In this document: positions 1-64,000 of the stretch, piece by piece
How positions within the stretch are numbered: position 1 is the first letter of the stretch
Layout of the letters: the number at the start of each line of letters is the position of its first letter
The notes under the pieces: generated by a model
Seen by the model: the letters and a program-made list of their open reading frames with translations, nothing else
Told to the model about the DNA's origin: nothing
Database searches by the model: none
Translations under genes and position numbers: made by a program
Origin: an uncultured Pseudomonadota bacterium
GTDB lineage: Bacteria > Myxococcota_A > UBA796 > SXON01
Length of the DNA: 64,000 nucleotides
NCBI GenBank assembly: GCA_903900265.1
Contig: CAIUMM010000210.1
Location: 1 to 64,000, forward strand
Direction of reading: 5' to 3'

Positions 1-1236
1 ACGATCTTCATCGGCCACCTCGCGAGCAACATCGACGGTGTGCATGTCGTGGTGCGTTCGACCGCAGTTCGGGACGACAACGCCGAGGTGGTCGCCGCGA
101 ACCGTCAGAAGATCCCGGTGATCCCGCGCGCAGAGATGCTCGGCGAGCTCATGCGCTTGAAATATGGTCTCGCGGTGGCGGGCACGCACGGGAAGACCAC
201 GACGACCTCGATGTTGGCGATGTGCCTGCACAAGTCCGGCCTCGACCCCACCGTGGTCATCGGCGGCAAGCTCGACTCCTTCGGCTCGAACGCCCGCCTC
301 GGTCGCGGCGATTACCTCGTCGCCGAAGCGGACGAGTCGGACGGCAGCTTTTTGCTGCTGGATCCGACCGTCGCGGTGATCACCAACATCGACCCCGAGC
401 ATCTGGACCACTGGAAGTCCTTTGACGCGCTCATCGACGGCTTCGCGACCTTCGCCAACCGGGTTCCGTTCTATGGATTTTCGGTTCTGTGCACCGATCA
501 TCCCGTCGTACAACGCCTGTTGCCGCGGGTGCGCCGCAAGGTGATCTCCTACGGCTTGAACCTCCAAGCGGAGGTGCGCGCCGATCGCATTGTGCAGGAA
601 GGACGCGCCTTGTCGTTCCGCGTCTGGCGCGGCGACGAAGCTCTCGGCGAGCTCCGTCTCTCCCAGCCCGGGCGCCACAACGTGCTCAACGCCCTCGCCG
701 CGACCGCGGTCAGCTTGGGCCTCGACATCCCGTTCGCGCAGGTACAGACGGCGCTTGAGGGGTTCTCCGGCGTGGATCGTCGCTTCTCGGAGCGTGCGCT
801 GGTGGACGACGTGCTCATCATCGATGACTACGCGCACCATCCGGTCGAGATCGAAGCCACGCTCTCGGCTGCGGCTGAGGGATGGGAAAATCGCCGGATT
901 GTCGCGGTGTTTCAGCCGCATCGTCCGAGCCGTGTTCGCGATCTATTTGGCGAGTTCTGCGGCGCGTTCAACCGCGCGGCGCACGTCGTGGTGTGCCCGG
1001 TGTACGCCGCCGGCGAAGGCCCGCTGGACGGGATCGATCAGGACCGGCTCGCAGACGGAATGCGCGACCTTGGACATCGCAGCGTCGCGCCGGTCGCGAG
1101 CTTGGACGAGGCGCTTCAGCACCTCGCGGGCTTCGTGCGTCCCGGAGATCTGGTGATCACGCTGGGCGCGGGCGACGTCAATCGCCTGTGTGCGCAGCTC
1201 GCCGACAACCTGCGGTCGGCTGCTGGATCGGCGTGA
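1..1236 (+). CDS. murC: UDP-N-acetylmuramate--L-alanine ligase (MurC), 5' truncated by window edge
   Basis: Cytoplasmic peptidoglycan precursor enzyme that joins L-alanine to UDP-MurNAc using ATP. The frame is open from base 1, so most of the N-terminal UDP-binding domain lies upstream; the visible part begins at the typical GHLASNIDG segment. Seen: the ATP loop GTHGKTTTT (nt 181-207), EADESDGSF, NIDPEHLDHW, the DDYAHHPVEIEATL segment (around nt 820-860) and the C-terminal domain with FQPHRPSR. All are standard Mur-ligase landmarks. The TGA stop overlaps the GTG start of the next gene by 4 bases, indicating translational coupling within the mur/fts cluster. Identification is firm; only the missing N-terminus is unknown. 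Confidence 0.97.
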   Translation, partial: TIFIGHLASNIDGVHVVVRSTAVRDDNAEVVAANRQKIPVIPRAEMLGELMRLKYGLAVAGTHGKTTTTSMLAMCLHKSGLDPTVVIGGKLDSFGSNARLGRGDYLVAEADESDGSFLLLDPTVAVITNIDPEHLDHWKSFDALIDGFATFANRVPFYGFSVLCTDHPVVQRLLPRVRRKVISYGLNLQAEVRADRIVQEGRALSFRVWRGDEALGELRLSQPGRHNVLNALAATAVSLGLDIPFAQVQTALEGFSGVDRRFSERALVDDVLIIDDYAHHPVEIEATLSAAAEGWENRRIVAVFQPHRPSRVRDLFGEFCGAFNRAAHVVVCPVYAAGEGPLDGIDQDRLADGMRDLGHRSVAPVASLDEALQHLAGFVRPGDLVITLGAGDVNRLCAQLADNLRSAAGSA

Positions 1237-2012
1237 CCGTCGAGGCCGCTACGCCGCAGTCCGTCCGGGGAGAGGAGCCGCTCCACCGGCACCTTCCGCT
1301 GCGTTGCGGGGGCGCGATTGAGCAGTGGGCCGAGGTTCAGGACGAGGCCGAGCTGCTCGCGCTGATCAAACAGGCCCGTCAGGAACGTTGGATTTTGCGA
1401 CCGATTCCAGCCTTTCAAGATGCGCTTCCGCCGGAGGGGGGGCTGGTCGGCGTGGGGCTGCGCTTTGGCGGGGAGCTCGAGCAGGTGCACGACGCGGATG
1501 GCGGCGCGCTTCGGGTCGGCGCCGGGGCGTTGCTCGCTCCTTTGGGCGTGCGACCTGGGTTTGAGGCGCTGCTGCGCGCTCCGGGAACCCTCTGGGACGC
1601 CTACGAAGAGGGGTGGATCCTCCCGGCAGTTTTACGGGTTCGCCGCTTTCGCGGTCGCGGGTTCGAGGACGTGGACGCGGCGCCCAGTGACGGGAAAACC
1701 TTGCTGGTGTCCGCCGTGCTGCGGCGTGGCGCGAAGCTGACGCCACCTGCTTCCGGGCAGGCTTTTCGCGAGCTCACCAACCGCAAGGGCCCGTCGATGC
1801 GCGACCTGCTCCGGAAGGCGCAGCTCCCCGGTTTGAGGGTGCACGGCGCGACGCTTGGGGAGGATGACCCCGCGGTGTTGGCGAATCGGGGTGACGCGAC
1901 GCCTCGGCATCTACGCACCTTGTTGGCTGCGGTGCGCGAACGCGTGCATGTGGCGACTGGAATTCAGTTGGAAGAACGACTTGTACCCGCTGGCCGGGGA
2001 GGGAGACTTTGA
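1233..2012 (+). CDS. degenerate MurB-like protein (probable pseudoenzyme)
   Basis: 259 residues, GTG start chosen because it overlaps the murC stop (GTGA). It occupies the usual murB slot. The C-terminal third aligns with the MurB C-terminal domain: SGQAFRELT, MRDLLRKAQLPGLRVHGATL, NRGDATPRH and a final IQLEERLVPAG. The residues that make MurB an enzyme appear lost: the FAD-binding GxGSN loop reads IPAFQD, the glycine-rich second FAD segment is missing, the catalytic Ser/Cys of GSVF is Gln (GQAF), and the terminal catalytic Glu aligns with Arg. The family assignment comes from aligning by eye plus position. I infer a non-catalytic paralogue, so a working MurB should be encoded elsewhere. A highly diverged active reductase is less likely. 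Confidence 0.7.
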   Translation: MTVEAATPQSVRGEEPLHRHLPLRCGGAIEQWAEVQDEAELLALIKQARQERWILRPIPAFQDALPPEGGLVGVGLRFGGELEQVHDADGGALRVGAGALLAPLGVRPGFEALLRAPGTLWDAYEEGWILPAVLRVRRFRGRGFEDVDAAPSDGKTLLVSAVLRRGAKLTPPASGQAFRELTNRKGPSMRDLLRKAQLPGLRVHGATLGEDDPAVLANRGDATPRHLRTLLAAVRERVHVATGIQLEERLVPAGRGGRL

Positions 2013-2944
2013 TGCAGTATACGTTTTCGAAAGAGTCCGCGGTGGTCGGTGTGCTGCTCGGTGGCGTCTCGCCAGAGCGTCCGATCTCGCTGAAGAGCGG
2101 TCACGCGGTGACCGCGGCGCTGCTTCGCCGCGGCTGGAAGGCGGTGGAGATCGACGTCGGCGCGGACCTGCCCGCGCAGCTGATCGCCAACGGCGTGACC
2201 GTGTGTTGGTTGGCGCTGCACGGCATCCTCGGCGAAGACGGCTGCGTTCAGGGCTTGTGCGAGGTGATGCGCTTGCCGTACACCGGCTCCGGCGTGCGAG
2301 GAAGTGCTATCGCCATGGATAAAGTAGCGACAAAGCGCATGCTGCGCGGCTCAGGGATCCCGATGCCCGCCGACTCGGTGTGGCGGGTGGGCGAGCCGTT
2401 TCCCGCAGACGTGAGCTTCCCGGTGATGGCCAAGACCCCCGAAGGCGGGAGCACGCTCGGCATCCGCAAGTGTCACGACCGCGCCGAGCTGGAGGAGGCG
2501 CTGACCTACTGTGCAGGATTCGCGCCCGAAGTGCTCTTAGAGCAGTTTGTCGCCGGGGATGAGATCACCGTCGCGGTGCTCGAAGGCGAGCCGCTCGCTG
2601 TGGTCAGCATCGTGCCAACCACAGAGTTCTTCGACTTTGAGGCGAAGTATACCAAAGGCAAGACCCAATACATCGCGCCTGCTCCGATCCCCGCTGCCGT
2701 GGCGAGCGCAGCCCAGACATCGGCAAAAGTCGCGTTTCAGCAGCTGAACTTGTCGGGCGTGGCACGCGCCGACTTCATCGTCGACGCCAGCGGCACGCCC
2801 TGGTTCCTCGAGATCAACACCTTGCCGGGAATGACCGAGACATCGCTCTCGCCGATGGCCGCCGGTGTGCAAGGCATGTCCTTCGACGACCTCGTGGAGC
2901 GCTTGCTGCTCGCAGCTCGGCTCCATGTGGATGTCGCCGTCTGA
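2012..2944 (+). CDS. ddl: D-alanine--D-alanine ligase (Ddl)
   Basis: Cytoplasmic ATP-grasp ligase making D-Ala-D-Ala for the peptidoglycan stem peptide. 310 residues, normal family length. Seen: N-terminal GVLLGGVSPERPISLKSG, LHGILGEDGCVQG, the AMDKVATKRML segment, the omega-loop region FFDFEAKYTKGKTQYIAP and the metal-binding end FLEINTLPGMTETSLSPM. ATG at 2012 shares one base with the TGA of the preceding gene; a TTG directly before it would add one residue. About 100 bases separate it from ftsQ, and a promoter-like sequence lies in that gap. Confidence 0.96.
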   Translation: MQYTFSKESAVVGVLLGGVSPERPISLKSGHAVTAALLRRGWKAVEIDVGADLPAQLIANGVTVCWLALHGILGEDGCVQGLCEVMRLPYTGSGVRGSAIAMDKVATKRMLRGSGIPMPADSVWRVGEPFPADVSFPVMAKTPEGGSTLGIRKCHDRAELEEALTYCAGFAPEVLLEQFVAGDEITVAVLEGEPLAVVSIVPTTEFFDFEAKYTKGKTQYIAPAPIPAAVASAAQTSAKVAFQQLNLSGVARADFIVDASGTPWFLEINTLPGMTETSLSPMAAGVQGMSFDDLVERLLLAARLHVDVAV

Positions 2945-2993
2945 GCCCGCGGGCCCGAATCGGCAGGACGGATGAAATATGTTCGCTCTTGCC

Positions 2994-3022
2994 TTGTCAA
3001 CACTCTTGGTTTGTAGTAAAAA
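2994..3022 (+). promoter_or_regulatory. possible sigma70-type promoter upstream of ftsQ
   Basis: TTGTCA (2994-2999, five of six matches to the -35 consensus), a 17-base spacer, then TAAAAA (3017-3022, four of six to -10). It lies in the only sizeable gap of the mur/fts cluster, so ftsQ and ftsZ may be partly uncoupled from the mur genes. Based on sequence match only. Confidence 0.45.
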
Positions 3023-3045
3023 CGAGTTGACCCTGTAGAAATCCC

Positions 3046-3759
3046 ATGAAACGGCTCCTCCGAAACATCGGTATCGCCCTCATCGCCACCGCGGCGACGG
3101 GCGGGAGTGTGTGGCTGCTTCGCGGGTCCGAGCTGACCCGGTGTCACACGGTCGATGTGGAAGGGGTAACGTCGGTTGATCCTGTGGAGATCCGTCACCT
3201 CGCCAACGTGGGGATCGGTCTTCCGCTGGTGTCTGTAGATCTCGATGCCGTGGTCGCGGGTGTGGAGCGGCATCCCTGGGTTGCGCACGCCGATGTGCGG
3301 CGCGCCTTCCCCGATCGCGTCGTGATTCACGTGCAGGAGCGGGTCGCTACGGCGCTGCTGCTGTTGGACAAGCTGTACCTTGTAGATGAAGCCGGGAACA
3401 TCTTTCGCCAAGCGAAGGATGTGTCACTCGATCTTCCGGTAATTACCGGCATTCCATCAAGCTATGCAGATGAGCAGCCTGATCTTGCCCGCCGTATTGT
3501 TCAGGACTCGCTCTCCATCCTCGCGCGATCCGCAGAAGCATTGGGACAAATCCAACAGAAAGACATTTCTGAGGTGCGCTTCGACGCTCGCGCGGGTTAC
3601 ATGGTCATGCTTCGGAATGGGGGAGAGGTGCTTCTCGGCTTTGCGCCGGATGACGCCCTTTCCCGGCTTGCGCGGCTCGCTCACCCGGGTGTAGACCTCG
3701 CAACGCCGCATCGCATCGACCTTGGGTCTCCCCGACTCGCGGTTGTAACCCCGCTCTGA
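3046..3759 (+). CDS. ftsQ: cell division protein FtsQ/DivIB
   Basis: Bitopic inner-membrane divisome protein linking FtsL/FtsB to the septal synthase. 237 residues: short basic cytoplasmic tail (MKRLLRN), one membrane segment around residues 8-25, then a POTRA domain beginning near [17 protein letters not shown] and continuing through [23 protein letters not shown], followed by the beta domain ([18 protein letters not shown]). These are standard FtsQ signatures. It sits between ddl and ftsZ as expected, but the usual ftsA does not follow it. No strong Shine-Dalgarno is visible before the ATG. Confidence 0.92.
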
Positions 3760-3787
3760 ACGCTTCTTCGTAGCGCACCGCTCGAAC

Positions 3788-3831
3788 CCGCCTTTATCTC
3801 CCTTCTCTCCGCCTTTATCTCTCCGCCTTTC
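3788..3831 (+). repeat. short pyrimidine-rich direct repeats in the ftsZ leader
   Basis: CCGCCTTTATCTC occurs at 3788-3800 and 3809-3821, with a shortened third copy CCGCCTTT starting at 3824. The repeats fill the 127-base ftsQ-ftsZ gap and make the ftsZ leader strongly C/T-rich. They could be a regulator site or a relic of slippage; no protein-coding potential is seen. Confidence 0.6.
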
Positions 3832-3886
3832 CTCCCCGCTGCACTACCCCTCCCTGCCCGGCCGGCAGGCCCTCCCCGAGGTTGCC

Positions 3887-5005
3887 ATGATCGAGATCAT
3901 CAATGAAGTTGAAAACCGTGCCCGCATCAAAGTAATTGGTGTAGGTGGCGCAGGTGGCAACGCTGTAAACAACATGATTCGCTCCGGCCTGACCGGGGTG
4001 GAGTTCATCGTCATCAACACCGACGCGCAGGACCTCGCGCGTTCTCTCGCTCCGCAGCGCTTCCAGCTGGGCGTGCAGCTCACCAAGGGCCTCGGCGCTG
4101 GCGCCGATCCCGAGATGGGTCGCGCGGCCGCGCTCGAAGATCGCGAGCGCATCGCTGAGCTGGTCGCGGGCGCCGACATGGTGTTCGTCACCGCCGGCAT
4201 GGGCGGCGGCACCGGCACCGGCGCTGCTCCGGTCGTCTGCGAAGTTGCGAAAGAGCTTCAGGTGCTCACCGTCGGCGTCGTCACGCGTCCGTTCCCCTTC
4301 GAAGGTCGCCGCCGCAAGAAGCAGGCGGAGGAAGGCATCGAAGGCATGACGACCCACGTCGACACGCTGATCACCATCCCGAATGCCCGGCTGATCCAGG
4401 TGATGAACGAGAAGTCGTCCATGGTTGACGCCTTCAAGAAGGCCGACGATGTGCTGCTCAACGCGGTCAAAGGCATCTCCGATCTGATCAACGGCAACGG
4501 CGTGATCAACGTCGACTTCGCCGACGTACGCACGATCATGAAGGGCCAAGGGCTCGCGCTCATGGGCGTGGGCGTTGCCTCCGGCAGCCACCGTGCGGTC
4601 GAGGCCGCTACCCGCGCGATCAACTCCCCGTTGCTCGACGAGATCAGCATCCACGGCGCCAACAGCGTGCTGTTGAACTTCAGCGCGAGCGCCTCGCTCA
4701 CGCTCTTCGAGATCAACGAAGCTGCGTCGATGGTGCAGGAAGAATGTGCAGAAGAGGCGAACGTCATCTTCGGCTTCGTCATCGACGAGACGCTCGGCGA
4801 TCAGGTTCAGGTCACCGTCGTCGCCACGGGCTTCAGCAAGGGCCAGAAGGGCGCCGCGACCCCGCAGCTCGCCGAGCAGCGGATGCAGCGCGTCGTGAAC
4901 CAGTCCATGGCCTCCGGGCGTGGCGGCGGCCAGCGCGTCGCTACCGGCTTCGACGCGATCCGCACCGAAGATTACGACATCCCCACCTTGTTGCGGAAGA
5001 GCTGA
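3887..5005 (+). CDS. ftsZ: cell division GTPase FtsZ
   Basis: Tubulin-like GTPase that forms the cytoplasmic Z-ring. 372 residues. Seen: N-terminal [18 protein letters not shown], the tubulin signature [12 protein letters not shown] (around residue 105), the T7-type region [12 protein letters not shown] and the globular C-terminal domain, then a short linker and the conserved tail [11 protein letters not shown]. That tail is the peptide that in other bacteria binds FtsA, ZipA or SepF, so it should still have a membrane partner although no ftsA is adjacent. The start is the ATG preceded by GAGG in the gap from ftsQ. Confidence 0.98.
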
Positions 5006-5031
5006 GACCAGCCCCGCGGGGATAGTCTCAG
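5002..5031 (+). terminator. strong inverted repeat spanning the ftsZ stop codon
   Basis: CTGAGAC (5002-5008) pairs perfectly with GTCTCAG (5025-5031), and the loop itself contains the self-complementary CCCCGCGGGG. The hairpin includes the ftsZ TGA and ends three bases before the ATG of the next gene. There is no T-run, so it may be a weak or factor-dependent terminator, or a structure that limits translation of the following gene, which lacks a visible ribosome binding site. Confidence 0.45.
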
Positions 5032-5034
5032 TCC

Positions 5035-5796
5035 ATGCTGCTTCTACGAGCGACCTTTGCCCTGTACCGTGACGCCGCGATTGACGCGGCGCGCGCTACG
5101 GGGCGCAGTGCGTTTGCCTTGGTGCTTCTGCTGCTGCTGTTTCCGGTCCTCGCGTTCGTGGAGGTCGCGACATCTCCGCTGGGTATGATCGGCGGCTTTA
5201 TCGTGGGTTTTATGAACGCCGCTTGCGCCGGGACGTACCTCGCCACCTTGCAGGACGCGCTGGATGCGCGGCGGACCATCTCGGTCGCGTCCATCCAGGC
5301 GAACCTATGGCGATATACCTCCGAAGTCCTCGGTGTCGCCTTTCCGATTTGGGTGGTGCTCGCCATCGCTGCTTTTGCGTTGCCTGGTCCGGTTGTGGTG
5401 CTGGTGCAGCTGGCGATCGGCGTGTTGTTGAACGTGGCGCCGGAGATGATCGGGCGCTCCCGGTCGTCTGGGGTTCAACTTCTACAAGATGCGTTTTTCT
5501 GGCTGAAGGAGAGCGGCGTGGAGTGGTACGTCGCGCAGGCTGCGGTGTTGGTGCCGCTGCTGTTGCTGCGGCCCGCTGCTTTTGGCAGCGTCGTTGGGAT
5601 GTTCGGTCCGAACTTCGGCTTTGTGAACGCCGGGTCGCTGGCGCTCTCGTCGGGCTCGGGAGTGGCGGCGTGGGCGGGCGGGCTCGCTTTGGTGGCGTTG
5701 GTGCACGCGATCATGCTGTTTCGCGGAGCGTTGTTTCAGCGACTCGGGCAGGGTGGGCGTCGAGCACGGGTCTGGCGTGCGCGAATGGGGTCGTAA
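5035..5796 (+). CDS. multi-pass membrane protein of unknown function
   Basis: Not recognised. 253 residues with about six hydrophobic segments: around residues 25-45 (FALVLLLLLFPVLAFVEVA), 48-70, 95-115, 118-138, 165-185 and 205-228, with a basic C-terminal tail (GGRRARVWRARMGS). The layout loosely recalls small integral membrane proteins with DUF4013-like organisation, but I see no diagnostic motif. It starts 29 bases after ftsZ, behind a strong hairpin and with no Shine-Dalgarno, so its expression is probably low or uncoupled from ftsZ. Confidence 0.75.
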   Translation: MLLLRATFALYRDAAIDAARATGRSAFALVLLLLLFPVLAFVEVATSPLGMIGGFIVGFMNAACAGTYLATLQDALDARRTISVASIQANLWRYTSEVLGVAFPIWVVLAIAAFALPGPVVVLVQLAIGVLLNVAPEMIGRSRSSGVQLLQDAFFWLKESGVEWYVAQAAVLVPLLLLRPAAFGSVVGMFGPNFGFVNAGSLALSSGSGVAAWAGGLALVALVHAIMLFRGALFQRLGQGGRRARVWRARMGS

Positions 5797-5852
5797 TCTG
5801 TAGCCTATAGTACGGTTCGATTATTCGTTTCGGAAACGTCACGCGATACGGT

Positions 5853-6893
5853 GTGACGATGGCCGACGTCTCCTACACCATGCGCGCTCCGCCGCTTCCC
5901 GCGTTGTGCGCAGGCTATTTTCTGTTCTACGTGTTGACGGGCGTGTCGGTAAAGTACTTTCAGGGCGACAAGACCCTGGGGTATCCTGGCCTGCAAGAAG
6001 GTACGTTTCTCGTCTACAGTACGCTGGGCGGGTCGGCGCTCTGTCTGGCCATCTGCCTCGTGTTGGGGTGGTTTCGGCTCGGCTCTGGGCAGCGCATTCG
6101 CGTTCTGGGCGTGTCGGTGCCCGCGGAGGTCGCTGCGCTGGGTCCGTCCGGTCTGTGTGCTGCGGTCATCATCCCCGCCACCACCCTGCTGTATTCGCTG
6201 CCGATCTCGGTCATGGTCGCGATGGTGATGATGCGGGGCAGCATCATCATCGTCAGTCGGGCGGTAGACAGCGTGTTGATCCTGCAAGGGCTCCGCAAAG
6301 CGACGGTGCGATGGGAGGAGAACGTCGCGGTGGTCTTTGCGCTCGGCGCGTTGGCGATCCCGCTGATGGAGTCTGCCGAGCTGCAGCTGAGCGGCGCGGC
6401 GCTCGCGATTTTCCTTTGCTATGTGGGCGCCTATGCGGTGCGCCTGTACCTGATGAACCGGTTCAAGCTCGCGAGCGCTGGGGTGGTGCTGGGCGACAGC
6501 CGGTTCTACTTTGCCGGGGAGCAGGCGGTCGCGACGGTGGTGCTGCTGCTCGCGGCGGGCTTGGTGTCCCGCGGTGCGCTCGCTGGGTCTACCGGCGATG
6601 CGATGCGCGTGGCGTGGGAAGCCCCGCCGTCCGTCTGGCCCGCTGCGCTCGCCGCCGGCGGACTGTACGGGATGGTCGCGTTTTTCTCGGTGTTCATCTT
6701 TCTCCAGCCGGGGCGTAGCGCGACGTTCTCCGGGCTGGTCAATCGCTTGACGTCGCTGGTCGCGGGCACGGTCGCGACGGTGTGCTCCCACTTCTGGCTC
6801 GGTGGCAAAGCCCCGGCGGTCTCTGACTGGACGGCGCTCGGGTTCATCGGCGTTGCTGTAGGGTTTCTCGCCGTGGCCGAGCGTAGGAAGTAG
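5853..6893 (+). CDS. 10-TM membrane protein, DMT/EamA-like transporter candidate
   Basis: 346 residues with about ten evenly spaced hydrophobic helices, no signal peptide and a short cytoplasmic end (AVAERRK). The size and the two-times-five helix layout fit the drug/metabolite transporter superfamily, as does the small-residue-rich PISVMVAMVMMRGSIIIV segment near residue 115, but no substrate motif is visible. GTG at 5853 or ATG at 5859 can be the start; the two differ by two residues. About 55 bases separate it from the previous gene. It is convergent with the SPFH lipoprotein gene. Substrate unknown. Confidence 0.7.
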   Translation: MTMADVSYTMRAPPLPALCAGYFLFYVLTGVSVKYFQGDKTLGYPGLQEGTFLVYSTLGGSALCLAICLVLGWFRLGSGQRIRVLGVSVPAEVAALGPSGLCAAVIIPATTLLYSLPISVMVAMVMMRGSIIIVSRAVDSVLILQGLRKATVRWEENVAVVFALGALAIPLMESAELQLSGAALAIFLCYVGAYAVRLYLMNRFKLASAGVVLGDSRFYFAGEQAVATVVLLLAAGLVSRGALAGSTGDAMRVAWEAPPSVWPAALAAGGLYGMVAFFSVFIFLQPGRSATFSGLVNRLTSLVAGTVATVCSHFWLGGKAPAVSDWTALGFIGVAVGFLAVAERRK

Positions 6894-6909
6894 CCGCAGC
6901 CTCGGCGGT

Positions 6910-7947
6910 TCAGGGCGTAGGCGCGCTCGCACCCACCGCTTGCATCGCCGCATATTTGGTGATCAGGTCGTTCATGTTGGTCGTGCGCAGGTCGCCCCCC
7001 GAAGCAGGCATGAACAGGATCGGCTTGCCAGCTAAGGCTTCGGCGACCTTCAACTTGACCATGTTGTGGCCGCCCGATCCGGCGAGGGCTCGGGCTTGGG
7101 CGCGCAGTCCCTCGGTTCGGGCCTTCGCTTCGGCCATCAGCGCCTGCGCCTCGCGATCCCGTTGGAAGTAGCTCGCGTCCGCCGAGAGCTTGGCCATCGC
7201 GGCGTCGCCGTGCGCGGTCTCGATGGTCTGGTTCACCTGGCCTTTGGCGACCTCCAGCTCGCGCTTCATCTGCTCGGCCGCGGCTTCGCTCTCTGAGCGC
7301 AGCCGGGCCGCTTCTTGCTCGGCGACCGTCTTGTCTTTGATGACCTGCTCGTAGGCCTCGTTGAACTTGTGCTCGCCAAGCAGCACTTGGTCGATGAGCA
7401 CGCCCTCGGGCCCGAGGTAGTGCGCGCACGCTTCCCGTGCCTGGTCGGCTTTTTTGAAGCGCATCGCGGTGTCGTAGTACTGCTCCGACCGCATCTCGTT
7501 CAGCACGTCGCGCAGCACCGTGCGGGTGACCGGGCGCACGAGGCGCTCCTCAACCTCTAGCGTGCTGCCACCTACAAATTGCAGCAAATAGGGGGTTTTG
7601 GATGGGTCCAGCCGCCATGCGATGGTGACGTCGACGCTGATGTCGTTGCCATCGGCGGTCTTGAACCGCAGCGAGTCGTCGCCCTCTCGGGCTCCGGAGT
7701 CTCTGGAGGTCGTCATCGCGAGGTTCTGCAGGCCGACGTCAAAGACCGTCCAGCCGTTGATGATCGGGATGAAGAAGTAGGTTTGGCCGGGGGCGTAGGG
7801 CTCGGGGACCACGCCGGTGCTGCCGAAGGCGGCGAGGCGCACCGTGCGCACGCCGGCCTCGGTGGACTCCAGCGAGTGCGGCAGGCAGCCGGCGAGCATC
7901 CAAAGCGGCATCGCGAGCGCGGTCCAGCGTGGGGCAAGCTTCGACAT
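6910..7947 (-). CDS. SPFH/band-7 domain lipoprotein
   Basis: 345 residues. The N-terminus ends in a lipobox (PLWMLAGC, Cys about residue 20), so it should be exported and lipidated. An SPFH/band-7 domain follows (TVRLAAFGSTGVV to RLVRPVTRTVLRDVLNEM), then a long charged, Ala/Glu-rich coiled-coil (KDKTVAEQEAARLRSESEAA) as in prohibitin and HflK/HflC proteins, and a C-terminal segment ending VGASAPTP. ATG 7947 is preferred because GAGGGAG lies 8 bases upstream; a GTG at 7956 would overlap the preceding gene. A lipid-anchored SPFH protein is unusual, since the family normally has a transmembrane or hairpin anchor. It likely works with the SPFH protein encoded just upstream. Confidence 0.85.
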   Translation of the reverse strand: MSKLAPRWTALAMPLWMLAGCLPHSLESTEAGVRTVRLAAFGSTGVVPEPYAPGQTYFFIPIINGWTVFDVGLQNLAMTTSRDSGAREGDDSLRFKTADGNDISVDVTIAWRLDPSKTPYLLQFVGGSTLEVEERLVRPVTRTVLRDVLNEMRSEQYYDTAMRFKKADQAREACAHYLGPEGVLIDQVLLGEHKFNEAYEQVIKDKTVAEQEAARLRSESEAAAEQMKRELEVAKGQVNQTIETAHGDAAMAKLSADASYFQRDREAQALMAEAKARTEGLRAQARALAGSGGHNMVKLKVAEALAGKPILFMPASGGDLRTTNMNDLITKYAAMQAVGASAPTP

Positions 7948-7949
7948 GG

Positions 7950-8978
7950 TTACCACTCCCTCGTCATCTGCTCGAGATTGAGCGGGTTCATCGCGGCTGG
8001 TCCGTCCGTCGGGACCATGATCACCTGCGTGTTCTTCAGCGCGTCGGCCATCTTCAACCCCACGAGGTTCGACGCCCCCGCGGTGGTGAGCGCGTCGTTC
8101 TCCAGACGCTTGGATTCGGCCTTGGCGAGCTCCACGAGTAAGTCGCCTTCGGCCACCCGCTTGCGGCTGTACAAGTCATATTCGGCGGTGATCTTGGCGA
8201 CCTCCGACTTGCCGCGCTGCTGCTCGACGTCGATCGTCGCTTTGCCTTCGGCCAGCACCCGATTTTTTTCGGCCTCCTCCGACGCGGCGATCGCCTCGGC
8301 GCGGTTCTTGAAGACCATCTGGTCTTGAATCTTGCGCTGCTCGATCGCGTCCTGGTACCGGGCGTCGTAGCTGTAGTGGCGAACCATCACGCCCCAGACC
8401 TGAATGCCCGCCGGCTCCAGCTCTTTGGTGAGCAACGCTGTCGCCTCCGTGGCTTTCTGGCGACGCAGCGCGCCTGCATAGAATTGCTCGGCGTTCAAGT
8501 CGCCGAGCTTCTGGCGCAGCACCTGGTCGGCGCGGGGCAGCACCAGCGCGGTCACGTACAGCCGTCCCGGACCTACGGAGGTGATGAGCTTGTAGGCGTC
8601 GACGATGCGGTAGAGCACGCTGACGTCGACGGTGACGCGGTAGCCTTCCGAGGTCTGGATGTTGATGGACGGCGCGTAGTCGGCCTCTGCGCTGGCTTGC
8701 AGCCGATCGTCGTTGAACTCGAGGATCTGGAGCTTGCGCGGAAAGACGTGAAAGCGCTCGTAGCCGGGGATGACGAGGTGTGTTCCAGGCGCGAAAACGT
8801 CGGTTTGTAGTCCCTTTCCCGTGCCAAAGTACACCTGTCGGATGCCAAACTCGTCCGGCGCGATGCTCACCGTGGTGGTCAACCACAAGAACACGGTGAC
8901 AAACAGCGCGACGCCGCCGAGGACCAGGTACCGGATAAACCCGCCAGAAACTTTGGGAAGCTCTACTTTTACCGCCAT
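7950..8978 (-). CDS. SPFH/band-7 (prohibitin-like) membrane protein
   Basis: 342 residues: one N-terminal membrane segment (around residues 15-36, YLVLGGVALFVTVFLWLTTT), then an SPFH domain (SIAPDEFGIRQVYFG, FAPGTHLVIPGYERFHVFPR, YRVTVDVSVLYRIVDAYKLI) and a coiled-coil with AEAIAASEEAEKNRVLAEGK. The layout is that of HflK/HflC/stomatin proteins, which form large ring scaffolds on membranes and modulate proteases or lipid domains. The start ATG has GGAG seven bases upstream, inside the end of the preceding gene. The partner lipoprotein gene follows two bases after the stop, so the two are probably co-translated as a hetero-oligomeric pair. Confidence 0.88.
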   Translation of the reverse strand: MAVKVELPKVSGGFIRYLVLGGVALFVTVFLWLTTTVSIAPDEFGIRQVYFGTGKGLQTDVFAPGTHLVIPGYERFHVFPRKLQILEFNDDRLQASAEADYAPSINIQTSEGYRVTVDVSVLYRIVDAYKLITSVGPGRLYVTALVLPRADQVLRQKLGDLNAEQFYAGALRRQKATEATALLTKELEPAGIQVWGVMVRHYSYDARYQDAIEQRKIQDQMVFKNRAEAIAASEEAEKNRVLAEGKATIDVEQQRGKSEVAKITAEYDLYSRKRVAEGDLLVELAKAESKRLENDALTTAGASNLVGLKMADALKNTQVIMVPTDGPAAMNPLNLEQMTREW

Positions 8979-8981
8979 GAT

Positions 8982-9596
8982 TCAGCTCCGTTCGCGTTGG
9001 GAGGCCGCGGCGTGATTTGGGGTCGACTCGGCGCCCGCGTTCGTGGCGGCGGTCGGTCGGTCAGGAATAGGCAATGTGGGGGCCAGCCGCTCATCGGCGT
9101 CCTGGAGCTGCCCGAGGTCGTCGGCGAGCGCTTGGAGCTCGGCCTGATAGCGGCGGCGCGCGAGCACCCCGAGCCACTCGGGCCAGAACAGCCCCACGAA
9201 CGGGAGCACGTTGAAGGCGAGATCCCACGGACCCGGCGCGAGCACCATCATCACGCGCGCGGCGATCATGCCGGCGAAAAGCGGCATGAAGCGTTGCAGG
9301 ACGAGGTTCGACGGCGTGAGTGAGGCCCGGCGTTCGGCGCGGTTTTGTTCGAGCGCGAGGCGCACGTAGCGGGGCAGAAAGGTGCCCGTCGACTCCCGCT
9401 CGATGCGAGTTGCTTGCGCATCGTCACCGAGGAGCCCGCGGCACTCTCCCGCGACATTTTTGGCGATCTCCGCGGTTGTGGACTCCATCGCCGCTCGCGC
9501 AGCGGCGGGATCGTCCAGATGCGCGCGCCGCACCGGCTCCAGGCGCTCGATCAGGTTCGCGGCGAGGGTGTCCAAGCGGAAGGAGGGGGGAGCCAT
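8982..9596 (-). CDS. small protein with two membrane helices, linked to SPFH genes
   Basis: Not recognised. 204 residues: a charged helical N-terminal part (about residues 1-100), a hydrophobic hairpin around residues 105-145 (FMPLFAGMIAARVMMVLAPG, then LAFNVLPFVGLFW), and a charged helix (RRRYQAELQALADDLGQLQD) before a low-complexity tail. The ATG at 9596 is preferred to the GTG immediately before it. Its stop lies three bases before the ATG of the SPFH gene, so it should be cotranscribed. It may be an accessory or docking subunit for the SPFH complex; that is inference from position. Confidence 0.7.
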   Translation of the reverse strand: MAPPSFRLDTLAANLIERLEPVRRAHLDDPAAARAAMESTTAEIAKNVAGECRGLLGDDAQATRIERESTGTFLPRYVRLALEQNRAERRASLTPSNLVLQRFMPLFAGMIAARVMMVLAPGPWDLAFNVLPFVGLFWPEWLGVLARRRYQAELQALADDLGQLQDADERLAPTLPIPDRPTAATNAGAESTPNHAAASQRERS

Positions 9597-9652
9597 CACG
9601 GATCGTCGTAAGCGACATCGACGTTCGCCGCTACGTTGCCGGTGCGCGGTCG

Positions 9653-11215
9653 TTACCAGGGCACGTCGGGCGTGTGGTCGGGCGGCAGTCTCCCCGAGCG
9701 GATCAGCGCGCTTGTAGCGGCGAGGCAGGGCTCAAGGATTTGGTCGTCTTCCCAGAACGGGACGACCTCGCGCACGGTCTTGCGGGCGGCCTCGACGCCG
9801 GGGGCTCCAGCCAGCGGCGGTTCGACCAAGCGTTGGCCTCCGTGAAAGCGCACGCCCGCGCGGCGAAAGTCCAGCGCTTGCGCGGCGAACAGCGCTTCGA
9901 TGCCGACGATGTCGGCGCAGCACTCGAGCACGCGCAGGGTGAGCCTGCCCGCGATCGGGCCCATGCTGACGTGATCTTCGCTGTGTTGCACGGTGGGGAT
10001 GCTGTCGACGACCGCCGGATGCGACAGCCCCTTGCACTCGCTGGCGAGGCTCGCGGCGGTGTACTGCGCGATCATCAGCCCCGAGTTCAGGCCGGTGCCC
10101 TCCACGAGGAAGCTGGGAAGATCACCGACGAGATGCCCGGTGCAGAGTCGGTACGTGCGACGTTCGGACTGCGTGATCGCCTGAGTGAGCGCGGCGCGCA
10201 GGTAATCGAGCGCCAGCGCGACCGGCGCGCCGTGAAAGTTCCCCACCTCGACGATGCCTTCGTCCTCCAACCACAGCGGGTTGTCGCACGCGCCGTTCAG
10301 CTCGCGGATCACGATCCCCGCGACGTGATCGATGGCTTCGGTCAGCGCCCCGATCACCGCCGGGGCGGCGCGCAGGCTGAAGGGATCGGGCGCTCGGCCT
10401 GCGTAGGCGAGCTCGGATCCAGCCAGCAAGGTCCGAAGCTCGCGCGCCACGCGCTCCCCGCCTGCGTGTCCGCGCAGCGCCATCGCGCCGGGCGACAGGC
10501 AGCGCAGGTCGGCTTGCAGGGCCTCCATGGTCATTCCGCACGCGACCACCAAGGCGTCGCGTACCCGCTGGGCCCGAAACACCGCCATCGCGCCCATCGC
10601 CGCGGTCAGGGTCGCGCCGTTGATGAGGGCGAGTGCCTCTTTGGGGGTGGGGTCCACGGGGCGCAAGCGGTACGCGCCGAGATCCACGCGTTCGGCGCGG
10701 GTGCCATCCGGCAGAAAAACCGCGCCGCCTAGTCCACAATACACTCGGGCGGCGTGTGCGAGCGGAGCGAGGTCACCGGCCGCCCCGACGCTGCCCTGCG
10801 AAGGGATGACCGGCGTGATCCCGGCGTTCAACAGGTCCAGTATGCGCTGCACGGTCTCGGGCCGCACGCCGCTCGCACCGACCGCGAGCACGTTCGCGCG
10901 GCAGACCAGCAAGGCGCGCGCCAGCGGGATGGGGAGCGGCGCGCCTACGGCCGAGCAGTGGCTCAGAATGAAGCCCCGCGGATCGGCCGCGCTGGAGCCG
11001 GCGGCCTGCAGGCGGGTGCCCAACAGCTGGCGGCGTTTGCCTTCCAGAAGCTCGGTGCCTTCGCCGAAGGCGCGAACCGACGCGGCCATGGCTTTTTGGG
11101 CCTCTCCGCCGAGGACGACGCGGGCTCCGTGCGCGACGGCGGCCACGTGGTCCGGTCGTAGCGCGTTGCCGTTGAGAACCACGGTGCCCTTCGCGGGCTG
11201 GGGAATGCTGGGCAT
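9653..11215 (-). CDS. histidine/aromatic ammonia-lyase homologue lacking the MIO serine
   Basis: 520 residues, full length for the HAL/PAL family. The scaffold is clear: RANVLAVGASGVRPE, PSQGSVG.AGDLAPLAH, LINGA, RELNGACDNPLW, GNFHGAP, GLNSGLMIAQY, EDHVSMGP and IEALFAAQALDFR. Catalytic positions are changed. The tripeptide that cyclises to the MIO prosthetic group, normally Ala-Ser-Gly, is Ala145-Ala146-Gly147 (codons GCG GCC GGT). The N-terminal active-site Tyr (YGxNTGFG) aligns with Phe50 in FGEGT. The second active-site Tyr (YSLRCxPQ) is Phe279 in FSLRAAPA. I infer that it cannot deaminate by the MIO mechanism and is a pseudoenzyme or has a new activity. It lies 56 bases upstream of the SPFH-linked genes on the same strand and diverges from a thioesterase gene. 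Confidence 0.88.
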   Translation of the reverse strand: MPSIPQPAKGTVVLNGNALRPDHVAAVAHGARVVLGGEAQKAMAASVRAFGEGTELLEGKRRQLLGTRLQAAGSSAADPRGFILSHCSAVGAPLPIPLARALLVCRANVLAVGASGVRPETVQRILDLLNAGITPVIPSQGSVGAAGDLAPLAHAARVYCGLGGAVFLPDGTRAERVDLGAYRLRPVDPTPKEALALINGATLTAAMGAMAVFRAQRVRDALVVACGMTMEALQADLRCLSPGAMALRGHAGGERVARELRTLLAGSELAYAGRAPDPFSLRAAPAVIGALTEAIDHVAGIVIRELNGACDNPLWLEDEGIVEVGNFHGAPVALALDYLRAALTQAITQSERRTYRLCTGHLVGDLPSFLVEGTGLNSGLMIAQYTAASLASECKGLSHPAVVDSIPTVQHSEDHVSMGPIAGRLTLRVLECCADIVGIEALFAAQALDFRRAGVRFHGGQRLVEPPLAGAPGVEAARKTVREVVPFWEDDQILEPCLAATSALIRSGRLPPDHTPDVPW

Positions 11216-11288
11216 CGGGCGCGCTTATCGCGTCAGGCCCTCCGTCTGCGGGGGCTGGCAGTAAATGCCTGCCTCGATAGGAGGAGGA

Positions 11289-11708
11289 ATGCGGTTTCAT
11301 GAACAGGTAATGGGCGTCTACTTTGACGACCTCGACGCGTTTCAGGTGCTCCACAACGCCCGCTACTTGTTGCTTTTTGAGCGTACAATCGGGTCCTTCT
11401 GGATGAAGCTCGGCTGGGGCGCGCTGCTCGCTCCAGCGGACAACCCCGATCAATACCACGTGGTCCGCGCCAATCACATCACCTACGATCGACCGGTGCG
11501 CGGCGTAGGCGAAGTGCGCGTTCGCATCTGGGTGGAGCGCATGGGTGCGACCAGCCTGACCTTTGCGATGCGGCTGCTCCCCATGGACCACGACGAGCCC
11601 TATGCCACTGCGACGCGCACCATCGTGCGGGTCGACCCGACCACCTTCGCGCCCGTCCCGTGGACGGACGACCTCCGGCAGAAGTTGAAGCCGATCACCG
11701 GCGGCTGA
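11289..11708 (+). CDS. hotdog-fold acyl-CoA thioesterase (4HBT family)
   Basis: 139 residues, right size for a single-hotdog 4-hydroxybenzoyl-CoA-type thioesterase. The N-terminal motif FDDLDAFQVLHNARYLLLFE matches the family's active-site segment (Asp/Asn plus helix). It is followed by ITYDRPVRGVGEVRVRIWVE and a typical beta-sheet core. ATG at 11289 is preceded by AGGAGG with 4-base spacing, which beats the upstream ATG at 11265. It diverges from the ammonia-lyase-like gene across about 70 bases, so the two may share regulation. Substrate is unknown; it is likely cytoplasmic acyl-CoA or acyl-ACP hydrolysis. Confidence 0.85.
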   Translation: MRFHEQVMGVYFDDLDAFQVLHNARYLLLFERTIGSFWMKLGWGALLAPADNPDQYHVVRANHITYDRPVRGVGEVRVRIWVERMGATSLTFAMRLLPMDHDEPYATATRTIVRVDPTTFAPVPWTDDLRQKLKPITGG

Positions 11709-11722
11709 TTCGCACCCGGCGT

Positions 11723-12145
11723 TCAGGGCAAGAAGCGGCTGCGCTCGTTGGGTTGGGGCAACCTACATGCATCGAGCCTGCCCCATACCCGATAGCGATG
11801 CCGCGCGAACAGCCGGTATCCAAGGTCCGTCAGCGCGCGCGGCAACACGCCAAGCCAAGCGATCGCCCGCCAGGGGCCGTTGAGCCTGCGACAGATGCGG
11901 AAGATCGCGGTGGAGTGGACGCTGATGCGCTCGTTGCCGTCCCCGTCGGTCTCCACCAGCACGATGCTGTCGAGGTCCGGCGGAAGCGGGTGCCGCTGGA
12001 GCACAGCAGCCGCGGTCTCGCCCTCGAGCGCCGCAAACTGAAACTGCCCGCTGGGGTCATGCTCCAGCAGCCACTGCACCGACACATCGCAAAACCCGCA
12101 GCGACCATCGTAGAGGACCAGCGGTTTGGCGGCGGGAGCGTTCAC
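11723..12145 (-). CDS. DCC-family thiol-disulfide oxidoreductase-like protein (DUF393)
   Basis: 140 residues with the defining N-terminal motif LVLYDGRCGFCDVSVQWLL (CxxC in a DxxCxxC context), then ISVHSTAIFRICRRLNGPW and LTDLGYRLFARHRYRVWG, which are the conserved blocks of DUF393. The family is thioredoxin-like and predicted to have redox activity. It is last in a minus-strand series starting at the TolQ gene near 14650, nine bases after the START-like gene's stop, and converges on the thioesterase gene. Confidence 0.88.
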   Translation of the reverse strand: MNAPAAKPLVLYDGRCGFCDVSVQWLLEHDPSGQFQFAALEGETAAAVLQRHPLPPDLDSIVLVETDGDGNERISVHSTAIFRICRRLNGPWRAIAWLGVLPRALTDLGYRLFARHRYRVWGRLDACRLPQPNERSRFLP

Positions 12146-12154
12146 GCCGGCAAG

Positions 12155-12859
12155 CTAATCGCCGAAACAGGGAAGCGTAGCGCCATCGGCGCCGGGTTGG
12201 GTACAATCTCGGACGTAGCGACGGTGCATGCTGTGGGCATCCCGCTCGATAGACGCGTAGAGCTCGGGCAGCTTGAGCGCCGCGTATTGGTCGGCTGCGC
12301 TCGCCGGTAGCTGTCCGCCCAGGTCCACGCGCGCCTGGTAGATCGCCAGCGTTGCGTTGGGGCTGAGCGAGAGCAAGAGCCAGTTGCCGCGGTTTTGGGG
12401 GACCGCCAGCGCCGCGTCGAACGCTGCGGCGTCGGTGCGGCTGCGTGCGTTGGGGAGCTGCTCAGGCTCGGTCTCCCACCATCGCTCCCAAACGCCGGCT
12501 GAAGCGAGCGCGGCGTTGTTGTGGCTCTCCGCGACCCAATGTCGGTCCTGAAACGGCCAGGGCAGGTCCAGCCGTTGGTACAGGTACTTGCCGCTGGCCC
12601 ACGCACCGCGCCACGCCACCTGCGTAAGCCCGGCCACCTCGTCTACCGGATGGTCGTCGGTGACCGCCAACCACACCGCCGGAAGCGAATCCGCGATGAT
12701 GCCCACCCCGCGGACGCCGCGGTCGGATTGCTCGTGCGCGACCTTGCCCGCCGCGAGCGCGGTCCAGAATGCGTCAAGCGCGCCGGGAGGCATCTTTGCA
12801 GATGCTTCCACGACGCGCTCGACCCTTGCCCACGCTTGCGCGAGCTCGGAGGCGGTCAT
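12155..12859 (-). CDS. START-like (SRPBCC) domain protein
   Basis: 234 residues without signal peptide or membrane segment. The order of segments resembles START lipid-transfer domains: YLYQRLDLPWPFQDRHWV (the PWPxxxRD-like block), NWLLLSLSPNATLAIYQARV, then DLGGQLPASAADQYAALKLPELY and a C-terminal helix. The recognition is by pattern and moderate. Its ATG overlaps the upstream TolR-like gene's stop by 4 bases (ATGA), so it is translationally coupled to an energy-transducing TolQ/TolR module. A lipid- or hydrophobic-ligand-binding role linked to envelope transport is inference. Confidence 0.6.
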   Translation of the reverse strand: MTASELAQAWARVERVVEASAKMPPGALDAFWTALAAGKVAHEQSDRGVRGVGIIADSLPAVWLAVTDDHPVDEVAGLTQVAWRGAWASGKYLYQRLDLPWPFQDRHWVAESHNNAALASAGVWERWWETEPEQLPNARSRTDAAAFDAALAVPQNRGNWLLLSLSPNATLAIYQARVDLGGQLPASAADQYAALKLPELYASIERDAHSMHRRYVRDCTQPGADGATLPCFGD

Positions 12860-13461
12860 CCTTCGGGTGCTGCCGCTTCGCCTGCGGGCGTGATCTCGTC
12901 ACCGGCAGGGTCAACCTTGCCGGGGTTCGATACGAACTTGAACTTGGCCCAACCGGCTTCGTTCGCCGAGCCGATCACCCGACGCACGAGACGGAAGTCC
13001 GTCTTGACGTCGGCCTGAAGGATCAGCAGACCTTGGTAGGTCGCAGCGTCATCCCGGCCTTCAATCTTCTCGCGGAACTCACGTTGCGCGACCAGAGTCT
13101 TCACCAGACCCGGGATGGGTGCGCCAGCCGCAGCGGCCAGCTCATCGCCCATCTCGGATTCGGGGATCTCCATGTTGTCGACGAGCAACATGCCTTCGTT
13201 GTTCATCATCACGACCGTTCCGGGGTCTTCGAGCGGGGTGCCCGAGACGACGGTGGGCGTCTTGATCTTGGAGTTCGGCGTCACCTGACCGGCGGCGGTG
13301 AACAACTGGATCAGGAAGATGACGAGGATGGTGAACATGTCAACCATCGCAGTCAGGTTCAAGCTGGCGAACATGCCCTTCTTCCCGCCGGAGAGCGGGC
13401 TGGAGCGCAAGCGACCAATCGGGGCGAACGCCGGACGGCGTCCTGGAGTGATGACAGGCAA
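12856..13461 (-). CDS. ExbD/TolR-family protein (second copy of the first module)
   Basis: 201 residues. A basic cytoplasmic tail (residues 1-30) is followed by one membrane helix, NLTAMVDMFTILVIFLIQLF, with the Asp that is essential for proton use in ExbD/TolR, and then a periplasmic domain ending in an Ala/Glu/Pro-rich tail. The family pairs with TolQ/ExbB pentamers to use proton motive force at the envelope. The gene follows another ExbD-like gene by two bases and overlaps the START-like gene by four. Two different ExbD-like subunits with one TolQ-like subunit is typical of gliding/Agl-type or uncharacterised modules rather than classic TolQR. Confidence 0.88.
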   Translation of the reverse strand: MPVITPGRRPAFAPIGRLRSSPLSGGKKGMFASLNLTAMVDMFTILVIFLIQLFTAAGQVTPNSKIKTPTVVSGTPLEDPGTVVMMNNEGMLLVDNMEIPESEMGDELAAAAGAPIPGLVKTLVAQREFREKIEGRDDAATYQGLLILQADVKTDFRLVRRVIGSANEAGWAKFKFVSNPGKVDPAGDEITPAGEAAAPEG

Positions 13462-13463
13462 GG

Positions 13464-13985
13464 TTAGCCTCCAGCCGCGGGAGCCGGCGCTGCCGGAACC
13501 CCATCGGGAGTGGTCGAGGGTGCGCCACCTGCGAGAGCGGTCTGGGGGTACCCGAACTCACGAGTGAGGTCGAGGGCCTTGATCATCTCTTCGTAGGGGA
13601 CACCGTCGTCGGTGTTGATGACGACCATCTGCTCGGTGGGGAAGGCGTCGTGGTCAGCCTTGATCAGCTCTTTGAGCTGCTTCCAGTCCTGATCTTCGCC
13701 AATCTTCGGCAGCTGCTTGCCGTCTTCCACCTTGCGAGCGATCCACATGCCATCCCCGCGCACGTGGATTTTAAGCGGAGGCTGCGGAGGCGGATCGGGG
13801 ATTTCAACGTCCGGGTTGGGGGGCGAGATCGCCTGCTCGACATCGATCGAGGCGATCTGGGTCCACACGGCCGCGATCATCAGGAACGCAATCAGACACG
13901 ACAAGAAGTCGATGAAGGGGACCAAGTTCAGGTCCACCATCATGCCCTTGCCACGGCCCTTGCCGCCTTCGACGCTTACTCCCAT
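13464..13985 (-). CDS. ExbD/TolR-family protein (first copy of the first module)
   Basis: 173 residues with one N-terminal membrane helix, VDLNLVPFIDFLSCLIAFLM, carrying the proton-path Asp. A Pro-rich stretch (DVEIPDPPPQPPLK) follows, then a periplasmic domain with EQMVVINTDDGVPYEEMIKAL as in TolR and an Ala/Pro tail. ATG at 13985 is chosen because it follows the TolQ-like gene's stop by four bases; an earlier ATG at 14030 would overlap that gene by about 40 bases. It is expected to assemble with the adjacent TolQ-like protein in the inner membrane. Confidence 0.88.
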   Translation of the reverse strand: MGVSVEGGKGRGKGMMVDLNLVPFIDFLSCLIAFLMIAAVWTQIASIDVEQAISPPNPDVEIPDPPPQPPLKIHVRGDGMWIARKVEDGKQLPKIGEDQDWKQLKELIKADHDAFPTEQMVVINTDDGVPYEEMIKALDLTREFGYPQTALAGGAPSTTPDGVPAAPAPAAGG

Positions 13986-13989
13986 TGGG

Positions 13990-14652
13990 TTACCCGAGAG
14001 CCTGTGCCCCGCCCTCGGCCTTCGCGGCACGGTTGGACAGGACGAAGTTGATCTCGGCTACGACGGCTTCGTTGATGGCTTCCAGCACGTGCTGGGTCTG
14101 AGCCTGAAGGAACGCGTAGAGCAGGAGGACGGGAACGGCGGTGCCGAGGCCGTACGCCGTGCAGTGCATGGCCTCGGAGATACCGGCCGAAAGCAGCGTG
14201 GCCTTCTGGGCGGGGTCGGCGTTCGCAACGGCGCCGAAGGTCTTGATCAGACCCGAGATGGTTCCGAGCAGCGCCGCGAGGGTAGCTGCGTTGGAGAGCA
14301 CCGCGAGGTAGCCGGTACGGGCTTCGATGGTGGGGACTTCGGAGAGAGAAGCCTGGTCGAGAGCGGCCTGGATCTCCTTGTCGGGGCGGTGGGCCTTGAG
14401 CAGGCCGGCGCGCAGGATGCGGGCCAACGGGCCCTGCTTCTGCGAAGACAACCAGCGGATGGCGGCCTGGATGTCGCCGCGCATGATGTGCTGGTTCAAA
14501 CCGGTCAGCAGGGCGTGTTTGTTCTCGCGGGCGTCGACGAGCAGCACCTTCATGCGCTCGAGGGTGATGCCGAGAGAGGCGAGCGCGCATGCGGAGATGA
14601 GGTGCATACCCCAACCGCCTTCCTTGTAAAACTGAACCATTTCACCGATCAC
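13990..14652 (-). CDS. MotA/TolQ/ExbB proton channel family protein (first module)
   Basis: 220 residues from GTG 14652, chosen for the GGAG located five bases upstream; an ATG four codons later is the alternative. The N-terminal helix is GGWGMHLISACALASLGITLERM, and the paired TolQ helices are YLAVLSNAATLAALLGTISGLIKTF and ISEAMHCTAYGLGTAVPVLLLYAFL. The family forms the pentameric inner-membrane channel that powers TolR/ExbD. No TonB or TolA homologue is nearby. It is the first gene of the minus-strand cluster TolQ, TolR, TolR, START-like, DCC. Confidence 0.9.
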   Translation of the reverse strand: MIGEMVQFYKEGGWGMHLISACALASLGITLERMKVLLVDARENKHALLTGLNQHIMRGDIQAAIRWLSSQKQGPLARILRAGLLKAHRPDKEIQAALDQASLSEVPTIEARTGYLAVLSNAATLAALLGTISGLIKTFGAVANADPAQKATLLSAGISEAMHCTAYGLGTAVPVLLLYAFLQAQTQHVLEAINEAVVAEINFVLSNRAAKAEGGAQALG

Positions 14653-14997
14653 GTGGACTCCAATTGGCCGAGGCCGTAAGGGGGGGGCCCCTCGAAAGGG
14701 GAGCGAAGCGGACACTTAGTACCAGACGGCGCGCTGTAGTTCCATGCCAAGGCTGTAAGGAGATCGTCTAGGACATGACTCGCCGGCAGCGTTGCGCTCC
14801 GATTGTGACGTATTTTCAAGCGTTTGTGCACCATCGCGTGGGGTTCGGTGAATTCCATGTCAACGCAACAAAGGGGAGTGAGCGTGCGGGACTGGAGCAA
14901 CTCGGCGCCTTGGTCGTGGCGCGCGGGGCGTCTGTGGGCTACCCGCGACGAAACACGCCGTGAGGCGCTTGAAGCCGGCGACGGCAGGAGTAGAACG
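14653..14997. other. divergent intergenic region between TolQ-like gene and rluB-like gene
   Basis: 345 bases without a convincing gene. It should contain the promoters for both the minus-strand TolQ cluster and the plus-strand pseudouridine synthase. A compact hairpin lies near the TolQ side. An open frame runs through the plus strand into the pseudouridine synthase from 14824, but its codons do not look like that protein family and the well-placed Shine-Dalgarno is at 14983-14990, so I treat it as leader. Confidence 0.6.
14688..14701 (-). promoter_or_regulatory. UUCG-type tetraloop hairpin in the TolQ leader
   Basis: On the minus strand the sequence is CCCCTTTCGAGGGG: a five-base-pair stem (CCCCT/AGGGG) closing a TTCG loop, one of the most stable small RNA hairpins. 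It lies about 35-50 bases upstream of the GTG start. It may protect or pause the transcript; function is inferred only from structure. Confidence 0.4.
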
Positions 14998-15924
14998 ATG
15001 CCCGATTGGTCCGAAGAAGAGCTCGAAGGAAAACAGCGCCTCGCCAAGGTGATGTCCGCGCGAGGGATCGCCAGCCGGCGTGCCGCTGAGCAGATGATCG
15101 CCGACGGCAAGGTCACGGTGAACGATCAGGTGGTCCGGCATCCCGGGCACCCGGTGGATCCCGACAAGGACCGGATCAAGGTCGATGGCCACGTCCTCAA
15201 GCGCGCGCCGCGGCTCGTCTACTATGTGCTCAACAAGCCCAAAGGCTACATCACCGGCCGCGACGATCCCAAGGGTCGGCCTTCGGTGCTCGACTTGCTC
15301 GGGCAGCTGCCAGAGCGCGTGGAGCCGGTCGGACGGCTGGACTTCAACACCGAAGGCGTGCTGCTGCTCACCAACGACGGTCCGCTCGCGCACAAGCTGA
15401 CGCACCCTTCTACGGGCGTGCCGAAGCGCTACATGGCGAAGATCTACCGCACGCCGACCGCCACCACGCTCGCGCGCATCGAGCGCGGCGTGCTGCTCGA
15501 AGACGGACCCACCGGCCCGTGCAAGGTCCGCGTGGTCGAGAGCACCGACGCGGGCAACTGCTGGGTGGAGATCACCGTCACCGAGGGCCGCAACCGTCTC
15601 GTGCGCCGCTTGTTCGCGTCGCTCGGACACCCGGTCGCCAAGCTGCGCCGCGAGTCCTTCGCGACCATCGCGCTGCGCGACCTTGAGCTGGGTGCGATGC
15701 GCATGTTGACGGTCGACGAGATCTCCCGGCTCCGCGAGCTGGTGGAAGGCGTGGCTCCGCAAGAGGCGGGCAAGAAGGCCCGCGGAAGCAAGGTCGGCTT
15801 TGCCAAGCCCGACCCCGAGTGGATCGAGAAGCGTACGCGCAAGGCGCGCCGCATGAAGGCGCGCGCCGGCAAGACGCAGCGCGCTCCTCGCATCGGCAAG
15901 GTGAACAACCCCGGAAAGGCGTGA
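14998..15924 (+). CDS. 16S/23S rRNA pseudouridine synthase, RsuA/RluB family
   Basis: 308 residues. An N-terminal S4 RNA-binding domain (KQRLAKVMSARGIASRRAAE) is followed by the RsuA-type catalytic core with GRLDFNTEGVLLLTNDG; Asp115 is the predicted nucleophile. The family converts a specific uridine in rRNA to pseudouridine. The C-terminus is a Lys/Arg-rich extension of about 55 residues, common in RluB-like members and likely rRNA-binding. ATG at 14998 is chosen for GGCAGGAG seven bases upstream. RluB is more likely than RsuA from the long basic tail, but the target base cannot be fixed from sequence. Confidence 0.9.
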   Translation: MPDWSEEELEGKQRLAKVMSARGIASRRAAEQMIADGKVTVNDQVVRHPGHPVDPDKDRIKVDGHVLKRAPRLVYYVLNKPKGYITGRDDPKGRPSVLDLLGQLPERVEPVGRLDFNTEGVLLLTNDGPLAHKLTHPSTGVPKRYMAKIYRTPTATTLARIERGVLLEDGPTGPCKVRVVESTDAGNCWVEITVTEGRNRLVRRLFASLGHPVAKLRRESFATIALRDLELGAMRMLTVDEISRLRELVEGVAPQEAGKKARGSKVGFAKPDPEWIEKRTRKARRMKARAGKTQRAPRIGKVNNPGKA

Positions 15925-15940
15925 CAGGCGCAGTTTGCCC

Positions 15941-15968
15941 TTGACGTCAGGCGCAGGCCGGTTAGTAG
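15941..15968 (+). promoter_or_regulatory. promoter of tRNA-fMet
   Basis: TTGACG (15941-15946, five of six to -35), a 16-base spacer, TAGTAG (15963-15968) as -10. Transcription would start about 15975, a few bases before the tRNA. A good position and a good -35 match make it convincing; the -10 box could also be three bases later. Confidence 0.6.
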
Positions 15969-15979
15969 TAGGTATCCAT

Positions 15980-16056
15980 CGCGGGGTGGAGCAGCCAGGT
16001 AGCTCGTCGGGCTCATAACCCGAAGGCCGTAGGTTCAAATCCTACCCCCGCAACCA
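15980..16056 (+). tRNA. initiator tRNA-fMet (CAT anticodon)
   Basis: 77 bases with encoded CCA. Acceptor stem GCGGGG pairs with CCCCGC. The initiator hallmarks are present: an unpaired first base C opposite A72, and three consecutive G:C pairs in the anticodon stem (GGG-CTCATAA-CCC). The T arm is GTAGG-TTCAAAT-CCTAC. It is a single-gene unit with its own promoter just upstream and a terminator just downstream. Confidence 0.97.
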
Positions 16057-16061
16057 CACTT

Positions 16062-16105
16062 GAACGCTCGCCTATCGGAAACGAAAGGCGAGCGTTCTTG
16101 CTTTT
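16062..16105 (+). terminator. rho-independent terminator after tRNA-fMet
   Basis: A perfect 12-bp inverted repeat, GAACGCTCGCCT (16062-16073) and AGGCGAGCGTTC (16086-16097), with a 12-base loop, followed by TTGCTTTT. It begins five bases after the tRNA CCA end. Confidence 0.88.
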
Positions 16106-16148
16106 GACGTGGCGGGCGTGGAGGGAGTGCGTTCCGGTGCAGCGAGCG

Positions 16149-17345
16149 TCAGGGTAGGTTGAGCGCCACGCGGACGAGGCGGTCGCGCGCCTCGTCGATA
16201 CGCGCTGTGAGGTTCGCACCCTGGCCGATGAACGAGGCGCCGTTCGCGAGGAGCACGAAGGTCGTGGCCTCGGAGGGAAAGAGGTAGGCGTGGGCCTGAT
16301 AGCCGAACCCATCGCCGCCGTGGCCCCAGCCCTCTACCCCGTCGACGCTCCATCGGGAGAGACCTAGGCCGTAGGCGTCGATGTCCGCGAGCCGAGGGGA
16401 GGAGGTCCACTCTGGGTCGGTCGCAGTGGTCCGCCAGTCGCGCATAGCGAGGAGGCTGTCGGCGCCGATCAGCGACTCGTCTTCGAGCAGGCCCTCGTAG
16501 AACGCAGCGACGCCGGCCGCGTCGGACTGGATGCACCCGTCGGCGGCGACGACTGCGAGCGCGATGCCGTCCGTGGTGTCGACGAGGAGGCCGTCGCCGT
16601 GCAGGTCGAAGTAGCCGCGCACGAGGCCGGTCGTGTCGAAGTCGTCGGTTGGGTAGGTCGTGTTCGGCGCGTCGACTCGGTCGAAGGTCCTCTCGCCGAC
16701 GACGTCACCCTGCGGGAGATTGGTTACGGCCTCGATTACGGCCGCGGCGAGCAGATAGTTGGTATTGCTGTACCGGAACTGTGCGCCCGGTGCGAACTGC
16801 GGTCGCTCACCCCGAACGAGATCCAATGCTTGGCGCCACGTCCACCGGCGCTGCGGGTCGTCGAGCGTCTCCAGGACGAAGGATGTGTCGACGTAGTCGG
16901 GGATGCCGCTCGTCTGGCCGATGAGCTGTCGCACCGTGACGTCCTCGATGTTCGGGAGCCCGCGCGTCTCCTCCTCGGTGAGGTAGGTAGAGGCGCGCTC
17001 GTCGAGATTCAGGGCGCCGTCCTCCGCGAGCGAGAGGACGGTGGTCGCGACATACGTCTTGGTCACGCTGAAGATCGGGAGGCGCATGCACGACGTGAGT
17101 GGGATGGCGTTTTCGGCGTCCGCGGTGCCGGCTGCACCGAGCCACACCCCGTCGCTGTCCCGCACGGCCATCGACAGGCCCGGGATCTGCAAGTCGTGTT
17201 GGGTGGTGTCGAGCGCGGCCTGGAGCATCGCCGCGCGGGGGTGAAGCGAAGTGTCGATCGGCGTGCAGTCGAGCGCATCGACGGCTCGGCTCGGCCCCGG
17301 GGAGGCGCACGCGCAGAGGGTAGCGAGGAGGAAGAGACGTTTCAT
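16149..17345 (-). CDS. serine beta-lactamase/DD-peptidase family (class C-like) secreted protein
   Basis: 398 residues. A short signal peptide with a possible lipobox (LFLLATLCAC) precedes the beta-lactamase-fold domain. The catalytic SxxK is Ser93-Val-Thr-Lys96 (FSVTKTY), the YxN element is YSNTNY, and the third element is GHGGDGFG. The Cys-containing extracytoplasmic domain suggests disulfides. Members are esterases, DD-peptidases or beta-lactamases; the exact substrate is not predictable here. ATG 17345 overlaps the stop of the upstream gene by 4 bases (ATGA); an in-frame extension further upstream overlaps that gene fully and is rejected. It is the last gene of the ECF-sigma operon. Confidence 0.88.
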   Translation of the reverse strand: MKRLFLLATLCACASPGPSRAVDALDCTPIDTSLHPRAAMLQAALDTTQHDLQIPGLSMAVRDSDGVWLGAAGTADAENAIPLTSCMRLPIFSVTKTYVATTVLSLAEDGALNLDERASTYLTEEETRGLPNIEDVTVRQLIGQTSGIPDYVDTSFVLETLDDPQRRWTWRQALDLVRGERPQFAPGAQFRYSNTNYLLAAAVIEAVTNLPQGDVVGERTFDRVDAPNTTYPTDDFDTTGLVRGYFDLHGDGLLVDTTDGIALAVVAADGCIQSDAAGVAAFYEGLLEDESLIGADSLLAMRDWRTTATDPEWTSSPRLADIDAYGLGLSRWSVDGVEGWGHGGDGFGYQAHAYLFPSEATTFVLLANGASFIGQGANLTARIDEARDRLVRVALNLP

Positions 17346-17911
17346 GGTTGCCTCCGGTTCGGGAGATCGATGGCCAGCCCGATCGCGCAGCTCGCGCGGA
17401 CCAGGACGGGGACGGCCGCTTCGGGCGCGAAGCCGAGGATGACGGTCTCCTCGTAGCGGACGTAGGGACGCAGGGACGTCTCGCCGACCGGGAACCGGGT
17501 GCCGATCCCGATCGCTAGCGCGACCCGCGTGGCGGGGTCGGTCGGCTGCGCGCGGACGCGCGTCATCTCGCCCGCTTCGACCCGCCAGCCCGCCGGCAGC
17601 CACGCGGTCTCCATGCCGGCGACGAGGCGGCCGTCCAACCAGAAGGCCTTCCACGGCCGGCCGAGGACCTCCGCGCTCGCCAACAGCCCGACTGGGGTCC
17701 CAAGCATCGCGGTTTGGTCGAGCGTGACACGCGGACCTACCGCCAGCCGGATCCGCTCGCCGCCCGCTACCTCCGCGACCGCGCCGAGGTCGATTCCGCC
17801 GCCGTGGGGGGAGGGTGCCCATCCCACCGCGGTGAGGCGTCCTGCGGCGTCGACGGACCAGGGCGCAGCAAAGGCGAAGGTGGAGGCCATCATCAGGAAG
17901 AGGGACATCAT
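17342..17911 (-). CDS. secreted, probably outer-membrane-associated protein of unknown function
   Basis: Not recognised. 189 residues with a signal peptide (SLFLMMASTFAFAAP, cleavage near residue 16). The rest alternates short hydrophobic beta-like stretches (ERIRLAVGPRVTLDQ, RVALAIGIGTRF, SLRPYVRYEETVILG), which suggests a small beta-barrel or beta-sandwich. It is coupled by 4-base overlaps to the membrane protein upstream and the beta-lactamase-like gene downstream, so it probably acts in the same envelope response. Confidence 0.7.
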   Translation of the reverse strand: MMSLFLMMASTFAFAAPWSVDAAGRLTAVGWAPSPHGGGIDLGAVAEVAGGERIRLAVGPRVTLDQTAMLGTPVGLLASAEVLGRPWKAFWLDGRLVAGMETAWLPAGWRVEAGEMTRVRAQPTDPATRVALAIGIGTRFPVGETSLRPYVRYEETVILGFAPEAAVPVLVRASCAIGLAIDLPNRRQP

Positions 17912-18900
17912 GGGTCTCCCGCGTGGATCGGGTTCCGAGACTCGGCGCAGCTCGCGTCGAGTTGAGCTGTAGATACCGGTCGGATCGCCCCTACGACCGC
18001 GGCGAGGATCGCGACGGCGAGGAGCGCACCCAGCACACGATTCTGAAGTGGCTGACGGACCGGAAGATCAGCATTGAGGCCGCGCGCGACCGAGGCGAAG
18101 AGCCGGGCCGCGAGGGCAACCTGGACGATCGCCGAGAGGGCCAGCAGCGCGGCGAGCGCCTGTGGGACGCCGAGGTCGGGACGGAGGGTCAGCGCCAGGG
18201 CGAAGAGCACGTTCGACGCGATGGCGGCGTGCGGGGCCCACCGCCGGAGGGTCAGGACAGCGACCACGGCCGGCAGCAACACGGGGACCAGCACGTTCGC
18301 GAGGGGGTGACCCCACCCGTTCGCGACGTTTGCCGCGACGAGGGTGAGGAGGTCCGCTCCGCCGAGGACGGAGAGAAGGACCACTTCTCCCGTGTGACGG
18401 CGCGGACGGAGCGGCCCCTCGAGCTCGAACGGCGCGATGCCCCGGCCACCGAGAATCAGCAGCGCTGCTCCGCCCCCGAGGGCGGCGGCCGGAAGGGCGT
18501 AGGGTAGGAGGCCCGGGCGGGTCCAGGTCAGGATGAGGCCCGTGACGTGCAGCGACCACCAGATGGCGCGCACGAGCAGCTGCGCCCACGGCGCGTCGCG
18601 CCAGACCAGCACGGCCCCGACGAGCCATGCGGCCGCCGGCACGACCCCGATCGACCACACGTCCAGTGGCGTGAAGTCCTGACACACCTCCGCAGTGATC
18701 GGATGGAGCGCGACGCTCAGTAGCCACACGAAGACGGGCAGAAAGGCGGCTGCGCTTGCGACGGCGCGCAGACGCCGGAGACGCCGATTATCTTCCACGA
18801 GCGTGGCGTACATCGGGTCGATGTCCAGCGAGGATGCAGCGGCCGCTCGATTTAGCGTGCGTCCAATCTCCGCGAAGCGAGGATCGTCGTTGGAATTCAT
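17908..18900 (-). CDS. multi-pass membrane protein encoded with an ECF sigma factor (possible anti-sigma regulator)
   Basis: 330 residues. A cytoplasmic N-terminal domain of about 55 residues (PRFAEIGRTLNRAAAASSLD) is followed by about eight hydrophobic segments. The soluble N-terminus before the membrane part fits an anti-sigma arrangement, but the zinc-binding HxxxCxxC motif of ZAS-type anti-sigmas is absent, so this role is inferred from position. It overlaps both the sigma gene upstream and the small secreted protein gene downstream by 4 bases. Confidence 0.65.
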   Translation of the reverse strand: MNSNDDPRFAEIGRTLNRAAAASSLDIDPMYATLVEDNRRLRRLRAVASAAAFLPVFVWLLSVALHPITAEVCQDFTPLDVWSIGVVPAAAWLVGAVLVWRDAPWAQLLVRAIWWSLHVTGLILTWTRPGLLPYALPAAALGGGAALLILGGRGIAPFELEGPLRPRRHTGEVVLLSVLGGADLLTLVAANVANGWGHPLANVLVPVLLPAVVAVLTLRRWAPHAAIASNVLFALALTLRPDLGVPQALAALLALSAIVQVALAARLFASVARGLNADLPVRQPLQNRVLGALLAVAILAAVVGAIRPVSTAQLDASCAESRNPIHAGDP

Positions 18901-19457
18901 GGTTCCTCCTTGAGCTGACCGCGAAGTCGGGACGCCGTCCGGGACGCTCGCAGGTGGGCGGTCGAGCTGGGTATGCCCAGGATCTCCGCAGCCTCCCTCG
19001 CGCTGTGGCCTTCCACGTAGATGAGAAGGAACGCTTCTCGGTCATGTGGGTCGACGTCCTCAAGCGAAGTATAGAGCTCCCGAATCTGGGCGCTTCGCTC
19101 TCCCTGCGCGTCGCTCATGGAGGCGACGGGCCCTCCGAGCCAGCGGTCGAGCAGCGACGCGCGCCGCTGGTGCTTGGTCCTGTGGTTGCGTGCGACGAAC
19201 GTCCCGATCCCGAGCAGCCACGTGACGCGGGTGGAGTGACCGTCAAAGCAGTCCCAAGCCCGCCATGCCGTCAAAAGGGTCTCCTGCACCAGATCGTCGA
19301 CGTCATCGACGGAGCCCAAGAGCACGGTAACGTGCCTACGGAGCCGCGGACCTGCATCCTCGTAGAGCATCCGGACCCCGACCCAGCGGGCATCGGTCTC
19401 GTTCGCCGTCTTCGCGGCGTCGAGGGGCCTCGGGAGTGCGGTCCGGGTGAAGCTCAT
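18897..19457 (-). CDS. ECF-type RNA polymerase sigma factor
   Basis: 186 residues. Region 2 is visible in SVDDVDDLVQETLLTAWRAW (core binding and -10 recognition), and region 4 in YVEGHSAREAAEILGIPSST with the helix-turn-helix for the -35. No region 1 or 3, hence ECF. It heads a four-gene operon whose genes all overlap by ATGA, so it should control the beta-lactamase-like envelope protein and perhaps itself. No Shine-Dalgarno precedes the ATG, and a promoter match lies so close that the transcript may be leaderless. Confidence 0.93.
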   Translation of the reverse strand: MSFTRTALPRPLDAAKTANETDARWVGVRMLYEDAGPRLRRHVTVLLGSVDDVDDLVQETLLTAWRAWDCFDGHSTRVTWLLGIGTFVARNHRTKHQRRASLLDRWLGGPVASMSDAQGERSAQIRELYTSLEDVDPHDREAFLLIYVEGHSAREAAEILGIPSSTAHLRASRTASRLRGQLKEEP

Positions 19458-19462
19458 GCATG

Positions 19463-19492
19463 ATTAGTGTCGCAAGGGCGCTCTTTGTCCAA
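19463..19492 (-). promoter_or_regulatory. candidate promoter of the ECF operon, possibly giving a leaderless mRNA
   Basis: Minus strand: TTGGAC (19492-19487), an 18-base spacer, ACTAAT (19468-19463). Only five bases separate the -10 box from the sigma-factor ATG, so transcription would begin at or next to the start codon. Confidence 0.4.
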
Positions 19493-19550
19493 CGACTCTC
19501 GCGATATCGTGGGGCGCGCGGCCGTCGGGCTTGTGAACTTGCCCTCCCCT

Positions 19551-20339
19551 TCACCCGTGAAACACGCAGGAGTGTACGATCCTCCCCGCGTTTACCCCGG
19601 TCCCGACCACCAACACCTCGGCGACAACCAAATCGGCCTCGCCCGGCACGGTGCGCAGGTACTCCATGAACACGCGGTCGCCGCTCGCGGTGAGGTGCAG
19701 CGGCTCGTAGCGCAGGCCGGGGAGCCGCTCCATCGCGCCCTGCCACCAGTCGCGGAGAGAGGGAACGCCGCGGATCTCGCCTTTGGTCTCCGGCAGCCGA
19801 TCGCGCAGCTTGGGGCTGACATGCACCGCATCGGCGGTGTAGAGCGCGAGCAGGCCTTCGAGGTTGCGGGTGTTGAAGCACTCGAGCCAGCGTCGCGCGA
19901 GCGCGTGCAGCGCGCCCTCTCCGGGCGGCGTTGCGCCCGCAAAGCGCGCCATCTGAACCAGCTCGCGGACGTTGACCGGACAGTCGATGTCCGAGGCGTC
20001 CTCCACCCACTGGTACTTGGCGTATTCGCTGTTGGGGCGCACGTTGCGGTCGGGAACATCGGCCACAAAGGCGAAGTTCAGGTGGAGGCCCTTGGAGCCG
20101 GCGCTGTGCTCTTCGTAGCCCAACAGGCCGTCCGGGGTCCCGGTGACGCCGAGGCCGGGCACGAACACACCTTCGAAGCCAGTCTCTTCGCGGAGCTCGC
20201 GCTGTGCGGCTTGTAGCGGCGTCTCCCCGGGTTCAACCTCTCCGCCCACCGGCAGCCAGGTCTGAAGCCGGTGGTGGTGGATCAGCAGCACGGAGCCTGC
20301 GTTTCGGGCGAAGATCGCCACGGACCATGCGGTTCTCAT
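19551..20339 (-). CDS. Nudix hydrolase fused to NTF2/SnoaL-like domain
   Basis: 262 residues. Residues 1-135 form a Nudix domain with the box GGEVEPGETPLQAAQREL followed by REET (around residues 32-53), the metal-binding core for hydrolysis of nucleoside-diphosphate-linked substrates. Residues ~150-262 look like an NTF2/SnoaL-type alpha+beta cone (LARRWLECFNTRNLEGLLAL, YTADAVHVSP, RDWWQGAMERLPGLRYE). ATG 20339 overlaps the stop of the upstream PHP lipoprotein by 4 bases. The pairing of these two domains in one chain is unusual; the substrate is unknown. Confidence 0.82.
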   Translation of the reverse strand: MRTAWSVAIFARNAGSVLLIHHHRLQTWLPVGGEVEPGETPLQAAQRELREETGFEGVFVPGLGVTGTPDGLLGYEEHSAGSKGLHLNFAFVADVPDRNVRPNSEYAKYQWVEDASDIDCPVNVRELVQMARFAGATPPGEGALHALARRWLECFNTRNLEGLLALYTADAVHVSPKLRDRLPETKGEIRGVPSLRDWWQGAMERLPGLRYEPLHLTASGDRVFMEYLRTVPGEADLVVAEVLVVGTGVNAGRIVHSCVFHG

Positions 20340-23329
20340 GGGGTCACCGGCTCCTTCGGCTCGCGCATGAACGCGGGGATGCCGGGGGCCACCCAACCGG
20401 CGCCATCTACGTCCACGTAGATCGGGTTGGTCAGCGCGTACGGGAAGACCTGGCCGGAGCGGGGGATGGGGATGACAGGCGAGAGGAAGCTCGACACCGA
20501 CGGCACCGTCGACAGGGCTTCGACCACGACGTCCTGCAGCTGGATCGGCGGGATCTCGACCGGGCTGAACAGCGGCGCGAGGTCGCCGTCCCCCATCACG
20601 CTGACCACAAACCAGCTGTCTTTGCTGACCGTGACGTCTTTGTCGGTGACAAGGCGAACGACACCGTCCTGCAGGTCCTCCTCCACCAGCAGCAGCGCGC
20701 CGTTCTGGTAGACCTCGACGCGATCCACCTTCATCCAGCTGGGGGCCTCGACCTCAATGTGCAGACTGACCGTGCCGTCGGTGTCGATCAGCTCGTCGCC
20801 GAGGGTGTAGCTGGGGTCGTTGATCCAGAAGCGCACGAACGGACCGTAGGACATGAACGAGTGTCCGGCCTTCACGGCGTCGGCGATCGCTTGATCGTCC
20901 AAGGTCGCCGGGTTGTCGGTGTCCGCGGCGACGAAGTTGCGCGGGCAGCCGGCTTCGATCTCGGTCTTGGAGTGGGTGTCGGAGTTGCCGAGAGCGGGGA
21001 TGCGATAGCCGAGGTTCAACAACGTGAACCAGTCGTCGACTTGCCCTTCGTAGCCGTAGCCGAGCCGGTACACGTCGTCGTCCAGATCCTGCTGTTCGGC
21101 GGGGGTGCGCGAGACCATGTCGTAGGGGCGCACCGACGCACTATCGGCGGCGTAGGCGTCGAGTTCGGGCTGCGTCGGCGTGCGGATCAGCTCGAAGCGC
21201 TTGCCGTTGAGCAGCTCGATGGCGTCGAAGTCGAGGCGCATCTTGGCGCTGCCTAACAGCGGATTGACGCTGGAGAGGATCGGCGTGGTGACGGTCCCGG
21301 TGTAGGGATCGAAGCCGTACTGGTCGAAGTAGCCGAGGATGCCGTCGCGGGGGTGCGCGACGAGGCGCACCGGGTCGGTGCCGGCGTTGGCGCCGATCTC
21401 GCCGAGGGTGTCGAGGATGTCCCCGGGCTCCATGCCGGTCCAATCGAAGGCGCCGCCGGCTTCGGCCTCGTAGTCGTGGGCGAGCGGGAAACCGATGTAG
21501 TGGCCGATCTCCAGCGTGGTCGTCTCGAGGCCGATCCCGGTCTGCACCCAGGGCTCCAAGCCCATGTCTTCCACCACCGGCGCAAAGTCGGTGATCGCGT
21601 CGTGGTCGGACGAGGAGAAGTACTCGACGCCTTCGCTGACCATCGTCGCGACGCGGTCGGGCAGCGTCACGCCTGAGTCGAAGCTGGGCATCGAGTGCAC
21701 GTGAAAGTCGGCCGAGACCCAGCCTTCGGTGTCCACGGTGTGCACCAACTGAAAGGTGAGGTCCATCGCCCCGGTTTCGGTGAGGTGGATGGACTGCGTG
21801 TCGATCTCGTACTCAAAGCCGCGGGTCGCCGTCGCTTCGTAGTCGCCGGGAGGCAGGTTCAGCGTGACCTCGCCGTACGGCGCGAACACGACTTCGGTGG
21901 GATCGCCGCCGATGAACGGGTCGCCTCGGTCGGGATGCAGCGAAGGACCGCCGAAGAACGTGACCTTGCCGGGCATGGGGCGGCCGGTCTCGTCGACGAT
22001 GTGCACGCGCACTTGACCGGCCTCCGGGACGCCGAGCGCGGCGCTGATCGTGCCGCCTTCGGTGACGGTGACCGCGACGCGTTCCCCTTCGGGCCGTCCG
22101 CGCACATAGGCCGCGAGCTCCCAGTCGCCGGGGGGCAAGGTGCCCGCGAAGGAGCCGTCGGGTTGGGTGTCTTCGCCGACGTCCGACAGCCACTGCATCC
22201 ACGGGTAGTCTTCACCGGGCTTGTAGGCGAGCACCGACACGCCAGAGAGCGGCTTCATCGAGCCTTCTTCGAGCACGTGGCCGGTGACCGCACCGGTCGC
22301 GTCGCCGCGCGCCGCGGCGAGCTTGTCGTACACGCTGCCCATGTCGCCTTCGCCGACCGCGAGGTAGCGCTCGTAAGCGAAGGATGTGCCGATCGGGAAG
22401 CGCTGGCTGGTGCCGTCGCCGGTCTTGAACGCGCCGAACGCGGCGGTCTGGGAGGACGTGAACAGCGGCACGAACAGGTCACCCGTGGCGGCGGCGAGGC
22501 CGTAGCTGACGCCGTCTCCGGTGCCGCCGACGAAGGGGAACTGGAACGGATCTTGGAACAGGTTCTGACCGGCGAGCGTCGCCCGGTAGACTGCGCCGTC
22601 CTCGTCAAAGCCGATGCCCGGCGCGAACACGTCGACCGCGCCGCCCTGAAGGTAGAAGTCGCCCATCGCCGCGCCGGCTCCGGTGGCCATGCCGATGATG
22701 TCGACCGACTCGGTCACGCCCGGCACGACCGCGGCGTCTCCAAGCTCGGCCATCGGCACGACGTCGTCGTCGTTCTCGATGATCGTGACGGTGGTGCGCA
22801 TCAGCAGCACCTCGGCGTCGGGCTCGAGGATGTAGTCGGTGGTCAGGCGCATGTCGGGGTGGGCGACTTCGGGCAGGCTCCACAGCAAGCCGAGCACTGT
22901 CAAAAAAGGCTGGTCGGAGGCGTCTACGCGGATGATCGCGGCGTTTCCGTCGCTGCCATCGTTCAGGATCGACACCTCGGCGGACGTGTCGGCCGCCGCG
23001 AGGTTGAGGTCAACGCTGGTGAAGGTCTCGGCGAGCTGGTCGTTGCCGTGGCCGGCTCCCCAGCGTGGATCGGGGCGCGCCAAGTCGGCGTCGACCAGGG
23101 TGCCGCCGTAGGGCGCGGGGCCGTAGGACGCGCGGCCGTCGAGGATCGCAAAGCGAACGTGGCTATTTTGCAGCAGGTAGTCCCCGGGCCGAGCGGTGGC
23201 TTTCGGCCCGCCGATCGCTTGATCCAGCGTCTCGATGCGCAGCGCGTGTGCGCCGGTCGGTGCGGGCGCGCACCCCGAAGCGACCAGCAGCGGCAGCAAC
23301 GCCGGAAGCGGCAGGAAAGGGACCAACAT
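20336..23329 (-). CDS. very large PHP-domain (CehA/McbA-like) metallohydrolase lipoprotein
   Basis: 997 residues. The signal peptide ends in a lipobox (LPLLVASGCAP). The first ~330 residues are beta-rich (galactose-mutarotase-like feel: PGDYLLQNSHVRFAILDGR). Two carboxypeptidase-regulatory/Ig-like modules follow (TGHVLEEGSMKPLSGVSVLA; GQVRVHIVDETGRPMPGKVT). The PHP domain then begins at SADFHVHSMPSFDSGVTLPD and YFSSSDHDAITDF, with later HPRDGILGYFDQ and LGNSDTHSK metal ligands. PHP enzymes use a multi-metal centre for phosphoester or carbamate-type hydrolysis. The protein is predicted to act in the periplasm or at the cell surface. It is translationally coupled to the Nudix fusion and diverges from a porin-like gene. 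Confidence 0.83.
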   Translation of the reverse strand: MLVPFLPLPALLPLLVASGCAPAPTGAHALRIETLDQAIGGPKATARPGDYLLQNSHVRFAILDGRASYGPAPYGGTLVDADLARPDPRWGAGHGNDQLAETFTSVDLNLAAADTSAEVSILNDGSDGNAAIIRVDASDQPFLTVLGLLWSLPEVAHPDMRLTTDYILEPDAEVLLMRTTVTIIENDDDVVPMAELGDAAVVPGVTESVDIIGMATGAGAAMGDFYLQGGAVDVFAPGIGFDEDGAVYRATLAGQNLFQDPFQFPFVGGTGDGVSYGLAAATGDLFVPLFTSSQTAAFGAFKTGDGTSQRFPIGTSFAYERYLAVGEGDMGSVYDKLAAARGDATGAVTGHVLEEGSMKPLSGVSVLAYKPGEDYPWMQWLSDVGEDTQPDGSFAGTLPPGDWELAAYVRGRPEGERVAVTVTEGGTISAALGVPEAGQVRVHIVDETGRPMPGKVTFFGGPSLHPDRGDPFIGGDPTEVVFAPYGEVTLNLPPGDYEATATRGFEYEIDTQSIHLTETGAMDLTFQLVHTVDTEGWVSADFHVHSMPSFDSGVTLPDRVATMVSEGVEYFSSSDHDAITDFAPVVEDMGLEPWVQTGIGLETTTLEIGHYIGFPLAHDYEAEAGGAFDWTGMEPGDILDTLGEIGANAGTDPVRLVAHPRDGILGYFDQYGFDPYTGTVTTPILSSVNPLLGSAKMRLDFDAIELLNGKRFELIRTPTQPELDAYAADSASVRPYDMVSRTPAEQQDLDDDVYRLGYGYEGQVDDWFTLLNLGYRIPALGNSDTHSKTEIEAGCPRNFVAADTDNPATLDDQAIADAVKAGHSFMSYGPFVRFWINDPSYTLGDELIDTDGTVSLHIEVEAPSWMKVDRVEVYQNGALLLVEEDLQDGVVRLVTDKDVTVSKDSWFVVSVMGDGDLAPLFSPVEIPPIQLQDVVVEALSTVPSVSSFLSPVIPIPRSGQVFPYALTNPIYVDVDGAGWVAPGIPAFMREPKEPVTP

Positions 23330-23399
23330 GGAAACTGTGGGGCGGCGGCAGGCAGGGCGCATCGCAGTAGGGTACCATGCGACACGAATCGGAGCGCCT

Positions 23400-24509
23400 G
23401 TGTTTGTTGTACTTCTCTCCCTCGTCGCCACTACCTTTGCTTCGGACGGCGCGGCTGCCACCACCGATCGGATCGCCGTCGGCGACGGATCCAACCCGAT
23501 CCTTTTGGATCCCATCGGGCTGCTTCAGCTCTGGGGCACGGTCTACGATTTCGACAAGGACCCTCAGGCGGACTCCACCGGCTACGGCGATCCGGAAGAC
23601 GACCCCGGCGTGAAGGTGAAGCGCGCGCGCCTCGGCGTGGGCGCGAAGTGGGGCGATCTGCACCTCGCGCTCGTCGGTGGGGCCGGCGCCGCCTACGACG
23701 GGTTCAGCGAGGATGAGAAAGACTTTTCGCTGTACGCGGCGACGCTCGGCTGGGACCGCAGCTACGGCAGCGTCAAGGTCGGCGTGGACGTGGGCGTTCA
23801 AGACTTGCCGTTCTCCGTCGACGCGGAGATGGGCTCGGGCGAGCTCACTTTTCAGGAGCGCGGCATGGCGGCCGAGCACATCGGCGACGAGCGCGGCACC
23901 GGCCTGCTCGGCACGCTCGGCTCCAGCAACGGCGCAGTCACCGGTCGGCTCGGCGTCTACAACAGCGGCTACAGCCCGTTCGGGGATGACAACGCCGGGA
24001 AGTCACTGGTGGCGCGCGTAGACGGCAAGGTCGGCAAGCGCAACACCCATGTGCTTTGGGACCCTGCGGGGGCGCGGGATGGCGTCGGCGTCGGGTTCGG
24101 CGCCGCCGGCTTGTACACCATGGACATCGCAAGCTCCACGCTCGCGGCTGATGCGGATGTCGTGCTGCGGGCGGGCCCGGTCTCGGTGCTCGGCGAAGGC
24201 TCTTGGGCGACGGTCACGCCCACCGCGACCGACGTGGCGAGCCCCGAGGTGAGCGACGCCACCACCCGCCTTGGCGTCACCGGCGAGGCGAACGTCGCCG
24301 TCGGGCGCTTCCAGCCGGCGGCGCGCGTCAGCTACTACTCGGACAGCGCCATCGGGAGCTGGACGCAGGTGCTCGCTGGCGTAGTCGTGCACGCCGGCGT
24401 CGCGGGCACCCCCGACATCGTGCGCGTCGGCGCTGGATACGTGCTGCGGCTCGAGTCCGACCCGACCCCCAACGACACGGTACGGCTGTGGGTACAGGCG
24501 CGGATCTGA
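23400..24509 (+). CDS. outer-membrane porin-like beta-barrel protein
   Basis: About 369 residues from GTG 23400, chosen for GGAG five bases upstream and because the protein then starts with a normal signal peptide (FVVLLSLVATTFA). An ATG at 23328 would place the start inside the divergent gene's start. The mature part alternates short amphipathic strands and Gly/Asp turns (VKVKRARLGVGAKWGDLHLA, YGSVKVGVDVGVQD, GVGFGAAGLYTMDIAS), as in phosphate-selective or trimeric porins. It ends in RLWVQARI rather than Phe. Neighbouring divergent lipoprotein hydrolase suggests joint nutrient uptake; that is inference. Confidence 0.7.
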   Translation: MFVVLLSLVATTFASDGAAATTDRIAVGDGSNPILLDPIGLLQLWGTVYDFDKDPQADSTGYGDPEDDPGVKVKRARLGVGAKWGDLHLALVGGAGAAYDGFSEDEKDFSLYAATLGWDRSYGSVKVGVDVGVQDLPFSVDAEMGSGELTFQERGMAAEHIGDERGTGLLGTLGSSNGAVTGRLGVYNSGYSPFGDDNAGKSLVARVDGKVGKRNTHVLWDPAGARDGVGVGFGAAGLYTMDIASSTLAADADVVLRAGPVSVLGEGSWATVTPTATDVASPEVSDATTRLGVTGEANVAVGRFQPAARVSYYSDSAIGSWTQVLAGVVVHAGVAGTPDIVRVGAGYVLRLESDPTPNDTVRLWVQARI

Positions 24510-24513
24510 TCCG

Positions 24514-24993
24514 CTACATGCCTTCGGCGCTCACGCCGACCAGCGCGATCTCCTTGAAGCCTGCGGCCTCGCAGGTGGCGATGATGCGCTTCAGGACGCC
24601 GTAGTTGACCTGGGCGTCGGCGTGTATCTCCACGCGGTCCTTGACCCGGGCTTGGAGCAGCGGGTCGTAGATCTCGCGGATCAAGCCTTCTGGGGTCGCG
24701 GCTGCGGGCGTGCCTGCGGGTGCGAGCGCGCGCGTGGCGGTGACGCGGTGGGCGTCGATCCACACGCCATCCGTGGAGACGATGATCTCGGTGGCCGGCT
24801 GGCGCGAATCGGCGGAGGTGGTGCCGGCGAGTTCGAACGCGCCGGAGGGCGGCGTAGGCGCCGATTCGGTGGACCACGTTCTGAGCAGGAACACGAGCAG
24901 CAAGGTCATCATATCGACCATCGGCGCCAGCGCGCCGACGTCCAGACCATCCCGCGCTGGAGCGGCTGCGTGACGGAAGAGGCGGCGCCTCAT
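24514..24993 (-). CDS. ExbD/TolR-family protein (second module, distal copy)
   Basis: 159 residues: short basic tail, a single membrane helix DVGALAPMVDMMTLLLVFLL with the functional Asp, then a periplasmic domain that includes TEIIVSTDGVWIDAHRV and VEIHADAQVNYGVLKRIIATC, the TolR-like dimerisation fold. The ATG overlaps the upstream ExbD-like gene by 4 bases. It is convergent with the porin-like gene, with only four bases between the stops. Confidence 0.88.
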   Translation of the reverse strand: MRRRLFRHAAAPARDGLDVGALAPMVDMMTLLLVFLLRTWSTESAPTPPSGAFELAGTTSADSRQPATEIIVSTDGVWIDAHRVTATRALAPAGTPAAATPEGLIREIYDPLLQARVKDRVEIHADAQVNYGVLKRIIATCEAAGFKEIALVGVSAEGM

Positions 24994-25517
24994 TGGGCGC
25001 TCGCGACCGGCAAGTCGGCGAGCACGACCTCGGGAAACCGCGAGTCACTCACCCCGCGCACCCGATCGAGCACCCCCAACAGCTCGGCCGTGGTCACGGC
25101 GTCCGACGGCATCACGGTCGCCCGACGTTGGGTGGGGTCAAGGTCGTGCAACCCGGCGAGCGCGCCGTTGAGACCGACGCCGTCGAGCTTCCCGTTCACG
25201 TTTGGCAAGCGAATCACCCGCGCCTCGGTGGTGGTCGCGCTGGCGGAGATGTCGGTGGTTTGCAGGTCGGCGTAGACGGTCACTGCGCCGCCCGCTTCGA
25301 TCTCAACGCGTACGCTCTTGAGCACCCCGCTGTGCGGCAAGGGCTTCAGCCCCTCCGCAGCGCCTGCTTTCAGACCGATCACCGCCAGCTTCTGCCCGGA
25401 CGTGGTGCCCAACAAGAAGAACAGCAACAGGAACAGCAGCGTCACTACGCCCAACAGCGTAGGTCGAATGTCGGCTTCGGCCTCTGTGTTCTGCTGGAAC
25501 ATCCTGCGTCCGCGCAT
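24990..25517 (-). CDS. ExbD/TolR-like protein (second module, proximal copy)
   Basis: 175 residues. The single N-terminal helix is IRPTLLGVVTLLFLLLFFLL, and it has no Asp at the expected proton-path position within the helix (the nearest Asp precedes it: AEADIRP). The periplasmic domain has SVRVEIEAGGAVTVYADLQT and RRATVMPSDAVTTAELLGVL, consistent with the family. It is placed directly between TolQ-like and ExbD genes. The altered helix suggests a structural rather than proton-carrying subunit. Confidence 0.72.
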   Translation of the reverse strand: MRGRRMFQQNTEAEADIRPTLLGVVTLLFLLLFFLLGTTSGQKLAVIGLKAGAAEGLKPLPHSGVLKSVRVEIEAGGAVTVYADLQTTDISASATTTEARVIRLPNVNGKLDGVGLNGALAGLHDLDPTQRRATVMPSDAVTTAELLGVLDRVRGVSDSRFPEVVLADLPVASAQ

Positions 25518-25519
25518 GA

Positions 25520-26110
25520 TCAGGCCCGTGGCAGCAAGAGCGCCAAGCGCGTCGCGGCGCGCTCAATCTCGGCGAGCTGGTCCCGGGCCCAGGCCTCGAA
25601 GCCTGCGTGCGCTGCTAACGCCGGGATCGCGACCAAGAGCCCAAAGGCGGTGGAGGCCATCGCGGTGGAGCTGCCTTCGGACAAGTGCGCAGCGCGCTCG
25701 GCCGCGGCGACGTTGCCCATCGACCCAAACGCGAGGATCAGGCCGTACACCGTCCCGAACAACCCGATCATCGTCGCTAAGCTGGCGATGGTCGCGAGGT
25801 ACGGGATGCGACGACGGATCTGCTGCTCGGCGCGGATCGACTCGGCGGTCATCGCGTCCCAGGCTCGCTCGTAATCGGGCTGCGCCGCTCCAGCCGCGAG
25901 CACCGCTTCGAGCGGTGTCGCGCCAAGTCCAGCTTTGCTGTCCGTTTTGTCGAGCGCGTTTTTGAGCGCCTGCTCGGGATCCACCCGAAACCGCATCACC
26001 TGTAGCGTGCGGTCGATGACTACGCCCGTCGCAAACGCCGCGACCGCGAGCAGGAGGTACATGAACAAGCCGGCGGGCCCGTTGAACGCGTGCAGCAGGT
26101 AGGTCAGCAT
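25520..26110 (-). CDS. MotA/TolQ/ExbB proton channel family protein (second module)
   Basis: 196 residues. A first helix (GLFMYLLLAVAAFATGVVID) precedes a cytoplasmic loop, then the TolQ-type pair YLATIASLATMIGLFGTVYG and STAMASTAFGLLVAIPALAAH. The GLFGTV and TAFGLLVAIPA segments are characteristic of TolQ/ExbB. The gene heads a TolQ, ExbD, ExbD trio with the same order as the module at 11.7-14.65 kb. The FabL-like gene lies 66 bases upstream on the same strand. Confidence 0.92.
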   Translation of the reverse strand: MLTYLLHAFNGPAGLFMYLLLAVAAFATGVVIDRTLQVMRFRVDPEQALKNALDKTDSKAGLGATPLEAVLAAGAAQPDYERAWDAMTAESIRAEQQIRRRIPYLATIASLATMIGLFGTVYGLILAFGSMGNVAAAERAAHLSEGSSTAMASTAFGLLVAIPALAAHAGFEAWARDQLAEIERAATRLALLLPRA

Positions 26111-26176
26111 CGCGGATCTTGTATCATGCCTGTGCGTCGCCCCTCTCCAGCGGGCTTAAGTCCGACGGGCTCAAAC

Positions 26177-26899
26177 CTACAGCAGGCTCAAACCCCCGTC
26201 GGCGATGATCACCTGACCGGTGATCCAGCGGGCGCGCGCATCACAGAGCAAGTGTACGACCGCGGCGATGTCGTCGGGGCTTGCGATGCCGCCCAACGGC
26301 GTGTGCTCCTCCGCGAACGCCAGCATCTGCCCCTCGGCGTCCAGGTAGCGCAAGGCGTCGGTGCGGACGAGGCCGCCGCACACGGTGTTCACGCGCACGC
26401 GGGGAGCGAGCTCCACCGCCAGCTGGCGCGTGAGCGCTTCTACGCCGGCTTTGGCCGCTCCCATGGCCGCGTAGCCGGGCACGTATTGCCGGCTGCCCAT
26501 GCTGGAGAGGCCGATCACGTTCGCGCCGTCGTTGAGCGCGCACAGCCGCGTCAGCAGCCAGAACGGGCGCAGCGAGCTCTCGATGGTGAGATCCCATTGG
26601 CCGGGGCGGATGGTGCGGAAGGGCTTGAGCGCGCCGATCGCGGCGTTGTGCACCAGCACGTCGACGCCTCCCTCTGTGGCGCTGAACACCCCGGCGAGCC
26701 GCTTCAGATCGTCTTCGTTGCGCACGTCGCCGCCGACGAGCACGGTCTCTGCTCCCGCCGCGGCGCACTGCTCCGCGACCGCCGCGGCCGCGGCTTCGCT
26801 TTGCATGTAGTTGATCAAGATGCGGTTGCCGGGAGCGGCAAATCGGCGGGCGATCGCGGCGCCGATCCCGCGGGATGCGCCGGTGATGAGGATGTTCAT
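26177..26899 (-). CDS. fabL: short-chain reductase, FabL-like enoyl-ACP reductase
   Basis: 240 residues, cytoplasmic. N-terminal NAD(P)-binding LITGASRGIGAAIARRF, NAAIGALKPF, the active-site block GYAAMGAAKAGVEALTRQLAVELAP and the end VRVNTVCGGLVRTDAL ... ITGQVIIADGGLSLL. The C-terminal half matches FabL (NADPH enoyl-ACP reductase III), where the catalytic Tyr and Lys lie in a YxxxGxxK segment, better than FabG or FabI. The reaction would be the last reduction of fatty-acid elongation. Start ATG 26899 is the first codon of the Rossmann strand; longer in-frame versions run into the divergent PAAR gene. The exact substrate is uncertain. Confidence 0.78.
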   Translation of the reverse strand: MNILITGASRGIGAAIARRFAAPGNRILINYMQSEAAAAAVAEQCAAAGAETVLVGGDVRNEDDLKRLAGVFSATEGGVDVLVHNAAIGALKPFRTIRPGQWDLTIESSLRPFWLLTRLCALNDGANVIGLSSMGSRQYVPGYAAMGAAKAGVEALTRQLAVELAPRVRVNTVCGGLVRTDALRYLDAEGQMLAFAEEHTPLGGIASPDDIAAVVHLLCDARARWITGQVIIADGGLSLL

Positions 26900-26962
26900 G
26901 GGGCCGGCGTCTAACAAGGCGCCTCTGCGGTTGGGCGTGCTACATGGAGGGACGGAGGTCGA

Positions 26963-27286
26963 ATGCCCCCTCAGGCTCGGGTTGGAGACAACGCCATGGT
27001 TCCCGCGGACGCGCACGCGTGTCCGGCTTGCCCGCATCCGTGCATCGGGCCTGCACAAGCGGGGTCGCCCGATGTGCTGGTCAACGGGTTGCCGGCGCTG
27101 CGAAAGACGTCTCAGGACGTGGGTCTGCACGCAGCCTGCTGCGGTCCGAACCAGTGGTATCCCAACGCAGGTTCGTCCAAGGTTTATATCAACGGCAAGC
27201 CCGCCGCGCGCATGGGTGACATGACCAAGCACTGCGGCGGCGTCGGCAACCTGATCGGCGGTAGCCCGAACGTGATCGTCGGCTAA
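26963..27286 (+). CDS. PAAR-domain spike-tip protein
   Basis: 107 residues, no signal peptide. The whole chain is a PAAR fold: VGDNAMVPADAHACPACPH, PDVLVNGLPALRK, HAACCGP, SSKVYINGKPAARMGDMTKH and GGVGNLIGGSPNVIVG. These include the glycine/proline-framed turns and the His/Cys ligands for the zinc at the cone tip. PAAR proteins sharpen contractile injection spikes (T6SS, eCIS) and often carry effectors. No VgrG, Hcp, sheath or baseplate gene lies in the window. GGAGG is four bases before the ATG. The next gene starts two bases after the stop. Confidence 0.9.
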   Translation: MPPQARVGDNAMVPADAHACPACPHPCIGPAQAGSPDVLVNGLPALRKTSQDVGLHAACCGPNQWYPNAGSSKVYINGKPAARMGDMTKHCGGVGNLIGGSPNVIVG

Positions 27287-27288
27287 CA

Positions 27289-27996
27289 ATGCTGCTGGTA
27301 TGCCCGGCGTGCCGGCACGTCGACGAAGCGGGCTTGCAGCTTTGTACGCTGGATCTTCACGGTGCGGAGCGCGTGTGTGCGGGCTGCGGTGTCGCTTTCC
27401 CGGTGCAAGACGGCATCTGCGTGATCGGGCGCGACCCGGCGGCGCTGATCGCGTTCGCGGAGCGCCCCGAGACGCTCGAAACCGTGGCGGTCTACCAGCG
27501 CTCGACGCGCGGTCCGCTGCAAGATTGGCTGCGGGAGACGGTGCCGTCCGGTGCGTTGGAGCTGGGCGGCGGCCTGGGCGTGCGCACCGACACCGTGCTG
27601 CTGGACCAGAACCTCGCGATGCTACGCGCCTCGCGGAACGGGCTACGGGTGTGCGCGGACCTGCTGGATCCGCCGTTCGCCCCGGAGAGTTTTGAAGCGG
27701 TGGTGTTGGCGAACGTGCTGGACTCGGTGGGCGATCCTGTGTTGGCGTTTCAGCAGGCGATAGCGCTGATCGCTCCTGGAGGCGTGCTGATCGTGAGCTG
27801 TGCGTTCGCGTTTCGGGGCGAGATCACCTCCGAAGACCGATGGTTCACATCCGAGCAGCTCGCGCGCGGCTTTGGGGCGGTAGACGCGGGCTGTTTGCAC
27901 GTGGCGTCGATGGGAGCGCTGGAGTGGCCGCTGCAGGTGACCGAGCGTCTCACGCACGTCCATCGCTGCGATGCGCTGGTGTTCCTCAAGCGGTAG
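27289..27996 (+). CDS. zinc-ribbon (Trm112-like) plus SAM-dependent methyltransferase
   Basis: 235 residues. The N-terminal 40 residues are a treble-clef/Trm112-like ribbon with two CxxC pairs (LVCPACRH and RVCAGCGVAFPVQDG). A class I methyltransferase core follows: motif I is ALELGGGLGVRT, later CADLLDPPFAPESFEAVVLANVLDSV and GGVLIVSCAF. The motif I acidic residue is Glu. The target is unknown. It starts two bases after the PAAR gene, so cotranslation with a secretion-tip protein is likely; whether it modifies a PAAR partner is speculation. Confidence 0.8.
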   Translation: MLLVCPACRHVDEAGLQLCTLDLHGAERVCAGCGVAFPVQDGICVIGRDPAALIAFAERPETLETVAVYQRSTRGPLQDWLRETVPSGALELGGGLGVRTDTVLLDQNLAMLRASRNGLRVCADLLDPPFAPESFEAVVLANVLDSVGDPVLAFQQAIALIAPGGVLIVSCAFAFRGEITSEDRWFTSEQLARGFGAVDAGCLHVASMGALEWPLQVTERLTHVHRCDALVFLKR

Positions 27997-28057
27997 CGTG
28001 CGCCGGGTTGCGAGCGGTCGTGCGCCGCGTAAGAAGAGGCGCAGCGGAGCGTGCTTC

Positions 28058-28621
28058 ATGCTTGTTTCATCCCTCGTACTGACTCTTCTCGCTTCGGCGC
28101 CGGGGGCGCAAGCCGCTCCGCCGGTCAGGGACCCCGCGGCGACGAACGCGCGATCGGACCTGCGCGCCACGCTTCTGGACTTGTTGTCGGGGTACGAAGC
28201 TGCGCCAGCCGCCTCCGAGCTGCAGCTGCTGGGCGCAGGCGTGGACGCCGAGCTGATGGCGATCTCCGCCGACACTTCGGTGAGCAAAGCGCGTCGCGCC
28301 AGCGCGACCTGGTCGCTCGGCTATTTTCCCTCGGACGCCACGCGCCTGTTTCTCGCGCAGGTGGTGACGGACGCCAGTGCGGACACGCAGCTGCGTCGTT
28401 CGGCGACGTGGGCGCTGTGCAACGGCTGGGGAGACGCGGCGCTCGCGGTCCTTGAGCCGGCGTTGACCTCTTCGGACGTGCAGCTCCGCAATCAGGCCGT
28501 GCGCGCCGTCGCACGCGTCGGCTCGCCGGCTTCGCGTGCTGTGCTCGAAGGACGCCTCGCGGTCGAGAGCAGCGCGATGGTGCGGGACGCGATCACCGCT
28601 TCGCTGGCGGAGGCCAAATGA
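28058..28621 (+). CDS. exported HEAT-repeat protein
   Basis: 187 residues from ATG 28058 (GGAG eight bases upstream). A signal peptide (MLVSSLVLTLLASAPGAQA) is followed by Ala-rich helical pairs typical of HEAT/PBS-lyase repeats: SKARRASATWSLGYFPSDA, TQLRRSATWALCNGWGDAA, VQLRNQAVRAVARVGSPAS, SAMVRDAITASLAEAK. Such exported repeats act as protein-binding scaffolds. The stop overlaps the ATG of the next gene by 4 bases (ATGA). Confidence 0.85.
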   Translation: MLVSSLVLTLLASAPGAQAAPPVRDPAATNARSDLRATLLDLLSGYEAAPAASELQLLGAGVDAELMAISADTSVSKARRASATWSLGYFPSDATRLFLAQVVTDASADTQLRRSATWALCNGWGDAALAVLEPALTSSDVQLRNQAVRAVARVGSPASRAVLEGRLAVESSAMVRDAITASLAEAK

Positions 28622-29787
28622 GCGGCTCCGCATTTTCCCGCTCCTCCGCCTCGCGGATGGACTCGGTGTTCCCCATCTCCATGGTCGTCGGCGTCGCGTT
28701 GAGCGTCTTCGTCGGCGCCTGCGAAGGCGACAAAGGCGGCAGCGCCGAAGAAGGCCTGGTCCGCGAGGAGCTCGGCAGCTTCACGACGGACACCGGCTCC
28801 GGCGCGGACGTCCCGTTCGAGGTCCCCACCGACGCCTACTCCGCGCAGGTCACCTGCGGGCCCTACGGCTACGACGTGCTCGCGACCGCCGAGAGCATCC
28901 TCGATCCTTCGGGCGCGGCGATCTACGACTACAACGACGGTCAAGGCACCGCGATGCGCGTCGCCACCACCGACGATCTGCTGCCTGTGCTGTTTCCTGT
29001 GTCGCCCGAGCTCGATGTGGGCGCGGGGATCTACACGATGCGCGTGTACGTGGACCTCGAGCAGCCGACGACGATCACCTGCAACGCGCTCTACCGGATT
29101 CAAGAGCCGGCCGCCGGGCAGACCGTCGACATCCACTTTGTGTTTGTCGGCGTAGACGGCGAGGTCCCGGGGCTCAACGCGACCGACGCCGTGGACAGTA
29201 CGGTGCTCAACACCACGCTGGACCGCGTCGAGGCGCTTTGGGCCGACCTCGGGCTCTCCGTCGGGGTGGTGACCTACGAGGACTTCGCGGGGGACGTCGC
29301 GACCTACAACAGCGTAGACGGCGCCAAAGAGTTCGGTGACCTGTTGCGGACCAGCACCTCGGATGATCGGGCGATCACCGTGTTCCTCGTCAGCGCGATC
29401 ACCGATGATGACGGCGCGACGATCCTCGGACAAGCGGCTGGGCCTCCGGGCGCCGCTGCCACGGGCGGTACGAGCAAATCCGGCGCGGTCGTCACGGTGG
29501 GCGCGCTCGCTGAGTCCGACACCGACACCGAGGCGCGCATCATCGCGCACGAGGTGGCGCACTTCATGGGGCTCTACCATCCCACCGAGAAAGATGGCAG
29601 CGCGCACGATCCGCTCTTGGACACGCCGGAGTGCACCTCCGACACCGACAGCAACGGCGTTTACTCGACCAGTGAATGTCTCGGTCAGGGCGCGGACTAC
29701 CTGATGTGGTGGGCCGCGAGCGCGACCTCGGTGGAGGCGTCCGCGAATCAAGCGTGGGTAGTCCAGCGCAGCGCTCTGCCGCAGTAG
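28618..29787 (+). CDS. metzincin-type zinc metalloprotease lipoprotein
   Basis: 389 residues. The N-terminal signal has a lipobox (LSVFVGAC, Cys near residue 35), followed by a beta-rich domain of about 130 residues and then a protease domain. The zinc-binding motif is HEVAHFMGLYH (His311, Glu312, His315, His321), the full HExxHxxGxxH metzincin signature, and DYLMWW about 60 residues later provides a Met-turn. It is predicted to act outside the inner membrane. It is coupled to the HEAT-repeat protein upstream and lies 12 bases before the pentapeptide-repeat gene. Confidence 0.87.
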   Translation: MSGSAFSRSSASRMDSVFPISMVVGVALSVFVGACEGDKGGSAEEGLVREELGSFTTDTGSGADVPFEVPTDAYSAQVTCGPYGYDVLATAESILDPSGAAIYDYNDGQGTAMRVATTDDLLPVLFPVSPELDVGAGIYTMRVYVDLEQPTTITCNALYRIQEPAAGQTVDIHFVFVGVDGEVPGLNATDAVDSTVLNTTLDRVEALWADLGLSVGVVTYEDFAGDVATYNSVDGAKEFGDLLRTSTSDDRAITVFLVSAITDDDGATILGQAAGPPGAAATGGTSKSGAVVTVGALAESDTDTEARIIAHEVAHFMGLYHPTEKDGSAHDPLLDTPECTSDTDSNGVYSTSECLGQGADYLMWWAASATSVEASANQAWVVQRSALPQ

Positions 29788-29799
29788 GCTGCGTTCGCC

Positions 29800-32346
29800 A
29801 TGAAGCTCTACCGAAACCTGCTGCTCGCGCTGTTGATCGTTGTCACCGGGATCGGTACGACGCGTGTGCGCGCCGCGCCCGCGCCGGTGGCCGAGCCGGC
29901 TTCCGGAGCCCTCGAGGCGCCCGTCGCTCCCGAAGCGGTGCACTCTTCCGATCGTCCGGTGCGCATCCTGAGCCTCGACGACGCGAAAGACATCGCGGAT
30001 CCACGTGCGTTGCGGCGCGCTGCGGACTTTCACAAGGCTGAGGGGCACCTCGACGTCGCGCGCGGCCTGTACGAGAAAGCCACCGACTCCGACGAGCTGG
30101 CGATGTACTTGCGCTACGGCAAGACCATCCGCGAAGCGCTGGTGTTGGAGCAGCTCGGCGACGTTGACGCTGCCGAGAAAAAGTGGAGGGAGAACGCAGA
30201 CAGAGACATCACCTACACCGTGCTCGCGCTGCGCATCGCCTCGGCCCATCCCAAGCGGGATGCGCTGGTGGACGAGCTAGTCGGTCGTGTGCGGGACATG
30301 GCGGCGCGGGTGAAGGCGGGCGACAAGAACGTCACCATCTACGTGACGTCCAAAGGCGAGCCCCGAAACCTCGAGTATGTGCCGGCCGAGGACGTCCTGC
30401 CCCGGCTGCGCGCCGTCGCCGCGGGGGATGATTCCAAGAAGCTTCGGTATTGCTACATCGACAAGCTGGATCTGACGGGCGTGGACCCAGCGACCTTGCC
30501 GCACCGCCTGCAGTTTGCCCAGTGCGTGATCGGCGAGGTCAAGATCCCCGACTTGGACATCGGGCAGTTCGTGATCAGCGGCTTTGTGCTCGGGGACTTC
30601 AACGCCGGTAAAGCGTGGGAGGGCGAGGTCAACAAGTCCCGGGCGACGCCCGGTTCAAGGTTCTCGGAGCTCACCACCCGCGAGACGGTGTTTCTCGGCA
30701 AGGCCAACTTTCAAGACGTTCAGATTACTGGCCGTAAAGCCGCATTTCCGCTCACAGTCTTCGAGGGTGGCGCCGATTTTCGCGGCGCGGTGATCCCGGC
30801 GGCCGCCGATTTCCGGTTCAGCGTGTTCGGCGATGACGCCAACTTCAAGCGCGCCCGCTTTGAGCACCTCGGGTACTTCGGAAACGCGCGGTTCCGCAAA
30901 GAGACGACGTTCACGGGGCTTTACAGCGAGCGGGAGCTGTACTTCAACTCCGCCCGGTTCGAGGGTCCGGTGCACTTCGACAACTGCGAGTGGCAGCGCG
31001 CCGCGACCTTTGAGGACGCGCGCTTCGACAGCCCGGTCAGCTTCACCGCCACGCGCATCAAGGGGCGCTTGAACATGAGCCGCGCGGTGTTCGCCGGCGA
31101 TCTCGACATGAAGGAGGTCGCGTTCGGCGGCATGGACCTGATCGGCGCCGATCTGCGCGCGGACGCCCGTTTCGCGGACGCCCGCTTTGATGGAAAGGTG
31201 CGGTTTTCGCTCGATGACGTCACCCGCGCCCGCTACCTCGGTGATCCCGACCCGTTGCTGTCGTTGTACCGGGATTATCAGGGCGACGAAGACGCGGAAG
31301 CGCCGCTCACCGTTCGCTCGTCGTACGGGGTCGAGCACGTGGACGACCTCATCGCAAAGGTGAGGGGGAACCTCTCGTTCGCAAACTCGGTGTTCACCGG
31401 CTTCCTGATCTTTGAGCGCGTGACCTTCGGCGCGGAGGGCAAGGACACCGTCGCGGAGTTTTACAACACCCAGTTTGGTGGCGAGACGCACTTTGAGCGT
31501 ACAACCTGGTATTCCGCGGCGGACTTCACCACGATCTACGGCAATGAGCTCGCGCTCAACGAAGCCACGTTCCGCCGCACGCTCGTGCTCGACGACGCGA
31601 ACGTTCCCGGCCGGATCACGCTCACCGACGCGCGCTTCACCGGCGCGGCCACGCTGTCGTTCTACGGCGCGCAAATCGGGACCTTCCAGATTGATCGTGG
31701 GCAGATCGACGATGAAGACAGCGGCGTGCATCGCTTGTGGTACGAGCAGTGCGCCAACGGCGACCTGCCGCGGCCCGAGGATGACCTGCGGATTCGACGT
31801 CAGTTCATCGGGGTACAAATGCCCGACGCCGACAGCATCCGCGCGATGTGCTACGACCGCGTTCAGGACGAATATGTCTCGCTAAAACAGTCTTTTGGCG
31901 ACCGCGCGATGACCGACGACGAAGACTGGGCGTACTGGTGGATCAAGCACATCGAGAGCTTCGCTGGGCTTCATGTAGGCGGCCTCGCCGGCGCGATCGC
32001 GTTTCCCGTGCGCTACCTGTTGTTTGAGCTCGCCTTCGGCTGGGGGGTGCGGCTCGGCAACCTCGCCATCACCGCGCTGTTGGTGTGCGTGGTGTTCGCG
32101 GTGATCTACCGCATCTGGTGCCCGGACACGGTGATGAGCTACAACGGAGACAACGTCGAGATCCGCGAGATCCCGTGGTGGGGGCTGCTCTACATCAGCT
32201 TGCAGTCGCTCGGCTCCTTCAACACCGGCTGGGACTTTGGCGCGTCGAGCGCGCGCTTCAAGTACCTCAACACGCTGCACACCTTCCTCGGCGTCATCAT
32301 CCTGACGTTCTTCGTTGGCGCATACACGCGGATGATCCTGGCCTGA
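29800..32346 (+). CDS. pentapeptide-repeat protein with signal peptide and C-terminal membrane domain
   Basis: 848 residues in four parts: a signal peptide (LLLALLIVVTGIG), an alpha-helical TPR-like region (about residues 50-180), a long run of pentapeptide repeats with the A/F-x-x-x-F pattern (roughly residues 290-640; e.g. ADFRGAVIPAAADFRF, ANFKRARFEHLGYFGNARF), and a C-terminal membrane domain with three or four helices (around residues 720-848). The last part contains LLYISLQSLGSFNTGWDFGA between two helices, which resembles the pore loop plus second helix of two-TM ion channels. Channel identity is inference. It ends the PAAR-led plus-strand run. Confidence 0.82.
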   Translation: MKLYRNLLLALLIVVTGIGTTRVRAAPAPVAEPASGALEAPVAPEAVHSSDRPVRILSLDDAKDIADPRALRRAADFHKAEGHLDVARGLYEKATDSDELAMYLRYGKTIREALVLEQLGDVDAAEKKWRENADRDITYTVLALRIASAHPKRDALVDELVGRVRDMAARVKAGDKNVTIYVTSKGEPRNLEYVPAEDVLPRLRAVAAGDDSKKLRYCYIDKLDLTGVDPATLPHRLQFAQCVIGEVKIPDLDIGQFVISGFVLGDFNAGKAWEGEVNKSRATPGSRFSELTTRETVFLGKANFQDVQITGRKAAFPLTVFEGGADFRGAVIPAAADFRFSVFGDDANFKRARFEHLGYFGNARFRKETTFTGLYSERELYFNSARFEGPVHFDNCEWQRAATFEDARFDSPVSFTATRIKGRLNMSRAVFAGDLDMKEVAFGGMDLIGADLRADARFADARFDGKVRFSLDDVTRARYLGDPDPLLSLYRDYQGDEDAEAPLTVRSSYGVEHVDDLIAKVRGNLSFANSVFTGFLIFERVTFGAEGKDTVAEFYNTQFGGETHFERTTWYSAADFTTIYGNELALNEATFRRTLVLDDANVPGRITLTDARFTGAATLSFYGAQIGTFQIDRGQIDDEDSGVHRLWYEQCANGDLPRPEDDLRIRRQFIGVQMPDADSIRAMCYDRVQDEYVSLKQSFGDRAMTDDEDWAYWWIKHIESFAGLHVGGLAGAIAFPVRYLLFELAFGWGVRLGNLAITALLVCVVFAVIYRIWCPDTVMSYNGDNVEIREIPWWGLLYISLQSLGSFNTGWDFGASSARFKYLNTLHTFLGVIILTFFVGAYTRMILA

Positions 32347-32357
32347 TCGGGCGGACG

Positions 32358-34328
32358 CTACGAGGTCAGCTCGTTCCAGCGGGCGTAGAGCGCGTCGACG
32401 GCAGCGCGCGCCGTGGTGGCTTTGAGCGCCGCAGCGCGTGCGGCGTCTTTGCCCAGCTTGAACGTTGCTGGGTTGGCCATCTCGGCCTCGAGCCGGGAGG
32501 CCAGAGACTCGGCCGCTTCGATCGCGGCTTCCATGCCGTCCAGCTCGCGCTGCTCTTTGAACGAGAGCTTGCGCTTCGGAGAAGCGGGCGTTTGCATGGA
32601 TGGCGTGAGGTCTTTCGCGGGCTCTCGATGGGCCTCCCGCGCAAGCTCCTTCACCGGCTCGGGGCGGCCGCGCGAACGCTGCCAGTCCGACCAGTTGCCC
32701 TCGTACCGAACTACGCGCCCGTTGCCTTCGAAGGCGATGATCGACGTCGCGACGCGATCGAGGAACCAACGGTCATGGGAGACGATGATCGCGGCGCCCG
32801 GAAAGTCCACGAGGGCCTCTTCGAGTACGCCGAGGGTGACGAGGTCAAGATCGTTGGTGGGCTCATCGAGCACCAGCAGGTTGCCGGCGCGCCGCAGCAG
32901 GCGCGCGAGCATGACGCGGTTGCGCTCTCCGCCAGAGAGCTGCCCGATGCGGGTGTCGATCGCGGTGGCGTGAAACAGCATCTGGCGCAAAAACGTGCGC
33001 ACATGCACCTGACCGTCGGCGAGCGGCACCCAGTCGGAGCCCTCGGAGACCTCGTCCAGCACGGTCTTTTCGTCGTCGAGATCCACGCGCCCTTGATCCA
33101 TGGCCGCCACGCGCGTGTTTGCGCCGATGATGACCTGACCTTTGTCCGGGGGGATCTGCCCAAGCAGGGTCTTGACCAGCGTGGTTTTGCCCGCGCCGTT
33201 CGGTCCGACGATGCCGAGCCGCTCGCCCGGTAGGATGGTCAGCTCTACATCCTTGAACAGCAGCTTCCCGCCGAGGGTCTTGCTGATGTTCTTGCTTTCG
33301 AGGACGGTCTTTCCTAGCCGGGGCCCGGGCGGCAGCCGGAACTGCAAGGGATCTGGCCGGCGATCGTCTTGTCCCGGCGCTGCCGCGACCACCTGCTCAA
33401 ACGCGGCGATACGCGCAGAGGACTTCTTGCGCTGGGCGGACTCCTTGCGACGGATCCACGCGAGCTCGGTGCGCACGAAGCTCTGGCGCTTGTCCTCCGC
33501 GATGGCCTCGAGGCTGAGCCGCTCGGCTTGAGCCTCGATGAAGGCGGAATAGTTGCCGGGATAGCTGTAGATGCGGCCGCGATCCAGCTCGAGGATGCGC
33601 GTGGCGACGCCGTCCAGAAAGGCGCGGTCATGGGTCACCACGAGCAGCGCGTCGGCCTGCGCGATCAAGTGCCCCTGCAGCCACTCGATCGCCGCGGTGT
33701 CGAGATGGTTGGTGGGCTCGTCTAACAGCAGCACGTCGGGGCGCGACAGCAGGGCCTGCGCGAGCGCGACGCGGCGCCGCTCTCCGCCGGACAGCGTGCC
33801 CATCGCCGCGGTGGCGATCGGCAGCCTGAGCGCGGTGCGTAGGGCTTCCACCTCATGCTGCAGATCCCAGCCGCCCATGCGGATCAGGCGATCATGCAGC
33901 GTGGCTTGCTCTTCGAGGAGGTCGTCTAGCTGGTCATCGGGCAGCGTCGCGAAGCTCGCTTCGATGGCCTCGAGGCGCGCGTGCAAGTCGGCGTGGCGTC
34001 GCAAGCCAAGCTTCAAGGCTGCGTCTACCGTCTGATCAGCGGGAAACGCAGGCTCCTGCGCGACGTAGACGACGTCCGTCCCGCGAGGCCGCACGAGCTC
34101 GCCGCTGTCGGGGGTAGACGCGGGATCGGGCTTGAAGTCCGCTTCGGTCTTTGAACGGGTCATTCCCGCGACGATTCGCATCATCGTGGATTTTCCCGCT
34201 CCGTTCAGTCCAACCAAGCCGAGGCGCTCGCCGTGGTGGATCGTGAACGTGACGTCGGAGAGTACAAGACGATTGCCGAAGGCTTTTTCAATACCATCGG
34301 CGGTGAGCAGGGGAACGGCGGCGGACAC
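32358..34328 (-). CDS. uup: ABC-F family ATPase, Uup-like
   Basis: 656 residues, two ABC ATPase domains and no membrane segments. Domain 1: Walker [10 protein letters not shown], signature [16 protein letters not shown], Walker [12 protein letters not shown]. Domain 2: [35 protein letters not shown]. The interdomain linker ([19 protein letters not shown]) is the ABC-F arm. The C-terminal charged coiled-coil of about 100 residues ([20 protein letters not shown]) is typical of Uup, a ribosome/DNA-associated member. It diverges from the small lipoprotein gene with only 35 bases between starts. Confidence 0.93.
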
Positions 34329-34363
34329 GCGCGGGGCGTATTCCGATCGGATAGGCGGGGCGA

Positions 34364-35002
34364 ATGTTCGTCCGCGCGTTGGTCCCTGCTTTGCTCCCTG
34401 CTTTGCTCCCTGCTTTGCTCCCTGCTTTGCTCCCTGCTTTGCTCCCTGCTTTGCTGTTTTCTTTGCCGGCGTGTACGGAAGCGGGACCCTCCTTCACCTG
34501 CGGGGATGCGGCCGCTGCCCTGGGCCACCCGAGCGCGCAGGTCGAGGCCTGCGATGCCGCACCGCACCTCTCCGACATCTACCAAGTGGCGCTCTCGGGA
34601 GGCGACCTGTTAGGAAGGCAGGTTTATGGCGTCTATGTCGTTGACAGCAAGGTGCGACCCGACACGGGGAACGCGGCGCTGTCGGCGTTTCTGGATGGGC
34701 TGGGACCGCGTGCGGCGACGCTCAATGTGCTCGACATGATCGCCGTGCTCCGCGTGTTTCAGGCTTTTCCGACCGGCTTTGATCCTTCCGTGTCGATGTT
34801 TGACCTGCCCGGCGTCGGCACCACGCGCGTGACGGCGACGCCGTTTCGATTTGAGATGTACAACGGCCGGCCACCCGAACCCGGGTTCATCAAGGCGACG
34901 CTCGAAGGTCCGCCGTGGGTGTGGACGCTGGCGGAGATGGGCGAGCCTACGCCAGGAACTCCACCGGTCTGGCGCCAAACAACGCAGGTTCCACTCCGCT
35001 GA
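34364..35002 (+). CDS. small lipoprotein with a repeat-built signal peptide
   Basis: 212 residues. The signal peptide is MFVRALV followed by six PALL units, then FSLPAC, a plausible lipobox with Cys near residue 37. The repeat units are perfect 12-base DNA copies. The mature part is not recognised: about 175 residues with two or more Cys (TCGDAAA, EACDAAP) and a beta/alpha mixture. It is probably an envelope lipoprotein. In-frame TTG codons inside each repeat could also serve as starts and give shorter signal peptides. Promoter space is only 35 bases, shared with the divergent ABC-F gene. Confidence 0.75.
   Translation: MFVRALVPALLPALLPALLPALLPALLPALLFSLPACTEAGPSFTCGDAAAALGHPSAQVEACDAAPHLSDIYQVALSGGDLLGRQVYGVYVVDSKVRPDTGNAALSAFLDGLGPRAATLNVLDMIAVLRVFQAFPTGFDPSVSMFDLPGVGTTRVTATPFRFEMYNGRPPEPGFIKATLEGPPWVWTLAEMGEPTPGTPPVWRQTTQVPLR
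34384..34455 (+). repeat. six perfect 12-bp tandem repeats in a signal-peptide coding region
   Basis: Unit CCCTGCTTTGCT, six exact copies in 72 bases. Unit length is a multiple of three, so gain or loss of a unit changes signal peptide length by four residues (Pro-Ala-Leu-Leu) without a frameshift. The identical copies at the DNA level, with no synonymous drift, indicate recent slippage expansion. Confidence 0.97.
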
Positions 35003-35035
35003 ACGCGTTCGCGCAGGGCTTGCCCACGCGCTGCG

Positions 35036-36787
35036 TCAGCGGACCTCGAAGCTGCTGATCAGCTCGACCTCGGACTCGATGCCCCCGTTGCCGATGAAGC
35101 AGGGCGCAGGGCTCCCGCGCACCCAGCCGGCGAGGTGCGGCGCGGGCTGGCCCACCACGACCTCCCACGAGAGCGCCGACGGCAGCTTGATCACCACCGT
35201 GACGCCGTCTTGTCGGGCGATCCAGTCGTCGCCTTCGCGCGTGACGTCCCATCCGGGGCCCATCTGCCAGCGCAGCATCATCGCGTGACGCCCGGTGCGT
35301 TTGCCCGCCGCGCCGTGGAGCCGGTCGGTGACGATGCAGCGGGCCTGATTGAACAGCACCTCGCGCGCGTGGTCGAGCGGGATGCCCGCTTGACGCCAGC
35401 CGGTGAAGTTGCCTTCAATTCTACACTTCTTGCCATCGACGCGGGCGAGCAACAGGCTCGCTCCCACGTGCTCGGGCGGCTCCCGCCCGTCGATCAGCAG
35501 GCAGGAGTGAGCGCCGACCGCGCGGCTTTGCGCCTCGGCGTCCGGGCTGTCAAACGACGGCCCGGGGTCGGCGAGCACCGAGAGCGCGCCAACGTCCCAG
35601 AGCAAGTGCAGCGGCACCGGGTGGGAGAGCGGGCTGCGGCGACCGACGCCGCCGAACCAAGCGGAGGCGCGGGAGGGGCGGTTCTTGATGCGGTGCTCCG
35701 CGACGGCGATGCCGCCTTCGCGCCAGACCCGCAGTGACCACGCTTTGGGGGCCTCCGGCCGCGCGATCGGCGGGCTCAGGCCCAGCCAAGCCAGCCGCGT
35801 CGGACTGCAGAGCGCCGCGGCCTCTCCTGTCTCGATGTTCCAGACGAGGCACGCGTCCCAAAGTGCGGCGCCTACGCTGTCTTCGTGGTCGAGCACCGCC
35901 GCGACCGGAGCCTCGCCGACGCTGGGGAGCGCGGCGATGCCGCTTCCAAGTCGCTCGAGGAAGCGTGCGCCTCGGGCGAGCGCGACGTCGGCGTCGCTGG
36001 GAAATCCGACGCCGTTGGCCACGGCCACGGCCCGCGCGACGGCAACCTGCCAGAGCGCATCGGCGAGCACCAAAGGCGCGGCGTCTCGAGGCGATCCATC
36101 GTCGAACAGGAGCGCGGGGAGATCGTGCTTCAAGCCAGCGAGACCTTCACTCCATGCCTGCCTTGCGTTGGGGAGGTCCGGGAACGTCAGCCCGGCGACC
36201 ACGAGCCCGGCGTGGTGGACGACCCGCCGAAGGGCGTCCCGCTCGCCGCGCGGCATGCGGGCGATCAGGTGCTGGATGTGCCAGGATGCGCTCCCCGCCA
36301 TCGCTTCTCGCAGCGGGTCCGGGACCGCGCCGAGCCAGGAGAGCGCCGCGTGCCAGTGCACCATGCGCACCGCGAGGTCGGTAGGATGGGCCCAGCCCAG
36401 CCCCTGACCGGGGAGATCCTGACGCAGCCAGCTTTGAATCCCGTCGATCACCTCGGCGCGGCCGGTGTCGTCACGGCGCTCGCCCGCTAACCACGCGTGC
36501 GCTGCAAACCAAGCGTGACGCTGCGCTCTGCGCGCCGCTGCGTGGTCCCACGGGCCGACCTGCACGTTCGGGCCGGTCGGAAGCGTCGCGCCCGTGTCGG
36601 GGTTGATCGACCAGTCCGTGGGGATGGGCTCCAGGTTCGGGCCAGCGATGCCGCGTCGCAGCGCGAGCACGCCCAGCCTCGACGATAGCGGTGGCGCGGC
36701 CCGGAGCGAAACTGGGGCCGGAGCGGTGGCTGACAACGCGAGCGCCAGCTTCCCGGCGCGGGAGCGCAGCCCTGCGAATAGGCTCAC
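35036..36787 (-). CDS. heparinase II/III family polysaccharide lyase-like protein
   Basis: 583 residues. The N-terminal two-thirds is an alpha-helical toroid (GLGWAHPTDLAVRMVHWHAA, MPRGERDALRRVVHHAGL, DDGSPRDAAP), and the C-terminal part is a beta-sandwich (EGGIAVAEHRIKNRPS, HPVPLHLLWDVGAL, GNFTGWRQAGIPLDHAREV). This is the layout of PL12-type heparinase II/III enzymes, often encoded in exopolysaccharide gene sets. No signal peptide is obvious. The ATG overlaps the stop of the sigma-factor gene by 4 bases (ATGA), an unusual partner. The polysaccharide substrate is unknown. Confidence 0.82.
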   Translation of the reverse strand: MSLFAGLRSRAGKLALALSATAPAPVSLRAAPPLSSRLGVLALRRGIAGPNLEPIPTDWSINPDTGATLPTGPNVQVGPWDHAAARRAQRHAWFAAHAWLAGERRDDTGRAEVIDGIQSWLRQDLPGQGLGWAHPTDLAVRMVHWHAALSWLGAVPDPLREAMAGSASWHIQHLIARMPRGERDALRRVVHHAGLVVAGLTFPDLPNARQAWSEGLAGLKHDLPALLFDDGSPRDAAPLVLADALWQVAVARAVAVANGVGFPSDADVALARGARFLERLGSGIAALPSVGEAPVAAVLDHEDSVGAALWDACLVWNIETGEAAALCSPTRLAWLGLSPPIARPEAPKAWSLRVWREGGIAVAEHRIKNRPSRASAWFGGVGRRSPLSHPVPLHLLWDVGALSVLADPGPSFDSPDAEAQSRAVGAHSCLLIDGREPPEHVGASLLLARVDGKKCRIEGNFTGWRQAGIPLDHAREVLFNQARCIVTDRLHGAAGKRTGRHAMMLRWQMGPGWDVTREGDDWIARQDGVTVVIKLPSALSWEVVVGQPAPHLAGWVRGSPAPCFIGNGGIESEVELISSFEVR

Positions 36788-37851
36788 TCGCCCTCCGGTA
36801 CATCAAACTCGAACGCGATCTCCTCGCCCAGCTCTTGCTGCAGGAAGAGCTTGAGCCGCTTCTTGACGCGCACCTCGATCTGGCGAATCCGCTCTTTGGA
36901 GACGTCATAACGGTCTCCCAGATCCGACAGGCTCGCCGGATCGGGGGCGATCAGACGCTCCTTCCAGATGGCGCGCTCGCGCTCATCTTCGAGGGTGGCC
37001 GCGAACGCGGTCAGCTTCTGACGCACGATGCCGCCCAGCTCGGTGCTCGCCATGTTGGTCTCAGGGTCCCCCGCGTCGTCGTCCGGGACGAGCTCGCCGA
37101 GGGTGCGACCTTCGGGATCCCCGCTGGCCGGCGCGTTCAACGACATCGCCGGCGCGCGCATGTGTTGGTCCACCGCGACGATCTCGCTCTCCGGTACCGA
37201 GAGGCGCTCGGCGAGCTGCGCGACGGTCGCGGGCTGACCTTCGCGCAACAAGCGCTCGCGCTCCTTCTGGAGCTGGAAGAACAGCTTGCGCCCGTTTCGT
37301 GTGGATCCCAGCCGGACAAGCCGGAAGTTGTCCATCAGGAAACGAAGGATCATCGCGCGAATCCAGTACTGCGCGTAGCTGGAGAACCGAATCCCGCGGT
37401 AGGGATCGTAGCGCGAGAGCGCCTCTACCAGTCCGACGTTGCCTTCCTGGATGAGGTCGAGCACGTTGGACCATTGGCGGTGATACTGAAACGCGATCTT
37501 GACGACCAAACGCAGGTTCGCCGTCACGAGGCGCTCTGCGGCCGATGCATCGCCGCCTTCGTAGAAGCGCAGCGCCACTTGACGCTCCTCTTCGGGATCC
37601 AGAAGGGCGTACCTCCGAATCTCGGATAGGTAGTGCGTCAGCAGGTCTCCGCCGCCGCGCGATTGGGCGGCCCGGGGGGTGCTCAGCGCCGGAAGCTTCG
37701 GGATCTTGTTGCGACGTTCGTTACCGAGGGGGTCGAGCAGCTCGCCGGAGCTGTCAAACAGCCCTTCGTCGCTCGCTTCGCCTTCGTCTTCCCGCTCGCC
37801 CCCGGCGTCACCGGGCTCCTGATCGTTCTCGTCGCGTTCTGGGCTGGACAT
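36784..37851 (-). CDS. RpoH-like (sigma32-type) alternative sigma factor
   Basis: 355 residues from ATG 37851; a longer in-frame form would overlap the neighbouring phosphatase gene. An acidic N-terminal extension (about 70 residues, DENDQEPGDAGGEREDEGEA) precedes region 1.2 (LLTHYLSEIRRYALLDPEEE), region 2 (ANLRLVVKIAFQYHRQWSNV, QEGNVGLVEALSRYDP, FSSYAQYWIRAMI), the RpoH box RKLFFQLQKER, and region 4 (LSDLGDRYDVSKERIRQIEV). The RpoH box supports a heat-shock-type group 3 sigma. The acidic extension may regulate stability. It is coupled to the heparinase-like gene. Confidence 0.88.
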   Translation of the reverse strand: MSSPERDENDQEPGDAGGEREDEGEASDEGLFDSSGELLDPLGNERRNKIPKLPALSTPRAAQSRGGGDLLTHYLSEIRRYALLDPEEERQVALRFYEGGDASAAERLVTANLRLVVKIAFQYHRQWSNVLDLIQEGNVGLVEALSRYDPYRGIRFSSYAQYWIRAMILRFLMDNFRLVRLGSTRNGRKLFFQLQKERERLLREGQPATVAQLAERLSVPESEIVAVDQHMRAPAMSLNAPASGDPEGRTLGELVPDDDAGDPETNMASTELGGIVRQKLTAFAATLEDERERAIWKERLIAPDPASLSDLGDRYDVSKERIRQIEVRVKKRLKLFLQQELGEEIAFEFDVPEGE

Positions 37852-37873
37852 GAGGCTCCTGTGTGCGGAGGGG

Positions 37874-38653
37874 CTAAGGTTTGGGTCCGAGGGCACCTGC
37901 GGTGAGCAGCGCCTCCACGACGTCAGGATTTCCAGCGAAAAAGGGCGCGCCCGCATCCGCCAGAAGTTGAAGCGGGGCTCCGTCCGACGCACGCCGGGCG
38001 ACTCCCTTTACGGCCTCTATCAAGCCCAGCCCCGCCGCGACATCCCAGAGGTGCCAGTCGGGTCCGACAAACACCGCCATCGCCGATCCGCGGGCGACCA
38101 GCGCCATATGGGCGGCGGTCCCGCCGATGCATCGGGCTTTGCCCGCCCATTTGAGCTGAGCGCGCTTGTGCAGCCCGGATGGGATGTACAGCACCGGCGG
38201 CGCGCCGCTGCTGAGCGGCGGAAGCTCGGTGTCGCCGAAGTAGGCGCGGCCCTCGTGCACCCACCACACTTCCCGAAGGCGCGTCAGGCTCGTCGCGGCG
38301 AGCAGCACTCGGCCCGACGGATCGAGGCGCGCGAGGCTCGGGCCCCAGTGGGCCAGACCCTCGACGAACGCGCTGGTGCCATCGATCGGATCGACCACCC
38401 AGCGGTGTCCGCCATGCACTGCGGCAGCGCTCTCGCCGCTCTCTTCGCTCCACAAATTGTCATTTGGAAAGTGGAGCTTCAACCCTTCGAGGATCACCGC
38501 CTCTGCCGCCATGTCCGCGTCGGTCACCAGCGAGCCGTCGAGCTTGTTTCGCACTTGGACGCCGCGTTCAAAGTGCGTACGCGCCACATCGTCCGCCGCG
38601 GCGAGGATCTGGAGCAGGACGGCGGGATCTCTGGAATAGCGGGGGTGCTGCAC
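37874..38653 (-). CDS. inositol monophosphatase-family phosphatase
   Basis: 259 residues, cytoplasmic. The metal-binding motifs are present: SLVTDADMAAE, WSEESGE and VVDPIDGTSAFVEGLAHW, and later HLWDVAAGLGLIEA. These coordinate the magnesium ions used for phosphate monoester hydrolysis. Members include IMPase, histidinol-phosphatase and CysQ; the DPIDGTSAF variant does not decide between them. It lies 22 bases upstream of the RpoH-like gene on the same strand. Confidence 0.9.
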   Translation of the reverse strand: MQHPRYSRDPAVLLQILAAADDVARTHFERGVQVRNKLDGSLVTDADMAAEAVILEGLKLHFPNDNLWSEESGESAAAVHGGHRWVVDPIDGTSAFVEGLAHWGPSLARLDPSGRVLLAATSLTRLREVWWVHEGRAYFGDTELPPLSSGAPPVLYIPSGLHKRAQLKWAGKARCIGGTAAHMALVARGSAMAVFVGPDWHLWDVAAGLGLIEAVKGVARRASDGAPLQLLADAGAPFFAGNPDVVEALLTAGALGPKP

Positions 38654-38706
38654 GGGGTCCGTAGGTTAGGGTCCAAGTATGCTATCTTGGCGCCGCGGAG
38701 ACTCTA

Positions 38707-40731
38707 GTGGCTAAGGTATCGCTGCGGCTTCTGGGTACGTACCCTGCGTGGTCTCCATCTGTCATGGAAGCGCTCTATGTTCGCGAGGGCGTGGCCGACG
38801 TGCCGATGCTCGTGCGCACCGACGGCGAGCCGCTTGGGGAAGATGCGATGGCGCGGGCGCGGGCGGACGTGCTGCTGCTCGCGCGTCTGCGGCATGATCA
38901 CGTGCTCCGCGTGGAGTTCGTCACCGCGGTGGAGGGCCGCATCGGTCAGGTTTTTGAGCACTCCGGCGGCGCGGCGCTGGAGTGGGTGCTCGCAGCGGAG
39001 CGCGCGGCGGGTCGCGCCTTCCCGCTGCGCGTGGTGGTCGAGATCGCGGCCGGGGTCGCCGCCGCGCTCGATGAAGCCGGAGGCCTGACCCAAGGCGGTT
39101 CTCGGGTAGACCATCCGGGCCCGGATTTTGGATCGGTGCTGTTGGAGCGCTCGGGTCGGAGCAAGCTCGCTGGTTTTGTCGTCACGACGGGGGCAGTGGC
39201 CCGGCGTCCCGGCTTCGACGCGCCGGAGGGCGGCAGTGGAGCGGCGGTGTTGACGTGGATGAGCGCCCAGTTCCTCGTGGAGCTGCTGCACGCCTGCGTG
39301 TTGGATGGAGAGGTGCCCGAGGATTTGGCGGGGGTCATCGCCGCGGCGCGTGTCGTCGACCCGGCCACTCGGACTGCGCCGGGTGCCTTTGCGCGCGCGC
39401 TGAGAGCGATCGCGGCGAACCTGCCGGGGGCTTCGGTGCGCGGCTGGGCAGAGGCGCCGGTTCGCGCGGCGTTTGAAGCGGCGCGCCTCGCGCGCTCGGG
39501 AGCGAGCGCGGGACGAAGCCTTGATCCTGCGTCGGCGAACCTCATGGACTTTCCGACCGAAGAGTCGCCCGGCGGGCCCCCGACGCTGCATCCCGGCGAG
39601 CTGGTCGACCTCGAGACCTCCGATCACGGCCTTGGCCGCGGAGACTCAGCTTGGCCCGGTGTGGGGCCATTGCCGGTTCGGGTCGGGCCCTCCGCCCCGC
39701 CGACGTCGGATCCCCCGGTGCGTCCCGCGCTCGGTATGCCCTCGCCGATGGGGGCGCCGAGGCCCGAGCCTACGGTGTCCTTAGGCGTCCGCGGGGAGCG
39801 GGTGGGGCCTGCGGGCCCGCGTCGCGTCGAGCCCTTTGACGCAGCGCCGAACCTCGCTGGCCCCGTGCTTTTGGGCCCCGCGCTTGCTGGCCCCGCGCTT
39901 GCTGGTCCCGCGCTTTCGGGCCCGGCACTTTCGGGCCCGGCACAGGTAGGCGGTGCGGCGCCTCGCGTCAATTTGGCGATGGGCGGCGCCGGGCTCGACC
40001 TGCCTGAGCCGGATGCGCCGCCGCCGTCGCGGAGTGGCCTGTACGCGGGCTTGGCGCTGGTCGGAGTGCTCTCGGTCCTTGGCGTAGCGATGGCTTGCGC
40101 GGCGGTCTATTGGTACGCGGGGTCCGCAGCCGCGCCGGCCGTATCGGAGGTCGCGGAGCCGGAGCTCGCCGTTCCGGTAGAGGCTGCGCCGGTCCCGACG
40201 ACAGCCGCCGACGCCCCGTTGGCGGGTTCGCCGTCGGCCTCCGGAGCTCGTCCCGCGGCGCCTCCCAGCGCTGCGCCGGTCGTCGCGCCCCCGGCGCCGA
40301 AGCCTTCTCCAACTGCAACGGTAGCGCCCCCAGCGCCCGCTGCGCCGTCTCCCGCAGCGCCGACTCCCGCAGCGCCGACTCCCGCTGCGCCGGCGCCATC
40401 CGATGCAGACGACGCCGCCGCGCGCATCGTCGCGGGGATGCGGTCGGCCGCTCCCGCGCCCGCTGCGGTGGTCGCCCCCGCACCGGCGTTAGACGAACCG
40501 GGGCCCTTTGATATCAGCTTCAAACCTGCAGAAGGTGGGGTTAGCTCCCTCGAGGTGCGTTGTGCGGCCCAGTCGGGTTCTGGCATGATCATCGAGTTGA
40601 ATCAGGTCCCCAAAGGAACATCGTGCAAGATCACCGGGCTCGGGGGCGCTGCGCCGCTCCAAACGCTCGTCACCGTCAACTCTGCTCGCAGTTACAGCTG
40701 CTTCGCGAACGGCAGCCGCTCCTGCCGATAG
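38707..40731 (+). CDS. transmembrane pseudokinase with Pro/Ala linkers
   Basis: 674 residues. Residues ~1-270 follow the Ser/Thr kinase fold: LLLARLRHDHVLRVEFV (helix C and beta4), VFEHSGGAALEWVL (hinge), VVVEIAAGVAAALDEAG (helix E), DHPGPDFGSVLLERSGRSKL (catalytic loop region). The HRDxKxxN motif reads DHPGPDFGS, DFG reads AGF, and the ATP-lysine of VAVK is absent (VPMLVR), so it should be inactive. A low-complexity cytoplasmic linker with GPALA repeats follows, then one membrane helix (about residues 442-465) and an extracytoplasmic Ala/Pro stalk with a ~65-residue Cys-containing end. It is first in an operon with the TPR lipoprotein and the YD-repeat protein. Confidence 0.8.
   Translation: MAKVSLRLLGTYPAWSPSVMEALYVREGVADVPMLVRTDGEPLGEDAMARARADVLLLARLRHDHVLRVEFVTAVEGRIGQVFEHSGGAALEWVLAAERAAGRAFPLRVVVEIAAGVAAALDEAGGLTQGGSRVDHPGPDFGSVLLERSGRSKLAGFVVTTGAVARRPGFDAPEGGSGAAVLTWMSAQFLVELLHACVLDGEVPEDLAGVIAAARVVDPATRTAPGAFARALRAIAANLPGASVRGWAEAPVRAAFEAARLARSGASAGRSLDPASANLMDFPTEESPGGPPTLHPGELVDLETSDHGLGRGDSAWPGVGPLPVRVGPSAPPTSDPPVRPALGMPSPMGAPRPEPTVSLGVRGERVGPAGPRRVEPFDAAPNLAGPVLLGPALAGPALAGPALSGPALSGPAQVGGAAPRVNLAMGGAGLDLPEPDAPPPSRSGLYAGLALVGVLSVLGVAMACAAVYWYAGSAAAPAVSEVAEPELAVPVEAAPVPTTAADAPLAGSPSASGARPAAPPSAAPVVAPPAPKPSPTATVAPPAPAAPSPAAPTPAAPTPAAPAPSDADDAAARIVAGMRSAAPAPAAVVAPAPALDEPGPFDISFKPAEGGVSSLEVRCAAQSGSGMIIELNQVPKGTSCKITGLGGAAPLQTLVTVNSARSYSCFANGSRSCR
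39859..39942 (+). repeat. imperfect 15-bp tandem repeats in the pseudokinase linker
   Basis: About five and a half units encoding Gly-Pro-Ala/Val-Leu-Ala/Ser/Leu, e.g. GGCCCCGCGCTTGCT, lie in the juxtamembrane linker. Copies differ by one to three bases, unlike the perfect repeats at 34384. They probably reflect linker-length drift. Confidence 0.85.
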
Positions 40732-40741
40732 GAATCCTCCG

Positions 40742-43573
40742 ATGAATCTCCTCTTTGTGCTTTCGCTGCTCGGTTGCTCTCAGATCCAAGACCTGATGGG
40801 GCAGAGCGATGCTCCCCCGCCGGTCGCTCAGCCCGCTGCCGCCCCGGCCCCGAAGCCCAAGGCGGTGGTCACGCCGTTCATGGCGGGCAAATATGCAGAG
40901 GCGCTGCCGGATCTCGAGAAGGCGCTGGCCGCGACTCCGACCGACGACGCCGCGTGGGACGCGGTGGAGCTGGCGGCGCTGCGCGGTGGACAGTCCGCGG
41001 CGTTGTTGGACCGCCTGTCCGCCGATCAGGCGATTGGAGGCCGGGTCGACCGCCATCAGGCCCTGCGCGCGGAGCTCGCGCTGAGCAGCAACCGAGCGGC
41101 GGACGCGCTGACCGCCGCGCGGGCGCTGGAAGCGTTGAACGCCGGAGATAGCGCGGCGCTGGTCGTGCGCGCGGTCCGCGCGGGCGCGGCCAAGCCCGAG
41201 GGGCTGCCGCCGGTGGTGGAGGCGTTCTTGAAGGCTGCCGCCGAGGCCGACGCGCCGCTCACCCCCGAGGTCGAGGCCTTGACGGGCGCGCGCGCTGCGC
41301 TGCTCCGCGCGGAGATCAAGGCCGGCCGCGGCGACACCGCGGGTGCGTTGACGGCGTTGTCGACTGCGACGGCATCGGGCGCGCTCGGCTGGCGGATCGC
41401 TCTGGCGCGGCTGCAGTGGGAGTCGGACGCTGCGGCGGGCTGGACCGCGGCGCAGGCCGCGGTGGAGGCCTCTACGAAAGCGGGGGATCTCCTCGGTGCG
41501 GCGTTGTTGCTGGATGCCGGCAAGCTGCACGCATACCGCCAATGGAAGCCTCAGGTGCTGGCGGACGCGGCAGCGGCTGCGCGCAAGTCCGCCGAAGATG
41601 CCGGGAACGTCGTGGCTGCGGGCGCTTTTGCCGGCGTTCAAGCCGATGCCCTGCTTCACCTTGGCAGCCCCGCCGATGCGCGTGCCGCCGCCACGGTCGC
41701 GGCAGCCCAGCCCGGAGCGACGGGCAAGTGGCGCCTCGCGCTCGCTTCTGCGATGTTGGGCGACGCGACCGGCGCTGGCGCAGCGGCCGAAGGGCTCTCG
41801 GAGACCGAAGGGCGCGCGATTCGCGACCTCGCGACGGCGATGCGCGGCGGGACTGTCGCGTTGCCGTCCGCAGGTCTGACCGGCGATGACGCTGCCTGGC
41901 AGGCCCTCCTCGGCGCAGGTTGGCAGGTCGACATGGCTGGCGCGGCGTCGCGCGCGGCGGCGGCGGCGCAGTCTCCGGATCTCCGGCTTTGGGGACAGCT
42001 CTGGTCGAGCCGAGGCGCGGTGGCGGATGCTCCGAGCACGCCGGCGATGCAAGCCGAAAACGCGGTACGTGCCTTTGTGTCTGCGGGCACGGCCGGCACC
42101 GTCGCCAATCCGGACCACCCCTACGCTGCGCACTGGCAGACGCTGCTCACCCACGGCACCGCAGCGCCCGGGGACGCAGATATCGCGGCGTACACCCGGC
42201 TGATCAGCTCGGTCGATGGCGGCTTTGCTGATCAGGCCGGCACGGAGATGAACGACCTCTCGGCGGTGCTCGCCGATTGGAAGTCCGGGCCGCTCTCGCC
42301 GGTGGTCGTCATGGACGGCCCTCGCGCGGTGGAGCTGGAGCGCCTGACCGCGTCTCCGAGCCGGCTCACCGACGACGACGCGCTGGCGATGCGCGTGTCG
42401 TGGCACGCCTGGCGGCAGCGGGACGAGGATCGCAGCCGGCTGTGGACCCACGGCGTCTCGCCCGTGGCGGCTGGGGTCGCGACCCCGGAGCGCGTCGTCA
42501 GCTTGTGGACCGCGGTGGCGCGTCAGCGCGCGGCGGTCTTGGCGTGGCTGGGTGGCGCGGGCGCGTACCCTACGGCCTCCGCCGGCGAGATCGATACGGC
42601 CTCGGTAGAGCTTCGCCTGCTCCCGCGCAAAGCCGGCTCGCTGGACGACGTGCGGGCGAACATCGGCCACTCGGCCTTGCTCTCGTTCGTGCCGATGAGC
42701 AGCGGCGGATGGGAGGCGTTGTACCTCACCGATCATGGTCACACCCGCTTTGCGGTGGAGGCCGAAACCTTGAAGGCGCTCTCGGACTACCTCGGGTCGG
42801 TCAAGGTCGGGAAGGCGCGCCTTGCGTCGGGGGATCGCGTTCGGCAGGCGCTGCTCGACAAGCACGCGGACGTGCTGACCGGGTATGGCAACTACTTCAT
42901 CGTCGGGCCCGATCCGTTGGGCGCGCTGCCCGTGGACGCGCTGCCTGAGCAGTCGCAGGGGTTGCGCTACTTGGCCGCCATTCGGCATACATTCTACTAC
43001 CCGAACTTCAGCGCGATCACCCCGCCTACGTTCGAAGAGAACGACTACACCACGACCATGCTCGCGGTGGTGGGCGAAGCCACGGCGGCGGAGACGATCA
43101 AGCGGATGTTCCCCGACGCGGTCATCTTGCAAGGCAAGGCGGCGACCCGGGACGCGTGGATCAAAGAAGCGCCCCGGTCTCGTTACTTCCACTTCCAGGG
43201 GCTCGCGGCCTCGGAGTCGGGCGGGTTTGTGATGCCCGGTGGCGGGACGCTGGAGCTCGCGGACATCGCCGTGACCCCCTCCGTCGCTCGCACCGTTGCG
43301 GTGATCTGCACCGCGGACACGGCCCAGACGCTCGCGCGGATGAGCGCCTTCCACGCGGCCGGCACCGGAGATTTTTTCACCACCGGCATCGGCACAAATG
43401 TGTCGTTCAACGACCGGATGTCCGATCGGTTCTGGGACGCGACGAACAAGCGCCTGCCGATCTGGAAGGCGGTGGGCGAGCCGCGGATGCAGGCGGCCAA
43501 GGAGGTGGATCCGCAAGGCGAAACCCAACCGGGCCTGTGGGGCGGCTTGATGAGCGCGGGGCGGCTGCAGTAG
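40742..43573 (+). CDS. TPR-like lipoprotein with a C-terminal CHAT-like domain
   Basis: 943 residues. The signal peptide has a lipobox (LFVLSLLGCSQ). An Ala-rich alpha-helical repeat region of about 550 residues follows, TPR-like (GKYAEALPDLEKALAATPTD, RAADALTAARALEALNAGD). The C-terminal ~330 residues resemble a CHAT (caspase-like) domain: a beta core (YFIVGPDPLGALPVDALPEQ, YLAAIRHTFYYPN), TTTMLAVVGEATAAETIKRM, RSRYFHFQGLAASESGGF and VAVICTADTAQTLARM. The Cys of the CHAT dyad may be kept (VICTAD), but the usual catalytic HG is not clear (HFQGLA), so activity is doubtful. CHAT recognition is by pattern only. It starts 10 bases after the pseudokinase and ends three bases before the YD-repeat gene. 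Confidence 0.7.
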   Translation: MNLLFVLSLLGCSQIQDLMGQSDAPPPVAQPAAAPAPKPKAVVTPFMAGKYAEALPDLEKALAATPTDDAAWDAVELAALRGGQSAALLDRLSADQAIGGRVDRHQALRAELALSSNRAADALTAARALEALNAGDSAALVVRAVRAGAAKPEGLPPVVEAFLKAAAEADAPLTPEVEALTGARAALLRAEIKAGRGDTAGALTALSTATASGALGWRIALARLQWESDAAAGWTAAQAAVEASTKAGDLLGAALLLDAGKLHAYRQWKPQVLADAAAAARKSAEDAGNVVAAGAFAGVQADALLHLGSPADARAAATVAAAQPGATGKWRLALASAMLGDATGAGAAAEGLSETEGRAIRDLATAMRGGTVALPSAGLTGDDAAWQALLGAGWQVDMAGAASRAAAAAQSPDLRLWGQLWSSRGAVADAPSTPAMQAENAVRAFVSAGTAGTVANPDHPYAAHWQTLLTHGTAAPGDADIAAYTRLISSVDGGFADQAGTEMNDLSAVLADWKSGPLSPVVVMDGPRAVELERLTASPSRLTDDDALAMRVSWHAWRQRDEDRSRLWTHGVSPVAAGVATPERVVSLWTAVARQRAAVLAWLGGAGAYPTASAGEIDTASVELRLLPRKAGSLDDVRANIGHSALLSFVPMSSGGWEALYLTDHGHTRFAVEAETLKALSDYLGSVKVGKARLASGDRVRQALLDKHADVLTGYGNYFIVGPDPLGALPVDALPEQSQGLRYLAAIRHTFYYPNFSAITPPTFEENDYTTTMLAVVGEATAAETIKRMFPDAVILQGKAATRDAWIKEAPRSRYFHFQGLAASESGGFVMPGGGTLELADIAVTPSVARTVAVICTADTAQTLARMSAFHAAGTGDFFTTGIGTNVSFNDRMSDRFWDATNKRLPIWKAVGEPRMQAAKEVDPQGETQPGLWGGLMSAGRLQ

Positions 43574-43576
43574 GTC

Positions 43577-46500
43577 GTGCCCGCCGCGGCTCTCCCGGGC
43601 GCGCTGCTGCTGGGGCCTTTGGGGTGGATGTCCCTGGGCCCGACGCTCGCGGACGGTGAACGGCTCTGGTTTGACAGCGCTTGTTCTGTTCAGGTCGTCG
43701 CCGTCGATCTCGAGGCGGAGGAGCGCGGCCTCGAGCTGGTGCGTCGCTGGGGCCGCGAGGGCTGGACGTGGGTAGAGCAACCGGTGTCCGACACCGGCGC
43801 GATCGCGATCCTGCGCGACGCCGCCGGAAACTACATCGGGCGGGCGCGCGGCGAGACGCGGCTGCAGCGCACCGCCTCGCGGCCGGCGATCAACACCAAA
43901 GGTCAGGTGGTAGGCACCGAGGACCGTTGGGCGACCGCAACGGGCGACGTCGCGACCTTGCGCTGGGAGGGCGGCAGCCTCGCTCAGGTCAGCGGCCCCC
44001 GCGGTCAGACCACGTACAGCTACGTCGCCGGGGCGCTCACGCGCATCCAGACCGGCGATGGCGGGGTGGTGAACCTCGCTCCCGGGCTGATCCAGACGCC
44101 GGCGGCCACCTGGCGGTGTCAGGTGGAGGGCGCGGGCACGAACATCGAGGTCGGTGGTTCGCGCTGGCGCGTCGAGGGGAGCCGGGAGGGCGGAAAGCAG
44201 CGAGTCACCGATCCTGCCGGCGGCGTCACCGAGACCCGCTGGGAGCGCGGCGCGCTCACCGGCTGGACCGATCCCGGTGGCGGAGTGACGCGCGTGGAGC
44301 GCAGCGCGGGCCGAGTGACCCGGCTGTCGAGCGCGGCGGGCTCGTGGAGCTTTGCGTGGTCGGGGGCCGCGGAGCAGCCGCAGCTGACGGGGCTCAACGG
44401 GACCGGATCGTGGAGCCTCGCGTACGACGCTGCCGGCAACGTGAAGGCGCTAACCGACCCGTTGGGGCGCTTGGCGACCTGGTCCTTCGGAGGCGACGGT
44501 CTTGTGCGGAACTGGGGACGCGGCTCGCCGAAGCGGGTGTGGGAGCGGGACAGCTCCGGAAGGGTGACAGGCCTTGGGGAAGGCAGTCGGGTCGGCCTCC
44601 GGCGCGACAGCGCAGGGCGCATCGTCGGAATCGGCGACGGCGCCGGCGGTGAATGGCGCATGGTGCGCGCCGTAGACGGTCGCATCTCGGAGGTGAGCGA
44701 TCCCGGGGGAGCCCGCTGGCTGTTGACCTGGGACGCCGTCGGTCGCTTGGTCGAGCTCAGCGACCCAGTGGGCCGGATCACCCGCGTGTCGCGCACCGCA
44801 GCCGGCATCGCCACGGTCACCATCGAGGGGCAATCCTGGCAGTTCGGTCGGGACTCCGAAGGACGCGCGACCTCCGCGGAAGATCCCTGGGGCCGTCGCT
44901 GGACCGTCAGCCGGGACGCGCTGGGCCGAGCGGTCGCGGTGGGGCGCCCGGACCAGACCACGATTCGGATCCCAAGGGATGCGCTGGGCAACATCGTCGG
45001 CGTTCAGGACAGCGGCAACGCTTACGGCAATGATTTTGCGATCACCCGCGACGTCGCAGGGCGTCCGGTGGCGTGGTCCCGGGGGCGCGCGTCGGGCGCG
45101 TGGACGTGGGAGGCCGACCGTCTGAGCGGCGTGCGTGGGCCGGGCGTGCAATTTGAGGTTCAGCGCGACGCTGCCGGGCAGATCACCGGGGTGGAGCTCG
45201 GGAGCGGGGAGCGTTGGACCCTCGCCCGCGACGAGGCGGGGCGGGTGCTGCGCGTGGATGGCGTGGGTGCGGTGACCCTGGGGAGGGACACCGCAGGGCG
45301 AGTCGTGTCGTTGCTGGGCCCGGCGGGTGATCTGCGCGTCGAGCGGGACGGTCGGGGCTTGGTCTCGCGGGTGCGCGCGCAAGACCGCAGCTGGGGTTTT
45401 CGGCGCGACGCCGCCGGGCGACTGACCAGCGTAGACGCGCCGGAAGACGTGCGCCTCGGCGTGGATCGAGACGCCGCGGGCCGACCGTTGCTCGCGCGGT
45501 TCAGCGACGGCTCGCTGGCGCGCTATGTCTGGGACCGATCGGGCGTCGCCGTGATGTTGCAGGACGCCGACGGCGCATTGACCGCGGTCACCGGTTGGAC
45601 CCTCGATGGGCTGGGGCGGATCACCCGGCTGCGGGGGGAGGTGCCGGTACTGTTGCAGCGCGATCCGTTGGGGGCGCTGATCGTGCAGGAGGGGACCGAG
45701 GTCTGGAGCCGCGGTGCGGACCGCGTCGAAGGGCCGGGCGACGCTATGCTGGCCTGGGACCGCGAGGGGCGACCCGCGCAAGCGCAGATGCCTCCGGGCG
45801 CGCCCCCGGCATGGGGCGTCGCGGACGGGCGCGTGGATTGGGTGACCGACGTGGAGGGCGCGCTGTCGCAGATCAGCGGCGGTCGCGGGACGGTCACCCT
45901 CGCGCATGATGCGCTGGGACGCTTGACCGGGTGGACTGCGCCTACGTTGCGCGCCGGTGCTACCGCGATGACCGTCGCGCGTGACGCGCTGGGGCGCTTG
46001 GTCTCGGTGGGGCCGACCGGGGGCGTACGTCGCGAGGCGCTCGGATGGGAGGGCCTGCTCGCGCTCGCCGGCAGCCCGCGAGCCAGCGTCGCGGACATTG
46101 GACAAGGGCGCCCAGGCGGCGGCGTGCTCGTGGATGCGCGCAGGACGCCGTTGCTGGTCGCGCCGTTGGGGCGGGTGTCGGTCGCGCCCTCGGGTTTGCC
46201 GCTCACCGCCGCGACCGGCGAAGTCGGCGCCGCCGGGCGGTTTCAACCGGTGGCCGGCGGGCCGCTGCTTGGTCTGTTGGACGCGATCGACCCGGTGTCG
46301 GGCCAGTCTACGAGCGCGCCGTGGCCGATGCCCGGCGTGGCGCGGGGTTGGGAGGTGCGGTCCAGCGAGTCGCCGTGGCCGGAGCCCGATGCCCACGCCA
46401 GCCCGGTGTGGGACCCGCAGCCCTTCGCTGCGGAAGCGCCGTGGGGCGATCCGCTCGCTTTGCTGGTCGCGGTCGGCGAGCTACCGAACGGGGGGCCTCG

Positions 46501-46777
46501 CACCGAGTCTGCGCCGGGCTTGCCGTGGATGCCGCTGAGCCTGTCCCCGTCGGTGCCATCACCGATCCCGGATCCCGAGGCGGTGGATCTGCGGCTGGGG
46601 GCGATCGAGGCGTGGGTGCTCGCTCGGGCGCGGTCTCCGGTCAACCCGGCGGAGGCCTCCGATCTGGCGACGGCGGCGCTGTGCGACTACGGCGCGCAGC
46701 TTGGTGGCTCGCTCGGATCCGGGATGGACACCGTCACGTCCTGCGTGTTGTTGTCGGTGTTGGACTCTCGGAACTGA
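43577..46777 (+). CDS. RHS/YD-repeat wrapper-like protein
   Basis: 1066 residues. Residues ~70-880 are tens of degenerate YD-type repeats, recognisable by recurring RDAAGRxxxV, RDALGRLV and DPxGRxTR cores (e.g. VERSAGRVTRL, DSAGRIVGIGDG, RDALGRAVAVG). RHS proteins fold such repeats into a hollow shell. The C-terminal ~190 residues (Pro-rich, ending DTVTSCVLLSVLDSRN) contain no toxin I recognise and no clear RHS core cleavage motif. No classic signal peptide, though the first 25 residues are hydrophobic (ALPGALLLGPLGWMSLGP). GTG start, three bases after the CHAT-like gene. The 3' end overlaps the convergent lysyl oxidase gene by 91 bases. Confidence 0.88.
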   Translation: MPAAALPGALLLGPLGWMSLGPTLADGERLWFDSACSVQVVAVDLEAEERGLELVRRWGREGWTWVEQPVSDTGAIAILRDAAGNYIGRARGETRLQRTASRPAINTKGQVVGTEDRWATATGDVATLRWEGGSLAQVSGPRGQTTYSYVAGALTRIQTGDGGVVNLAPGLIQTPAATWRCQVEGAGTNIEVGGSRWRVEGSREGGKQRVTDPAGGVTETRWERGALTGWTDPGGGVTRVERSAGRVTRLSSAAGSWSFAWSGAAEQPQLTGLNGTGSWSLAYDAAGNVKALTDPLGRLATWSFGGDGLVRNWGRGSPKRVWERDSSGRVTGLGEGSRVGLRRDSAGRIVGIGDGAGGEWRMVRAVDGRISEVSDPGGARWLLTWDAVGRLVELSDPVGRITRVSRTAAGIATVTIEGQSWQFGRDSEGRATSAEDPWGRRWTVSRDALGRAVAVGRPDQTTIRIPRDALGNIVGVQDSGNAYGNDFAITRDVAGRPVAWSRGRASGAWTWEADRLSGVRGPGVQFEVQRDAAGQITGVELGSGERWTLARDEAGRVLRVDGVGAVTLGRDTAGRVVSLLGPAGDLRVERDGRGLVSRVRAQDRSWGFRRDAAGRLTSVDAPEDVRLGVDRDAAGRPLLARFSDGSLARYVWDRSGVAVMLQDADGALTAVTGWTLDGLGRITRLRGEVPVLLQRDPLGALIVQEGTEVWSRGADRVEGPGDAMLAWDREGRPAQAQMPPGAPPAWGVADGRVDWVTDVEGALSQISGGRGTVTLAHDALGRLTGWTAPTLRAGATAMTVARDALGRLVSVGPTGGVRREALGWEGLLALAGSPRASVADIGQGRPGGGVLVDARRTPLLVAPLGRVSVAPSGLPLTAATGEVGAAGRFQPVAGGPLLGLLDAIDPVSGQSTSAPWPMPGVARGWEVRSSESPWPEPDAHASPVWDPQPFAAEAPWGDPLALLVAVGELPNGGPRTESAPGLPWMPLSLSPSVPSPIPDPEAVDLRLGAIEAWVLARARSPVNPAEASDLATAALCDYGAQLGGSLGSGMDTVTSCVLLSVLDSRN

Positions 46778-47544
46778 TGGTCGGGGTCGAGGGTCACCCG
46801 CAGCGTGTAGTCGCCGGCGGGGAGGTCGGTCACGTCCATCCATTGGCAGTCGAGGAAGCTGTCGTAGTTGTCGGCCCAGCCCGCGGAGATGCCTTGATCG
46901 CCGCAGGTGTAGCGCGGCGTTCCCGAGGTGCTCACCGGCTCAGAGTCCATCAAGCAGAACGCCTGCTTGCGACCGGTCAGCAGCGTGGTTCCGGCTGAGT
47001 CGGCGATGGTGTAGGCGGCGTAGCCGTTGAAGTGGTAGTGAAAGTGGCAGTCTGACCAGCCGAACTGGTCGGGATGGTCCTCAGGCTTGCCTAAGATCAA
47101 GTCGGCCGTGCCGAGGTTGGGCGTAGAGGTGGTGAACCGCAGGATGCGGCGCAGCCCGGGCGCGTCGACGCAGCCCTCGATCACGCCGCAGTCATCGGCC
47201 TCGAACACGCGGTCTTCCAGCATGATTGAGCTTTGCAGCCGACCCTCGTCCAACGAGATGTCGGGCAGCGGACAGGTGCCGTGGAAGTCGGGCTCGGTGC
47301 ACACCGGCTGGGTGCCTTCTTCGCAGCAGGCGGTGCAGCACAGCAGACCTTCGGCGCAGCCGTCCCCGTCCGGATCACAGGCTTCGCCCAGCGCCGCGCC
47401 GGTGTCGGTATCGCTGTCGGTGTCCGCATCGGCGTCGGTATCCGCGTCGGTGTCCGCATCGGTGTCCGCGTCGGCTTCGTGGATGTCCGGCAGACCTTGT
47501 GCAGTATCGGTGGACACCGCGGTGCAAGCGTAGAGGAACCACAT
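46687..47544 (-). CDS. bacterial lysyl oxidase-like copper amine oxidase, lipoprotein
   Basis: 285 residues. A very short signal with lipobox (MWFLYAC), an Asp/Thr-Ala repeat linker (residues 24-48), a Cys-rich dickkopf-like stretch (ACDPDGDGCAEGLLCCTACC) and a lysyl oxidase domain (about 95-270). The copper motif CHFHYH gives His167, His169, His171, equivalent to human LOX His292/294/296. Lys193 (GRKQAFCLMD) and Tyr227 (GWADNYDSF) align with Lys320 and Tyr355, which crosslink into the lysine tyrosylquinone cofactor. LDCQWMDVTDLPAGDYTLRV and the NNTQDV end are also conserved. The reaction would oxidise peptidyl lysine or amines to aldehydes outside the cell. It is convergent with the YD-repeat gene. 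Confidence 0.92.
   Translation of the reverse strand: MWFLYACTAVSTDTAQGLPDIHEADADTDADTDADTDADADTDSDTDTGAALGEACDPDGDGCAEGLLCCTACCEEGTQPVCTEPDFHGTCPLPDISLDEGRLQSSIMLEDRVFEADDCGVIEGCVDAPGLRRILRFTTSTPNLGTADLILGKPEDHPDQFGWSDCHFHYHFNGYAAYTIADSAGTTLLTGRKQAFCLMDSEPVSTSGTPRYTCGDQGISAGWADNYDSFLDCQWMDVTDLPAGDYTLRVTLDPDHQFRESNTDNNTQDVTVSIPDPSEPPSCAP
47401..47475 (-). repeat. Asp/Thr/Ala-encoding tandem repeats in the lysyl oxidase linker
   Basis: Imperfect 6- and 12-base units (GACGCGGATACC-like on the minus strand) encode DADTDADTD and similar. They form an acidic flexible spacer between the lipid anchor and the enzyme domain. Confidence 0.85.
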
Positions 47545-47552
47545 GGCGTCCC

Positions 47553-47558
47553 TATAAT
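47553..47558 (+). promoter_or_regulatory. perfect -10 box (TATAAT) upstream of yggS-like gene
   Basis: TATAAT lies 20 bases before the ATG at 47578; no good -35 is seen at 17 bases upstream. A probable promoter for the plus-strand gene, lying just upstream of the divergent lysyl oxidase start. Confidence 0.4.
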
Positions 47559-47577
47559 CGGGGGATAGGTGGGGAGG

Positions 47578-48306
47578 ATGTCCATCGCCGAAAATCTACG
47601 GGTGGTGCGCGCTGGCATCGCCTCGGCCTGCGCGGCTGCGGGCCGTGACCCTGCGTCTGTCACGCTGATCGCCGTGTCCAAGACCAAGCCGCTCGCTTCG
47701 GTGCTGGAGGCCTACGCTTCCGGCCAGCTGCACTTTGGCGAAAACTACGCGCAAGAGCTGCGCGACAAGACCGACGCGTGCGCCGCGAGCGGCGATGCCG
47801 CGGGCGCCGTGTGGCACTTCATCGGCGCATTGCAGACCAACAAAGCCAAGTATGTCGCACCGCGCGCCGATCTGGTGCACGACGTCGATCGCGTGGAGCT
47901 CGCGGTAGAGCTCGGGCGCCGCGCGGGATCGACCCATCGGGGGCCGCGCTCGGTGGGCGTGCTCCTTGGGGTGAATATTGGTGAAGAACCTCAAAAGTCG
48001 GGTGTGCTCCCAAAGGACGCCCTCGCGCTCGCAGAGCAGATCTACGGGGTTCGGGCGCCGGGCGTGGTCGGCGTGCAGCTGCGGGGCCTGATGTGCATCC
48101 CGCCGGCCGACGCAGATCCGCGTCCCCACTTTGAGCGTCTGCGCGCGCTGCGTGACGAAGGCCTCTCTCGGGGCCTTCCGCTGCACGAATTGTCCATGGG
48201 CATGACGCACGATTACGCCGATGCCATCGCATGTGGCGCCACCTTCGTGCGGGTCGGCACCGCGATCTTCGGGGCGCGCGACTATCCGAAGGCCGTGGTT
48301 TCTTGA
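47578..48306 (+). CDS. YggS/PROSC-family pyridoxal phosphate-binding protein
   Basis: 242 residues. The PLP-lysine block is TLIAVSKTKPLASVLEAYASG, followed by HFGENYAQELRDK, WHFIGALQTNKAKY, VGVLLGVNIGEEPQKSGV, LMCIPPA and LSMGMTHDYADAIACGATFVRVGTAIFGAR. The family is a cytoplasmic TIM-barrel that buffers PLP and has no known catalysis. The ATG has a GGTGGGGAGG stretch directly upstream; a GTG three codons earlier is the alternative. Confidence 0.95.
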   Translation: MSIAENLRVVRAGIASACAAAGRDPASVTLIAVSKTKPLASVLEAYASGQLHFGENYAQELRDKTDACAASGDAAGAVWHFIGALQTNKAKYVAPRADLVHDVDRVELAVELGRRAGSTHRGPRSVGVLLGVNIGEEPQKSGVLPKDALALAEQIYGVRAPGVVGVQLRGLMCIPPADADPRPHFERLRALRDEGLSRGLPLHELSMGMTHDYADAIACGATFVRVGTAIFGARDYPKAVVS

Positions 48307-48317
48307 TAAACGCGGTC

Positions 48318-49034
48318 ATGCGCTCTTCCATCTCCTTTGCTGCTCTCCCCGTCGCTTTGGTTTCGCTGCTGGTCGCTTGCTCCGACAAGCCTGCGAACGG
48401 TGAAGACTCGTTGTTGAACGCCGATGACACCGCGGTGGATTACGGTGACAATCCCATCGTCCCCGAGGAGTTTCAGTACCTCTGGGACGTAGACGCGAGC
48501 GGCTGCGCCGATGACACCGACGCGATCGTGTACCACATGTTCACCGGCGCGGTGAACAACGCCGGAAAGCTGCGCGGCGAAGAGGCTTGGTACTGGTTCT
48601 TCAAGACCCCCGGCTGGGATGACGACTGCGTCGACACCTTCGACGTCGACACCGAAGCGACGGACACCAACTGGGCCGATGATCCGTGCAGCGGCTGCGA
48701 CCTCGAATTCAGCGGCACCTGGGATCTCGCTGACGAAAAGCGCACCTGTCCCGGCTACGACTACGAGGACTTCTTCGCGAACGACAAGGTCAGCGCAGAT
48801 CACTACAACGTCATCGTGATGCTTGACCCGCTGTCTCCGGGCGGAAATCCCAACCAGACCACGCTGGTGATGGCCGCGTTTGAAGACGATGACAACCCGA
48901 ACTCCTACTCGTTCAACGCGGATTTTGCGCGCGGCGACTACGTGCCTGACGTGGAAGGCGACTATGAAGGCTCCGCCGCAGTGACCTGGGTCCCGACCGC
49001 AGGCACCTGCGTGACGTTCAGTTCCAGTGGCTGA
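48318..49034 (+). CDS. lipoprotein of unknown function
   Basis: Not recognised. 238 residues: signal peptide with lipobox (ALVSLLVACSDK), then an acidic protein (rich in Asp/Glu and aromatic residues) with Cys pairs (DDPCSGCDLEF; KRTCPGYDY) and beta-like segments near the end (AVTWVPTAGTCVTFSSSG). It resembles the small secreted lipoproteins common in myxobacterial genomes. A TTG at 48303 is an alternative start. Its stop overlaps the GTG of the next gene by eight bases. Confidence 0.72.
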   Translation: MRSSISFAALPVALVSLLVACSDKPANGEDSLLNADDTAVDYGDNPIVPEEFQYLWDVDASGCADDTDAIVYHMFTGAVNNAGKLRGEEAWYWFFKTPGWDDDCVDTFDVDTEATDTNWADDPCSGCDLEFSGTWDLADEKRTCPGYDYEDFFANDKVSADHYNVIVMLDPLSPGGNPNQTTLVMAAFEDDDNPNSYSFNADFARGDYVPDVEGDYEGSAAVTWVPTAGTCVTFSSSG

Positions 49035-49620
49035 GGTCCCGATCCCGCGGCGCGCGGTGATCTTCGCGGCGCCGATCGCCGTGGGCGTAGCGATCGTGGG
49101 CTCGGGGCTGGCGTGGCTGCTCGCCATCCAGTTCACCACCCGGGAGGCGCGCGGGGCGCGTGTGCACCTCGATGTCACCGCGGCGTGCGATGTGGTGCCG
49201 ACGTTGCGGGCACGGCTGGACGATTTTGGTCTTGCTCCTTCTGTTTCTGCGGGTGGGATCGACTTTACGCTTCCGGGGCTCGAAGACGACCGCGCGCACA
49301 TGTCCGCGGTGCTCGCCGAGGTGGGGCAGCTTGCGGTGGACGGGCAGACGCTGGTGCCGAACCACGCAGGCGTGCAGATCTCCTTGCAAGGCGGCGCGGT
49401 GACGCTGCTCACTCTGGACGTCGCACCCAAAGACAACGCCGCTGTGCTCCTCGACAATCGGGTGATGGAGGTCGTGCAGCAGAACGGCGGCGAGCTGCAG
49501 ATCGCGGCCTGGGCGGACAACAGCTCCGATGCCCTCCGTACGGCCACCGACCGGGCGGTGATCCTGCGGCACCCGCTGCCGTGTGCGGTGACCCTCGCGC
49601 CGCTGGTGGACCTCCCATGA
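49027..49620 (+). CDS. single-pass membrane protein with a periplasmic domain, unknown function
   Basis: Not recognised. 197 residues: an N-terminal membrane helix (about residues 12-35, FAAPIAVGVAIVGSGLAWLL), then a periplasmic domain of alternating beta strands and helices in two related halves (ARLDDFGLAPSVSAGGIDFT; AVGQL- and NAAVLLDNRVMEVVQQNGGE-type), loosely like ferredoxin-like P1 domains. GTG start inside the end of the previous gene. Its stop overlaps the next gene by ATGA, so translation is coupled. Confidence 0.65.
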   Translation: MAEVPIPRRAVIFAAPIAVGVAIVGSGLAWLLAIQFTTREARGARVHLDVTAACDVVPTLRARLDDFGLAPSVSAGGIDFTLPGLEDDRAHMSAVLAEVGQLAVDGQTLVPNHAGVQISLQGGAVTLLTLDVAPKDNAAVLLDNRVMEVVQQNGGELQIAAWADNSSDALRTATDRAVILRHPLPCAVTLAPLVDLP

Positions 49621-50057
49621 TCCTCACCGCCCCCGAAGCAGTGCGCGCGCGCCTCGCAGCGGCGCGGGTGATCGCGGTGTTGGGCGCCCACCACGAGGCC
49701 CATCGTCCGGCGTTCTATGTCCCTGAGTATTTGTTCCGGCAGGGCTACCGCATCCTCCCGGTCAACCCGGCGTTGGTCGGGCAGGTGCTGTGGGGCGAGC
49801 CGGTGCAAGCTACGTTGCAGGATTGGCGCGGACAGTTCGACCTCGTGGATGTGTTTCGGCGCGCGGAGGCGCTGCCCGCGCACGTGGAGGAGATCCGCGG
49901 TGCGAGTCGACCGGGCACGCTCGTGTGGTTTCAAGCGGGCATCCGCAACGAGGCGGTCGCCGCGCAGCTGTCGGCCGCGGGGTTGGATGTCGTGCAGGAT
50001 CGCTGCACCCTCGCCGATCATCGGGCGTGGGGCATCGGCCCGGTGGCGCGGTCTTGA
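49617..50057 (+). CDS. CoA-binding domain protein (YccU-like)
   Basis: 146 residues forming a single Rossmann-type CoA_binding_2 domain: VIAVLGAHHEAHRPAFYVPE, YLFRQGYRILPVNPALVGQ, FDLVDVFRRAEALPAHVEEI, LVWFQAGIRNEAVAAQLSAA, VVQDRCTLADHRAWG. The family is cytoplasmic and its biological role is poorly defined. ATG overlaps the previous stop (ATGA) and its own stop overlaps a TTG start (TTGA). Confidence 0.88.
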   Translation: MILTAPEAVRARLAAARVIAVLGAHHEAHRPAFYVPEYLFRQGYRILPVNPALVGQVLWGEPVQATLQDWRGQFDLVDVFRRAEALPAHVEEIRGASRPGTLVWFQAGIRNEAVAAQLSAAGLDVVQDRCTLADHRAWGIGPVARS

Positions 50058-50572
50058 GCGTAGACTGGGCGGAGGTCGCCGGGCGCGTCGTGCTCGAAGC
50101 CTGCAACCCCGATGCGCGGGATCATGCGGTGTTGCTCGGGTATAGCCCCATCGTGGATGCCCTCGCTGAGCGCGTCGCGCGCGTCACGGTCGTGGATCCC
50201 GGCGACCCGCGGGCGCTCCCCGCCAACGCGTCTTGGCACCGCGCAGCGATCGACGCGCCGCCGGACCTCGCCGCGGCGTCCATGGTGCTGGTCCATTGGA
50301 CCTGGCGCACCCTGACACCGGCGCGCCAACAGGCGCTCGCGACCCTGCTCGGAAAACGCCTGCCTGAGCGTGCGCTGCTGGTGATCGGCGACGTGATGTG
50401 GAGCTTGCCGCGGGACATCGTAGACGAGCCCGAGCAGTACGCGGATCAGCTCGAGCACGCGCCTACGGCCGCTCACGTGACGACGCTGCTGCGCGACGCC
50501 GGCTTCTTGCCCGATCTGCACCGCTTCGGACCCGCCGTCGCGGTGGTGATCGGCCTGCGAGCCAACCGATGA
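50054..50572 (+). CDS. SAM methyltransferase-like protein
   Basis: 172 residues from TTG 50054, chosen because it overlaps the preceding stop (TTGA) and gives a complete fold. The pattern resembles a reduced class I methyltransferase: LLGYSPIVDALAERVARVTVVD (strand 1/helix/strand 2, with the acidic residue at the end of strand 2), AAASMVLVHWTWRTLTPARQQ and RALLVIGDVMWSLPRDIVDE, then HVTTLLRDAGFLPDLHRFG. The glycine loop of motif I is weak. Function unknown. The stop overlaps the next ATG. Confidence 0.6.
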   Translation: MSVDWAEVAGRVVLEACNPDARDHAVLLGYSPIVDALAERVARVTVVDPGDPRALPANASWHRAAIDAPPDLAAASMVLVHWTWRTLTPARQQALATLLGKRLPERALLVIGDVMWSLPRDIVDEPEQYADQLEHAPTAAHVTTLLRDAGFLPDLHRFGPAVAVVIGLRANR

Positions 50573-51420
50573 GCGCAAAACCCACGTTGTTCGTGACCGG
50601 CGCTTCCAGCTTTGTGGGCGCCCACTTTTGTAGGTTGGCGGCGCTGCGCGGCTTCACCGTGCGCGGGCTCTGGCGCAACACGCCGTTTTCATTGCCCGGC
50701 GTGGAGAGCGTGCGCGGCGGCCTAGAGACCATCGAGGATCCCGGCGCGGACGTCGTGGTTCACCTTGCGGCCAAGGTGATGGCCGACGACGCGCGGGAGC
50801 AGAACCGCGCGATGCTCGACCGGGTGCTCGCCTGGCGCAAACCCGTGGTCTACGCCTCGAGCACGATGGTGCATTGGCCGTTGAAGACGGCCTACGCCGA
50901 GTCGCGTCGGGAAGACGAGGCCCGCGTCGCGAATTCGGGGCTGGACTATGTGATCCTTCGCCCGTGCGCGCCGTACGGTCCCCGCCTTGTCGGCCACACG
51001 CCGGCGCACAAAGAGAGTTTTCACACCCTCGTCGACTGGGTGAAGCGCCTGCCCGCTGTCCCGGTAGTCGGCGATGGCCGCTACCGCCGCCAGCCGGTGC
51101 ACGTCGATGACTTCAACGGCGCGCTGCTCGCGCTGCTGGAGCGCGGTCGATGGCGCGGCGCCTTTGATGCCGGAGGCCCGGATCCGCTGACGATGCGGCA
51201 GGTGATCGCGATCTTGGGCGGTCACGCCGGCCGTTGGGTGACACCCCGGCTGCGCATCCCGGCGCGGGCAGCGTGGTTGGCGTCTCACGCGGTCCCGAAC
51301 ATGCGTCCGGAGCTGGTGCGCACCTTCGCGATGGATGACGCCGTCGATCCCGAGCCGCTCCGCGCGGCGAGCGGCGTTGTTCCTCGCACGTTTGAGGTTG
51401 GCAGCCTCGACCTCTTCTGA
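50569..51420 (+). CDS. NAD-dependent epimerase/dehydratase family (extended SDR)
   Basis: 283 residues. N-terminal FVTGASSFVGAHFCRLAALRG is the TGxxxxxG NAD-binding loop. The catalytic region is shifted: YASSTMVHWPLKTAYAESRR supplies the Ser/Thr and Tyr, while the Lys of YxxxK is replaced (YAESR). VILRPCAPYGPR and RQPVHVDDFNGALLALLE are typical of extended SDRs such as sugar epimerases. The missing active-site Lys suggests altered or absent redox activity. It is the last gene of the overlapping series. Confidence 0.78.
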   Translation: MSAKPTLFVTGASSFVGAHFCRLAALRGFTVRGLWRNTPFSLPGVESVRGGLETIEDPGADVVVHLAAKVMADDAREQNRAMLDRVLAWRKPVVYASSTMVHWPLKTAYAESRREDEARVANSGLDYVILRPCAPYGPRLVGHTPAHKESFHTLVDWVKRLPAVPVVGDGRYRRQPVHVDDFNGALLALLERGRWRGAFDAGGPDPLTMRQVIAILGGHAGRWVTPRLRIPARAAWLASHAVPNMRPELVRTFAMDDAVDPEPLRAASGVVPRTFEVGSLDLF

Positions 51421-51488
51421 TTCGCGTAGAGCGGCCTCGCGCGCCATGAAATGAGCACGCCGCGGGTGCATCCTTGATAGCCTCTCGC

Positions 51489-52748
51489 ATGGATCCTCTC
51501 GAAACCCTGTTGCACCGTTGTCATCGCGACGAGCTGCTTCCGCTCGCCGGGATCCTGCGCGTCAAGCACGAGGGCGTTGGAATGGGCGACCTGAGCCGCG
51601 CCCTCGCGATCATGCTGCGCCGCATCGGCACCCATGACCTCGCGAACGCCGCGCTCCGAGGCGGCCACGGGCTGCCGTACCCTCAGGTGGTGCGCATCGT
51701 CGCCGAGCAGTACCGCGTCCCGGTCAGCGCTGACGCCGATGAGGCCAGCATCGAGCGCGCGATCGTCGCCGCCCACTTTCAAAAGAGCTGGGACAACAAA
51801 GACGCTGCGGCGCGGAAGGCGCTGTGGGAAGAGTTTGGGATCGCCGGGCCGGCGCCTGAGACCGCGGAAGGGGCGTTGACCGCGGCTGCCAACACCCTCG
51901 GCAAAAGCTTCGACTATGTGCTCTCCACCACCGTGAACGTGGTCACCAAGCCGCCTGGGATGGCGCTGTTCGTGCTGCTCAACGTGTCGCCGCTCGGGTT
52001 TCTTTTCCGTGCGTTTGTGGTGCCGTTGTTGCCGCTGTACCTGTGGTGGAAGCTGCGGCCCGATGGCGCGCGCCTCGGCGCCGCGGTGCTGGAGGTCGCG
52101 CGGCTGCGGCAGATCGTGCTGCACCGGGTGACCATCGGGGTTGTTGGCAGCCCGTCGAGCGGAAAAGACGCTGGGATCCGGGCGATGTTCGGCATCGACA
52201 CCGGGAACATCTCGCCCATCGCAGGCTCGACTAAAGAGGTCGCGATTCAACGTGCCCCTGGTTCAACGGCGTTGTACCTCGTCAACACCCCAGGGATGGG
52301 CGACGTGGTCGAGCGGGTGACCGAAGAGGCGCGGCAGGTGCTGGATCACATCGACGTCTACTTGTACGTGGTGAACGCAGAGGGCGGCGTTCAAGCTCGG
52401 GAAAAATCTGATTATGATCGGTGTCGAGCCACCGGCAAGCCGGTGCTGGCGCTGATCAACAAGATCGACGTGCTTCGTCCCCGGGACAAAGACAAGTATC
52501 TGGAGGATGCCCGCGGCAAGTTGGGTGCTCCCGAAGACGCGTTCATGGCGGTGGCCTTCGACCCCTTGCCCGAGCTGTCGCCGGGGCCGATCGGTCTGGA
52601 GGCGGTGCACGCGTGGATCCAGCAGCGCCTCGTGGATCTGGGCAAAGACCCGGAAGAGCTTCCGCCGCTGCCGTCTTTCCCGACGCCCCCGACGCCTCCC
52701 GCGGGCTCCGATGCCGCGCTCGCAGGTTCCGATGCCGCAATTTCCTGA
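51489..52748 (+). CDS. YaaW-domain/GTPase fusion protein
   Basis: 419 residues. Residues ~1-125 resemble the YaaW/UPF0174 (ubiquinol-cytochrome chaperone-like) domain: LHRCHRDELLPLAGILRVKH, LANAALRGGHGLPYPQVVRI and IERAIVAAHFQKSWDNKDAA. Two hydrophobic segments lie around 155-185. A GTPase domain follows: P-loop GSPSSGKD (residues 220-227), NTPGMGDV as G3 and NKIDVL as G4. The P-loop Ser/Thr that binds magnesium is Asp227, and the G3 Asp is Asn, so nucleotide use may be altered. Membrane-associated role likely. The 3' end overlaps the GGQ protein start by 17 bases. Confidence 0.78.
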   Translation: MDPLETLLHRCHRDELLPLAGILRVKHEGVGMGDLSRALAIMLRRIGTHDLANAALRGGHGLPYPQVVRIVAEQYRVPVSADADEASIERAIVAAHFQKSWDNKDAAARKALWEEFGIAGPAPETAEGALTAAANTLGKSFDYVLSTTVNVVTKPPGMALFVLLNVSPLGFLFRAFVVPLLPLYLWWKLRPDGARLGAAVLEVARLRQIVLHRVTIGVVGSPSSGKDAGIRAMFGIDTGNISPIAGSTKEVAIQRAPGSTALYLVNTPGMGDVVERVTEEARQVLDHIDVYLYVVNAEGGVQAREKSDYDRCRATGKPVLALINKIDVLRPRDKDKYLEDARGKLGAPEDAFMAVAFDPLPELSPGPIGLEAVHAWIQQRLVDLGKDPEELPPLPSFPTPPTPPAGSDAALAGSDAAIS

Positions 52749-53079
52749 GAACGACGACGATCTGCTCGCCCAGTGCGACGTCGAGACGCTCAAAGGCAGC
52801 GGCCCCGGCGGGCAGCACAAGAACAAGACCGAGACGGCGGTGCGCTTGCTGCATCGCCCGACCGGCATCCGCGCGCAGGCCAGCGAGCGGCGCAGTCAGG
52901 GCCAGAACATGGGCGTCGCGCTGGAGCGCCTTCGCGCGCTGCTCACCGCGCACTTTGCGCCTCCGCCGCGGGCGAGGCGCCCGACGAAGCCGACGTGGGG
53001 CTCGAAACAGCGGAGGATGAACGCCAAGTCCGCGCGCTCTACGGTCAAGGCGGGCCGGAGCGACAGGGGGGAGGGGTGA
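52732..53079 (+). CDS. stand-alone GGQ release-factor-like protein (ArfB/PrfH type)
   Basis: 115 residues. The core LKGSGPGGQHKNKTETAVRL contains the GGQ that places a water in the ribosomal peptidyl transferase centre. There are no codon-recognition domains, so it belongs to the stop-codon-independent class such as ArfB/C12orf65/PrfH-like. A basic C-terminal tail (KPTWGSKQRRMNAKSARSTVK) could enter the mRNA channel as in ArfB. It would rescue stalled ribosomes by hydrolysing peptidyl-tRNA. ATG 52732 lies inside the end of the previous gene. Its stop overlaps the next GTG. Confidence 0.9.
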   Translation: MPQFPENDDDLLAQCDVETLKGSGPGGQHKNKTETAVRLLHRPTGIRAQASERRSQGQNMGVALERLRALLTAHFAPPPRARRPTKPTWGSKQRRMNAKSARSTVKAGRSDRGEG

Positions 53080-54068
53080 GCTTCGCGCGCTCGGTACCCT
53101 TCTCGGCGATTGTGCTCGTGTGGGGCGCGGCGTGCGCTGCGCCGGCCTCCGACGGTCTGGAGAGCGCGCCCATCCGGTCCGACACGTCCGACACGTCCGA
53201 CACGTCCGACACGGGGGCTACTACCCCTGATCAACCTGCGAATCCCCTGTTTCCAAGGGCGAGCTGCAACGCGCAGGGACAGTCATCCGAGGGGGACTCG
53301 GAAGCCTACGATTTTGACGACCGCGAGAACGAGATCCAGAGGATCTACACCGATCATGCGGATGCCTCGGCGAATTTTGCCTACGTCTCGGCGTGGCAAG
53401 CGCGGCTGTTGACCCTGCGGGAGTTCGATGCCGGCGCAGACGGCTCGGTGAATGCCCGAGACGCCTACCAGTACAACGGCGTGCTGGTCGATGTGTGGTC
53501 CGAAGACACCGACGGCGACGGCGTTTACGACGCGATCTACCAATACGCCTACGACGACGCCAACCGCGTCATCGGGGTCACCCGCGATGACGGAGACGAC
53601 GGCTCCATCGACGCCACGTACGCCTACACGCTGGACGACGCCGGGCACGTGACCGAGCTCGTGTTCGACGAAGGCAACGACGGTTCGGTCGACACCCGCT
53701 GGACGCAGGTCATCGCCATCAACGACGCCGGCGAGACCGTCTACGATCAGGTGATGGACGTCGGGGACGATGGCATCGCCGACCGCTTGCTGACCTACGT
53801 GTTGGACCGCCAGAGCCGGTTCACCTACGAGGCCTCGGACTCAGAGGCCGACGGCGTGATCAACTGGCTGGCGACGTGGTCCTACGACGAATCCGAGCTG
53901 CTCGCCCTCTACGACTACGCCGCGTACCTGCCCGACGGCGCGGTCGACTACGCCGTTCAGACCACCTACCAGTACGATGCGTGGGGGCGGGAGCTTCGGA
54001 GCGAGGCGCGCAGGTCCAGCAGCGCGGTGCCCTTTGTCTGGGAGTGGACCTGGACCTGCCCAACATGA
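53076..54068 (+). CDS. secreted lipoprotein with Asp-rich YD-like/calcium-binding repeats
   Basis: 330 residues from GTG 53076, directly behind GGGGGGAGGG. The signal peptide has a lipobox (LVWGAACAAP). A linker of SDT repeats follows, then a run of DxDGDG- and YxYDxxxR-like units (SEDTDGDGVYDAIYQYAYDD, RDDGDDGSIDATYAYTLDDA, DEGNDGSVDTRW, DSEADGVINWLATWSYDESE). The units combine calcium-type acidic loops with YD-repeat-like strands. It is probably a surface protein. Function unknown. Confidence 0.78.
   Translation: MSFARSVPFSAIVLVWGAACAAPASDGLESAPIRSDTSDTSDTSDTGATTPDQPANPLFPRASCNAQGQSSEGDSEAYDFDDRENEIQRIYTDHADASANFAYVSAWQARLLTLREFDAGADGSVNARDAYQYNGVLVDVWSEDTDGDGVYDAIYQYAYDDANRVIGVTRDDGDDGSIDATYAYTLDDAGHVTELVFDEGNDGSVDTRWTQVIAINDAGETVYDQVMDVGDDGIADRLLTYVLDRQSRFTYEASDSEADGVINWLATWSYDESELLALYDYAAYLPDGAVDYAVQTTYQYDAWGRELRSEARRSSSAVPFVWEWTWTCPT
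53177..53212 (+). repeat. four perfect 9-bp repeats encoding Ser-Asp-Thr
   Basis: TCCGACACG repeated four times without mismatch in the N-terminal linker of the lipoprotein; in-frame and prone to slippage. Confidence 0.95.
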
Positions 54069-54100
54069 AGGATTGACGCGTCCACGCTATACTGAAGGTG

Positions 54101-54904
54101 ATGCTTTTGGCGCTGTTCATTCTGAGTGCGTGTACCTCGGTTTACCGGGTGCCCGGGCCGTTAGCGTCGCTGGGACGTCAGCCAGACGGTGAGCCGGTGG
54201 ACGCCGTGGATGCGAGGCCGGTGCCGTCCCGCGCGCCGCGCGCATCGGGGCGCCCGCGCGTGTCGTCATCCGGGCGGGGCGCCGCTCCCGCATCCGGGGA
54301 TGGGCAGCAGGTCGGTCAGCGTGTCGCTGACGCCGCGTGCAGCATGGTCGGCGCCCGATCCATCGTGGTGTCGGGCGTGAAGTACCGCTTTGATTGCTCA
54401 GGTTTTGTCGAGGCCAGCTTGGCCAGCGCGGGCCTCGATTTTCAAGGGAGCGCGCGCGACTTGTTCGCTACGGCGCGAGAGCGTGGACTGCTGCACCGTC
54501 GGCATCGCCCCGAGGTCGGAGACGTCGCGTTTTTCGACGACACCTACGACCGGGACGGCGACGGCCGGTTCAACGATCCGCTCACCCACGTCGCCGTGGT
54601 GACCGAGGTGCGCAGCGATGGGACGATGGAGCTGGTGCATCTCGGCGGGAGCGGGATCGCCAAGCTGGCGATGTCGTTGCGCGACCCGGAGGTGCACAAG
54701 GACGCCGATGGCAAGCTCCTGAACGACTACCTGCGGGCAGCCTCGTCCAAAGACAGCCATCGGGTACATCACCTCTCCGGCGAGCTCTGGGCGGCGTTTG
54801 GCAGCCTCTGGAAGTCGCCCGCGGTCGCCTCGTGGGGCGCGCCTGCCGTGGGGTTGCTCAAAATGGTTGGGCAAAATCCAGATAGATTTGCACGTTCTGA
54901 ATAG
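54101..54904 (+). CDS. NlpC/P60-family cell-wall hydrolase lipoprotein
   Basis: 267 residues. Signal peptide with lipobox (MLLALFILSACTS), a basic low-complexity linker to about residue 75, then the catalytic domain: YRFDCSGFVEASLASAG has the nucleophile Cys in the DCSGF motif, and DPLTHVAVVTEV the His. Members cleave peptidoglycan stem peptides in the periplasm. DRDGDGRFNDPLTH inserts an acidic loop before the His. The stop is inside the 3' end of the convergent barrel gene (47-base overlap). Confidence 0.87.
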   Translation: MLLALFILSACTSVYRVPGPLASLGRQPDGEPVDAVDARPVPSRAPRASGRPRVSSSGRGAAPASGDGQQVGQRVADAACSMVGARSIVVSGVKYRFDCSGFVEASLASAGLDFQGSARDLFATARERGLLHRRHRPEVGDVAFFDDTYDRDGDGRFNDPLTHVAVVTEVRSDGTMELVHLGGSGIAKLAMSLRDPEVHKDADGKLLNDYLRAASSKDSHRVHHLSGELWAAFGSLWKSPAVASWGAPAVGLLKMVGQNPDRFARSE

Positions 54905-57182
54905 GGTTTAGCACCGGGAGCCCGTCGGTCCACAGCGGAACGGCCGCTGTCGCTCCGAACAGCATCGGCCGCGCGCCAAGGCCGTCCCCGAGTGTGTGGA
55001 TGCCCAGCGAGCCGCCAACGGCCTGCGCCATCGTGCCATCGTCGCGCCAGGCCACGCCGTACTCTGCGCCCGGGGCGAGCTGCAGCTCGGTCCACCACAG
55101 CAGGGGGATCGGGATCTGGGCGTTTCGAAACAGCGCCACCCGATATTCTACGTTTGCGAGGAGCTTCTCGTTCGCGAGGTACAGGGACGTCGGGACCGAG
55201 CGGAGGTCACCCGCGCCGCCCAGCGTGAGCAAGCGATGCTCGACGGCGCCCGAGGCCCACGCCGCTTTGGCGCGCACCGCGAGCACATGACGTGGGGCGA
55301 TGGGCACGAGCTGGGTCGCGCTCACCCCAGCGCTCGCCCAGCGCTCGTCGCTGCCGGGCACCAGACCCCCGGACACCGCTGCGCCGACGCGGCGGCCGTG
55401 CATGGCGGCGTCGTCGGTGCGGGTGTCGGTGGTCCAGCTGAGCGACGCGCCTACGGCGATGGCGCCGGCGGTCGTGGGGCGGAACGCGGGATCGAGGTAG
55501 GACGCGCTCAGCAGGGCGAGGAAGCGGTGCGCGCGCACCTGTCGGTTGAGCAGCGGCCCGAAGGTGCGGATGTAGCCACCGGAGAGGCTCAAGATGTCCT
55601 GCTGGTCGTGCTCGGCGATGCCGACGGCGCGGTTGTGGGTGTCGCCGTGGGGGCGCAGCAGCAGGTCTCCCCACACATCAATGTTGCGTTGGGTCGGGGA
55701 GATGCCGTCGACGCCGCCCGAGAGGATGACGTCCCACCGCGCCGGCCAGCGATCGTTGGCTCGGGATCGATCGGCGACGTGGGCTTCGGGATCGATGCGC
55801 ACCTCCGTCGTCCCCGGAGGAAGCGGGAGGCTCTCAGCGCCGCCGGCCGTCAACCACGGCGTACGCTCACCGTTCAGCGTGAGCGTCACGACCTCGGCGG
55901 GGGCATCGGGCGCCGCTTTGCGGTCCACGGCCACCGCGCGCGCGCGCTCGGTGCGCACCGCGTAGTCCTGATCGGGATCGTAGCGGAGCTCCCAAGCCCG
56001 CTGCAGCGGTTCGGGGACCGCCGAGGCTTCGTCGGGAGTGTAGCGTCGGCGATGGGCCTCGCGGAGCGCCGCGTCTGGGCCGATCAGGTCGTCCAACTGT
56101 CGCGCGGCGGCCCTCGCCGGGATGCGCCCAGCGATCACGTCGATCAGCTGCGGATCGTCCTCGAAGGCTTCGGGAAAGATGTCGCCGTAGAACGGCAGCG
56201 TTCCGTCGTTCAGCAGCGCGTCTACCGCCGGGTTCCACGTCAACCACCCCAGCGAGCGTCGCAGATCGGGCGCCGGCAGGCTGCGGGCCACGGCATCTGC
56301 CACGAAGGCGCGGTCCCAGCCGCTGGGGAGCGGGGTGGTCGACTCGAGGATCGCCTGTCGGACCGCTCGCGCGTGGTACGGGCGAAACAGCCAGAGCACC
56401 CGAAAGGTGCGGTCGGACACGTAGACCATGCCGGGCGCGGTCCGGACGAGGTGCCGAAGGTCGGTATTTTGCACCAGCGCGATCGGTTCGGGAGCCTCGC
56501 CGGGTGGGTTCAGCTCGGTGTGCACCTGTGTGAGCAGGCGACGTCCAGAACGGCGGTTGATCGGCGTCAGGCCGCGCTCGGTCACCAGCGTGAGCCCGGG
56601 TTCGGGCTCGTGGATCCTGCCCCGCGGCAGCACGGCCAGCGCCGCGCGATCGGCCTCGCCCTCCCAGTGCGCGTGGCCCAGTCCCACCGCTCCGTTGACG
56701 ACCACCACGCCTTCCCCATGCACCGTCACCGACCAGCGCGCGTTGACCACCTGCGCGCCGTCCATCAGCTGTGGATACCATCCGGCATTGGCGTAGGTCG
56801 CAGCGCGATCTGAGCGCTGCGCGTAGCCGACGTCGCCGTAGCGCAGCGGGAGCTGTGCGCGGAAGGACAGAGGCTCTGCGTTGAGCTCAGGGTGCGCAGG
56901 GTGCTCAGGGTGCCCCGTGGTGGCTTCCCAGGACACGACGCCGCGATTGGGGCGGCCGACCCAGGTGCGCAGCGCGGTGTGGTCGTCCGGGGGATCCGGG
57001 AGCTGCGCGAGCGGGTCGATCAGTCGGAGGGTCGAAGGGCACGGCGTCGTGGTCCCCGCGGCGTCCTCGCAGTGAATGCGCATCGTTCCTGCGATGGCGC
57101 CGGGCGCGGTGACGGTCGCGTCGATCTGCACGGTGACCCCTGCGAGCGCGCTCGTCGTCGCCAGCAGGGAGAGGAACAGCAT
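54858..57182 (-). CDS. secreted protein with C-terminal outer-membrane beta-barrel (surface-antigen/Omp85-like)
   Basis: 774 residues. A signal peptide (MLFLSLLATTSALA) precedes an N-terminal beta-domain (residues ~20-300), a middle helical part (FVADAVARSLPAPDLRRSLG) and a C-terminal barrel from about residue 480. The barrel contains LGGAGDLRSVPTSLYLANEK and LLANVEYRVALF, the motif pattern of Omp85/surface-antigen barrels, and the chain ends in Phe (YLDFAQPF), the BAM recognition signature. No POTRA domains are obvious. The role may be protein or lipid export; uncertain. Confidence 0.75.
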   Translation of the reverse strand: MLFLSLLATTSALAGVTVQIDATVTAPGAIAGTMRIHCEDAAGTTTPCPSTLRLIDPLAQLPDPPDDHTALRTWVGRPNRGVVSWEATTGHPEHPAHPELNAEPLSFRAQLPLRYGDVGYAQRSDRAATYANAGWYPQLMDGAQVVNARWSVTVHGEGVVVVNGAVGLGHAHWEGEADRAALAVLPRGRIHEPEPGLTLVTERGLTPINRRSGRRLLTQVHTELNPPGEAPEPIALVQNTDLRHLVRTAPGMVYVSDRTFRVLWLFRPYHARAVRQAILESTTPLPSGWDRAFVADAVARSLPAPDLRRSLGWLTWNPAVDALLNDGTLPFYGDIFPEAFEDDPQLIDVIAGRIPARAAARQLDDLIGPDAALREAHRRRYTPDEASAVPEPLQRAWELRYDPDQDYAVRTERARAVAVDRKAAPDAPAEVVTLTLNGERTPWLTAGGAESLPLPPGTTEVRIDPEAHVADRSRANDRWPARWDVILSGGVDGISPTQRNIDVWGDLLLRPHGDTHNRAVGIAEHDQQDILSLSGGYIRTFGPLLNRQVRAHRFLALLSASYLDPAFRPTTAGAIAVGASLSWTTDTRTDDAAMHGRRVGAAVSGGLVPGSDERWASAGVSATQLVPIAPRHVLAVRAKAAWASGAVEHRLLTLGGAGDLRSVPTSLYLANEKLLANVEYRVALFRNAQIPIPLLWWTELQLAPGAEYGVAWRDDGTMAQAVGGSLGIHTLGDGLGARPMLFGATAAVPLWTDGLPVLNPIQNVQIYLDFAQPF

Positions 57183-57251
57183 GTTCGGGGTCTAACCATG
57201 TTGACGGGCGCGCCGGGAGGGGTGAAAGGGTGCCCCGACCCGGAGCGCTCG

Positions 57252-58613
57252 ATGAACTGGAAGTCTGCTGTCCGCACGCTGTCGAAGGTGATTTTCACTG
57301 TCGCAGTTTTCGTGGCGATCTTCGCGGAGTTTGGTGGTGGTCCAGTCGCGGTGACGCGGCAGGGAGTGTTGGACGGCACGGTGTTTTACCAAGCCAACCC
57401 GGAGATGCCCGGGCTCGTTGGGAAGCTCAAGGCCAAGTTCAACGGGACCAGTCTGCCTGAGGCGACCGTCCCGCTCGCGGGGGACAAAGTCTGTAAAGCC
57501 GCGGCGGAAGGCGGGGTTTACGTGCAGACCCAGGCGGGCGGAATCGTGCCGTTCAAGGCGCTGCGTCACTGCGTCGATGACAAGCTGTTGCGGGTCTACC
57601 CGAGCGTCAGCGGGGAGCTCTCCGCCCTCGATCAGACGTCCGGCGAGGCCGTTTACTTGTACAAACAAGGCTTTCAGCTTGTCCCGATGGACATGCATGA
57701 CCTTTGGGCCGAGATCACGTCCATTGAACCCGCGGTGTTCATCCCTTGGTTCGTGTTCGCGATGCTCATCAAGCTCGTCGGGATCTTCGCCAACATCTAC
57801 CGTTGGCAGGTGCTGCTGCGCGGGCAGGGGATCGACATTGGTTTTGGCTGGCTGACCGCGAGCTACTTTGTAGGTAGGTACTGGGGTATTGTCACGCCTT
57901 CGACGATGGGGCTCGATGGATGGCGCCTCTACGACACCATCCGCCTGACGCGCAAGCCCATCGAGTGCACCACCGCCCTCGCGGTGGAGCGGGTGATCGG
58001 TTTGGTGGGTTTGTTGGCGGTGATCCTGATGTTCATGCCCTTCGCCAACCTCGGCGGCCGGGACTTGCAGGACGTCATCGCTGGTCTGCGCATCCCCATC
58101 GCGGCGGGGGTGTTCTTCGGGGTGCTGTTCCTGCTCCAGCCTGCGTGGTTCCGCGGTCTGAAGGGCGTGGTTCCGTCTGCGAAAGCAAGGAACTTTCTGG
58201 AGAATGCGATCGATTCGGCGACGGCCTACAGCAAGAACCGCACGCCCTTGCTCGTCGCGCTCGCCTGCGCGGTGGTCGGTCAGCTGACGACGATGTTCAT
58301 GTACTTCGGCAACGCGATGGCGCTCGACGTGCAGGGAACGACGATGACGCAGATCCTCTACGCGAGCGCGATCATGACGCTGGGCACCTTCCTCGCCCCG
58401 TCGGCCTCGGGAGAAGGGGTGCGCGAGCTGGTGTTTGTGGCGCTCCTCGGCGGACATACGACCGCGGCGAAGGCTTTTCTCGTCGGCCACCTCGGCTTCT
58501 GGATCGAGAAGCTCCCGTTGTCGATCCCCGGCGGCTGGTTCTTGCTTCGTGCGCCCGAGGCCTACAAGCGCGTGACTCAGGATGACTTGAAGCGCTTGAA
58601 AGAGAGCGTTTGA
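57252..58613 (+). CDS. lysylphosphatidylglycerol synthase TM region / UPF0104 membrane protein
   Basis: 453 residues from ATG 57252 with GGAG six bases upstream. An N-terminal membrane helix is followed by an extracytoplasmic domain of about 140 residues (VCKAAAEGGVYVQTQAGGIV) and then seven or eight helices with family segments: NIYRWQVLLRGQGI, YFVGRYWGIVTPSTMGLDGW, TALAVERVIGLVGLLAVI, GTFLAPSASGEGVRELVFVA. These match the LPG synthase membrane (flippase-like) family. The soluble aminoacyl-transferase domain is absent, so it is probably a lipid flippase or transporter. Confidence 0.85.
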   Translation: MNWKSAVRTLSKVIFTVAVFVAIFAEFGGGPVAVTRQGVLDGTVFYQANPEMPGLVGKLKAKFNGTSLPEATVPLAGDKVCKAAAEGGVYVQTQAGGIVPFKALRHCVDDKLLRVYPSVSGELSALDQTSGEAVYLYKQGFQLVPMDMHDLWAEITSIEPAVFIPWFVFAMLIKLVGIFANIYRWQVLLRGQGIDIGFGWLTASYFVGRYWGIVTPSTMGLDGWRLYDTIRLTRKPIECTTALAVERVIGLVGLLAVILMFMPFANLGGRDLQDVIAGLRIPIAAGVFFGVLFLLQPAWFRGLKGVVPSAKARNFLENAIDSATAYSKNRTPLLVALACAVVGQLTTMFMYFGNAMALDVQGTTMTQILYASAIMTLGTFLAPSASGEGVRELVFVALLGGHTTAAKAFLVGHLGFWIEKLPLSIPGGWFLLRAPEAYKRVTQDDLKRLKESV

Positions 58614-58704
58614 CATGACGCGCTCCCGGCGAAGCAGGTGAAGATCCTGCCGCCGGGTCCGCCTTCGCTGGTCATCGGTCGCGCCATCATGCTACGTTTG
58701 GAGG

Positions 58705-59571
58705 ATGCCTGCCTTGTTGCTCTCGCTTCCAATGCTGCTCTCCCGTCTCGCATGGGCGGATGACGTCTCGATCCTCGCGATGGATGAGTTTGAAGGCGCG
58801 TCCACCGAGGCGATCGGGTCGGAGGACTACGTCACCGTCGGCTACCAGACGATGGTCAAAGAGCTAGGGGCCACCATCGCCAACAAGCCGATGGCACCGG
58901 GGGAGACCCTCGGAATCTCTGGTTTCAACATCGGATTTTCCACCACGTTTTCGTTTATTCGCACCGGCACCATCGACGGCACCAACCCGACCGGTTGGGA
59001 CATGGCAGCCGAAGATGAAGTCCCTTCCACCTATCTTTACGTCCCCTGGGTGACGGTTCGTAAGGGCCTTCCTCTCTCCATCGAGGTCGGCGCCAACGCC
59101 GGCTGGATCGGTGCGAGCCACACCGGCGTGTTTGGCGCGTGGGGGCGTTGGGGCATCGTCGAAGGCTACCGGCGGCTCCCTGACCTCTCGGTGCAGCTTG
59201 GATACGCGGGCTACGTGGGAAATGACGAGCTTGAACTTGGCGTAATGGATATGAGTGCAACGCTCGGCTACACCTTGCCCTTCGGATCGACCAAGGGCAT
59301 CAACCAAGCCAGCTTTGCGCCGTACGTCTCCATCGGTCAGGTCACCATGCACGCGGCGCCGCGGGGTGACCTTTCGCGTACCGGGCTGGAGGGCCGCGTG
59401 ACCGAGGTCAGCGGCTTCAAGAAGGGCGATGGCTTCGACAAGAGCTTCGCCCCGCTGCAAGTGGGCGGCGGGTTCCGCATTGTAAGCGGCGAGTTTACCG
59501 CTACTCTCGCCGGCACCTACGTGCCGAACGTCGTGCCCACCGTCTCGATGGGCTTCGGCTTCACGTACTGA
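58705..59571 (+). CDS. outer-membrane beta-barrel protein
   Basis: 288 residues. Signal peptide (LLLSLPMLLSRLAWA) and a mature chain of alternating strands, Gly/aromatic-rich (LGISGFNIGFSTTFSFI, YLYVPWVTVRKGLPLSIEVG, DLSVQLGYAGYVGNDELELG), ending VSMGFGFTY. It resembles small 8- to 10-strand OmpA/OmpW-type barrels. GGAGG directly abuts the ATG at 58705; TTG codons a few residues later would have better spacing, which would shorten the signal peptide slightly. Function not identified. Confidence 0.75.
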   Translation: MPALLLSLPMLLSRLAWADDVSILAMDEFEGASTEAIGSEDYVTVGYQTMVKELGATIANKPMAPGETLGISGFNIGFSTTFSFIRTGTIDGTNPTGWDMAAEDEVPSTYLYVPWVTVRKGLPLSIEVGANAGWIGASHTGVFGAWGRWGIVEGYRRLPDLSVQLGYAGYVGNDELELGVMDMSATLGYTLPFGSTKGINQASFAPYVSIGQVTMHAAPRGDLSRTGLEGRVTEVSGFKKGDGFDKSFAPLQVGGGFRIVSGEFTATLAGTYVPNVVPTVSMGFGFTY

Positions 59572-60574
59572 GCGGCGTCGGCCCAGGAAGTCTGGCGATC
59601 GCTCCGAGCACGTCGACGCCCTCATGCGTTCCGTCGTGGGGCGGTGTTTGCATCGCGCCCAAGGCGCAGAATCTGCGGGCTTCTGCTTCGGGCGCGTTCC
59701 CTGCGACCGTGCCTAGGAGCGCCGCGTACGGTGCGAGGTCCGTCAGCCCCGGGTAGACAGTGAGCACCCGCGGGAGCGCGATCGGGCTAAAAAGCCGTGG
59801 CGGAAGCTGGAGCACTGTCCAGGCGGGGCCCTCCCGTACCTGACCGAACGCGCGCGCCAGAAAAACGCGGGCCCGGATCGCTGCGGCGTCTTCGGGGCGA
59901 ATGGTGCCACGGGGCCAGCGCTGCTCGGCGGTCTGCATCGCGGCGGCCAACGCGTCGAGCGCGTCGGCGTCGAGCGCTTCGGGGGTGACCACCCCTACCG
60001 GCGACATGCACCCGTCCGTGTCGTAGAGCGCGACGTCGCGCACGATGGCGGCGATGTCCGCGTCCGTGAGGGTTTGTGCGTACGCCAGCCCAAATCGGGC
60101 GCCGAAGCCGAAGAATTGCGCCCCACGCGGCGCCCGAGCGCGCAGCGCAGCGATGGTCTCGTTGGAGCCGAACGCGATGATCACGTCGGCGTCGTGGAGC
60201 GCACGCGCTTCTGGCTCAGCCTCGCCGCCCTTCCAGACGTGGACGGTAGCGCCGGTGATCGCCGCGAGCGTGGTCACTACGCGCTCTTGCCCGTGCGCGG
60301 GCTTGACGCGAACGGTCGCGCCCGCCTCGGCGAGCAGCACCAGCCAGGGCAGCAGCGCGGTGTAGACGGTGCCCGCGCCGATGATCACGACGGTCACGCC
60401 GTGCAGATCGACGCCGCGAGGCGCGCAGTCGAAGCCGGACAGCGCGGCGCTCCACGTCTCGTGCAGCATCGCCGGAGACAGGTTCAACACCCCCAGCGTT
60501 GTCGGGTCAACGGCCCGGAGCCGCTGCAGCAGCGTCGCTCGGTCCGCGCGGCGTTGGGGAGCGGCGGGGATCAA
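59561..60574 (-). CDS. LuxC-like acyl-CoA reductase, short form
   Basis: 337 residues. The aldehyde-dehydrogenase-like LuxC fold is seen in DADVIIAFGSNETIAALRAR, QFFGFGARFGLAYA, and the nucleophile segment YDTDGCMSPVGVV with the active Cys. LuxC enzymes reduce acyl groups to fatty aldehydes. It is about 100-140 residues shorter than typical LuxC, lacking much of the N-terminal part. A LuxE partner is not seen nearby. It overlaps the upstream MopE-like gene by 4 bases and the convergent barrel gene by 11. Confidence 0.75.
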   Translation of the reverse strand: MIPAAPQRRADRATLLQRLRAVDPTTLGVLNLSPAMLHETWSAALSGFDCAPRGVDLHGVTVVIIGAGTVYTALLPWLVLLAEAGATVRVKPAHGQERVVTTLAAITGATVHVWKGGEAEPEARALHDADVIIAFGSNETIAALRARAPRGAQFFGFGARFGLAYAQTLTDADIAAIVRDVALYDTDGCMSPVGVVTPEALDADALDALAAAMQTAEQRWPRGTIRPEDAAAIRARVFLARAFGQVREGPAWTVLQLPPRLFSPIALPRVLTVYPGLTDLAPYAALLGTVAGNAPEAEARRFCALGAMQTPPHDGTHEGVDVLGAIARLPGPTPLST

Positions 60575-60933
60575 CGGGTTGCGGTGTCGCAGCCTTCGTC
60601 GATCACGCCGTCGCAGTTGTCATCGAAGTTGTTGCAGGTCTCTTCGGCGGCGGGGCTGAACTCGGCGGCGCGGTCGTTGCAGTCGGTGCTGTCATCCACC
60701 CAACCGTCGAGCGCGACGCAGGTCTTCTTGCCCTGCGCAGCGCCGAAGCCGTCGTCGTCGTCGTCGGCATAGACGGTGAACTCTAGGCCGAGGCTGGGAT
60801 CTTCGTCGTCACAGTCCTGACAGGCGTCGACGCCATCGCCGTCTGCGTCCTGAATGTTGCAGGAGCAACCTCCGGCAAGCAGGAGTCCGAGCGTCAGCAG
60901 GGGGCGGAGGCATACGAGGGGGAGGGTGCGCAT
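60571..60933 (-). CDS. MopE-type metal-binding-motif lipoprotein
   Basis: 120 residues from ATG 60933. Signal peptide and lipobox (LLTLGLLLAGGCSCN). The mature part consists of calcium/metal-type repeats: DADGDGVDACQDCDDEDPS, TDCNDRAAEFSPAAEETCNN and FDDNCDGVIDEGC. This PAAEExCNxxDDNCDGxxDE pattern is the putative metal-binding motif of MopE proteins, frequent in myxobacteria. Small surface protein. Its stop overlaps the LuxC-like start by ATGA. Confidence 0.88.
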   Translation of the reverse strand: MRTLPLVCLRPLLTLGLLLAGGCSCNIQDADGDGVDACQDCDDEDPSLGLEFTVYADDDDDGFGAAQGKKTCVALDGWVDDSTDCNDRAAEFSPAAEETCNNFDDNCDGVIDEGCDTATR

Positions 60934-60974
60934 TCGGCGATTGTCGCGCGTTCTGGTGGGCCGCGCAACCCTTT

Positions 60975-61766
60975 TCAGGGTTCCGCGCTGAAGGGCGCGT
61001 CGGCGCCGCGCGCGCGCGCCATGGTGGTGACCTGCGCCCACACTCGCTCGGCGAACGCCTCGGCGGCCTCTTCGGGGGCGCGCCGCATCGGCTCCCCGAT
61101 CTGCAGCCCCATCGACTGGAACGGCATCGCGTAGATGCCGCTGGCAGGGACGCCGCGCTCGGTGCCCCAGGTGCAGCAGGGCACGACGACACGGTCGGCC
61201 TGCGCCGCAGCTTGGACGAGGCGTAGATGCGCTTTCGAAGACAATCTTCCATCTCGCGTCCGCGTGCCTTCCGGGAACACGTGCACGTTCGCGCCGCCCG
61301 CGAGCAGCTCGAGCGTGTCACTCACCACCCGCCCGCGCCCGTCTTTGCTGCGACGATCAAAGAAGATCGCGCCGGACAACCAGCCGTTCAAGCCGAAGAA
61401 CGGGATCCAGGCGACCTCTTTCTTGGAGACGCCCTGACTGCGCGTGTGCAGGATCAGCAGCGCCACGTCCAGCCAGCTCCGATGGTTGGAGACCACCAAA
61501 TAGCCGCCTTCTTGCGGGAGGTTCTCTCTGCCGATGATCTGATCGCGGATGAACAGCACCGGATGCAGACACCCCCACGCAAAATACCGCGCGCCCCAGA
61601 TGGTGTAGCGCTCCCTTTTCCCGCGCGGAAGGAACGCGAACGGGTAGATCGGGATGCTGGAGGTGGCTGCGAAGACCAGCACCACGAGCATGCCGCCGAC
61701 TGCCCAAAGTGCGCCAAAAAGCCGTTTCACGTCGCTACGCCTAACCCTGTGACGCGCCGGTGACAT
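60975..61766 (-). CDS. 1-acyl-glycerol-3-phosphate acyltransferase family (PlsC-like)
   Basis: 263 residues. One N-terminal membrane helix (ALWAVGGMLVVLVFAAT), then the acyltransferase motifs: NHRSWLD (HX4D), FFDRRSKDGR, VHVFPEGTRTRDGRL and VPCCTWGTERGVP. This membrane enzyme transfers acyl chains in phospholipid or other acyl-lipid synthesis. ATG 61766 or GTG 61730 can be the start; the latter begins at the helix and lacks a basic head. It is upstream of the MopE-like gene and LuxC-like gene on the same strand. Confidence 0.9.
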   Translation of the reverse strand: MSPARHRVRRSDVKRLFGALWAVGGMLVVLVFAATSSIPIYPFAFLPRGKRERYTIWGARYFAWGCLHPVLFIRDQIIGRENLPQEGGYLVVSNHRSWLDVALLILHTRSQGVSKKEVAWIPFFGLNGWLSGAIFFDRRSKDGRGRVVSDTLELLAGGANVHVFPEGTRTRDGRLSSKAHLRLVQAAAQADRVVVPCCTWGTERGVPASGIYAMPFQSMGLQIGEPMRRAPEEAAEAFAERVWAQVTTMARARGADAPFSAEP

Positions 61767-61811
61767 GGCGGCAGCCTCACAACCCGGTGCATCCGCGGAG
61801 GGTGGGGCGCT

Positions 61812-62225
61812 TCAGCGGATCTGCTTCTCCAGCTCCCGCAGCAGCTGACCCGCGGGCCCGTGCCGGTTGGCGCAGACGCAGCGCTTGTACGACTTCCAGA
61901 GCTCGCCGAGGTACGGATCCGCCGCCAAGCGGTGTTCATCTGGTTGGGGGTCGTCGACGGCGATGTCGGCGCGCGCGAACCCCCGCCGACGGTGCAATGC
62001 GCGCAGCGCCTCGATAAAGGTTTCCCCTACGCCCGCTTCTCCACGTTTTTGCAGCTCGATGTAGGCGCGCCAAAGCCCGCTCTCCGGCAGGTCAGGACCG
62101 TTGACGCTGGGGACGCGCAGCATACGAAGCAGCTCGCGGGTGGGCATCTGCTCATGGAGCGTCGCGTGCGCTGTGGTGGGCTCCGCCTCGGCGTCGGGGA
62201 CGTCAACAGGGGACGATGTCGGCAT
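61812..62225 (-). CDS. hypothetical protein
   Basis: Not recognised. 137 residues from ATG 62225 (GAGGA six bases upstream). No signal or membrane segment. The first 40 residues are acidic and low-complexity; the rest is helical and charged (HEQMPTRELLRMLRVPSVNG, LWRAYIELQKRGEAGVGETF, HRLAADPYLGELWKSYKRCV), with a C-terminal CxC. It ends 45 bases upstream of the acyltransferase gene. Confidence 0.7.
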   Translation of the reverse strand: MPTSSPVDVPDAEAEPTTAHATLHEQMPTRELLRMLRVPSVNGPDLPESGLWRAYIELQKRGEAGVGETFIEALRALHRRRGFARADIAVDDPQPDEHRLAADPYLGELWKSYKRCVCANRHGPAGQLLRELEKQIR

Positions 62226-62350
62226 CGGCGGTCCTCGTGTAACGAAATGGTAGCACACCTCGTCCGCGCTCCTCGCAACATCCCGCGGCGCGCCGGTGAA
62301 GACGGAGGCGTGTTGGCGCGTACGGTAAATTCAGTGGTTAGGATGGCATC

Positions 62351-63154
62351 ATGCTTACGATTCTCTTGTTGACCGGCTGCGGTGCGGATCTCTCCGGGTT
62401 CATCCCCACGGTGAAGTTCAGTCGCTTCAGCGTGAGCGATCTCGACTTTGAGCACATTGACACGGACTTTGTGTTCACCGTAGACAACCCCAACCCCATC
62501 GGGGTCCCGCTCGATCGGTTCAACTACGACTTGTCGCTGATGGACGTCTCCATCCTGTACGGCAGCGACCCGCAGGGTCTGGAGCTGGTCGCCGAAGGGT
62601 CGAGCGAGGTCGCGCTCCCGGTCTCTCTGGACTTTGTAAGCGTCTATGACGCGATCACCGCCACGCGCGGCGTCGACAACGTCGGGTTTGGGCTCGCCGG
62701 CGACTTCGGCTTTGACTCGGACATCGGACCGGTCGACATCACCTACGACGAGCACGGTGATTTTCCCGCGTTGCGCACGCCCAAAATCAAGCTCGGCAAG
62801 CTGAAGGTCAACTCCATCGGGTCGTCCAGCGTCGACTTCGGCCTGAACATCGACGTCGACAACGATCACGGCTCAGCGCTCGGGTTCACCGACATGGGCC
62901 TGAAGGTCAAGTTCGCAGGGATTCAAGTCGGAAACGGCTCGATCAGCGACCTCGGTTCGGTAGAGGGCGCGAGCACGCAGACCCTGACCTTGCCGTTTTC
63001 AGTGGACTACGCCGACGCGATCAACGCGATCACCGCGATCGCCACCGGTCAGAAGCTGAAGGTGGATCTCGACGCCGACGTCACCGTGAGCACGCCTTTT
63101 GGGCCGGTGCCGCTGCACATCGACGAAGGCGGGGACCTTTCGGTGACTGAGTAG
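62351..63154 (+). CDS. LEA14/WHy-domain lipoprotein
   Basis: 267 residues. A minimal signal with lipobox (MLTILLLTGCGAD) and two tandem WHy/LEA14-like beta-sandwich domains: the first from KFSRFSVSDLDFEHIDTDFV with the NPNPIGVPLDRFNYDL block, the second around KLKVNSIGSSSVDFGLNIDV and NDHGSALGFTDMG. The N-P-N-P-I/L signature is diagnostic. Such domains are associated with desiccation or envelope stress tolerance. The outer-membrane lipid anchor is likely. Confidence 0.85.
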   Translation: MLTILLLTGCGADLSGFIPTVKFSRFSVSDLDFEHIDTDFVFTVDNPNPIGVPLDRFNYDLSLMDVSILYGSDPQGLELVAEGSSEVALPVSLDFVSVYDAITATRGVDNVGFGLAGDFGFDSDIGPVDITYDEHGDFPALRTPKIKLGKLKVNSIGSSSVDFGLNIDVDNDHGSALGFTDMGLKVKFAGIQVGNGSISDLGSVEGASTQTLTLPFSVDYADAINAITAIATGQKLKVDLDADVTVSTPFGPVPLHIDEGGDLSVTE

Positions 63155-63200
63155 GCTCGGCGACCCGCACGGTCACCGAGCCGCCGCCGCGGGGGCGGTG

Positions 63201-64000
63201 CTACCAGTTCTGGTTGCCCGACGCGCCGTTCACGCCGTCCGCGCCGTCTCCGGCTGCCCCGTCGCCGCCCAAGCCGCCGCGTCCGGCCGACCCTGCTACG
63301 CCGTGCGAAAGCGTATTGTCAGCGGACAACCAGGTCGCTGACGGTGACGAGCCAAACACCAGCGCGGCGTAGCTCGGACCACCCGCGCCACCACCACCGC
63401 CGCCGCCGCCGCCGCCCGTTCCGCCTTCCGCGCCCTTGCCGCCCGATTGGGCCGCCCACGCGTAGGTGGTCTCGCGCGCGCCACCTGCGCCGGGGAGCCC
63501 GCCCGCGCCGCCGCGTCCGCCATCCCCGCCGTCGCCGCCGAACCCGCCGTTGCCGCCGGAGATCGCGTTGCTCTCGAACACCGGGTACACCGTGGTCGCC
63601 GTGCTGTAGCTGACGATCAGGCCTACCGACGCGCCGCCCGGACCGCCGCCTACGCCGTACACGCCGCCGCATCCGCCAGCACCGCCGCCGCCGCCGGTCC
63701 CGCCGTACTGCTTGGCGCCGCAGGAGCTGGAGACGTCCGCACCGCCGCCGGTGCCGCCGCCGCCACCGCCGAGGCCGTACGCACCGGACGCGCCGTTGCT
63801 GCCGCTCACGCCGGTCCAGTAGCCCGAGGCCACCGAGCCATCGTTGTCCGTCGCGCCCGCGCCCGCGGTCCCGGATGCGCCATCGGTGCCGACCTTGCCG
63901 GCCGCGCCGGCGTCCCAGCAGGTGGAGACGTACGCCGTGCCGCACGCGTAGCTGTAGATCACCGAGCTGCACGCCCCGGCGCCACCGCTGCCGCCCGAAG
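63201..64000 (-). CDS. extracellular glycine-rich protein, 5' end outside window
   Basis: At least 266 codons open to the window edge; no start in view (apparent GTG at 63962 is internal). Composition is dominated by Gly, Ala, Ser and Asp with collagen-like GxxGxxG runs (GGNGGFGGDGGDGGRGGAGG, GTGGGGGAGGCGGVYG) separated by short hydrophobic stretches (VGLIVSYSTATTVYPVFESN) and Cys. It matches PE_PGRS-like/myxobacterial Gly-rich surface proteins only in composition. Function unknown. Confidence 0.8.
   Translation of the reverse strand, partial: SGGSGGAGACSSVIYSYACGTAYVSTCWDAGAAGKVGTDGASGTAGAGATDNDGSVASGYWTGVSGSNGASGAYGLGGGGGGTGGGADVSSSCGAKQYGGTGGGGGAGGCGGVYGVGGGPGGASVGLIVSYSTATTVYPVFESNAISGGNGGFGGDGGDGGRGGAGGLPGAGGARETTYAWAAQSGGKGAEGGTGGGGGGGGGGAGGPSYAALVFGSSPSATWLSADNTLSHGVAGSAGRGGLGGDGAAGDGADGVNGASGNQNW

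Follow-up and report, generated by a model that had tools for sequence, protein, structure and literature searches.

The AAG Gene and Its Product

The window (the whole stretch of DNA analysed, 64,000 nucleotides) carries an intact gene for a MIO-less paralogue of histidine ammonia-lyase (HAL), referred to here as AAG. Its position and those of its residues at HAL active-site positions are listed in Table 1, together with the genes that follow it. No promoter was found in a promoter scan.

Table 1. Positions of AAG, its catalytic-site residues, and the downstream genes in the window.
Feature	Position	Strand	Basis
AAG gene, MIO-less HAL paralogue, 520 aa	9653-11215	minus	intact reading frame; PF00221; phmmer alignment to HAL; AlphaFold2/Foldseek
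Ala145-Ala146-Gly147 (codons GCG GCC GGT) at the MIO tripeptide	10775-10783	minus	Ala146 = HAL Ser143
Deletion region of the Tyr53 loop (YGxxTGFG), residues 54-78	10982-11056	minus	alignment; residues 54-65 modelled as helix
Phe279 = HAL Tyr280	10379-10381	minus	phmmer alignment; Phe in 26/26 AAG-type rows
Pro276 = HAL Gln277	10388-10390	minus	Gln kept in 0/26 AAG-type rows
His86 = HAL His83, retained	10958-10960	minus	26/26 AAG-type rows
Asn199 = HAL Asn195, retained	10619-10621	minus	26/26 AAG-type rows
Arg282 = HAL Arg283, retained	10370-10372	minus	26/26 AAG-type rows
Phe327 = HAL Phe329 (GNFHG), retained	10235-10237	minus	23/26 AAG-type rows
Glu413 = HAL Glu414, retained	9977-9979	minus	26/26 AAG-type rows
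205-aa gene and two Band_7/SPFH genes, downstream of AAG	6910-9599	minus	no Pfam match for the 205-aa gene

The AAG protein has the HAL/PAL fold. In a profile search it matched PF00221 with 416 bits over residues 80-482, and the motifs GNFHG, NGACDNP, and EDHVSMG, cited in an earlier note on this DNA as signs of a HAL/PAL scaffold, were all present. An AlphaFold2 single-chain model with 27 orthologues as input had a mean pLDDT of 89; the top PDB match of this model in Foldseek was T. cruzi HAL 6v6h (TM 0.84), and ergothionase 6s7j was matched at TM 0.81. In sequence comparison, AAG scored 249 bits against 6v6h and 116 bits against 6s7j. With 408.4 bits it fell below the cut-off of the NCBIfam hutH model TIGR01225 (539.15), as did the one other PF00221 protein of the same genome (500.3 bits). 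This second protein, referred to as SSG, is encoded on a separate contig, C102, at about 22149-23666 on the minus strand, and carries Ser-Ser-Gly, the Tyr53 loop, Gln277, and Tyr280.

Catalytic Positions Lost and Kept in AAG

The alignment used for counting residues comprised 22 ordinary HALs, 26 SSG rows, and 26 rows of AAG type, of which 25 are AAG proteins and one is a Ser-Ala-Gly variant; nine distant HAL-like rows among the 83 rows of the tree (L057, L058, L060, L063, L064, L065, L067, L068, and L150) were omitted from these tables. HAL positions are numbered as in Pseudomonas putida HAL by phmmer alignment, and the PDB titles Y280F, D145A, and F329A/G among the Foldseek matches agree with this numbering.

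The alignment with HAL confirmed two of the three positions at which the earlier note had placed a catalytic loss and corrected the third. Ala-Ala-Gly does occupy the place of the MIO tripeptide, and the Ser143 column read Ala in all 26 AAG-type rows and Ser in all ordinary HALs (22/22) and SSG rows (26/26). Phe279 does stand in place of the catalytic Tyr280. Phe50, however, which had been taken as the counterpart of Tyr53, was rejected as its equivalent; the loss is a deletion of the YGxxTGFG loop and not a change from Tyr to Phe. The Tyr53 column read Tyr in 22/22 HAL, 0/26 AAG-type, and 26/26 SSG rows, and the GFG that follows it was deleted in 25/26 AAG-type rows, the exception being the Ser-Ala-Gly variant. 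The change of Gln277 to Pro is a further loss that the earlier note had missed, and Asp145 was absent from 9/26 AAG-type rows. The idea of three independent losses did not hold: the Ser143 and Tyr280 replacements were common to 26/26 and the loop deletion to 25/26 AAG-type rows, and they are not independent recent events. Judged from these residues, AAG alone should not act as a normal ammonia-lyase.

Apart from the missing catalytic residues, nothing was found in favour of a sequencing error or a decaying pseudogene. Ala146 and Phe279 were invariant in 27/27 orthologues in the alignment, the most distant of which shares 44% identity with the window's protein; full AAG frames of 509-520 aa were present in 5/5 genomes of the window's genus; and dN/dS within the genus was 0.084-0.160 in 10/10 comparisons, well below 1. 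This explanation was refuted by the orthologue conservation, dN/dS, and full frames, and its probability is negligible. Full SSG frames (503-515 aa) were likewise present in 5/5 genomes of the genus, with dN/dS of 0.099-0.146 (10 comparisons). Both genes are therefore under purifying selection in this genus, although they are split there, lying on separate contigs in 5/5 genomes with both frames full. The proposal of long-term selection as a non-MIO protein was thus supported, both by dN/dS and by the AAG-type clade described below.

Linkage and Co-Occurrence of AAG and SSG

A search covered 58 genomes (the window's own included), of which 53 lay outside its genus, together with fetched stretches. 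Both genes were side by side in 38 of these 53 genomes. SSG lay immediately upstream of AAG on the same strand in 38/38 linked loci, and the start of AAG overlapped the stop of SSG in 37/38, by four bases in 28; start codons for these counts were chosen by script, and at the 38th locus the script had over-extended the start. Five more pairs (G059-G063) were adjacent by match coordinates.

Among 71 genomes of the class, the SSG clade was present in 49, and AAG was found in 46 of those 49 at E<=2.3e-103, SSG membership being read from E-values and, where the locus sequence was at hand, from the motif. None of the 46 AAG genomes lacked SSG. A full AAG match was missing from three SSG genomes: in G041 a contig end truncates AAG, G046 carries the Ser-Ala-Gly variant, and in G020 the contig ends inside SSG. 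In a phylum sample of 377 genomes (own included), 46 carried AAG at E<=1e-95, and each of these 46 belonged to the window's order; the observed carriers of the AAG clade belong to one order of uncultured bacteria (Myxococcota by record titles) represented by metagenome assemblies. Out of 235 related loci, the 80 best comprised 42 of AAG type and 38 Ala-Ser-Gly HALs, many of them on the same contigs as in the 58-genome search; the motif pattern applied to these 80 loci missed L125 (= L176, Ala in the alignment) and mis-hit L107 (= L024, GSVGAAGDLAP).

AAG-type and SSG proteins each formed their own group with 100% SH-aLRT, and rows inside the groups were arranged largely by genome family. The earlier note had asked whether homologues with this motif form a clade with conserved neighbours; the partner common to the families is SSG. 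The two groups were not joined in a free quick tree; when they were constrained to form one clade, the tree gained 11.1 log-likelihood units and was not rejected (p-AU 0.70), in a test with six rows left out and each pair clade thinned to 12 rows. It is possible that AAG and SSG arose from a single duplication. The distances within AAG mirrored those within SSG (r 0.79, 276 genome pairs), a correlation that vertical descent alone would give as well.

The linkage bears on two alternatives in which AAG would not serve SSG. In the first, AAG and SSG would be two separate enzymes, and AAG would work on its own as a MIO-free lyase similar to ergothionase, using a substrate that carries a good leaving group. 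To our knowledge, ergothionase is the closest MIO-free relative, and we know of no MIO-bearing partner for it. According to an excerpt of PMC13405746, it is a HAL-like enzyme without MIO, and in this and in its fold (TM 0.81) it resembles AAG. However, AAG is far nearer to HAL, the catalytic loop is deleted in AAG, and AAG overlaps its MIO-bearing sister gene in 37/38 loci and was not found without SSG in the 71 class genomes. Kinship with ergothionase was rejected on bit scores, 6s7j lying well below HAL, and we regard this explanation as highly improbable. The second alternative assigns AAG a new non-lyase function, such as a structural or binding role elsewhere, in which it would merely travel with SSG. 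The 205-aa gene and the two Band_7/SPFH genes, which follow AAG on the same strand in 5/5 genomes of the genus, could be read in this way; however, they were not found at any other fetched locus compared for gene neighbours, whereas SSG is the partner common across families. This second explanation also appears quite improbable.

Of the roles offered in the earlier note, which were a pseudoenzyme, a scaffold, or a lyase/mutase of a new kind, the pseudoenzyme fits best, as the partner of a MIO-bearing paralogue. A stand-alone lyase or mutase is disfavoured by the absence of AAG without SSG in the 71 class genomes and by the start/stop overlap in 37/38 loci. AAG also shows features expected of an activating pseudoenzyme, with its catalytic residues lost, an apparently competent paralogue in the same genome, and purifying selection. 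That AAG is a heteromeric partner of SSG, taken as a point by itself, is likely.

Histidine Pathway Context

Urocanase was present in 63/71 class genomes, and HutI scored over its cut-off in 62/71. Among the 49 pair genomes, 45 had urocanase, 44 had HutI, and 42, including the window's genome, had both. By match coordinates, however, the two genes lay on other contigs than the pair, which weighs against the proposed role. Exactly two PF00221 members were found in 46/49 pair genomes, and a PF00221 search of the 49 genomes revealed no ordinary HAL. The exceptions were G020 with one member, G026 with a third, short fragment, and G030, whose SSG is split over two contigs. With only these two members in 46/49 genomes, the pair is the sole PF00221 candidate for the first step of the pathway.

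A single ordinary Ala-Ser-Gly HAL was present in each of four genomes read from family f9 of the class. The ordinary HAL adjoins urocanase on the same strand in two f9 genomes (G067 and G070) and in G042, which belongs to the window's order. Three other genomes of this order, G036, G039, and G056, had urocanase and HutI and no PF00221 match, which also weighs against it; either these assemblies are incomplete or the first enzyme is an unknown one. At L065, L066, and L067 (G043, G049, and G029) and at G058:C202, the PF00221 match of the HAL gene was interrupted near positions 252-263, where about 350-410 additional bases separate the match pieces; in the L067 alignment, a long insert stands directly before the QDDYS motif.

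Division of Residues between AAG and SSG

SSG rows kept Tyr53, His83, Ser143, Asp145, Asn195, Gln277, Tyr280, Arg283, Phe329, and Glu414 in 26/26 cases each. Tyr53, Ser143, Gln277, and Tyr280 were kept in 26/26 SSG and 0/26 AAG-type rows. The first MIO residue was replaced by Ser in 26/26 SSG rows, which makes MIO formation by SSG a putative step. The phrase Thr-Ser-Gly did not occur in the portions of the open-licence PMC literature that were searched.

The reverse was observed at other positions: Asn328 was present in 0/26 SSG vs 23/26 AAG-type rows, Ser378 in 0/26 vs 24/26, Phe369 in 0/26 vs 25/26, Gln446 in 1/26 vs 26/26, and Met381 in 13/26 vs 26/26. Further HAL-conserved residues kept in AAG were rare in SSG (Ala383 0/26, Gly375 2/26, Arg482 4/26, and Asp491 4/26). 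Directly before the catalytic Glu, positions 410-411 of P0001 were Gln-His in 26/26 AAG-type rows and Glu-Asp in 26/26 SSG rows; ordinary HALs have Ala (22/22) and Asn (21/22) there. Over 123 conserved HAL columns, 9 were lost in AAG only, 12 in SSG only, and 10 in both, compared with about 3 expected in both under independence. Reciprocal loss as an exclusive pattern was therefore rejected, since the losses are not statistically exclusive.

A Putative Two-Subunit Histidine Ammonia-Lyase

As stated in excerpts of PMC11432326 and PMC9002059, HAL active sites are formed by three monomers of the tetramer; the latter describes MIO ammonia-lyases and aminomutases in general as homotetramers with sites from three interlocking monomers. 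Because HAL sites are built in this way and residues are partitioned between SSG and AAG, we read the pair as a heteromer with divided roles. AAG would then be the catalytically inactive subunit of a histidine ammonia-lyase that is encoded by two genes and assembled as a heteromer with SSG. We consider this probable, if by no means certain.

Both genes may stem from a HAL gene that was duplicated long ago. The upstream copy, SSG, keeps the Tyr53 loop, Gln277, Tyr280, and the putative MIO-forming Ser; the downstream copy, AAG, has lost these four and keeps the fold and other pocket residues (His83, Asn195, Arg283, and Glu414). The two proteins would co-assemble into a HAL-type tetramer, both the complex and its stoichiometry being predicted. 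SSG would provide the electrophile and the catalytic tyrosines, and AAG would keep SSG in its active shape. Less surely, AAG may also line pockets common to both subunits, through Asn328 and several residues within 369-383 and 446-491. The pair would turn histidine, the presumed substrate, into urocanate for HutU and HutI.

A stronger form of this proposal, an obligate heteromer whose active sites are divided between the paralogues so that neither forms a working site alone, can be put forward only tentatively. None of the named catalytic residues tested is missing from SSG, which might therefore work without AAG, and this speaks against shared sites; the lack of exclusivity over the 123 columns weighs against them as well.

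The completeness of SSG also favours another explanation, in which AAG would be a purely regulatory pseudoenzyme that binds SSG, senses a ligand with its retained pocket, and takes no part in catalysis. Candidate ligands would be histidine, urocanate, or a different carboxylate bound by Arg283. Consistent with this, AAG keeps His83, Asn195, Arg283, and Glu414 (26/26) despite the loss of Ser143, Tyr53, and Tyr280, and there are precedents for inactive paralogues that activate their active counterpart, namely, deoxyhypusine synthase and the AdoMetDC prozyme of trypanosomatids (excerpts of PMC3663545 and PMC5201418; the subject is also treated in PMC10211241). However, the 12 HAL-conserved positions lost in SSG and kept in AAG fit a need beyond regulation, and we consider a purely regulatory role rather unlikely.

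The putative heteromer can be compared with known systems. Like HutH (PF00221; 1b8f and 6v6h), AAG has the fold, His83, Asn195, Arg283, Glu414, GNFHG, and EDH, and AAG genomes carry HutU and HutI. Unlike HutH, it is without the MIO serine, the Tyr53 loop, Tyr280, and Gln277 and lies under the hutH cut-off. AAG occurs with a second paralogue, whereas the solved HALs are homotetramers according to an excerpt of PMC11432326. The trypanosomatid pairs resemble AAG and SSG in combining an enzyme with a dead paralogue of itself; in contrast, they are other enzymes, from eukaryotes, and the excerpts report complex and activation from experiment, whereas for AAG and SSG both are predicted. No heteromeric or MIO-less HAL pair was found among the listed titles and abstract starts of open-licence PMC papers.

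If this interpretation is true, the pair would represent a classic histidine-degrading enzyme in an unusual form with two parts; in the stronger, tentative form with divided active sites, it would be a naturally "split" MIO enzyme that has replaced HutH in much of one bacterial order. A lineage that combines an active with an inactive paralogue would allow the subfunctionalisation of shared active sites to be followed in nature, and such a pair would offer a scaffold in which MIO groups per tetramer and pocket walls vary separately. Labelling both genes "histidine ammonia-lyase" would then conceal that the enzyme consists of two different subunits.

Other Genes and Variants at the Pair Loci

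Three upstream genes, c1 (no Pfam match), c2 (FG-GAP), and c3 (SDR), were present in 22, 18, and 15 loci, respectively, and were rejected as shared partners, as they are absent beside either gene in the window's genus. A methyltransferase gene lies upstream of the pair in L044, L047, L048, L051, L052, L053, L054, and L062, on the opposite strand in 7/8; the L044 member, which was tested, resembles the daptide RiPP methyltransferase NF041820 (114 bits, cut-off 175). The Ser-Ala-Gly variant (L056:8953-10359, in G046) is a more decayed pseudo-subunit with GLHHG and EDHAPN, and its gene still overlaps that of its SSG partner.
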